Positions 1 to 33,379 of a stretch of DNA of 33,379 nt are shown here, one piece after another. The notes under the pieces were generated by a model. The model saw nothing but the letters and a program-made list of their open reading frames with translations, was not told the origin of the DNA and did not search any database. Position 1 is the stretch's first letter, and each line of letters begins with the position of its first letter. Both the position numbers and the translations under genes were made by a program. Source of the stretch: an uncultured Flavobacteriales bacterium (GTDB lineage Bacteria > Bacteroidota > Bacteroidia > Flavobacteriales_D > Crocinitomicaceae). Location of the stretch: NCBI GenBank assembly GCA_903945495.1, contig CAJAVU010000081.1:1-33379 (forward strand). Direction: 5' to 3'.

Positions 1-648
1 ACCACCATATCCAAAGAAGAATTCGATGATTTACTTGAATTAGTTACTCCTGAGAATGGAATTCATACCTACACAGAAAGAAAAAGCCAAAAAACACGCA
101 CAAAACAATTATACAAACCTTGGTTAAAAGATGCATATCTACTTGCATTGTTAACGGGAAGAAGACGAGAAGCAATTGTTCAGATGAAGTTTAATGGAAT
201 AATTGAAAATTCCGAAGGCGAACCTATAACAATTAAAGTAGAAGATTTCAAAGTAAACAAAAGCAAAAATTTAACAAAAAAGGAAAACGTAAAATACATC
301 TACATCCCGATTATTGCACCCCTCAAAAAATTACTTTTTGAATTGGGATACGAAGAGAATAAAGGAAAAGACATGTATATTCTTGCGCCGAATGAAACGA
401 TACAACGCGATTCAATGATGACTTTGATGAGCAAATCGTTTACACATTATTTTAACCAACTAGGAACAGGAAAAAAAGTTGAATTATATGACTTGAGAAA
501 AACCTACATCTCTCATTTATATGCAACCTATGGAGACAAAGCACGAATTATCACGAAGCACTCTGGAATGGATGTGATGCTGAACCATTACATTGATCAA
601 GAAGTCGTTTCTCAAGTTGCCTCGGATTTTGGATTTTTTGACTTATGA
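1..648 (+). CDS. Tyrosine recombinase (phage-type integrase), 5' end outside window
   Basis: The reading frame is open from base 1 to the TGA/TAA-type stop region ending at 648, so the start codon and N-terminal DNA-binding domain lie to the left of the window. The 215 visible residues form the catalytic domain of a tyrosine recombinase. An LTGRRREAI segment carries the first catalytic Arg. A Lys-rich beta-hairpin region follows. Near the C-terminus, YDLRKT holds the second Arg (the usual preceding His is Tyr), TKHSG holds the His, and NHYID holds the likely Tyr nucleophile. All main catalytic positions are present, so it may be active. A TTG at 148 gives an apparent internal start, but the frame and family resemblance continue upstream of it. 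The gene lies 160 bases from the 3' end of a tRNA-Met gene, the usual position for an integrase at the end of a genomic island or prophage. I cannot tell which kind of element it belongs to. Confidence 0.85.
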   Translation, partial: TTISKEEFDDLLELVTPENGIHTYTERKSQKTRTKQLYKPWLKDAYLLALLTGRRREAIVQMKFNGIIENSEGEPITIKVEDFKVNKSKNLTKKENVKYIYIPIIAPLKKLLFELGYEENKGKDMYILAPNETIQRDSMMTLMSKSFTHYFNQLGTGKKVELYDLRKTYISHLYATYGDKARIITKHSGMDVMLNHYIDQEVVSQVASDFGFFDL

Positions 649-714
649 AAGGTATCAAAAACACTGAATTTAAACCTTGAAAAATGACTAGAAAAAATGA
701 AGCATTTCTGCAAA

Positions 715-738
715 AACTGGACTCCAAACTGGACTCCA
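715..738. repeat. 12-bp tandem direct repeat, two copies
   Basis: The unit AACTGGACTCCA occurs twice back to back between the recombinase stop codon and the tRNA terminator. It could be a recombinase arm-binding site or simple sequence; the sequence alone does not say which. Confidence 0.6.
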
Positions 739-775
739 ACCCGAAAAAGTTCAAAAATGAAAATTACAGAAAAAC

Positions 776-802
776 AAAAACCCCAGTAAATACTGGGGTT
801 TT
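776..802 (-). terminator. Rho-independent terminator downstream of tRNA-Met
   Basis: CCCCAGTA and TACTGGGG form a perfect 8-bp stem around an AA loop (781-798). Read on the minus strand it is followed by a T-rich run, so it would end the tRNA transcript six or so bases after the tRNA 3' end. On the plus strand four T residues follow, so it may also stop read-through from the recombinase gene. Confidence 0.75.
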
Positions 803-807
803 AAGAG

Positions 808-881
808 TAGCGAGAGAGAGATTTGAACTCTCGACCTCAGGGTTATGAATCCTGCGCTCTAACCAACTGAGCTACCTCGCC
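808..881 (-). tRNA. tRNA-Met (anticodon CAT), probably the elongator
   Basis: The reverse complement folds into a full 74-nt cloverleaf. The acceptor stem is GGCGAGG with TCTCGCT, with G-T wobbles at both its first and last pair. The D-arm is GCTC...GAGC. The anticodon loop TTCATAA has CAT at plus-strand 845-847. The T-arm is GAGAG-TTCAAAT-CTCTC and the discriminator is A; no CCA is encoded. It lacks the three consecutive G-C pairs in the anticodon stem that mark initiator tRNAs. A tRNA-Ile with a lysidine-modified CAT anticodon cannot be fully excluded. A promoter lies just upstream and a terminator just downstream. Its 3' end faces the recombinase gene. Confidence 0.93.
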
Positions 882-902
882 ATTACATTGGTTTTGCGGG
901 TG

Positions 903-932
903 CAAATATAACAGTTATTTTTTCTTTATCAA
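903..932 (-). promoter_or_regulatory. Bacteroidetes-type promoter for tRNA-Met
   Basis: On the minus strand TTG (930-932) is followed by 19 bases and then TATATTTG (903-910), an exact match to the TTG-N19/21-TAnnTTTG consensus of the primary sigma factor in this phylum. Transcription would begin about 15 bases before the tRNA 5' end. Confidence 0.75.
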
Positions 933-1092
933 TTTTTCTCAAAAGAAACTTTTACCTTTTCTGCTAATTCTTTGAAAAACAAGCTTAAAAGGATTCGTTT
1001 AATTGACGAATCATTTGTATTTCTTTGGTAATTTGTATAGCTAGGCTGGAAAAAGCACTAACCAGAAACATCGGAACACGCAGATTAAACGC

Positions 1093-1842
1093 TTACGAAC
1101 GATCTGCCTCGAACAACACTTTCGTATTGTGTTTCAATGTGCGTAGAATCAAGGAAATTGCTAAACCAATTCCTAAAACGATTCCGTAAGAAACTTTGTA
1201 GTGAGGCTCGCCAGTTGTGAACCAATCGCGCAGGAATGCTACGAATACAAATCCAATGATTGTTGCAGTTACACCAGAATATTCTCTTCTCAATATTGTT
1301 TTCATTGAGAATGGAATTTCAGTTTTGATGTGATTTTTCATACTTGGCCAAAAAGCAGGAACTTTCATCGACCAATCCACGTAATCTTGACCAAATTTAC
1401 GCTCTAAGAAACGCTCTTCAGCGAACATAATGCGCTCATAATACAACCAGAACATGAAAGAAACCACCAAAACGAACCAGATGTTGTATGTGAACATTAC
1501 GATTCCAATCCACATGAAGTAATTTCCTAAATACAAAGGGTGACGAACCGTTGAATAGATTCCTTTGGTATTCAATGCATCAGCTACTTGTTCTTTCGTA
1601 TTTCTACCTGACGTATGTTTGTTACTTGTACCGATCGCAATCGCTCTAATTGCCTGACCAGCAAAGGAAAAAACTGCACAAGTTATCAACAGAATCAAAT
1701 CCAATTGTTCATTCTTATCAAATAATTGATAATCAGTAAAATAAATAGCCGGAACCGACATTAAAAACAAAATTACCGGTATTTGACCGCGGTATTTGAA
1801 CAGGATATTCCCGTTTTTTTCAAATGAGTGTACTAAAGCCAT
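1093..1842 (-). CDS. Integral membrane methyltransferase-like protein (ICMT/PEMT superfamily)
   Basis: This 249-residue protein has about five to six hydrophobic segments. In the middle it carries the signature of the isoprenylcysteine/phosphatidylethanolamine methyltransferase superfamily: GIYSTVRHPLYLGNY at about residues 94-108, which binds S-adenosylmethionine, and EERFLERKFGQDYVDW at about 141-156. The bacterial members are inner-membrane enzymes that methylate lipids or small substrates; the substrate here cannot be told from sequence. The ATG at 1840-1842 follows a short 62-base divergent gap shared with the START-domain gene. I see no clear -7 box for this gene. The assignment to the superfamily is firm, a specific activity is not. 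Confidence 0.8.
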   Translation of the reverse strand: MALVHSFEKNGNILFKYRGQIPVILFLMSVPAIYFTDYQLFDKNEQLDLILLITCAVFSFAGQAIRAIAIGTSNKHTSGRNTKEQVADALNTKGIYSTVRHPLYLGNYFMWIGIVMFTYNIWFVLVVSFMFWLYYERIMFAEERFLERKFGQDYVDWSMKVPAFWPSMKNHIKTEIPFSMKTILRREYSGVTATIIGFVFVAFLRDWFTTGEPHYKVSYGIVLGIGLAISLILRTLKHNTKVLFEADRS

Positions 1843-1904
1843 TGAAAAGAAATGTGTAAATTGCGCATTAAAGTTGCGAAGTTAATACAAATTTGACGAC
1901 TACT

Positions 1905-2294
1905 ATGATTGATAAAGTAAAATATGAATTAGAATACCTTCTTAAAACATCTCCAAAGGTGCTTGAAAGTATGTTGTGCACGCCTAGTGGATTGAGCGAA
2001 TGGTTTGCGGATGATGTAAATATTAAGGACGATATTTTTACATTTATATGGGATGGTAGTGAAGAAAAAGCACGTTTATTATCCAAAAAATCGGGAACGA
2101 AAGCAAAATTCAAGTGGTTGGAAGATGAAGACGAAGACAACGAATATTTCTTTGAAATGAGTTTTGAAGTTGACCCAATGACGAAAGCAGTCGTTATGCG
2201 CGTTGTTGATTTTGCAGAAGAAGACGAGGTTGAAGAATCTCAAATGCTTTGGGAACAGCAAGTTGGCGAATTACGTCGTGTATTAGGAGCTTAA
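1905..2294 (+). CDS. START-like domain protein (AHSA1/SRPBCC fold)
   Basis: A 129-residue protein from the ATG at 1905; a TTG four codons earlier (1893) is a less likely start. The N-terminal pattern KVKYELEYLLKTSPKVLESM, then TPSGLSEWFADDV and FIWDGSEE, matches the small START-like proteins common in Bacteroidetes, which have a hydrophobic-pocket helix-grip fold. The protein is very acidic, with runs such as DEDEDNE and AEEDEVEE. It has no signal peptide and is probably cytoplasmic. Its ligand is unknown. It stands directly upstream of the LptF/LptG permease gene in the same direction, 109 bases away. Confidence 0.8.
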   Translation: MIDKVKYELEYLLKTSPKVLESMLCTPSGLSEWFADDVNIKDDIFTFIWDGSEEKARLLSKKSGTKAKFKWLEDEDEDNEYFFEMSFEVDPMTKAVVMRVVDFAEEDEVEESQMLWEQQVGELRRVLGA

Positions 2295-2373
2295 GCAACA
2301 ACCTTATTTCTTATCTCTTTTGTATTTTTTTGCATCAACTTGAATAAAAACGTCCTCTTCAACGTTATTTAGC

Positions 2374-2381
2374 TAATTTTG
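2374..2381 (+). promoter_or_regulatory. Candidate -7 box upstream of the LptF/LptG gene
   Basis: TAATTTTG matches TAnnTTTG, 22 bases before the TTG start codon at 2404. No TTG is found at the expected -33 spacing, so the support is partial. Confidence 0.35.
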
Positions 2382-2403
2382 TAAGCATCTTAAGTAAAAT
2401 CCA

Positions 2404-3858
2404 TTGAAACGTCTGTACGTTTTTAGTATTCGATCTTTTGTAGGGCCATTCTTTGTGACCCTAGCAATTTCCATGTTCATTTTAATCATGCAATTTCTGT
2501 GGAAATACATTGATGATTTAATGGGAAAAGGGATTGATTCCTTTGTGATTTTAGAATTACTTTTCTATGTTTCTGCAAGTTTGATTCCTTTGGCGCTTCC
2601 TTTGGCAATTTTACTTTCTTCGATTATGACCATTGGTAATCTCGCTGAAAACAACGAATTAACGGCTTTAAAATCAAGTGGTTTATCATTGTATAGAATC
2701 ATGCGTCCACTCACCTTTGTTGTGATTGGAATCGCTTGTTTTACCTTCTATTTTGCTAATTATGTTATTCCAGTTGCCAATTTAAAATGGCATTCATTAA
2801 TCTACGATATTCAAAATACAAAGATTTCTGCCTTGTTAACACCTGGTGTTTATAGCAAGGAATTGGATGGATATGCAATTAAAGTCGAAGAAGGAACAGA
2901 AAGTACATTCAAGGGAATTTTAATCCACGACCATACAGATCCGAAGGAAATAAAAACAATTCGCGCAAATGATGGAAAAATTTATAAATCAGAAAATGGA
3001 AAATACCTATTTTTTGAATTGAATGAAGGATATATTTCTGAAGAATTAGCCCCGCAATCACCAACATTTTTACCAAACGGACAGTTGCATCGCAGTCAAA
3101 ACAATAATCGTCCTTCGCGCCGCTCGAATTTTGAAAAAGCAACCTATAAAATTGATTTATCAGGATTTTCATTGAAACGTTCGCAAGATGAATTATTTGC
3201 TGATAAACACGAAATGTTGAACGTTTTTCAAATTTATAATGCAATTGATTCTGTAAAAACGAATGGTCGAACGATTATTTTAAATTTCTTACAGAGTTTA
3301 AAAAATGATCACGCGTATTTTCAAGCATACACTTACAAACCAATCGATTCGTTGAATCATTCTGGTCTGCCAGACATGGACACCATTCGACCTGAAACAA
3401 TCGACTTTAAGAAACTTCCTGATGCCGAAAAATACAAAGCAATTACTTTAGCTCAATCCAAATTGCGTCGGAAAAATCAAAATTTAGATGGGCAAAAAGC
3501 ATACATGGCAAGCATTGAAATCGATATTAATGGTTATTGGATTGAATTTCATCGAAAATTCGCTCTTACCTATGCAATAATCGTTTTGTTCTTTATTGGT
3601 GCGCCATTGGGAGCGATTGTGCGTAAAGGTGGATTTGGAGCACCAGTTGTAATTGCCGCTTTATTGTTCATGGTTTATTTTGTATTGATCAGTATTGGTG
3701 ACAGTCTCGCTAGCTCTCAAGTAGTTTCTCCATACGTTGGGATGTGGTTTGCTTCATTTGTCTTAACACCAATTGCCTTCATTTTGATGCGGGCTGCGGC
3801 AAATGATGCACCTGTTTTTGATAAAGATGCATGGAGAAGATTTTTTAAACGAAAATAA
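2404..3858 (+). CDS. LptF/LptG family LPS export permease (YjgP/YjgQ)
   Basis: This 484-residue protein has the LptF/LptG layout. Three transmembrane helices lie in the first 120 residues, with the family-like segments PLALPLAILLSSIMTIGNLAENNELTALKSSG. A periplasmic region of about 260 residues follows, then three C-terminal helices (about 385-465) with FFIGAPLGAIVRKGG. In the Lpt system such permeases form the inner-membrane channel that, with the LptB ATPase, extracts LPS and passes it to LptC/LptA. The start is a TTG: an in-frame stop (TAA, 2395-2397) lies just upstream and the next ATG would delete most of the first helix. Whether it is LptF or LptG cannot be decided; the partner and LptB are not in the window. 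Three glycosyltransferase genes follow, which supports an LPS-related role. Confidence 0.9.
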   Translation: MKRLYVFSIRSFVGPFFVTLAISMFILIMQFLWKYIDDLMGKGIDSFVILELLFYVSASLIPLALPLAILLSSIMTIGNLAENNELTALKSSGLSLYRIMRPLTFVVIGIACFTFYFANYVIPVANLKWHSLIYDIQNTKISALLTPGVYSKELDGYAIKVEEGTESTFKGILIHDHTDPKEIKTIRANDGKIYKSENGKYLFFELNEGYISEELAPQSPTFLPNGQLHRSQNNNRPSRRSNFEKATYKIDLSGFSLKRSQDELFADKHEMLNVFQIYNAIDSVKTNGRTIILNFLQSLKNDHAYFQAYTYKPIDSLNHSGLPDMDTIRPETIDFKKLPDAEKYKAITLAQSKLRRKNQNLDGQKAYMASIEIDINGYWIEFHRKFALTYAIIVLFFIGAPLGAIVRKGGFGAPVVIAALLFMVYFVLISIGDSLASSQVVSPYVGMWFASFVLTPIAFILMRAAANDAPVFDKDAWRRFFKRK

Positions 3859-3942
3859 TGTAACAGTACTTTCTTCAATCTAACCACGAGAAATTTGAAG
3901 AAAATGCTACTTTTACGCAACAATTAGAACACAAAAACAAGT

Positions 3943-5028
3943 ATGGAAACGATTGGAATAGCAGGAATTAAAACGGATTGTATATTTTTCAAAGGCGATC
4001 TACCCTGTGCTCCTCACAAAAAATCAGGTGTTCATTGTCCTGATTGTCCAAGTTACCAAGCCATTGAAACACGCATTCTTATTATCAAATTGGGTGCTAT
4101 TGGCGACGTAATCCGTACGACTCCACTTTTAAGAAAAATCAGAAAAGAATATCCGAATTGTAAAATCACTTGGTTGACACAAACGCCATCTATTTTACCT
4201 GCTTCGGAAATCAACGAAATACTGAAATACGATTTTGCTTCTGTTCTTTATTTACAGCAATGCAAATTTGATATTGTCTTTAATCTCGATAAAGATAAAG
4301 ACGCTTGTGCTTTAGCGTTGCAATTGGATTCCAACCAAAAATTTGGTTATACATTGAAAGATGGCGTAGCGTATCCAATGAATGACTTGGCAAACCATAA
4401 ATACACAACAGGACTGTTCGACACGGTTAGCAAAGCCAATACAAAATCCTATGTCAAAGAAATCTTTGAAATGGTTAGTTGGAACTTTGAAGGCGAAGAA
4501 TATGTCTTTGACAACCATGAAGACAAAGGATTTCAGTGGAATTTGAATCGTTCAAAGAAATTGATTGGTTTGAATACTGGTTGCGGCGATCGTTGGACAA
4601 CGCGTTTGTGGCCAGATGAAAATTGGGTTTCCTTAATTCACTTGTTACAACAAGCAGGTTACGAACCAGTTTTATTGGGCGGAGAACAAGAACACAGCAA
4701 AAATGAATCCTTAGCAAAAGTAACGAATGCAACATATTTAGGGCATTTTAGTTTGCCAATGTTTATCAATTTGACGTATCAGATGGATTTGGTTGTTACA
4801 CAAGTAACGATGGCCATGCATATTTCTGTCGCATTGCAAAAACAAACAGTTTTGATGAACAATATTTTCAATCCGTATGAATTTGAATTGTATGGACGTG
4901 GAGAAATTGTTTCACCGAGCAAACCTTGTGAGTGTTATTTCGCGGGAAAATGTAAGCATGGCGCTTCTTGCATGAAAGATTTATCGCCAGAAACAGTGTT
5001 TGAAGCGGTAAAAAAACACTTGAACTAA
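3943..5028 (+). CDS. Glycosyltransferase family 9 protein (heptosyltransferase-like) with cysteine clusters
   Basis: A 361-residue protein. After a Cys-rich N-terminal segment comes the GT9 N-domain start ILIIKLGAIGDVIRTTPLL (about 45-63), which in this family lines the acceptor side. The C-domain has LIGLNTGCGDRWTTRLWP (about 206-223) and VLLGG, and the late segment QVTMAMHISVAL is the usual donor-site region. GT9 enzymes transfer heptose or related sugars from nucleotide sugars during LPS core synthesis at the cytoplasmic face. Unusual features are Cys13, Cys22, Cys32 and Cys35 with His25 and His31 at the N-terminus, and Cys329, Cys331, Cys337 and Cys343 at the C-terminus, a possible metal or Fe-S site. 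It sits 84 bases after the LptF/LptG gene and 4 bases before the next glycosyltransferase. The sugar specificity is unknown. Confidence 0.85.
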   Translation: METIGIAGIKTDCIFFKGDLPCAPHKKSGVHCPDCPSYQAIETRILIIKLGAIGDVIRTTPLLRKIRKEYPNCKITWLTQTPSILPASEINEILKYDFASVLYLQQCKFDIVFNLDKDKDACALALQLDSNQKFGYTLKDGVAYPMNDLANHKYTTGLFDTVSKANTKSYVKEIFEMVSWNFEGEEYVFDNHEDKGFQWNLNRSKKLIGLNTGCGDRWTTRLWPDENWVSLIHLLQQAGYEPVLLGGEQEHSKNESLAKVTNATYLGHFSLPMFINLTYQMDLVVTQVTMAMHISVALQKQTVLMNNIFNPYEFELYGRGEIVSPSKPCECYFAGKCKHGASCMKDLSPETVFEAVKKHLN

Positions 5029-5032
5029 TTTC

Positions 5033-6235
5033 GTGAAAGTTTTACAGTTAACATATCGTGTTCCGTTTCCTCCAACGGACGGAGGTTCAATTGGAATTTA
5101 CAACATCACAAAGGGATTGCACGACAATGGTTGCGAAATTGATTTGGTTGCGATTAACACACCAAAACATTCACAGCCGAAAGATTGCATGCTTCCATTG
5201 GCAACACAACACGATGTTTTTGTAAACACGAATATTTCACCATTTAAGTTACTGAAAAACATACTATTCAAAACAATTCCATACAATGTTGAACGATTTG
5301 TTTCACAAGATGTTGAATCAAAATTAATTGAACTACTTTGCCAAAAAACATACGATTTCATTCAAGTTGAAGGTGCTTTCGTGGCGTATTACATTGATGT
5401 AATTAAAGAACATTGCTCCTGCCCTGTTTTGGTTCGCACGCACAACATTGAATATGTCATTTGGGAACGACTTGCATTGAACGAGAAAAATCCTGCTAAA
5501 AAATGGTTCTATAAGCATTTAGGAAAACGCCTAAGAGCATTTGAAGCTGCGTATTACAACAAAGCTGATGGCATTGCTGCAATTACAGAAGAAGACAAAC
5601 AACGATTGATTGACTTAAACGTGCATGTTCCTATACAGATTGTACCAGCCGGAGTGGCTTTGGACAAATACTTAGTAGCAGAAGATCGCGAACCTGAACC
5701 CAATTCAATTTTCAGTATTAGCGCATTGGATTGGCTTCCGAACTTAGAAGGATTGGATTGGTTTTTAAAATCGGTTTGGCCCGAAATCTTAAAACGTAAG
5801 CCTGAACTACATTTTCACATCGCTGGAAAATCAACTCCTGAATGGTTAATGAACAGTTCATTTCCGAATGTACACGTTCACGGTTTTGTTGATGATGCAA
5901 TTGTATTTAAAAAAACGTATGAATTGATGTTGGTTCCTTTGCTTTCTGGCGGCGGAATGCGCGTAAAGATTATAGAAGGTCTGGCGACCAAGAAATGCAT
6001 AATTAGCACAACCATTGGAGCTGAAGGTATCGAATGTATTCACGGAAAAAACATTGTGATAGCCGATTCACCGCAAGAATGGATCGATGCCATTTGCTAC
6101 TACATTGACCATTCGGATGAACGAAAGGTAATCGAACAGAATGCGTTCTTAACGGCGAATACGGTTTATGAGAATACGGCAATTACACAAAAGTATATTG
6201 GATTATTCGAAAATTTGAGAGATTCGAAGATTTGA
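5033..6235 (+). CDS. Glycosyltransferase family 4 protein
   Basis: This 400-residue protein starts with GTG four bases after the GT9 stop. The N-terminus MKVLQLTYRVPFPPTDGGSI is the start of a GT-B Rossmann domain with the glycine-rich loop. A central NKADGIAAITEEDK segment leads to IVPAGVALDKY (about 202-212), which opens the C-terminal domain. The donor-binding region is LLSGGGMRVKIIEGLA (about 303-318), a variant of the EX7E region. Enzymes of this type transfer a sugar from a nucleotide sugar in polysaccharide or LPS assembly at the cytoplasmic membrane. Donor and acceptor cannot be read from the sequence. The tight spacing suggests translational coupling to the GT9 gene. There is no signal peptide or clear membrane segment. 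Confidence 0.87.
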   Translation: MKVLQLTYRVPFPPTDGGSIGIYNITKGLHDNGCEIDLVAINTPKHSQPKDCMLPLATQHDVFVNTNISPFKLLKNILFKTIPYNVERFVSQDVESKLIELLCQKTYDFIQVEGAFVAYYIDVIKEHCSCPVLVRTHNIEYVIWERLALNEKNPAKKWFYKHLGKRLRAFEAAYYNKADGIAAITEEDKQRLIDLNVHVPIQIVPAGVALDKYLVAEDREPEPNSIFSISALDWLPNLEGLDWFLKSVWPEILKRKPELHFHIAGKSTPEWLMNSSFPNVHVHGFVDDAIVFKKTYELMLVPLLSGGGMRVKIIEGLATKKCIISTTIGAEGIECIHGKNIVIADSPQEWIDAICYYIDHSDERKVIEQNAFLTANTVYENTAITQKYIGLFENLRDSKI

Positions 6236-6302
6236 AAATTTATCCCAAGTGACATTGAATAGTCAAATCTTTGAATGTTCGAATCTTTGAATTTTCAAAT
6301 TT
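6221..6302. repeat. Imperfect inverted and direct repeats after the GT4 gene
   Basis: A 15-base segment (6221-6235, covering the GT4 stop codon) is complementary at 13 of 15 positions to 6263-6277. Related TTCGAATCTTTGAAT and TTTGAATTTTCAAAT motifs follow to 6302. It could form a long AT-rich hairpin and act as a transcript end or processing site, but it lacks the GC-rich stem plus T-run of a standard terminator. A direct repeat of TCTAATCACTA follows at about 6308-6332. Confidence 0.45.
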
Positions 6303-6362
6303 CTACCCTCTAATCACTATTATCTAATCACTAAAAAGTATCTTTGAATTCGCACGAAGCAA

Positions 6363-7535
6363 ATGAGCAATAAAGATAAATTAGTCGTACTTCTCTCTCG
6401 TTTTCCATATCCATTGGAGAAAGGAGATAAATTGCGTGCGTATCATCAAATTACTGAACTTTCAAAAACCTTCGACGTCTTTTTGATTGCTGTTTCAGAG
6501 AAAGAAATTCCTGCTGAACATCACACGCAATTGGCTCACTTTTGCGAGGAGATTCACATCATTCGAATCACAAAATTGTCGATTTTCCTCAATTTATTTT
6601 TAAGTTTCATCTCCAATAAACCATTTCAAATAGGTTATTTTTTCTCGTTTAAAGGAAAGAGAAAAGTCGATTTGTTACTTCAGAGAATACAACCTAAGTA
6701 CATTTATTCTCAATTAGTTAGAACTTCAGAATACATCAAAAACTATCATGCTTGTCCAAAAACGATTGATTATATGGATGCGCTGTCCAAAGGAATCGAA
6801 CGTCGTATTGACAAAGCACCTTGGTACGCGAAATGGGTTTTTCGTTCGGAAGCTAAGCGTTTAAAGAACTACGAACGTGTGATTTTTGATTACTTTGAAC
6901 ATAAGACGATTATTTCAGATCAAGATCGGGAATTTATTCTTCACCCCAATCGCAACGAAATTGTCAGTATTCCAAATGGTATCGACGAGCGCTTTTTCAA
7001 TTTCCCAAGAACTTCACCATCCTATGATCTTGTCTTTATTGGAAACTTAAGTTATGCTCCAAACATCGAGGCGGTTGAATACATTTCAAACGAATTACTA
7101 AAGAAAAACAAGCAACTTAGCTGTTTAATTTCAGGGGCGACTCCGCATCTAACGGTCGAAAAAATTGCGCGAAACACTTCTCAAATCCATTTACAAGGTT
7201 GGACTGAAGATATTCGTGAAGCATATGTTTCAGGTAAAATATTCATCGCTCCTATGATGATTGGAACAGGAATGCAAAATAAATTATTAGAAGCAATGGC
7301 GCTTGGCATTCCTTGTATTACAACCACTTTGGCAAACAATGCAATAAAAGCCGTTCACAATGAGCACATACTTGTTGCCAATACCGCAGAAGAATTTTTG
7401 AATGCCATCAATACCCTTTTAACGGATTCAGACTTGTACGAGCGCATTGCATTAAATGGCACTGCATTTATTCGTGACAATTATTCTTGGCAACGTTCAA
7501 CCAATAAATTAATCGAATTGATTCAGGAAAAATAG
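6363..7535 (+). CDS. Glycosyltransferase family 4 protein, TIGR03087-like sugar transferase
   Basis: A 390-residue GT-B glycosyltransferase. It begins with LSRFPYPLEKGDKLRAYHQI (about 11-30), the form seen in the PEP-CTERM/exopolysaccharide-type sugar transferases of TIGR03087. VIFDYFEHKTIISDQDREF and IVSIPNGIDERFF (about 200-212) lead into the C-terminal domain with LVFIGNLSYAPN. GTGMQNKLLEAMALGIPCIT (about 301-320) is the donor-site EX7E-like motif. It is probably cytoplasmic or peripheral to the inner membrane and adds one sugar to LPS or another surface glycan; substrates are unknown. The ATG at 6363 lies 127 bases after the preceding glycosyltransferase, beyond a repeat region, so it may be transcribed separately. 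No strong promoter box was seen. Confidence 0.87.
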   Translation: MSNKDKLVVLLSRFPYPLEKGDKLRAYHQITELSKTFDVFLIAVSEKEIPAEHHTQLAHFCEEIHIIRITKLSIFLNLFLSFISNKPFQIGYFFSFKGKRKVDLLLQRIQPKYIYSQLVRTSEYIKNYHACPKTIDYMDALSKGIERRIDKAPWYAKWVFRSEAKRLKNYERVIFDYFEHKTIISDQDREFILHPNRNEIVSIPNGIDERFFNFPRTSPSYDLVFIGNLSYAPNIEAVEYISNELLKKNKQLSCLISGATPHLTVEKIARNTSQIHLQGWTEDIREAYVSGKIFIAPMMIGTGMQNKLLEAMALGIPCITTTLANNAIKAVHNEHILVANTAEEFLNAINTLLTDSDLYERIALNGTAFIRDNYSWQRSTNKLIELIQEK

Positions 7536-7638
7536 ATTGAATCGTTATTGTTCGTGAAATGCACGCCTTATTTCTTGCCAATTTAAGAATTGTAATCTCT
7601 ATGGCCTAAAAACCGTTTTTGATATTACGGTACATTTT

Positions 7639-7669
7639 TTGAAGTTGGTCTTCTGAATTAGTAATTTTA
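7639..7669 (+). promoter_or_regulatory. Weak candidate promoter for the secreted hypothetical gene
   Basis: TTG (7639-7641), 20 bases, then TAATTTTA (7662-7669), one mismatch from TAnnTTTG. It ends only five bases before the ATG at 7675, so the transcript would have almost no leader. The match could be chance in AT-rich DNA. Confidence 0.25.
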
Positions 7670-7674
7670 AGCAT

Positions 7675-8313
7675 ATGAAAATCTATACATTTATCATTTT
7701 TTCTTTTCTTGCAGTGAACACCTTATCTGGTCAATCAAACGCTGGAATTTATAAATTCAGATGGCGAATAGACAATCGTTTGGTTAATAATTTTGTCGTG
7801 AACAATACCAGCGGAAATGATTTAGCTATTCCAACAGCACTGTATGATTCAATTCTTTCTAGGGTTGATAAATTGGTAAGTCAAGAAATGCAGTCTGAAA
7901 CTCATTTGCTATATCCTTTGAATAAAAAAGGTAAAGAATTGAAAACTTGGTCTTCATCAAGTCAAGTTGGAGGATTACCTAGAGGTACAAAACGAAAAGC
8001 AATGAGAACTGAATATTTAGACTATTATGTGAAGTTCAAAATTTTAGTTGATGTCAACAAAACAATGACCTTTGGCAACACCGCCGCTAGTTTTTCCCGC
8101 TTAAAACCTTATGTTCGAATCAAAATGCGCGTTTATGGTGTTGACAAACGATTAAAGCGTCACAAGCAAATACGATTAGGAGGTTTTGATAGCATAGGCA
8201 GTTTCGAATTTAACGTGGGTGGAACAACTGTAACAAATTCAAATGCTTTACCAATTGAACAGGTATTAGATATGATTTTTAAAGGTCTCCTAAAATTTGA
8301 AAATAAGCGTTAA
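7675..8313 (+). CDS. Secreted hypothetical protein
   Basis: I do not recognise this 212-residue protein. It has a clear signal peptide: MK, a hydrophobic core IYTFIIFSFLAVNTL, and a probable cleavage site after SGQ at about residue 20. The rest is soluble and basic, rich in Lys, Arg, Asn and Ser, with a stretch RGTKRKAMRTEYLDYYVKFK (about 103-122). Alternating hydrophobic residues around 118-175 suggest beta strands. A C-terminal amphipathic helix may follow. There is no cysteine and no T9SS tail. It is probably periplasmic or surface exposed. It stands alone, 139 bases after the glycosyltransferase cluster and 133 bases before ribBA, so context says little about its job. Confidence 0.75.
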   Translation: MKIYTFIIFSFLAVNTLSGQSNAGIYKFRWRIDNRLVNNFVVNNTSGNDLAIPTALYDSILSRVDKLVSQEMQSETHLLYPLNKKGKELKTWSSSSQVGGLPRGTKRKAMRTEYLDYYVKFKILVDVNKTMTFGNTAASFSRLKPYVRIKMRVYGVDKRLKRHKQIRLGGFDSIGSFEFNVGGTTVTNSNALPIEQVLDMIFKGLLKFENKR

Positions 8314-8421
8314 TACCATTAAGTTCAATCTAACAGAACAAATCAAAAAATAATTACACAATTTAAGCTTCTGTTTAGGTCATAGCAAAATCAAAAGGCC
8401 GTTCTTTCACAATTTTTATTG

Positions 8422-8429
8422 TAATTTTG
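8422..8429 (+). promoter_or_regulatory. -7 box upstream of ribBA
   Basis: TAATTTTG is an exact TAnnTTTG match, 17 bases before the ribBA ATG. No TTG is found 19-21 bases upstream, so the -33 element is weak or absent. I saw no FMN riboswitch in the 133-base gap. Confidence 0.5.
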
Positions 8430-8446
8430 CACCACAATTTGGACAG

Positions 8447-9661
8447 ATGGAATTTACATTAAATACGATTGAAGAAGCAATCGAAGAAATAAAACAAGGA
8501 AAAGTAATAATCGTTGTTGACGATGAAGATCGCGAAAACGAAGGAGATTTCCTTACTGCAGCTAGAAATGTTACACCAGAAGTAATTAATTTCATGGCAA
8601 CACATGGTCGTGGATTAATCTGTGCGCCATTAGTGGAAGATCGTTGTGATGAATTGGGATTGGATTTAATGGTTCGTTCAAATTCAGCTACTTACGAAAC
8701 GCCATTTACAGTTTCTGTAGATTTAAATGGTCATGGTTGTACAACTGGAATTTCAGCGAGCGACCGTTCAAAAACGATTTTAGCATTAATCAATCCAGAA
8801 ACGAAACCAGACGAATTAGGTAAACCTGGACACATTTTCCCTTTACGTGCGAAAAAAGAAGGTGTTCTACGTCGCGCTGGTCACACAGAAGCAGCAGTTG
8901 ATTTATCACGTTTAGCTGGATTTGAAGAAGCAGGTGTTATTGTTGAAATCTTGAATGAAGATGGTACAATGGCGCGATTGCCACAATTGATGGAAATTGC
9001 TAAGAAATTTGATTTAAAGATCGTTTCAATTGCCGATTTGATTGAATACCGCATTAAAAATGAATCGTTAATTGAACGTTTAATCGATGTCAAAATGCCA
9101 ACTACTTATGGCGATTTTGATTTATATGCCTACCGCGAAACAAATTCAGGAAAAGAACATTTAGCCTTGGTTAAAGGAACATGGGAAAAAGATGAAGCTG
9201 TCTTGGTACGCGTGCATTCATCGTGTATTACGGGTGATATTTTCGGTTCTTGCCGTTGTGATTGTGGTCCACAGTTACACAAAGCAATGGAAATGATTGA
9301 AAAAGAAGGAAAAGGTGCCATCATTTACATGAACCAAGAAGGCCGTGGAATTGGTTTAACCAACAAATTACGCGCTTATAAATTGCAAGAAGAGGGTTAC
9401 GATACATTGGAAGCAAATATCAAATTAGGTTTCAAAGGTGATGAACGCGATTATGGAATCGGCGCGCAAATCATTCGTGACTTAGGAATTGTGAAAATGC
9501 GATTAATGTCTAACAATCCTACAAAACGTACTGGACTAGTAGGTTACGGAATTGAAATCGTTGACAATGTTTCCTTAGAAATTGCAAGTAATGTGCACAA
9601 CGAATTGTATCTTCAAACCAAACGTGACAAAATGGGTCACACCTTGAATTTGAAAAAATAA
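8447..9661 (+). CDS. ribBA: Bifunctional 3,4-dihydroxy-2-butanone-4-phosphate synthase / GTP cyclohydrolase II
   Basis: This 404-residue protein catalyses the two first committed steps of riboflavin synthesis in the cytoplasm. The N-terminal half (about 1-205) is DHBP synthase, which makes the 4-carbon precursor from ribulose 5-phosphate; [13 protein letters not shown] (about 23-35) holds its Mg-binding acidic loop, and GHTEAAVDL the conserved His region. The C-terminal half (about 208-404) is GTP cyclohydrolase II, with [13 protein letters not shown] then RCDCG giving the zinc ligands Cys260, Cys271 and Cys273, followed by [11 protein letters not shown] and the GTP-binding LRAYKLQ. Both active sites look intact and the length is normal. 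Its stop codon overlaps the start of the next gene by one base (TAATG), which implies translational coupling. Confidence 0.97.
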
Positions 9662-10314
9662 TGCTAAAAGCAAGCGGAATATACAAAGCCTATGATTCTC
9701 TTCAGATTTTGAAAGGAATCGATTTGGAAGTCAATGCCGGTGAAGTCATTTCAATCGTAGGGTCTTCAGGAGCAGGTAAAACTACTCTATTGCAAATCTT
9801 AGGTACTTTGGATCAACCTGATAAAGGTTTAATAGAAATTGATGGCGTGAATCCATTTAGTCTTTCAGCAAAGAAGTTATCCGCATTTCGTAATCAATCG
9901 ATTGGTTTTATTTTCCAATTTCATCAATTATTACCAGAATTTACGGCTTTGGAAAATGTGATGCTTCCAGCCTTAATCAAAGGAACATCGCAATCCGATG
10001 CGCAAAAAGAAGCGCTTCGCCTACTCGATTTGATTGGATTAAAAGAACGCGCCCAACACAAGCCAAATGAACTTTCAGGTGGTGAACAGCAACGTGTAGC
10101 TGTTTGTCGTTCCTTGATTAATCAACCAAAAGTAATTTTCGCTGATGAGCCTTCCGGAAATTTAGATTCACAAAATTCTACCGAATTACACAATTTATTT
10201 TTCCAATTGCGCGACGAATTCAAGCAAACGTTTGTAATTGTAACACACAATGAATCATTAGCAAACATGGCTGATCGTAAATTGGTCATGCGTGATGGTT
10301 TAATCGTTTCCTAG
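9661..10314 (+). CDS. lolD: LolD-type ABC transporter ATP-binding protein
   Basis: A 217-residue ABC ATPase of the MacB/LolD subfamily. Walker A is GSSGAGKTT (34-42), the signature is LSGGEQQR (138-145), and Walker B VIFADEP (158-164) is followed by SGNLDS and the switch His in VTHN. LolD with the LolC/E membrane partners releases lipoproteins from the inner membrane to the periplasmic carrier LolA. No LolC/E gene is in the window, so the symbol rests on subfamily resemblance (size, and the GNLDS and [21 protein letters not shown] segments). The ATG overlaps the ribBA stop by one base, and two bases separate it from the next gene. The role of this coupling is not obvious from function. Confidence 0.88.
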
Positions 10315-10316
10315 TC

Positions 10317-11075
10317 GTGACTTTCGAAGAACTTAAAGATTTCTTGGATTTTAAAGCGGAACAATATGAACATCCGCGTTTTTTAGAAAGTGATCCGATT
10401 CAACTTCCACATCGTTTTTCAAAAAAAGAAGACATTGAACTAGTTGGTTTCTTGGTTTCTACCATCGCATGGGGAAATCGCGTCAGCATTATCAAAAGTG
10501 GTGAACGTTTGTTAGAAATCATGGAACAACAACCACATGCATTCATTCAAAATTATTCTTCTGAACAATTAAAAAATTCACATTTTGTGCATCGCACTTT
10601 CAACAGTACAGATTTAGATTTCTATTTCCGAAGCTTACAAGCAATTTACACAACAGGTGGATTGGAAAAAGCCTTTGAAAATAACACGAAGATTGAAGGT
10701 GTGAAAGGTCGAATTGTATCGTTTAGAAGTAAATTCATGGAAGTCGAACACTTGGATCGATCACACAAACATTTATCCAACCCAGAAAAAAACTCTGCTG
10801 CAAAACGTCTGAATATGTATTTGCGTTGGATGGTGCGAGATGCTTCCAAAGGTGTTGATTTTGGATTATGGAAATCAATATCTCCTTCAGAATTGTATTT
10901 ACCTTTAGATGTTCACACAAGTAACAATGCGCGTCGACTGGAGCTTTTAACAAGAAAACAAGACGATTGGAAAGCCTTAGATGAATTAATGAGCAACTTA
11001 CGAGAAATGGATGCTACTGATCCTGTGAAGTATGATTTTGCTTTGTTTGGTTTGGGGGCTTTTGAGAAGTTTTGA
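10317..11075 (+). CDS. TIGR02757 family protein (DUF2400)
   Basis: A 252-residue protein of the TIGR02757/DUF2400 family. Supporting segments are DPIQLPHRFSKKEDIELVGF (about 26-45), FLVSTIAWGNRVSI, the central RLNMYLRWMVRDASKGVDFG (about 163-183), and LYLPLDVHTSNNARRL (about 193-208). The RWMVR and PLDVH pattern recalls the helix-hairpin-helix DNA glycosylase fold, in which a conserved Asp is catalytic; this link is from general family knowledge and is not proven. The function is unknown. It starts with GTG two bases after the LolD-type gene and so belongs to the ribBA transcript. It is soluble, without signal peptide or membrane segments, and is of normal family length. Confidence 0.85.
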   Translation: MTFEELKDFLDFKAEQYEHPRFLESDPIQLPHRFSKKEDIELVGFLVSTIAWGNRVSIIKSGERLLEIMEQQPHAFIQNYSSEQLKNSHFVHRTFNSTDLDFYFRSLQAIYTTGGLEKAFENNTKIEGVKGRIVSFRSKFMEVEHLDRSHKHLSNPEKNSAAKRLNMYLRWMVRDASKGVDFGLWKSISPSELYLPLDVHTSNNARRLELLTRKQDDWKALDELMSNLREMDATDPVKYDFALFGLGAFEKF

Positions 11076-11134
11076 TTTGATTCTAGTACTTAATACCCTC
11101 TGAAAGTCAATAGAATCGGGAGTTATAAGTAACA

Positions 11135-11186
11135 TTGTTAACTTGCAAAGTTGTTAATTTGCAAAGTTGTAATGTTGTAATGTTGC
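11135..11186. repeat. Tandem direct repeats (16-bp and 8-bp units)
   Basis: TTGTTAACTTGCAAAG (11135-11150) is followed at once by a copy with one change (11151-11166), then by two copies of TTGTAATG (11167-11182) and TTGC. The reading is direct; the function is unknown. Confidence 0.75.
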
Positions 11187-11190
11187 TTGA

Positions 11191-11221
11191 AATAGTACTA
11201 TTCGTAATATTGCGAATTCGC
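11191..11221. repeat. Two perfect palindromes, AATAGTACTATT and GCGAATTCGC
   Basis: AATAGTACTATT (11191-11202) and GCGAATTCGC (11212-11221) are exact palindromes nine bases apart, directly after the tandem repeats. They may be part of one intergenic repeat element or weak protein-binding sites. Confidence 0.6.
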
Positions 11222-11415
11222 GAATTTCCAAAACCTACGTTGCTTCATCCTAAAATTTCAAAAACATCTGAGCACCTCCATTCCTTCCCAAAAAAAATGT
11301 TATTATAAATTCCACTTTTAATACCCCACACTACCTTCCATCTTTTTCTCATCACCACTTATCAATTTTAATTAACACCTGCTTTTTCTCCCAAATATTT
11401 GATTAAATTTGAAAC

Positions 11416-13464
11416 ATGAAGTTTGTCTATCCTGAATTTCTTTGGGCTTTTTTCGCGCTAGCGATTCCTATTATCATTCACTTATTCAACTTCCGTAAAT
11501 ACAAAACACTTTATTTCTCAAGTCTTCAGTTTATTAAGCACGTTGATCAACAAACACGTTCGACACAAAAACTCAAACATTTACTTGTTTTGGCGCTGCG
11601 ATTGCTCCTCTATTCCTTTATCATTTTTGCATTTGCTCAACCTTATATTCCAGCGAACGAAGGAAGTGAAACAGCTGGAAAACCAGTTTTAGCCATTTAC
11701 ATTGATAATTCATTTTCCATGACTGCAAAAGGAACGGAAGGAGAACTATTGTCGGAAGCACGCGAGATGTCGCGCAAAATGATCAATTCAGCGACCTTGG
11801 AAACAAGAATTCTATTGACCACAAATGCCATGAGCGGAATTGAACAACGCTTATTAACAAAAGTGGATGCCTTGGATTATTTGGATAAAATTGAACCTAG
11901 TGCTTTGGTACGTTCGCTCGATGATGTAATGAACTGGCAACGTGCTTTTATTGATAAAGAACATCTGAATAATCAAAAAATTGGCGTTCGTCAATATGTT
12001 TTCTTCTCGGATTTTCAGAAATCATCAGCCAAAACTGCTGAATTAAAAGAAGATGCCTTTTCGTTCTATTATCCAGTAAAATTAACACCTCAAGCAAAAG
12101 AAAACGTTTATATCGACTCCGTTTGGTTCAGTTCACCAATTCAACGAATCGGACAAAACAATGAACTAAATGTACGCGTTGTGAATGCAGGTGAAGAAGC
12201 TCTCACAAATGTTGAACTTCATTGTGAAATCACAGGAATTCGTCGTGATGTGTTCATGGATATTCCAGCGAATCAAAAAGCGACAACCATTATTAATTAT
12301 ACGGAGCAATCAGGTGGATTCAAAAAAGGAACGCTATCAGTAAACGACAAACAATTATTTTGGGATGATGATTATTTCTTCTCTTATTTTGTGGATAATC
12401 AGACGAATGTCTTAATCGTGAATGGTGCTGGATCCTCTCCTGCTGTATCTCAAGTGTATAATTTAGAACGTTTTTACAAGGTAAAATCAATTGATGAGAA
12501 CGCGTTTACGCTGGATGAACTGAATCAAGTTGATTTAGTGTTTGTCAACGGAATGAATGAATTGCCTTCTGGAATGGCGCAGAATCTAAAAGAATTTGCA
12601 CAATCAGGTGGAACGTTAGCATTATTTCCAGGTACTAAAGCTGATTTAGGATCTTGGAACAATTTGCTACAAGATTTACAAATGCCAAGCATGGGATCTG
12701 TACAGGCTTCTGGAACAAAAATCGAAAAGTTAGTATATGATGATCCGTTCTTCCACGAAATGTTTGAGAAGAAAAAGGAAAATTTGAACTTGCCAAGTGT
12801 ACGCAAAGCCTATCGAACAGCTGCTTCTGGATCAAATTCCTATTACGATTTAATTCGCTTACAAAATGGTTCTCCTCTTTTACTACGTTCTGGTGGAGCA
12901 ATCAATGTTTTCTTGTTTACATCATCGTTAGAAACTGAATTTAGTTCTTTTACAACCGATGCTTTGTTCCCTTCAATTGTATTGCGCATTGGTGAAATGA
13001 GCCAACGCAAAGCACCAATTTCATTGACCATTGGAAAAGAATCATTCTTCCCATTGTACAAAAAACAAACTGGTGAATCGCCAATTCATATCAAAAACAA
13101 GGAAGTTGATTTCATTCCTCAAATTAAGCAAGAAGGATTAATTAGTTATTTGTCGTTGAGCGGAATGGAACCTTTAGAAAACCTGAAGGCAGGAAACTAC
13201 GCTATTTGGGATGAAAAGAAAGAAGGTGAAATGTCCTTGAATTACGATCGAACGGAATCAGATATTAGCTGTTTTAGCGAAAATGAAATCGTTGATTTAT
13301 TGGAAGAAAAAGGCCTTAAGAATGTTAGTTTCAGTGAAATTAATGAAGGACAAAGTCTTACAAAAATAGATATTGAAAAACCATTCGAATATTGGAAAAC
13401 AGCCATTTTATTAGCATTACTGATGCTGTTAGCCGAAATGATGGTGATTAAATTTTGGAAATAA
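11416..13464 (+). CDS. BatA-type membrane protein with N-terminal aerotolerance domain and VWA-like domain
   Basis: A 682-residue inner-membrane protein. Residues 1-80 are the BatA N-terminal domain (TIGR02226 type): a first helix WAFFALAIPIIIHLF, the family motif FNFRKYKTLYFSSLQF, and a second helix LLVLALRLLLYSFIIFAFAQP. A VWA-like domain follows with the MIDAS-type motif Asp97-x-Ser99-x-Ser101 in YIDNSFSM. A long periplasmic part then contains a region about 350-420 resembling a glutamine-amidotransferase-like fold, and a final helix (about 660-678) anchors the C-terminus. Bat proteins were first linked to aerotolerance in Bacteroides; the role of this long solitary form is unknown. It is 12 bases upstream of the dihydroorotase-like gene, so the two are probably co-transcribed. 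Confidence 0.85.
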   Translation: MKFVYPEFLWAFFALAIPIIIHLFNFRKYKTLYFSSLQFIKHVDQQTRSTQKLKHLLVLALRLLLYSFIIFAFAQPYIPANEGSETAGKPVLAIYIDNSFSMTAKGTEGELLSEAREMSRKMINSATLETRILLTTNAMSGIEQRLLTKVDALDYLDKIEPSALVRSLDDVMNWQRAFIDKEHLNNQKIGVRQYVFFSDFQKSSAKTAELKEDAFSFYYPVKLTPQAKENVYIDSVWFSSPIQRIGQNNELNVRVVNAGEEALTNVELHCEITGIRRDVFMDIPANQKATTIINYTEQSGGFKKGTLSVNDKQLFWDDDYFFSYFVDNQTNVLIVNGAGSSPAVSQVYNLERFYKVKSIDENAFTLDELNQVDLVFVNGMNELPSGMAQNLKEFAQSGGTLALFPGTKADLGSWNNLLQDLQMPSMGSVQASGTKIEKLVYDDPFFHEMFEKKKENLNLPSVRKAYRTAASGSNSYYDLIRLQNGSPLLLRSGGAINVFLFTSSLETEFSSFTTDALFPSIVLRIGEMSQRKAPISLTIGKESFFPLYKKQTGESPIHIKNKEVDFIPQIKQEGLISYLSLSGMEPLENLKAGNYAIWDEKKEGEMSLNYDRTESDISCFSENEIVDLLEEKGLKNVSFSEINEGQSLTKIDIEKPFEYWKTAILLALLMLLAEMMVIKFWK

Positions 13465-13476
13465 AACGCATACACA

Positions 13477-14736
13477 ATGAAAATTCTCATTAAACAAGCC
13501 ACAATTCTTGACACACGTTCAAGCTTACTCAACAAGAAAATGGACATTCTTGTAACAGATGGAATAATTGAAGCAATTGAAAATTCGATTGATTCAGCAG
13601 ATGCGCAAGTATTGGTAGGCGAGAATTTAGTTGTTTCGCAAGGTTGGGTTGATTTAAAAGCGAATTTTTGTGATCCAGGTGAAGAACATAAAGAAACGAT
13701 TGATAGTGGATTAGATGCTGCCGCATTTGGAGGTTACACACATGTTGCCGTCTTACCGAGCACGCATCCAGTTGTCGATGGTAAAACACAAGTAGAATAC
13801 ATTTTACGTCGCGCTGAGAATCATGTCACAAGCATTCATCCAATTGGTGCGATTACAGAAAAAATGACAGGCGAAAACTTAGCTGAAATGTATGACATGT
13901 ACCAGACTGGTGTACGTTTGTTTTCAGATGATTTAGTACCTGTAAACTCAGGGATAATGTATCGTGCCTTACTTTACTCCAAAAATTTTAACGGAAAAAT
14001 CATCGCATTTTCAAGAGATTATGCTTTGGCTGGAAAAGGAATGGTGAACGAAGGTGAAGCTTCAACGCGTACAGGATTGAAGGCAGATGCGACGATTTCT
14101 GAAATTATTCAAGTTGAACGCAATATCCGTCTGACAGAATACACAGAAGGATCAATTCACTTAACAGGAATTTCGTGTGCTGAGAGTGTTGATTTGGTCA
14201 GAAAAGCGAAAACAAAAGGATTAAACATTACAGCTGATGTGCATGTAATGAATTTAGTGTATAACGAAACTGCCGTTTTAGGATTTGATTCTAACTTCAA
14301 AGTAATGCCTGTTCTTCGTCGCGAATCAGATCGTATAGCCTTATGGGAAGGACTGAAAGACGGAACAATTGATACGATTGTTTCTGATCATCGTCCGCAT
14401 GACAAAGAAGAAAAAGATGTTGAATTTGACAATGCATCATTCGGTTGTATCAATCTACAAACGGTTATTTCGGCACTTTCCGAATGTAAAGAATTTGATT
14501 TATCCGTTGTAATTAAAGCACTTTCTATCAATGCACGTGAAATTTCATCCATCACTGAACATCCGATTGAAGTTGGAAATAAAGCTGATTTAACAGTTTA
14601 CGCTCCTCATAATCAATGGACTTTCACGAAAGACCTTATCTGTTCTCAGACTATCAACACGCCGTATGTTGGTAAAGATTTGAAAGGTTCAGTTCTTGGA
14701 ATCATAAATAACGGTAAATTAGCTATCAGAGACTAA
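13477..14736 (+). CDS. Dihydroorotase homologue lacking the metal-binding histidines
   Basis: A 419-residue amidohydrolase-superfamily protein clearly related to class I dihydroorotase, the enzyme that cyclises carbamoyl-aspartate in pyrimidine synthesis. The frame is [20 protein letters not shown] (53-72), [13 protein letters not shown], and [13 protein letters not shown] (301-313). The metal ligands are missing, however. The usual HxH after the Asp is Lys61-Ala62-Asn63, the substrate Arg is Cys65, the mid-protein HxED is Phe178-Ser-Arg-Asp, and the later HxxHxST His is Gly231. Asp304 is kept. It is therefore probably not a working dihydroorotase and may be a structural partner, for example of aspartate carbamoyltransferase, as known for PyrC-like pseudoenzymes in some bacteria. 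It lies between a BatA protein and a methyltransferase with gaps of 12 and 4 bases. The frame is intact, so it is not a pseudogene. Confidence 0.85.
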
Positions 14737-14740
14737 AAGT

Positions 14741-15304
14741 ATGCCGAATAAAAAGTCCTTTTTAAAACAGTTCTGGAAAGAGAAAAAAATGGTTGGTGCA
14801 ATGGCGCCAAGCTCACGTTTTCTTGCAAAAAAAATGCTTGAAAACATCGATTTCTCAAAAGCAAAAGTACTGGTTGAATTAGGTCCCGGCACAGGTGTTT
14901 TCACTGATAAAATCTTAGAAAAAATGGCACCAGATGCTGTTTTATTGGTTTTTGAATTACACGATGCTTTTTGTACTCAATTACAAAATCGTATTTCAGA
15001 TAAACGCGTGCATATTATTCATGACTCAGCAGAAAAAATTGAAGAGTATCTCGTTAAATATGAATTAGGTAAAGCAGATGTTGTTATATCATCACTACCG
15101 CTTGCTAATTTCCCGCAAGAGTTGAGAAATTCAATCTTACAAGCTTCTCACAAATCCTTAACAGAAGTGGGGAAATACATTCAATTCCAGTACTCATTGC
15201 AATCGAAAAAACACATCAAAAAAGTGTTTAATGAAGTCTCAATTGATTTCACACCATTGAACTTCCCTCCTGCTTTTGTTTATACGTGCAATAAGGCAGA
15301 TTAG
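14741..15304 (+). CDS. SAM-dependent methyltransferase, phospholipid N-methyltransferase-like (COG3963)
   Basis: A 187-residue protein with a class I methyltransferase fold. The N-terminus FLKQFWKEKKMVGAMAPSSR (7-26), then VLVELGPGTGVFTDKIL (about 43-59, the S-adenosylmethionine loop) and VISSLPLANFP (about 115-125), match the COG3963 proteins related to PmtA, which methylate phosphatidylethanolamine to phosphatidylcholine. The rRNA adenine dimethylase family shares the GPGTG loop but has NLPY in place of SSLPL, so the lipid-type assignment fits better. The substrate is unproven. The ATG at 14741 is 4 bases after the dihydroorotase-like stop, so it ends a three-gene unit. No signal peptide or membrane helix is seen; peripheral membrane contact through the basic N-terminus is plausible. 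Confidence 0.8.
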   Translation: MPNKKSFLKQFWKEKKMVGAMAPSSRFLAKKMLENIDFSKAKVLVELGPGTGVFTDKILEKMAPDAVLLVFELHDAFCTQLQNRISDKRVHIIHDSAEKIEEYLVKYELGKADVVISSLPLANFPQELRNSILQASHKSLTEVGKYIQFQYSLQSKKHIKKVFNEVSIDFTPLNFPPAFVYTCNKAD

Positions 15305-15341
15305 CACTTAACATTCTCAAACTTTCTTTTTAATCGGTAAA

Positions 15342-15355
15342 ACTGACAGTTCAGT
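15342..15355. repeat. Inverted repeat ACTGA-N4-TCAGT
   Basis: A perfect 5-bp inverted repeat around CAGT, about 66 bases before the small ORF at 15421. It has the size and shape of a regulator operator half-site pair, but no regulator gene is next to it and chance is possible. Confidence 0.3.
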
Positions 15356-15420
15356 CAACCTTGCTGAAAATGGTATAATTCTTGGCTATATTTCTTTCAG
15401 AAACAGTAACAATCGATGCC

Positions 15421-15552
15421 ATGAAAACAAAACTCGACATTCAGAAAATTTTGCACAGCCGCAAAAGCACTCAAAAAAGCATTGGCTCTTTCGACAAAGC
15501 CTTGATGGGATTGGGAATTAAGTTCACAAAGAGCGATAAATCAGAAAAATAA
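15421..15552 (+). CDS. Possible small basic protein, 43 codons
   Basis: An ATG-to-TAA frame in the 257-base gap between two convergent genes. The product is 43 residues, strongly basic (about eleven Lys, one Arg), with no signal peptide. A central SIGSFDKALMGLGIKFTK stretch could form an amphipathic segment. Codon use looks like that of its neighbours, and the A-rich bases after the ATG are typical of starts here. I see no promoter with both boxes upstream, and the family is not known to me. It ends ten bases before the stop of the convergent TonB-type receptor gene. It may be real, but the evidence is only the open frame. Confidence 0.4.
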   Translation: MKTKLDIQKILHSRKSTQKSIGSFDKALMGLGIKFTKSDKSEK

Positions 15553-15561
15553 TTTTTCTTT

Positions 15562-18051
15562 TTAGAAATCTCCTCCGCCTTCTCCGCCTCCTGCTGATTT
15601 CTTTGGTGCCATTTCCAACTTACCGAACTTGTAGGAGAACGTTAAGAAAAATCGTCTTGTCAACCATTTAAACTCCATTGATTGATCAATTCCTGGCTGA
15701 TCCAAAGTCATGTAAAATCCTTGGCGATTGAACACGTCCGAAACGCGCATTCCAACAGAAATCTTACCTTCCTTAAATGTTTTTTCTGCTGAAATATCAA
15801 CAGGTCCGCGACGCTGAACAACACCTTGAACAGTAACACGAGGTCCATTATACGTTGCGTTCACTTGAATTGAAGCCGTTCGTTTCCAGAACTCAACTGT
15901 CCCTGAATATTTCATATTCCAGTTAAAACCTCCAACATTCCAGTTTGCCGTCGTATTATCATCTACATATTGCGTGTAATTCGCATTCGCAGATAAGGTA
16001 TTTCTCCACCATTTATAAGGCTTAATGACAAAAATTGCCTCAGCACCAACGCTATGACTTTCATCTAAATTGGCAAATGAAACAGTCGAAACGTTATTGG
16101 CATCAAATGTTTTGATGCGAGATATTACCCCTGTTGTGTGGCGATAAAAAACACTTGTCGTGAAATTCATTAGTTTTCGTTCATTCGAATATCCTAAATC
16201 GTATGAATCAATGAATTCTGGTTGTAAATAAGGATTTCCTCTTCGTAAATTATACGGATCTGCATAACTTGTGAAAGGATTTAAATCAGCTGATTGTGCG
16301 CGATTAATTCTTCTAGAATAACTCAAACTTATTTCTGATTTTTCTGTGAAGGCATATCGAATATGTGCAGATGGAAATATGTTGAAATAATGATTTACAA
16401 TGCGAATCGTGTCTGAAAGCAATTCTGGAATTTGATAGGCTTTTTCAACACGCAAACCTACTTGATACTTGAACTTTTTCAATTGTTGCCCAAAGATTCC
16501 ATACGCACTATAAATCTGCTCATTGTAGGCATAATCAAAATTGGACAAGGTATCTTCTAAGTAATTTGAAGTCAAGGTATCCAATGTTTCTGAATAAGTA
16601 TTCACACTTTGTTGACGAATGATTGTTTTTACTCCTGTTTCCAAACGTGCATTTTTCTTTGGCATCAAGTAGGTAAAATCAAATTGTCCGCTTGTTATGT
16701 TGTTTTTTTCTTTGTTAAATAGGCGCTGATCCAACGCTGCTTGCGCTTTTGCTGTAGAATCGGCATTATAATCTTGTTGAAAATAAAACCCTTGAATGTT
16801 ATCACTTCCCAATGACTGATTCAAATCAACCATCCAATTTCCACGATCATCTTTCAAATCGTGTTTATAATTCATGTTAAAATCGAAATTCTGTTGTTGT
16901 GAAGGATCATCAGCATAACGTTTCCATAACCTCAACAAACTATCTGTTCCCGTCATTGATTTATTCCATTGATCACCCGTTCTGTTGCGCTCTCCAACAC
17001 TACCTGTAACGGAGAAACCTATAACATTTCGCGGTTTTAGATAAAAATCAGCTCCTGCACGAAATGTATGTCCAAAATTTTGATCTGTTCCCAATCGGTT
17101 TTGATCCAATTTTATCATAGAATCCACTGTAATGTCTCGCTCTAAATACATAAACTGATTGCGATAACCATCCAAGTAGCGTCCGGAATAACTACCAAAT
17201 GTGTTCAATTTAGAATTTCTAAAACTCAATGATATTGATCCTTCTGCAACATTCCCTCCATTCAAATCACCTGAACCCAATGTTGACGTAATCAATCCAT
17301 TAAATCCACGCATCTTGTTCTTTTTCAAAACAATGTTGATAATCCCAGACGTTCCATCTGGATCATATTTCGCTGATGGATTTGTCACTACTTCAATACG
17401 TTCTATTGAACCAGCTGGCAAAGCATCCAACAATGTTTTTCCGTTTCCTCCTGATATTGAACTTGGTCGACCATCAATTAATACGGTTACAGCTCCATCA
17501 CCACGCAAAGTAACACCACCTTCTTGATTCACTTCAACGGAAGGAATGTTATTCAACACGTCATTTGCAGTTCCACCTTTAACAGACAAATCTTCTCCAA
17601 CATTATATACTTTCTTGTCGATTCCAGCTTTTAACACATCTAATTGTCCAACAACCTTCACCTCACCCAATGCTTTTGTTTCAACCGGACGAAGCCTGAT
17701 GGTTCCCAAATTAGCTACCTTAACGGCAGTCGAAATTTTAATATCGCTAATCAATTCAAGATTATAGTCTGCAAAGACAATCTTTCCATAATAATTGCCA
17801 AATGGAATTTGCTCAAACGTAAATTTACCTTCTGAATCTGTATAAATTCCGGAATACAACGTAGAATCACTTGCTTTGTATAATTTAAAGGCAACATACT
17901 CCATCGGAACCTCTGATTTTGCGTCGATAATTTTTCCTGATATAATTCCTTCACCCATCAACGGTTTTGTTCCCTGAGAAAAAAGCAGGAATGAACTGAA
18001 AAGAAAAGAAAAGCTTAGTATGGCTTTTTGGATATTTGTAAAATTTGTCAT
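15562..18051 (-). CDS. TonB-dependent receptor-like outer membrane beta-barrel protein
   Basis: An 829-residue outer-membrane protein. A signal peptide (about 1-25, with AILSFSFLFSSFLLFSQ) is followed by a CarboxypepD_reg-like beta-sandwich (about 36-120, IISGKIIDAKSEVPMEYVAF). The plug domain comes next (about 150-245, with NVLNNIPSVEV-type and VLIDGRPSS segments and ERIEVVTNPSAKYDPDGTSG), then a long beta-barrel of the OMP_b-brl_3 type. The C-terminus is an unusual Gly-rich tail ending GGGEGGGDF. Such receptors import bulky nutrients or metal chelates with energy from TonB-ExbBD, but members of this branch without a SusD partner have varied or unknown substrates. No SusD gene, sigma or anti-sigma gene is adjacent, so the ligand cannot be inferred. 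It follows marR-osmC on the same strand but has its own -7 box. Confidence 0.9.
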   Translation of the reverse strand: MTNFTNIQKAILSFSFLFSSFLLFSQGTKPLMGEGIISGKIIDAKSEVPMEYVAFKLYKASDSTLYSGIYTDSEGKFTFEQIPFGNYYGKIVFADYNLELISDIKISTAVKVANLGTIRLRPVETKALGEVKVVGQLDVLKAGIDKKVYNVGEDLSVKGGTANDVLNNIPSVEVNQEGGVTLRGDGAVTVLIDGRPSSISGGNGKTLLDALPAGSIERIEVVTNPSAKYDPDGTSGIINIVLKKNKMRGFNGLITSTLGSGDLNGGNVAEGSISLSFRNSKLNTFGSYSGRYLDGYRNQFMYLERDITVDSMIKLDQNRLGTDQNFGHTFRAGADFYLKPRNVIGFSVTGSVGERNRTGDQWNKSMTGTDSLLRLWKRYADDPSQQQNFDFNMNYKHDLKDDRGNWMVDLNQSLGSDNIQGFYFQQDYNADSTAKAQAALDQRLFNKEKNNITSGQFDFTYLMPKKNARLETGVKTIIRQQSVNTYSETLDTLTSNYLEDTLSNFDYAYNEQIYSAYGIFGQQLKKFKYQVGLRVEKAYQIPELLSDTIRIVNHYFNIFPSAHIRYAFTEKSEISLSYSRRINRAQSADLNPFTSYADPYNLRRGNPYLQPEFIDSYDLGYSNERKLMNFTTSVFYRHTTGVISRIKTFDANNVSTVSFANLDESHSVGAEAIFVIKPYKWWRNTLSANANYTQYVDDNTTANWNVGGFNWNMKYSGTVEFWKRTASIQVNATYNGPRVTVQGVVQRRGPVDISAEKTFKEGKISVGMRVSDVFNRQGFYMTLDQPGIDQSMEFKWLTRRFFLTFSYKFGKLEMAPKKSAGGGEGGGDF

Positions 18052-18083
18052 GTCTTTTGAAAGTCGTTTTGCTTTGTTTTTGC

Positions 18084-18091
18084 CAAAAATA
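18084..18091 (-). promoter_or_regulatory. Candidate -7 box for the TonB-type receptor gene
   Basis: On the minus strand TATTTTTG matches TAnnTTTG, 32 bases before the ATG. No TTG at the expected -33 position. Confidence 0.4.
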
Positions 18092-18121
18092 CGGCTAATC
18101 GCTTGGTATGAATGGTTAAAA

Positions 18122-18508
18122 TCAGCTTAATTTAATGTCAATTGTTTTTTTTAACAGTTTCGCTACCGGACAACGGTCGGAAATCTCAAATAAGCGCTCG
18201 CGCTGTTCCATTGTCAAATCTCCCGAAAACTCAATTGTTTTGAGTATTTCTGTGCGATCTTCGTGTTCAATCATTTCAAGATCAATATTGATTTCTCCTA
18301 CGTCCCAATTTCGCGGTTGTGCATACATTCTGAGTGTAATTGAAATGCAACTTGCTAAGGCTGAAAGAAAGAGCTCTTTTGGTGTTGGTCCAACATCTTG
18401 ACCATTTAATTCAAAAGGTTCATCTGCCATCCAAACATGCGTTCTCGCAACATTTGTAACCTTGTAATCAAATGAAATACTCGAAGAAACCTTTGTTGGA
18501 TTAGGCAT
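18122..18508 (-). CDS. OsmC/Ohr family peroxidase-like protein
   Basis: A 128-residue OsmC-family protein. The two redox cysteines are present: Cys54 in GPTPKELFLSALASCISITL, and Cys113 in SDRCPVAKLLKKT. In the family these reduce organic or fatty-acid hydroperoxides in the cytoplasm with a dithiol partner such as a lipoylated protein. It belongs to the general OsmC/YhfA-like branch rather than clearly to Ohr. Its start overlaps the end of the marR gene by eight bases, so the two are translated from one message. The arrangement with a MarR regulator recalls ohrR-ohr pairs and supports a role in peroxide stress. The length is normal. Confidence 0.9.
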   Translation of the reverse strand: MPNPTKVSSSISFDYKVTNVARTHVWMADEPFELNGQDVGPTPKELFLSALASCISITLRMYAQPRNWDVGEINIDLEMIEHEDRTEILKTIEFSGDLTMEQRERLFEISDRCPVAKLLKKTIDIKLS

Positions 18509-18953
18509 TTTTCTCTCTTACTTTGTCCAATAAATCGCTTAAAGTATTCGCCTCTTCATCCGTTAAATTGGCTTTAATCAGCGTATTTATATCAAGATCT
18601 TTATCCATATCGGACAAAATATTCAATCCATGTTCGGATATTTTTACATAAACGACGCGACGATCTTCTGTACAACGAGTGCGCTCAATCAATCCTTTGT
18701 CGATTAATTTATCCATTAAACGCGTTGTATTCGGAGATTTTTCAATCATACGTTCTTTCACCGTATTCACGTTAATCATATCCTTTGCACCACGTAATAT
18801 GCGCAAAATATTAAATTGTGCCATCGACAAATCATATCTTGACATAAAATGATTTTGAACATTTCCTAGGAAATTACTCGTGTATCGAATATTTACGATT
18901 GCTCGTTGTTGTGGAGATTTAAAGTTTGATTTTAGTTCTTCATCAATTTTCAT
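18501..18953 (-). CDS. MarR family transcriptional regulator
   Basis: A 150-residue winged-helix regulator. The dimerisation helices lie at both ends. The DNA-binding helix-turn-helix is about 60-82 (VNTVKERMIEKSPNTTRLMD), and the wing is about 85-105 (KGLIERTRCTEDRRVVYVKI), with the conserved DRR. The only cysteine is Cys94, in the wing; the N-terminal sensor cysteine of typical OhrR is absent, so sensing, if redox-based, would work differently. It is the first gene of a two-gene unit with osmC. The promoter upstream contains a perfect palindrome, which suggests the protein represses its own operon. The ATG at 18951-18953 is preferred because homologues begin with a similar MKIEE-type N-terminus, though it lies almost at the predicted transcription start. 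Confidence 0.9.
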   Translation of the reverse strand: MKIDEELKSNFKSPQQRAIVNIRYTSNFLGNVQNHFMSRYDLSMAQFNILRILRGAKDMINVNTVKERMIEKSPNTTRLMDKLIDKGLIERTRCTEDRRVVYVKISEHGLNILSDMDKDLDINTLIKANLTDEEANTLSDLLDKVREKNA

Positions 18954-18957
18954 GGCA

Positions 18958-18987
18958 CAAAGATACTTACCATGGTATTATTTTCAA
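18958..18987 (-). promoter_or_regulatory. Promoter of marR-osmC
   Basis: On the minus strand TTG (18985-18987), 19 bases, then TATCTTTG (18958-18965), a full consensus match. The -7 box ends four bases before the marR ATG, so the message would be leaderless or nearly so. Confidence 0.75.
18968..18977. promoter_or_regulatory. Probable MarR operator, palindrome TACCATGGTA
   Basis: A perfect 10-bp palindrome located inside the spacer between the -33 and -7 boxes of the marR promoter. Binding there would block RNA polymerase. The position supports autoregulation; the site itself is inferred. Confidence 0.55.
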
Positions 18988-19044
18988 AATTAAATACTGC
19001 ATATTTTGAACTATTTAAAATGAAAATAATCGTTGAATAAAACA

Positions 19045-21522
19045 TTACATGAATTTCACACCAAAATCTTCAACTGTGGGCAAATCTTCAAAACGAATCT
19101 GAATGGAATGTTCTCCAGGTAAATAATCCTCAAAATTTGTCTCAAACTGAACACCAAGCTTCGAAGAATAAATCCAACAAGCACGCACATATGATTTGTT
19201 TTTCAAAATCAACGTTGCCGTTTTATCTTTAGCATCAATGTTTTTCAACTCTATTTTTAAATCGTTTTCTTGGGCCTTTGTATAAGCAACTGGAAGTTCA
19301 GAGAAGGTGCGTATTTTCACTACTCCATATGCATTTTTCCATTCTAATCGAACGACGATGTTCTGGTTGGCATGGAATTGACGAATACACGAGAAATCAA
19401 TTAGTTGTTTATGAACGCCGTTTGCAATCAATTTCGTCGAAACGCTTTCCAATTGCTTTCCTTTTAGATCAAATACTGTGAATTTCAACTCTGTATGAAC
19501 TGTATCGACTTGATCTGACAACAAATAATATTCGTATACATTCTTATCAGTTGATTTTCTCAAGACAGCAATATCCTCGTAATCCTTTGTCACTTCGTAT
19601 TGAAGCGCTTTCCAATTCCAAAAATAATCCATGCTCGACCAAGATGGCGCGGGCCAACAATCGTTGATTTGCCAATACAAAGTTCCACTGCAACGCGGTG
19701 CATCCAAACGATGTCCCGTAACCGCAATACTCACTGCTGTTGCTTCAGTTAATTGCGAATAGTAAACGAATTCTTCAAAATTTGAAGGAGTTCCAAATAG
19801 GATTTTCGCATGTTTCAAAATCATTCCATTTCCAACATAACTTTTCTGATGGTGTTTCATGATGTCTGATTCCAAATCCCAATCCGTCTTTTCAGAAAAA
19901 GTGGATAAAGTAGAATACTCTGGAAAACTCTGGAATCCATATTCAGCATTGAAACGACCAATTTTCTTAGCGAAATCTTCCATTGGATCTTTTCCATGCC
20001 AAACACCCCAATAATGCTGCGTTCCGTGATTATAAAACTCATCTTTCCCCCAGTTACTCAAAGGAGAAGTATGACTATACGGCGCACTCGATAAAGCCGA
20101 AACTTGTGTTGGAATCAACTGTTTAAACAAGCGATTATAACTATCTTCAATTTCTTTTGCATCCTTTCCATACAAATTGTATTTCACTTGGAAGCCCCAG
20201 TTTTTCCATGCTACATCTACTTCATTATTTCCATTGAACAAAGTTAAACTAGCGTGAGAAGCGATTCGCGGAATTTGGTAATCAATTTCTTCTTTCACAT
20301 TCAACAAGAAATCTGGATCTCCAGGATACATGGCACATGCGAACATAAAATCTTCCCAAACCATAATTCCTTGTTCATCGCACGCATCAAAAAACGCCTC
20401 ATCTGGATAATAACCACCTCCCCAAACACGCACCATATTGAAATTGCTTCTCGTCATTACATCAACCATTCTTCTCAAATCGGCATCTGTAACGCGTGCA
20501 GGAAAAATATCTTGTGGTATATAATCGCCTCCTTTACAGAAAATTGGTCTTCCATTCACTTTCACAACGTGGCTTGTTCCCCACTCGTCTGTTTCCATTA
20601 CAATTTCAGAAGTTTTTATTCCAAAACGAACAGTGCGCGAATCAATTACTTCACCCTTTTCATTGACAATTTGCCATTCATCGGTATATAAATTTTGTTC
20701 ACCTTGTCCGCGCGGCCACCACAACTTTGGATTTTCAATACTTTCTAGTCGATCTACTTTGATTGAATTTTCATCGATCTCAACTTCTCCAAATAATTTA
20801 CTTTTCCAGATTAATGATCCTTTCGACGGTTGAGAAAAATAAAGACTCAAGTTCAAATCAGCTTTTTCCTCTTCCACACTTGCAGTAACAACAGAAGTCA
20901 AACTAATTTTAGCAGCATTGTAAGTATTGAGTTTTACTGGTTTCAAAAAACCCATTGTATTCATTCTCAAAGCCCAATCCCAACCAAACTGATACTGCGG
21001 TTTTCTCGTGTATGGCGCGATTGCAATTGGATCAACATCATTCGGCGCAGGCAAGTGATATGAAGCTGTTGTATATGCTGCTTTGTGATAATTAACTGGA
21101 GAATAGAACTTTACCTTAATTGTATTTTGACCTAGTTTCAAGTTGTTTTTCACTTCAAAATAATAGGGATGAAACGCATTTTGTGTGAAGGCAATCAACG
21201 AATCATTCACAAAAATCTCAGCATACGTGTCGATTCCAGGAAATTCCAACTCGACATAATCTTTTTGAAGTTGATCTGCAGTTAGGGTAAATTCCGTTTT
21301 AAATTCCCAATTGTATTTTTCAATCCAAGCAAATAATCCCTCATTTTTACCATAGAATGGATCAGGCAATTCGCCACTATCAATTAATTTCTCTTGCACC
21401 GAACCATGTGTTCCAGCAGACATCCAAACTTGTTTTTTAGGATGAAAGAATTGCCATTCCAACGTCGTTTGTGCCATAATTTGAAAACTGATTAACGATA
21501 GAATTACCAGGTAAAATTTCAT
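19045..21522 (-). CDS. Beta-mannosidase, glycoside hydrolase family 2
   Basis: An 825-residue exported GH2 enzyme. The ATG at 21522 directly opens a signal peptide (MKFYLVILSLISFQIMAQ); a TTG seven codons earlier would overlap the upstream gene and is less likely. The N-terminal sugar-binding domain has DPFYGKNEGLFAWIEKYNWEF and RKPQYQFGWDWALR, typical of beta-mannosidases. The catalytic barrel has LFNGNNEVD, giving the acid/base Glu434, and FNAEYGFQSFPE, giving the nucleophile Glu527 (by my count). WQINDCWPAPSWSS is also family-like. It removes terminal beta-mannose, such as the Man-beta-1,4-GlcNAc of N-glycan cores or mannan fragments, in the periplasm or outside. The gene is 14 bases after the glycosylasparaginase gene, which favours an N-glycan role. 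Confidence 0.93.
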   Translation of the reverse strand: MKFYLVILSLISFQIMAQTTLEWQFFHPKKQVWMSAGTHGSVQEKLIDSGELPDPFYGKNEGLFAWIEKYNWEFKTEFTLTADQLQKDYVELEFPGIDTYAEIFVNDSLIAFTQNAFHPYYFEVKNNLKLGQNTIKVKFYSPVNYHKAAYTTASYHLPAPNDVDPIAIAPYTRKPQYQFGWDWALRMNTMGFLKPVKLNTYNAAKISLTSVVTASVEEEKADLNLSLYFSQPSKGSLIWKSKLFGEVEIDENSIKVDRLESIENPKLWWPRGQGEQNLYTDEWQIVNEKGEVIDSRTVRFGIKTSEIVMETDEWGTSHVVKVNGRPIFCKGGDYIPQDIFPARVTDADLRRMVDVMTRSNFNMVRVWGGGYYPDEAFFDACDEQGIMVWEDFMFACAMYPGDPDFLLNVKEEIDYQIPRIASHASLTLFNGNNEVDVAWKNWGFQVKYNLYGKDAKEIEDSYNRLFKQLIPTQVSALSSAPYSHTSPLSNWGKDEFYNHGTQHYWGVWHGKDPMEDFAKKIGRFNAEYGFQSFPEYSTLSTFSEKTDWDLESDIMKHHQKSYVGNGMILKHAKILFGTPSNFEEFVYYSQLTEATAVSIAVTGHRLDAPRCSGTLYWQINDCWPAPSWSSMDYFWNWKALQYEVTKDYEDIAVLRKSTDKNVYEYYLLSDQVDTVHTELKFTVFDLKGKQLESVSTKLIANGVHKQLIDFSCIRQFHANQNIVVRLEWKNAYGVVKIRTFSELPVAYTKAQENDLKIELKNIDAKDKTATLILKNKSYVRACWIYSSKLGVQFETNFEDYLPGEHSIQIRFEDLPTVEDFGVKFM

Positions 21523-21536
21523 AGGATTTAGTTTAT

Positions 21537-22535
21537 TTACCAATTACGGTTGAACGGTGCATCCACCATTTTTTCTTCGGTTGCTGTTTTTAATGCGTAA
21601 TTAAATCCGTTATAAACAGAATAAGATCCAACATTTCCATTTTTGTCAATCGCTAAAAAGCAACATTGCAAATTGGTTAAATCTTTGTGCTTCGCAATGA
21701 TACGATCTACAGCCATTTTACACGCTTCCATTGGCGAATGTCCGTTGCGCATTAATTCAACAACCGTATGACTTCCAGCGATACGAATAATTGCTTCTCC
21801 CAAACCGGTCGCCGTTGCAGCACCAACTTCTGAATCAATAAATAATCCTGCACCAATAATCGGAGAATCACCAACGCGACCGTGCATTTTATACGCCCAA
21901 CCACTCGTTGTGCAAGCTCCACTGAAATTGCCATATTGATCCATTGCTAACAAACCAATTGTATCATGATTTTCATGATTGATTTCTGGCTTTTTGAATA
22001 AATCAGCGTTTTCTTTCTTCCACTTTTTGTATTCTGCTTTTACTTCTGGGATTGGCGTTTTAATTGTCTCAAAACCATGTTCCAGAGCGAATTTTTTAGC
22101 GCCTGCTCCAACCAACATCACGTGTTGCGTTTTATCCATTACAGCGCGTGCAACAGAAATCGGGTGAGCAATTCCTTCCAAAAATGCAACAGAACCACAA
22201 CGCGAATCATTGTCCATAATGCATGCATCTAAGGTAACATGTCCGTCGCGATCAGGCATTCCACCAATTCCAACGCTTCTATTCGTTAAATCAGATTCAG
22301 TAACTTTCACTCCTGCTTCAACAGCATCAATGGCTAAACCACCTTTTTCTAGCACTTTCCACGCTGCCGCATTCGCTGCTAAACCATGATTCCAAGTAGA
22401 AATGATAACCGGACCATTCGCCTTTCCTTCGAATGACTGACTAAACAATTCACCTGCTTTAAGCGGCTGAACAGCACTCAATGCTGCACCTGCCAAACCA
22501 AGTTTTAAGAATTTTCTGCGCTGTTGATCTGCCAT
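21537..22535 (-). CDS. N4-(beta-N-acetylglucosaminyl)-L-asparaginase (glycosylasparaginase)
   Basis: A 332-residue Ntn-hydrolase precursor. The N-terminus has a twin-arginine signal, RRKFLKLGLAGAALSAV (6-22). The self-cleavage site is in NHDTIG, with Thr192 as the new N-terminal nucleophile. HGRVGDSPIIGAGLFID and GAATATGLGEAIIR after it match the well-studied flavobacterial glycosylasparaginase of Elizabethkingia. The enzyme cleaves the bond between GlcNAc and asparagine, the last step of N-glycoprotein breakdown. A plain isoaspartyl peptidase/asparaginase is the alternative, but the HDTIG and HGRVGDSPI pattern favours the first. It is probably periplasmic. It sits one base after mltG and 14 bases before the beta-mannosidase gene. 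Confidence 0.92.
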   Translation of the reverse strand: MADQQRRKFLKLGLAGAALSAVQPLKAGELFSQSFEGKANGPVIISTWNHGLAANAAAWKVLEKGGLAIDAVEAGVKVTESDLTNRSVGIGGMPDRDGHVTLDACIMDNDSRCGSVAFLEGIAHPISVARAVMDKTQHVMLVGAGAKKFALEHGFETIKTPIPEVKAEYKKWKKENADLFKKPEINHENHDTIGLLAMDQYGNFSGACTTSGWAYKMHGRVGDSPIIGAGLFIDSEVGAATATGLGEAIIRIAGSHTVVELMRNGHSPMEACKMAVDRIIAKHKDLTNLQCCFLAIDKNGNVGSYSVYNGFNYALKTATEEKMVDAPFNRNW

Positions 22536-22536
22536 C

Positions 22537-23607
22537 TTATTGATTTTTAAGTTCGTTTGCTAACCATTTTTGATACACTTTCGCGTATGCTTCGTGCTTT
22601 GAATAGTCCACTGAAAAATCATGACGACCCGAATAATCAGGTTTTGCCATCATGAAAATATAATTGTTGTTATCACGATTCAAAACAGCATCAACAGTTT
22701 GTGAAGGTGGAATACAAATTGGCCCTGGAGGCAATCCGTTGATTTTGTAGGTATTGTAAGCACAATCAATGTTTTTATGCTCGTTTAACAAACGTTGAAC
22801 ACCATCCAATTTATCTCCCCAACAAAATTTGAAGGTTGGATCTGATTGTAATTTGATTCCTTGGTTGATGCGGTTTAAGTACAATCCAGCGATTACAGGC
22901 CATTCATCTGCATGTTTTCCTTGTTCAGAATAAACAATACTTGCTAGGGTAACAGCTTCAGAAGGAGATTTTAAACCAACTTTCATCAACTTAGCCATTC
23001 GATCTGCCGTCCAGAAGTTTTTAAACTCTTTCGCCATCCGCTCAACAAATTCCTTTTCATCTGTATCATAATACATTTTGTAAGTATTCGGTAAGAACAT
23101 CGCAGGCATTTGCTCACGTGTAAAACCATATTTCTCAAGCGTCGCATCTTCATCCAAATAGTTCACCAATTTCGTTGAATCAGCCATAATGTTTGCACAA
23201 ACCTTTTCAGCTAACTGATAGATATCTCGACAGTTATTAAAGGTTACTGAAACCTCTACTTCACCATTACCATTTCCTGCAGAATTCAATGTGAAACCAT
23301 TTAAAAGCGTTCGATATTGCGTTCCTGCTTCAATGTTATATTTACCTAAAGCGATTTTTTCTTTTGTCAATTCTTTGTATTCAGCAACTTTTACAAACGC
23401 GTCAACATCATCGATAATGCCTTGTTTTTGTAAATCAGCAGCCAATTCTTCAACACTAATCGGAGCTTTGATATAATAAGCAACAGTTGCAGAATTTGTT
23501 GTACCCGTTCTACTACTTAAATACAAGGAAATTTTCGGGTAAGCCAAAATTCCACCTACCAAAACAATAACGGCAATAACGCCAAGGATTATTTTTCTTT
23601 TAGACAT
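22537..23607 (-). CDS. mltG: Endolytic transglycosylase MltG
   Basis: A 356-residue YceG-like protein. One N-terminal membrane helix (about 5-23, IILGVIAVIVLVGGILAY) leaves the rest in the periplasm. The catalytic region ASIVYSEQG (222-230) has the conserved catalytic Glu at 228. NRINQGIKLQSDPTFKF and INGLPPGPICIPPSQTVDAVL (the YceG hallmark LPPGPI) follow. MltG cuts growing glycan strands inside the chain and is thought to end their polymerisation. Its start overlaps the end of the acetyltransferase gene by 19 bases. Together with dapF upstream it gives this operon a peptidoglycan theme. The length is normal for the family. Confidence 0.95.
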   Translation of the reverse strand: MSKRKIILGVIAVIVLVGGILAYPKISLYLSSRTGTTNSATVAYYIKAPISVEELAADLQKQGIIDDVDAFVKVAEYKELTKEKIALGKYNIEAGTQYRTLLNGFTLNSAGNGNGEVEVSVTFNNCRDIYQLAEKVCANIMADSTKLVNYLDEDATLEKYGFTREQMPAMFLPNTYKMYYDTDEKEFVERMAKEFKNFWTADRMAKLMKVGLKSPSEAVTLASIVYSEQGKHADEWPVIAGLYLNRINQGIKLQSDPTFKFCWGDKLDGVQRLLNEHKNIDCAYNTYKINGLPPGPICIPPSQTVDAVLNRDNNNYIFMMAKPDYSGRHDFSVDYSKHEAYAKVYQKWLANELKNQ

Positions 23608-24113
23608 AATTGAAAATTAATTTCGTCAATACGTTGACCTTTATATAAAAACCATTCTTTGCGGACACCAACTTTATCAAATCCGCACTTTGAGAATAAA
23701 TGAATACTTTCCGTATTATCCGCTTGAATTGAGCAATACAAATTGTGAAGCGCCAAGAAATCGCGGGCATAATCAACCATCAAACCTAAACTCTCAGATG
23801 CATAGCCTTTTTGTTTGTGTAAATGATCACCAATGAGAATCCCAACAGCTGCATTTCCATTGCGAAAATCTACATCGTACAAATCAATTGCGCCCACCGG
23901 TTCTTCTGTTCCGTTCAAACAAATCATCAAGCGTAATTGACCTGTAGAACGAATATGCTGTTGTTGTTCAATTAATTGCAAAATACCATGCATTGAAAAA
24001 GGCACTTCTGTATCCGTCACTTTCCAATGTGCGGGATTGTTTTCCCACAACATCAATTTGGTTGCGTCAGACGGCTCAACTGGTCTAAGAAATATGCTTT
24101 TCCCTTTTAACAT
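23589..24113 (-). CDS. GNAT family N-acetyltransferase (RimJ/RimL-like)
   Basis: A 174-residue acetyltransferase. It opens with LKGKSIFLRPVEPSDATKLM, the usual start of RimJ/RimL-type GNATs. The acetyl-CoA pyrophosphate loop is seen as HLHKQKGYASESLGLMVDY (about 96-114, core QKGYAS), and the C-terminal NTESIHLFSKCGFDKVG is the typical last strand and helix. The substrate is unknown; members act on protein N-termini, antibiotics or amino sugars. The gene overlaps the hypothetical gene upstream by 29 bases and mltG downstream by 19, so all three are translated from one compact message. It is probably cytoplasmic. Confidence 0.88.
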   Translation of the reverse strand: MLKGKSIFLRPVEPSDATKLMLWENNPAHWKVTDTEVPFSMHGILQLIEQQQHIRSTGQLRLMICLNGTEEPVGAIDLYDVDFRNGNAAVGILIGDHLHKQKGYASESLGLMVDYARDFLALHNLYCSIQADNTESIHLFSKCGFDKVGVRKEWFLYKGQRIDEINFQLCLKEK

Positions 24114-24606
24114 CCTTTAATTTCTGCAAACGATTGGTTATATCTTGTTGATTATAGTTCAATATCCCACAATAATCTTCGTCCAAATTTACTCCAAATA
24201 CTGTTTCAATTTTGTACTGTTCATTCAAATATTTCAACAATTCAGAAAGTTGCTTCACTTCTGTTAAACAATTGAATAACTGAACAATAGGCGTTAAACA
24301 TGTAGAAAATTGAGGTTCTGCTTGTTGATAGCTTTCGTATGCCAATTCTACGGCAGATTGATTCAGTTCTGTTTTCACTTTTACAAAAACACTCGGAATC
24401 GCTTTCTTTTGGATTAATTGAAATGCTTTCGAAACCGAGATGCCATTGTCTTTTCCGTTTACTTTTAAACTGAAATAATAGCCATTCATCGAACAACCAA
24501 TGTGCGGTGGAATTTTATCCGCATACCAAATCCAAATAAAGAAATCCTTTTCTAAAAGAGTGGCTTGCGATAATGTTTGAATAGAAGAAAATTCGAAACT
24601 ATACAT
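24085..24606 (-). CDS. Conserved hypothetical protein in the dapF-mltG operon
   Basis: A 173-residue protein that I cannot name. The ATG at 24606 overlaps the dapF stop by eight bases and is preferred to a TTG seven codons earlier (24627). The N-terminal part FFIWIWYADKIPPHIGCSMN (about 22-41), then GYYFSLKVNGKDNGISV, looks like a conserved block that I recall from hypothetical proteins of Bacteroidetes. The C-terminal half is largely helical, with five or so Leu-rich turns, and ends in a basic tail (KLKDVKREKHIS). Four cysteines are scattered. No signal peptide or membrane helix is seen. The position between dapF and a GNAT/mltG pair hints at cell-wall physiology, which is only context. Confidence 0.8.
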   Translation of the reverse strand: MYSFEFSSIQTLSQATLLEKDFFIWIWYADKIPPHIGCSMNGYYFSLKVNGKDNGISVSKAFQLIQKKAIPSVFVKVKTELNQSAVELAYESYQQAEPQFSTCLTPIVQLFNCLTEVKQLSELLKYLNEQYKIETVFGVNLDEDYCGILNYNQQDITNRLQKLKDVKREKHIS

Positions 24607-25381
24607 CCATCGTTCCTTTAAACACAAATTCAGCTGGACCTATTAATTGAATGTTCTCAAACGAATTATTTCCTAAATAATAATAGGCCACTTTTAAATT
24701 ACCGCCTTTTACGGCTACATTTATTTCATAATCGCCAATTCTATTTTCTGTTGTCGCTAAAACTAAGGCACAAGCCGTTGCTCCAGTTCCACATGAAAGT
24801 GTTTCATCTTCAACTCCACGCTCATACGTTTCAATCTGAATGGAATCATACGCTACTTGTTTCACCAAATTCACATTAATGCCATCCTTCTTAAATTGAT
24901 CTGAATAGCGAATTGCTTTTCCATATTCAACAATGTTTTCTTTGGAAAGATCTTCTGAAAATTTCACAAAATGTGGTGATCCAGTTTGCAAGACAAAAGC
25001 ATCATTCAATTGCTCAACATTTCCAACTGGCAACATATCTAAATAAACCAACCCATTTTTGAATTGCGCTTTATGTTCCCCATCGATTCCTAAAAAACGA
25101 CAATTATCAATTGCTAAACCAAGTGTACCAGCGAATTTCACTGCACAACGAGCACCATTTCCACAAAAACTTTTGGAGCCATCTGAATTGTAGTAATCCA
25201 CTTCGAAATCGTAATCATCATGACGATTAATTTTAATCAACCCATCCGCACCAATACCAAAACGACGATCACACAAACGTGAAATTTGTTCAATTGTAAG
25301 CAAATCGTATTGTCCAGACAAATTGTCTAGCATTACGAAATCGTTCCCCGTACCTTGATATTTTTCAAAATGGATAATCAT
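24599..25381 (-). CDS. dapF: Diaminopimelate epimerase
   Basis: A 260-residue cytoplasmic enzyme that interconverts LL- and meso-diaminopimelate for lysine and peptidoglycan synthesis. The two catalytic cysteines are present: Cys73 in SFCGNGARCA and Cys207 in ETLSCGTGATACA. The N-terminal YQGTGNDFVMLDN and the RRFGIGADGLI segment are family hallmarks. The length is normal. It is the first gene of a six-gene minus-strand run that continues through mltG to the beta-mannosidase, and has a -7 box just upstream. It is divergent from the htrA gene across 137 bases. Confidence 0.97.
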   Translation of the reverse strand: MIIHFEKYQGTGNDFVMLDNLSGQYDLLTIEQISRLCDRRFGIGADGLIKINRHDDYDFEVDYYNSDGSKSFCGNGARCAVKFAGTLGLAIDNCRFLGIDGEHKAQFKNGLVYLDMLPVGNVEQLNDAFVLQTGSPHFVKFSEDLSKENIVEYGKAIRYSDQFKKDGINVNLVKQVAYDSIQIETYERGVEDETLSCGTGATACALVLATTENRIGDYEINVAVKGGNLKVAYYYLGNNSFENIQLIGPAEFVFKGTMDV

Positions 25382-25398
25382 TTGGCCAACTATTTCAG

Positions 25399-25406
25399 CA
25401 AAGGTA
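25399..25406 (-). promoter_or_regulatory. -7 box for the dapF operon
   Basis: On the minus strand TACCTTTG matches TAnnTTTG and lies 17 bases before the dapF ATG. No TTG at 19-21 bases upstream, so the promoter is only half supported. Confidence 0.45.
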
Positions 25407-25518
25407 GGTTTTTCAATTCAAAAAATTCATTCTTGCTTAACATTCTTTAACAGCTCATCAGTAACAAAATAAGGGTTCAACGCGTTATTATTGCACTTAA
25501 ATTTTAAATCAATTTCAA

Positions 25519-26988
25519 ATGAAAAACAACATTAAACTTTTAGGGTTGGGTCTTTTGGGAGGAATGCTTCCACTTGGTGCGTATTTAATGTTGAGCACTT
25601 CCCCTTATCAAAGCTTATCAGATGAAGTGTTAGACGGAAATCGCTTGTATAATGCACGCGCAGTTTCATTCGATGGTCAAAATTTAGCACCTAATTTCAT
25701 TGACGCATCAGAAACAACCATTAATTCAGTCGTTCACGTTACAACAAAAGTCGTTAAAACAACCTTTCAACGTGATCCTTTTCAAGAGTTCTTTTACGGT
25801 CCTGGAGCCGGGGGACGAGAATTTAAACAATTCGGAGCTGGAAGCGGTTCTGGCGTAATTGTATCTTCTGAAGGATATATCGTTACAAACAACCACGTGA
25901 TAGAAGACGCAAGTGAAATCGAAGTAATATTGAACGATAATTCAAAATATACAGCCAAGTTGGTCGGTGCAGATCCTTCAACTGATATTGCGGTTTTAAA
26001 AATCGAAGGATCAGGATTTCAACCAATTGCTTTGGGCAATAGTGATGATTTACACATTGGAGAATGGGTATTAGCTGTTGGTAATCCATTCAATTTAACA
26101 TCAACTGTAACAGCTGGAATTGTTTCAGCAAAAGCACGCAACATCAATTTATTGGCTGATCGATCTAGAACTGATGTTGTTCCAATCGAATCGTTCATTC
26201 AAACAGATGCTGCTGTAAACCCAGGAAATAGCGGTGGCGCATTGGTAAATGTGAAAGGTGAACTCATTGGAATCAATACAGCCATTGCTTCACAAACTGG
26301 AAGTTATTCAGGCTATTCATTTGCTATTCCGGTGAACTTGGTTGAAAAAGTGTTGCGTGACTTAATTGATTTCGGGGTTGTTCAGCGCGGATTCTTAGGT
26401 GTACAAATTGCGGACATCAATCAAGAAATTAAAGAGAAAAATGATCTTCCGAACACGAAAGGTGTATACATTTCGAAAGTAACTGAAAACGGAAGTGCTG
26501 AAAAAGCGGGCGTAAAAGACGGAGAAGTCATTTTAAAAATTGGAACGAAAGAAGTTAACTCAGTAGCTGAATTACAAGAAGAAATTGGAAAAAGACGTCC
26601 TGGCGACAAAGTTTCCTTAACAATTCGCACTGCAAAAGGCGTCGAGGAAGTGAAAGAATTGGTTTTGCGCAACCAAGATGGTGATACAAAACTTGTTTCA
26701 AAAGAAGAAATTCAGAAAAACTTTGCATTGGGTGCAACTTTTAGTGAATTAAGCAGTAAAGAGAAAAAAGAATTAAATATTACTTACGGCGTTAAGATTT
26801 CAACCATAAATTCTGGCAAATTAAAATCAATTGGATTAGCACCTGGAATGATTATTACCAAGGTCAACAATGAGCCAATCGAAACGGTTGAACAACTAAC
26901 AGGTAAGTTAAATGGAGTTAATAAAGGCGTATTGCTTGAAGTGCTTTCAGAAAGCGGCAAAAAGGAATATTTCGGATTTGGCTTATAA
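25519..26988 (+). CDS. htrA: HtrA/DegP-type periplasmic serine protease
   Basis: A 489-residue Do-like protease. An N-terminal hydrophobic segment (about 5-26) acts as signal peptide or anchor. The trypsin-like domain carries the catalytic triad His126 (VTNNHVIED), Asp156 (DPSTDIAVLKI) and Ser238 (NPGNSGGALVN). A first PDZ domain spans about 290-385 (RGFLGVQIADIN onward), and a second, shorter one about 400-489. HtrA proteins degrade or refold damaged envelope proteins and are often induced by envelope stress. The gene has its own 5' region of 137 bases, divergent from dapF. An AACGCGTT palindrome (25479-25486) lies 32 bases before the ATG, but I see no clear TTG/TAnnTTTG pair. A stress-type sigma factor may read it; that is inference. 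Confidence 0.95.
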   Translation: MKNNIKLLGLGLLGGMLPLGAYLMLSTSPYQSLSDEVLDGNRLYNARAVSFDGQNLAPNFIDASETTINSVVHVTTKVVKTTFQRDPFQEFFYGPGAGGREFKQFGAGSGSGVIVSSEGYIVTNNHVIEDASEIEVILNDNSKYTAKLVGADPSTDIAVLKIEGSGFQPIALGNSDDLHIGEWVLAVGNPFNLTSTVTAGIVSAKARNINLLADRSRTDVVPIESFIQTDAAVNPGNSGGALVNVKGELIGINTAIASQTGSYSGYSFAIPVNLVEKVLRDLIDFGVVQRGFLGVQIADINQEIKEKNDLPNTKGVYISKVTENGSAEKAGVKDGEVILKIGTKEVNSVAELQEEIGKRRPGDKVSLTIRTAKGVEEVKELVLRNQDGDTKLVSKEEIQKNFALGATFSELSSKEKKELNITYGVKISTINSGKLKSIGLAPGMIITKVNNEPIETVEQLTGKLNGVNKGVLLEVLSESGKKEYFGFGL

Positions 26989-27047
26989 AATCGTTTGGGG
27001 CACGGTTTTTGGTTGCGGCGCGGTTGAAAAAATAGTATGATTTTTTT

Positions 27048-27079
27048 TTGGAAATCAACTCTTTTTCGTCGTACCTTTG
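27048..27079 (+). promoter_or_regulatory. Promoter of the primary sigma factor gene
   Basis: TTG (27048-27050), 21 bases, then TACCTTTG (27072-27079), a full match to the Bacteroidetes consensus. The transcript would start near 27086 and have a leader of about 40 bases holding a strong Shine-Dalgarno sequence. Confidence 0.7.
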
Positions 27080-27107
27080 CATCCATTTTTCCCACATTAC
27101 AAATTAA

Positions 27108-27115
27108 AAAGGAGG
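27108..27115 (+). promoter_or_regulatory. Strong Shine-Dalgarno sequence in front of rpoD
   Basis: AAAGGAGG matches eight bases of the 16S anti-Shine-Dalgarno sequence. It ends 13 bases before the ATG, longer than the usual 5-9. A second GAGG touches the ATG (27125-27128). An in-frame TAG at 27123 rules out an upstream start. Strong sites are rare in this phylum. Confidence 0.65.
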
Positions 27116-27128
27116 AATTTAGTAGAGG

Positions 27129-27995
27129 ATGAGACAGCTAAAAATTACGAAGTCGATTACCAATCGCGAGAGTCAGTCATTAGACAAATACTTGCAAGAC
27201 ATTGGTAAAGAGGAGTTGATAACAGCAGAAGAAGAGGTAGAACTAGCCCGCAAAATTAAACAAGGTGATCAAAGAGCCTTAGAGAAATTGACGAGAGCTA
27301 ACTTGCGTTTCGTGGTATCGGTTGCAAAACAGTACCAAAACCAAGGACTTACACTTCCTGATTTAATTAATGAAGGTAACTTAGGACTTATCAAAGCTGC
27401 TCAAAAATTTGATGAAACAAGAGGTTTTAAATTTATCTCTTACGCAGTTTGGTGGATTCGTCAATCGATTCTTCAAGCTTTGGCAGAACAAGCACGTATT
27501 GTTCGTTTGCCATTGAATCAAGTTGGATCATTGAACAAAATCAACAAAGCGTTCTCACGTTTAGAACAAGAATTTGAGCGTCCACCATCAGCTGAAGAGT
27601 TAGCGGAAGCGTTAGAAGTTCCAGAAGACAAAATCAAAGAAAGTTTGAATGTTTCTGGTCGTCACGTATCAATGGATGCTCCCCTATCTGCTTCTGAAGA
27701 TGGAGGAACATTAATGGATGTAATGGCAAATGCAGATTCACCAAAAGCGGATCACGCGTTGATGGCTGAGTCTTTGCAAAAAGAAATCGAACGTTCATTG
27801 AGTACATTAACTGACAAAGAGCGTGAAATTATTCGCTTGTTCTTTGGAATTGGTATGAACCACGGATTAACGCTTGAGGAAATTGGAGCTAAGTTCAATT
27901 TAACTCGTGAGCGCGTGCGTCAAATCAAGGAAAAGGCAATCAGAAGATTACGACATACGTCAAGAAACAAACTACTCAAAGCATATTTGGGTTAA
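27129..27995 (+). CDS. rpoD: RNA polymerase primary sigma factor (short Bacteroidetes type)
   Basis: A 288-residue group 1 sigma-70 factor. Region 1.1 is absent, as is normal for this phylum. Region 1.2 is about 14-45 ([20 protein letters not shown]), and region 2 about 55-130, with [17 protein letters not shown] and the -10 recognition and melting segment [13 protein letters not shown]. Region 3 follows. Region 4 ends with the helix-turn-helix [29 protein letters not shown] (about 248-276), quoted here only by its key parts. It directs the core enzyme to housekeeping promoters such as the TTG-N19/21-TAnnTTTG sites seen in this window, including its own. It is flanked by its own promoter and a strong terminator, so it is a single-gene transcript. 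Confidence 0.96.
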
Positions 27996-28001
27996 TATTA
28001 G

Positions 28002-28036
28002 AAAAAGGCTTCCTACTCACGTGGGGAGCCTTTTTT
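28002..28036 (+). terminator. Rho-independent terminator after rpoD
   Basis: AAAAAGGCTTCC (28002-28013) pairs with GGGAGCCTTTTT (28024-28035), including one G-T wobble, and ends in a run of six T. It lies seven bases after the rpoD stop and separates it from the GAPDH gene. Confidence 0.88.
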
Positions 28037-28088
28037 GTTTTATACAATTTGAAATTCTTTAATAATTAAATATAAAACAACAATAAAA

Positions 28089-29540
28089 ATGGAATCTTCT
28101 GTAGGATACGAAAAAGAGTTAAAATCGCACATTGAAAGAGAACGTGCTGCTGTTAAACTTTCTAGTAAAGTTGGTGAATTGTTATACGATAAAGGAATCG
28201 AGTTAGTACTTTTCCGCAATCACTTAACAGACATTACAATCTCTGAGATTTTAAACCTACACGAATATGCTCGTAAGGTTGTAAACAAACCAATTGATGT
28301 ATTTACTTCATCTGAATTAGCTGAGGAAATCATGAAAATGGAATTAGCTCCTTCAAAATTAGATATTGGTAAATTATCAAGCGAGTGGTTAGCTGAAAAA
28401 GACAATTTTGCATCGAAAGCAGAATTCTTAAATATAAAATTAGCTGGATTCGGAGTTACAACAGGTCACAACATTGAACCAAGAGACGTTGTTTTATATG
28501 GTTTTGGTCGTATCGGTCGTTTAGCTGCTCGTGAGTTGATTAAACAAGCTGGTAAAGGGCAACAATTACGTTTACGTGCGATTGTTACTCGTGGTTCTAC
28601 TGATGCGGATATTATCAAACGTGCTTCTTTGTTACGCAATGATTCAGTTCACGGCGCATTCAAAGGTTCTGTAATTGAAGATTTAGAAAACAAATCATTG
28701 ATCATCAACGGACAAATCGTTCAAATGATTGATGCAAGTAACCCAGAAGATGTAGATTACACAGCTTTCGGAATTAACAATGCTTTGGTTATCGATAACA
28801 CAGGTGTTTTCACAAATCGTGAAGCTTTATCAAGACATTTAAAAGCAAAAGGTGTTTCTAAAGTTTTATTGACAGCTCCAGGAAAAGAAATTCCAAATGT
28901 TGTTTACGGAATTAACCAAGGAACATTAGACGTTGAGAACGAGAACATTTTCTCAGCAGCTTCTTGTACAACAAATGCCATCTCTCCTATTTTGAAAGTT
29001 GTAAACGACAAATACGGAGTTGTAAAAGGTCACATTGAAACAGTTCACGCTTACACAAATGACCAAAACTTATTGGATAACATGCACAAAAAACCAAGAA
29101 GAGGTCGTGCTGCTGCAGTGAACATGGTAATTACATCTACTGGTGCTGGTTCAGCTGTAACGAAAGTTATTCCAGATTTGAAAGATAAATTGACTGCTAA
29201 CGCTGTACGTGTCCCAACTCCAAACGGTTCATTGGCAATTTTATCATTGGAATTAAACGGAACAACAACAGTTGAAGAAGTAAATGCACTTGTTCGCGAT
29301 GCTGCGTTGAATGGAGATTTAGTAAATCAAATTTTCTATTCTTACGATCCTGAATTAGTTTCTAGCGATATCATTGGTAACACATGTTGTTCAGTATTTG
29401 ATTCACACGCTTCTATCGTTTCAAATGACGGAAAAAATGTTGTGTTGTATGCATGGTACGATAATGAGTTTGGTTATACTAAACAAGTAATTCGTTTGGC
29501 TAAACACATCACTAAAGTTCAAAGAGCGATTTATTATTAA
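28089..29540 (+). CDS. gap: Glyceraldehyde-3-phosphate dehydrogenase, long form with N-terminal extension
   Basis: A 483-residue protein, about 140 longer than classical GAPDH. Residues 1-130 are a mostly helical extension without counterpart in the standard enzyme. The NAD(P)-binding Rossmann domain starts with VLYGFGRIGR (135-144). The catalytic Cys293 lies in SAASCTTNAI, and the His is in HIETVHAYTNDQ. PNGSLAILSLEL and WYDNEFGY complete the core. It oxidises glyceraldehyde 3-phosphate in glycolysis or works in reverse in gluconeogenesis. The long form is known as a second GAPDH type in Bacteroidetes; coenzyme preference cannot be read with confidence. The A-rich leader (AAAACAACAATAAAA before the ATG) is typical of well-expressed genes here. 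Terminators on both sides make it a single-gene unit. Confidence 0.93.
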   Translation: MESSVGYEKELKSHIERERAAVKLSSKVGELLYDKGIELVLFRNHLTDITISEILNLHEYARKVVNKPIDVFTSSELAEEIMKMELAPSKLDIGKLSSEWLAEKDNFASKAEFLNIKLAGFGVTTGHNIEPRDVVLYGFGRIGRLAARELIKQAGKGQQLRLRAIVTRGSTDADIIKRASLLRNDSVHGAFKGSVIEDLENKSLIINGQIVQMIDASNPEDVDYTAFGINNALVIDNTGVFTNREALSRHLKAKGVSKVLLTAPGKEIPNVVYGINQGTLDVENENIFSAASCTTNAISPILKVVNDKYGVVKGHIETVHAYTNDQNLLDNMHKKPRRGRAAAVNMVITSTGAGSAVTKVIPDLKDKLTANAVRVPTPNGSLAILSLELNGTTTVEEVNALVRDAALNGDLVNQIFYSYDPELVSSDIIGNTCCSVFDSHASIVSNDGKNVVLYAWYDNEFGYTKQVIRLAKHITKVQRAIYY

Positions 29541-29556
29541 TCGATTTTATAAAATT

Positions 29557-29594
29557 AAAAAAGTCCCAACCATTGTGGTTGGGACTTTTTTTTT
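29557..29594. terminator. Bidirectional terminator between gap and the large secreted protein gene
   Basis: AAAAAAGTCCCAACC (29557-29571) and GGTTGGGACTTTTTT (29577-29591) form a perfect 15-bp stem with a 5-base loop. T-runs on both strands let it serve the convergent genes on either side. Confidence 0.92.
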
Positions 29595-29617
29595 GCTAAA
29601 ACCTAAACTATGATTGA

Positions 29618-32600
29618 TTACTCCTTTACGAGTCTTTTTAATACATTGAATTCATCAGATGCAATTTTAATCGTATAAACACCTGTTGCATAATTCGATA
29701 AATCGATCATCGTTTCGCTCGATGTAGATTGTTTTTGCTCAATTACTTTTCCAAATGCATCGATTAATTCTATTTGGTAATCTCCTTGAAATTGATCGAA
29801 TTGAATAGTAACCAATCCATTTGTTGGATTTGGATATACAGATATTGAAGCTTCTAATTCTTCGATTCCTAAACAACCATCAACAGTAAGCGTTAGTGAA
29901 GCGCTTCCACTACATCCATTTTGATCTTCAACAGTTAAAACATATGTACTAGATTGATTCGCATTGATCGTTGAAGCTGTTTCGTTTGTATTCCAGGAAT
30001 ATGAATCAAATCCAGCTGGACCATTCAATACCAATGGAAGATGATTTTCACAAACAGTAGTATCATTTCCAATTGAAATAACTGGATTTTCATTTACAAC
30101 AACAGTAACAGTATCTGAATTAACACATCCATTTGAATTTGTTCCTTGAACAATGTATGAATCTGTTTGATTTAACAACATCGATAAGCCATTTAAAATA
30201 CCATTATTCCAAGTATAAGATTGAGCTCCTGCCCCACTGAAAACAACACTTTCACCTTTACAAATCTCTGTATGATTCACATTTGCAATAACCGTTGGCA
30301 GAGCATTTACTACAACCGTTAAAGTATCAGATGTAGTACAATTGTTCGCATCCGTTCCGATTACTACATAATCTGCAGTTTGATTTGGTGCAAAAGCAAC
30401 ATTATCAACAACACTATTATTCCAGCTATATGAAGTTGCACCTTGACCATTCAATAAAACTGACACTCCAATACAAATTGACATATCAGAACCAAGAGCT
30501 TGAACGTTTGGTAAAGGATTCACCATTAAATCAAATGCTTCTGTTGTATCCGAGCATGCATACAATGTATTTGAAACAAACAATTCATATTCACCAGCCA
30601 ATGTCGCTTCGATTGAATTTGCTGTTTCTCCAAGTGGTTGATTATTCAACAACCATTGAATTGAGTTAGCACCTGAACCTACGATTGAAATTGTTGAAGT
30701 ATCTCCCGCACAGATGGTATTTTGACCTGAAATTGTTGCTGCATTCGCCAATTCTAAACAAGAATTCAATTGGTAAATCGACAAAGTACTACTCACTTCA
30801 TTAGCAAGTATAACCAGTGAATTTCCATTTGGTGAGGCCTCAGCAGAAATATAAATCATTCCTTCCGCACCTAAATCTGGACCTGAAGTTGATGTAGAAC
30901 GATTGTTGTAATAACCAACGTATACAGGTTGAGCAGGATTATTAATATTAAAAATCATCGCTCCACCAACTCGTTCTAACGAAACAAACAGAAAATGTTC
31001 TCCATTTATTTCAGCAGTAGTAATACCTTCTGGTTCTGGACCTTTATCATCACTTCTATTTTTTAGAGAAGGAGTTCCCGTTGAATTTGAAGCGTTAAAA
31101 ATTGCTGCAAATGTTGGATGGTTAGCGATAACTTGTTCAATCAAATCTTTTGAATCAAAAACCAATGCCCCAGTAGCGGCATTCCAAATACTAAATGAAC
31201 GACCACCCATAACGTGAATTTCGTCTAAATCTCCATCGTTATCTGTGTCACCAGAATATTTCAAACCATTTAAACGTCCAGCAAAACGATTGTTTTTCAA
31301 AATTAATTGATCTGTGAAAACCGTTGGGTCAAGTGTTAACGAAGAAATTCTGTTCGCATCCACAACTGAACCAAATTCTCTTGAATCTCCTTCATTTGCA
31401 GAAAAAACATAGCCTTGTCCATTAATTGTAGCATACGAAATTGCATCTGGCATATAAGCTCCTTTCACTGGTAAAGATGTAATCAAAATTTGACCAGTTT
31501 GATCAGACGCATCCATTGCATTGCCATTCGAATAATCACTATAACCCAAAGCATACAAGGTGTCAATTTGTAAGGCCGCTAAATCAATAACCAACATTGC
31601 ATTGTTTTCTTGTAAACTAACGTAAGCTTTTGAATTATCATCCGAAATCGCGATATACTCTGGTTCAAAATCTTGTGCAACTGACGCACTCGTTGTGAAA
31701 ACACGAATTCCTTGTGCTCTCAATGCAACTTCTTGCCCATTGTATTGTGTCAACGAAATTGTTGTAACATTTGCATTAGTCAAGGCTGCATAACCTGGTG
31801 TTAAATCAACGATAGTAACTGAACCTTCAGGATCTGCTGAATAAGTTGAGTTCGGTTCGCCTTCGTTCGCTGTAAGTACTTTCGTGAAGTCTTTGTTAAA
31901 TGTAATCATGTCAGGCATTGCTCCGGCTTCAACTTGACTAATAAACAAACCATCTTCATCAAGAAACACAATTGAACCATTTAATTGGGCACTTGCATTT
32001 TCAATGGCCAATGCAACAACACCGTTATGAACTGCAACAGAATTAACATTTCCGTAAGGTGTAACACTAACGCTATTTAATAAAACTGGAGTTGAAGGAT
32101 TAGAGAAATCAACAATGTCTAATTTCGCACCAATACTATTAGCAATATATAAACGATAATTTGATGAATCATAGGCTACAATTTCAGCCGAATTTGTTCC
32201 AACTGCACCATTTGAAAATGACGATAAAAGTGTCATATTCATTTCGTTTGTTGCAACTGGCGCTTGATAATCATTGTCTTTTACATAAATAATTTGAAAA
32301 TAATTCGAAGAAGAAACTAATGCATTTTTATTTGGTTTAATCTTAAGTATAATAGATTCCGCTTTTTCAGCGTTGCTATCATCAAGAATTGAGATTGGGA
32401 AATTTACGAGTCCATTGAAGTTCGCTGGAATTGTTAATGTATCTGTTGTTGCCCAGTTAAAGTCACTTCCAAATGAACCACTTGAATAATTGACCAATTC
32501 GAAAACAACTTTGGCAGAAGAATTATTTGCATTTGAAAAAGTAACCGGAACATTCACTGTGCCAGCAGATTCAGTCACAATTTGATAATTAGTTGCTGTT

Positions 32601-33277
32601 GCAATTGAAGCGGTACCTTCTGCTTCGCGAAGAGAAACCAAATCAAAACGACAAGTTCCACCGCCAGAATATGTGCTTGTTGAACGAGCGGCAAGGTATT
32701 GCCCACTAATTGGATCAAAGTTGGAAACAACACGAAATGCAGCCAAACTATTGTTATTTAGTGCAGAAATTCCAGAGAAATCAAAACTTCTGTAATACCA
32801 TGTATCACCTGTTCCAGTTGGAGCTGGAGTAAATGTATAAGTCGTAGCATCTGTCCAAACAACAATTCCACCTGTACTCAATCCAGTATTATCTAAAGTA
32901 TATTGTAACACCCAAGTATTTGCTGCTGTATTACTCAAACGTTGATAAAATTCCAAAACAGCTCTATTGAATCCGGTTGTTGGAATATCAAATTGAACAC
33001 CAGCAGTTTTAGGAGCAGTTCCTTGAGATGGATAAGTAGTTGTATTTAATCCTGAATTATCCGTTGAGTTTAAATCAAGCGGATTTCCAGCTGCAAAAGT
33101 TGAAGAAGTTCCTCCAATTGTTAGAACCGAACCGTTTCCAATGTCTGGAATTAAACTTCCTGTTGAAGTAGTTGCATCATTAACACTAGAATTGAAATTC
33201 CAATTAGCGATAATTGACTGCGAAAATGAACCAAGAGAAACAGTAATAAAACCAAATAATAATAATCGTTTTTTCAT
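29618..33277 (-). CDS. Secreted choice-of-anchor I family protein with Calx-beta, Ig-like repeats and T9SS sorting domain
   Basis: A 1219-residue exported protein. A signal peptide (1-20, MKKRLLLFGFITVSLGSFSQ) is followed by a beta-rich domain (about 21-220). A Calx-beta-like domain comes next (about 225-336, ending IIYVKDND). The large choice-of-anchor I region (about 345-850) resembles a beta-propeller, with MPDMITFNKD, LTANEGEPNSTYSADPEGSV, DFEPEYIAIS, YVSLQENNAMLVIDL and FSANEGDSREF. Four Ig-like repeats of about 70-85 residues follow, each with paired Cys and a SYSWN or SYTWN motif. The last 75 residues are a type A T9SS sorting domain (YPNPTNGLVTI ... GVYTIKI ... KRLVKE), which sends the protein through the outer membrane to the surface. 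The enzymatic role of this family is uncertain; some relatives are annotated as phosphatase- or esterase-like. It is a lone gene, and the frame is complete. Confidence 0.9.
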   Translation of the reverse strand: MKKRLLLFGFITVSLGSFSQSIIANWNFNSSVNDATTSTGSLIPDIGNGSVLTIGGTSSTFAAGNPLDLNSTDNSGLNTTTYPSQGTAPKTAGVQFDIPTTGFNRAVLEFYQRLSNTAANTWVLQYTLDNTGLSTGGIVVWTDATTYTFTPAPTGTGDTWYYRSFDFSGISALNNNSLAAFRVVSNFDPISGQYLAARSTSTYSGGGTCRFDLVSLREAEGTASIATATNYQIVTESAGTVNVPVTFSNANNSSAKVVFELVNYSSGSFGSDFNWATTDTLTIPANFNGLVNFPISILDDSNAEKAESIILKIKPNKNALVSSSNYFQIIYVKDNDYQAPVATNEMNMTLLSSFSNGAVGTNSAEIVAYDSSNYRLYIANSIGAKLDIVDFSNPSTPVLLNSVSVTPYGNVNSVAVHNGVVALAIENASAQLNGSIVFLDEDGLFISQVEAGAMPDMITFNKDFTKVLTANEGEPNSTYSADPEGSVTIVDLTPGYAALTNANVTTISLTQYNGQEVALRAQGIRVFTTSASVAQDFEPEYIAISDDNSKAYVSLQENNAMLVIDLAALQIDTLYALGYSDYSNGNAMDASDQTGQILITSLPVKGAYMPDAISYATINGQGYVFSANEGDSREFGSVVDANRISSLTLDPTVFTDQLILKNNRFAGRLNGLKYSGDTDNDGDLDEIHVMGGRSFSIWNAATGALVFDSKDLIEQVIANHPTFAAIFNASNSTGTPSLKNRSDDKGPEPEGITTAEINGEHFLFVSLERVGGAMIFNINNPAQPVYVGYYNNRSTSTSGPDLGAEGMIYISAEASPNGNSLVILANEVSSTLSIYQLNSCLELANAATISGQNTICAGDTSTISIVGSGANSIQWLLNNQPLGETANSIEATLAGEYELFVSNTLYACSDTTEAFDLMVNPLPNVQALGSDMSICIGVSVLLNGQGATSYSWNNSVVDNVAFAPNQTADYVVIGTDANNCTTSDTLTVVVNALPTVIANVNHTEICKGESVVFSGAGAQSYTWNNGILNGLSMLLNQTDSYIVQGTNSNGCVNSDTVTVVVNENPVISIGNDTTVCENHLPLVLNGPAGFDSYSWNTNETASTINANQSSTYVLTVEDQNGCSGSASLTLTVDGCLGIEELEASISVYPNPTNGLVTIQFDQFQGDYQIELIDAFGKVIEQKQSTSSETMIDLSNYATGVYTIKIASDEFNVLKRLVKE

Positions 33278-33278
33278 T

Positions 33279-33300
33279 GAGTTTTTTTTTTACAAAACTC
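33279..33300 (-). other. Hairpin touching the start codon of the large secreted protein gene
   Basis: On the minus strand GAGTTTT and AAAACTC form a 7-bp stem with an A-rich loop; it ends one base before the ATG at 33275-33277. It might affect translation initiation. It is AT-rich and weak. Confidence 0.4.
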
Positions 33301-33314
33301 CCTCTATCTCAGCG

Positions 33315-33348
33315 CAAACGTATTTCCTGTTTATTAAAAAAGAATCAA
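33315..33348 (-). promoter_or_regulatory. Candidate promoter of the large secreted protein gene
   Basis: On the minus strand TTG (33346-33348) is followed by 23 bases and TACGTTTG (33315-33322), an exact -7 match. The spacing is two bases longer than usual. Confidence 0.5.
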
Positions 33349-33379
33349 CTTTTTAAATGGCTTTTGTTATGAAATTAAT

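Follow-up and report, generated by a model that had tools for sequence, protein, structure and literature searches.

In the complex of Aquifex aeolicus that is formed by dihydroorotase (DHO) and aspartate carbamoyltransferase (ATCase), two PyrB trimers are bridged by three DHO dimers. For Pseudomonas aeruginosa, the accessible text of PMC7053772 reports that the PyrB chain alone is monomeric and inactive and that the pseudo-DHO (pDHO), at a ratio of about 1:1, restores the activity. An inactive pseudo-DHO serving as an ATCase subunit is thus a kind of protein that is already known. Here we analyse a stretch of 33,379 nucleotides from an uncultured Flavobacteriales bacterium, called the window below, which contains a gene for a type-I DHO homologue with no metal site. 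We also call it pDHO, and we consider it likely that it is a non-catalytic pseudo-dihydroorotase subunit of a class-A-type (class-A2-like) ATCase and would bind PyrB. The source genome comprises 114 contigs with a total of 3.64 Mb and a completeness of 99.99%. It probably belongs to the Crocinitomicaceae, with Lishizhenia tianjinensis (58%) as the nearest isolate among the matches; the placement is tentative, since metagenome-assembled records that match more closely carry conflicting names (Flavobacteriales, Chitinophaga, Chryseobacterium and even Kuenenia). In the following, class-level genomes are those from the source's own bacterial class within the Bacteroidota and out-of-class genomes are those from beyond that class. 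The features of the locus are collected in Table 1.

Table 1. Features of the pDHO locus, in window coordinates.
Feature	Position	Strand	Basis or remark
BatA-like membrane protein (PF07584 N-terminal domain)	11416..13464	+	upstream neighbour, ends 12 bases before pDHO
pDHO (metal-site-less type-I dihydroorotase, pseudo-DHO)	13477..14736	+	419 aa; profile, PDB, alignment and model matches
K61-A62-N63 codons; HxH (alpha-metal ligands) in intact homologues	13657..13665	+	alignment
C65 codon; Arg in 43/43 intact homologues	13669..13671	+	alignment
D152 codon; Aquifex Asp153, alpha-metal ligand, retained	13930..13932	+	alignment
F178 codon; His (beta site) in intact homologues	14008..14010	+	alignment
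G231 codon; His (beta site) in intact homologues	14167..14169	+	alignment
D304 codon; Aquifex Asp305, retained	14386..14388	+	alignment
Small SAM methyltransferase	14741..15304	+	downstream neighbour, starts 4 bases after pDHO; OlsG/PmtA models matched below cut-offs

The reading frame of pDHO begins with ATG and has zero internal stops. The curated model TIGR00857 (pyrC_multi) matches residues 21-419 with 293.5 bits, over its cut-off of 279.05, which places the protein in the type-I subfamily, and these results bear out the full-length class I dihydroorotase frame that an earlier note on this DNA had described. In the Pfam search, PF01979 is the sole match at E 0.001, with no match to PF01948 (PyrI, the regulatory chain of class B ATCase). 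In the PDB sequence search, the Aquifex DHO 3d6n_A matches over residues 1-419 with E 5.1e-72, and the Aquifex complex (4bjh/3d6n, chains A and B) gives the top match for pDHO as well as for the PyrB of this genome. A structure model of pDHO (pLDDT 95.4), which superposes on 3d6n_A with a TM of 0.95 and an rmsd of 1.9 Å, supports the retention of the fold. It is noted that in the fold search with this model the first place by Z is shared by 4bjh_A, 3d6n_A and 2z00 (2z00 within Z 1), and that the free-standing DHO structures 2z00 and 4yiw fit the model almost as closely as 3d6n does. Scans of 11000-15600 found no excess of promoters (15 versus 14.0 in shuffles) or terminators (3 versus 3.2).

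The alignment agrees with the earlier note on every residue that it gave, i.e., K61-A62-N63, C65, F178, G231 and D304. In Aquifex numbering, His61, His63, Arg65, His180 and His232 are replaced by Lys, Asn, Cys, Phe and Gly, respectively, while H, H, R, H and H stand at these positions of pDHO (K61, N63, C65, F178 and G231) in 43 of the 43 intact homologues. The residue set by which a catalytic type-I DHO is recognised, with the HxH motif, the Arg for the substrate and the rest of the active site, is thus broken in pDHO. With regard to the loss of the metal site, for which the note had listed Asp304 as the residue that stays, the five replacements are real, but the second acidic ligand, D152, is also retained. 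Hence pDHO is a full-length type-I DHO fold minus the zinc ligands and substrate residues, with two acidic ligands kept, as looked for in the pDHO of a class A2 ATCase. The replaced residues are not of equal weight. For the beta-site residues His180 and His232 of Aquifex, the accessible text of PMC3880350 describes single mutants that are kinetically like the wild type and a double mutant with unaltered Km and a Vmax that is 21% lower. Because these two His residues are dispensable in Aquifex, the telling losses are those of H61, H63 and R65.

Among the class-level homologues that were read, the loss is general. In a near set of 40 genomes (the source itself, 24 of the same genus and 15 of the same order), the pDHO gene is present in 38, in one of which (G015) it is split in two pieces across different contigs; of the other two, G033 has the other DHO only, with no pDHO, and G035 (78% complete) has neither. 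We also observed that G001 (same genus, 64% complete) has two full-length pDHO matches, on contigs C161 and C185, which are 71% and 58% identical to the protein of the window. Among 223 distinct homologues, 175 are without the metal site (including the window protein and two out-of-class copies, from G040 and G134), 45 are with it and 3 are of the QxH type; the intact set used here is 43 including Aquifex, with L140 and L141 excluded from the 45 as not being type-I proteins of the subfamily. A complete HxH occurs in none of the 175 metal-site-less proteins, the first His in 3, the second His in 39 and the substrate Arg in 11. The nearest relative, L004 (94% identical), has K-A-H, i.e., it retains the second His of HxH.

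The eight metal and substrate positions, invariant in the 43 intact proteins, sit at the 40th-84th variability percentile in the 175. A conservation of at least 93% among the intact proteins is found at 77 positions, of which 44 stay at 80% or more in the 175 and 19 drop below 50%, and six of the eight metal and substrate positions are among these 19, the exceptions being Asn95 (89/175) and Asp304 (109/175). In the alignment of homologues that the earlier note had called for, the loss is thus shared, while the replacements themselves are not conserved. Since the replaced residues vary across the homologues, the pocket appears to have been released and not re-purposed. At the same time, dN/dS is 0.030-0.093 in 8 pairs (two of which have high dS, 1.35 and 2.11). 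This range and the open frames of the 175 relatives rule out a decayed pseudogene, in agreement with the statement of the note that the gene is not decayed. Because the loss is common to the whole group and the frame is under purifying selection, it is more than a chance event.

In the unrooted tree, the class-level metal-less proteins form one side of a branch (46 rows versus 43) with a support of 100/100. When the two out-of-class metal-less copies are added, again in an unrooted tree, the class-level side holds 25 rows with a support of 97/93, and the copies of G040 and G134 have no firm placement in that tree. All the out-of-class type-I homologues that were read retain the metal site except these two, and one class-level copy, that of G110 (family f19), has an intact metal site. 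Moreover, in 9 of 24 out-of-class loci (L089-L112, with flanks of about 2 kb), pyrR-pyrB is located immediately upstream of the DHO gene. In G040 (L218, 3986-6216), the start of the metal-less DHO gene and the pyrB stop share 4 bases, and a search of this genome at E 1e-60 gave no DHO of the NF006688 type; in G134, the metal-less copy is located away from its pyrB.

The earlier note had proposed searching for a second, intact pyrC in the genome, and a candidate is present at L002 371-1741 (minus strand, 456 aa). This protein scores 712.5 bits against NF006688 (cut-off 535), matches Porphyromonas gingivalis 2gwn with E 1.6e-158 and has most of the metal site, with QxH replacing HxH, so that it is the putative other catalytic DHO that a class A2 organism is expected to have. 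A DHO of the NF006688 type is found over the cut-off in 55 of the 55 class-level genomes having pDHO, and also in G033, six f15 genomes and two f21 genomes, 64 in total, while 9 out-of-class genomes that have an intact type-I DHO were searched at E 1e-60 and none of them contains it. As a side observation, Gln takes the place of the first HxH His (DDQVHFREP) in the presumed catalytic DHO of 21 of the 22 loci that were readable by a motif scan of 35 loci, some of which contain the same gene. The single HxH in the scan is that of L141, from the PyrI-bearing G268, and P. gingivalis 2gwn likewise has QxH.

We now turn to the presumed partner. The source genome has one PyrB (L003), whose gene overlaps pyrR on a contig other than that of pDHO, and no match to PyrI in the 99.99% complete assembly; the presence of PyrB together with the absence of PyrI is a further feature of class A2. 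PyrI was found in at least 3 of the 296 genomes of the phylum sample (taken as the same 296 used in the pDHO search), in 0 of 38 near relatives, and in none of the 55 pDHO-bearing genomes among the matches listed. In the 67 class-level genomes where PyrB was examined, 55 with pDHO and 12 without, all 55 pDHO-bearing genomes have a PyrB 68-87% identical to L003, and 11 of the 12 genomes without pDHO are also without a PyrB of this type. The six genomes of family f15 have a PyrB 41-42% identical to L003, the two of family f21 have one 34% identical and accompanied by PyrI, and G110 (f19) has one 48% identical, beside its intact type-I DHO. No pDHO is found in G204 (f19) or G035; in G035 PyrB is absent, and in G204 no PyrB scores over the cut-off. 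It is noted that the genome of G204 is of 5.5 Mb with a listed completeness of 100%. The exception is G033, which has the common PyrB type (86%) and in which no pDHO was found; an assembly gap or a joint loss is possible there because the assembly is split into about 120 contigs and also lacks the BatA-like gene.

In judging this co-occurrence, it should be kept in mind that it amounts to about three independent losses (f15, f21 and f19) and not to 67 independent points, and that the absence of pDHO in G248, G303 and G315 comes from a single search at E 1e-40. In a PyrB tree made by a quick method, with a long-branch warning, the PyrBs of the 55 genomes and of G033 form one group (SH-aLRT 96), to which neither those of f15 nor those linked to PyrI belong. 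The distances of pDHO and PyrB co-vary over 54 genomes with r 0.61, a value that is confounded by the species tree. The sequence of PyrB cannot tell class A from class C, because the genome's PyrB matches Aquifex (E 2.2e-61) only slightly better than it matches the free-standing Bacillus subtilis trimer 2at2 (E 2.2e-59). The location directly after pyrB that goes with the Pseudomonas pDHO, an accompanying and not a defining trait, is not found in the source genome, and in the loci from this class no pyrB was seen beside pDHO. As for the suggestion of the earlier note that the protein could hold ATCase together, the distribution of the PyrB types fits a putative PyrC-like subunit. It is also observed that all six f15 genomes (G051, G133, G248, G303, G315 and G319) are without pDHO and the BatA-like gene, with no PyrI among the matches listed. 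Because they lack all three and their PyrB is distinct, the data suggest that the f15 PyrB may work alone.

Based on the loss of the metal site, the tree grouping, the second DHO, the co-occurrence with one PyrB type and the adjacent or overlapping pyrB in related lineages, all of them sequence-level support, and on the fold retained in the model, we propose the following pathway. The ancestral type-I DHO would have been active within a PyrB-DHO complex of the Aquifex kind. In an ancestor inside this class, the DHO reaction would have been taken over by an enzyme of the 2gwn/NF006688 type, and the old DHO would then have lost its metal site. After the loss of catalysis, pDHO would have been retained for the sake of PyrB, whose active trimer and dodecamer would still depend on it for their formation or stability. 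The binding to PyrB, the need of PyrB for pDHO, the lack of DHO activity and the order of the events are the parts of this pathway that we infer.

Other readings of the data have to be considered. One is that pDHO has remained an active dihydroorotase in spite of its missing metal site and so resembles the Zur-regulated PyrC paralogue of Pseudomonas, which is cited in the accessible text of PMC2770081 as active though its zinc residues are unconserved. D152, D304 and H305, which are still in pDHO, would be in line with this; however, a conserved alternative chemistry is hard to square with pocket residues that change between lineages and are about as variable as the average position, Arg at the substrate position has survived in just the 11 proteins mentioned above, and every examined class-level genome with pDHO has another, presumed catalytic DHO. 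With the pocket drifting in this way, we regard a residual metal-independent enzyme as highly improbable. The drift itself, by which the pocket is rebuilt differently in every lineage, could be read in another way, namely that pDHO is a regulatory subunit of ATCase that senses a ligand, binding an effector in its emptied pocket, and that substitutes functionally for PyrI; the pDHO-bearing genomes have no PyrI among the matches listed, and f21 has PyrI with no pDHO. Nevertheless, no new pocket signature is conserved across the lineages, f15 is without pDHO and, among the matches listed, also without PyrI, and the nucleotide effect in P. aeruginosa is ascribed, in the accessible text of PMC7053772, to binding at the PyrB chain and destabilisation of the complex and not to allostery in pDHO. 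This sensing role thus seems to us quite unlikely.

The run of the BatA-like gene, pDHO and the small methyltransferase gene (window 11416-15304) is common in the genus, and the first two genes adjoin far into the class. It might be argued from this that the protein which pDHO serves is not PyrB but the BatA-like membrane protein of the gene just before it. Of the same-genus loci (L004-L026), 23 of 23 have the BatA-like gene adjoining pDHO, as do many distant loci, and because both genes are missing in f15 and in G033, some link between them is indicated. By contrast, seven of ten f14 genomes have pDHO with no BatA match at E 1e-5 and two more have a match to an N-terminal stretch only, both f19 genomes have a full-length BatA and no pDHO, in G026 the BatA-like gene and pDHO are 1.3 Mb apart on one contig, and in out-of-class genomes BatA is located away from the DHO gene. 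As the patterns of presence and absence dissociate, an obligate partnership is unlikely and the BatA-like gene is probably a linked gene; that pDHO serves the BatA-like protein in place of PyrB is, in our estimate, very unlikely. A more speculative idea, to which we give a low probability, is that, once catalysis had been lost in an ancestor, pDHO was free to evolve in much of the class into an ATCase subunit for effector sensing or membrane tethering, with lineage-specific pockets, and that its BatA-like neighbour couples pyrimidine synthesis to the envelope.

If pDHO is the non-catalytic ATCase subunit that we propose, the ATCase in much of the class is predicted to be a large class-A complex, and the protein would be a clear case of an enzyme that turned into a lasting non-catalytic protein after another family assumed its reaction. 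The lineages without the dead protein, which carry a PyrB of another type, are natural controls; the extent in the class together with the differing PyrB types makes a useful natural experiment and not a new kind of protein. Moreover, because the curated model TIGR00857 labels such proteins dihydroorotase, anyone reading the genomes of this class is likely to count two DHOs in them. A search of the open-access literature, outside which most subscription journals lie, found no report of this protein in Bacteroidota, so that neither its extent there nor the replacement of the catalytic DHO seems to have been reported within that literature.

Finally, we compare pDHO with the known systems. The PyrC' gene of Pseudomonas lies directly after pyrB, whereas the Bacteroidota pDHO follows the BatA-like gene and has not been seen beside pyrB; here, moreover, the tree shows one group-wide loss, and the presumed catalytic DHO is of the 2gwn/NF006688 type. 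That enzyme of Porphyromonas gingivalis, the type to which L002 belongs, is of the same fold family as pDHO but of a different subfamily, the two being 26% identical over residues 216-416. The DHO-ATC of Aquifex aeolicus (3d6n, 4bjh; class A1) is the best sequence match for pDHO and PyrB and the top fold match, but its DHO, unlike pDHO, carries the metal site and shows activity within the complex (accessible text of PMC3880350). The CAD-like protein of fungi also retains a metal-less DHO beside ATCase, where, unlike pDHO, the pseudo-DHO domain is fused with CPS2 and ATCase in one polypeptide, as described in the accessible parts of PMC7053772 and PMC4581275. The likeness is to the PyrC'/pDHO of the class A2 ATCase of Pseudomonas, which, by the accessible parts of PMC7053772 and PMC2770081, is a type-I DHO homologue without zinc ligands, with other PyrC paralogues in some genomes and with PyrB as its partner in a dodecamer without PyrI.
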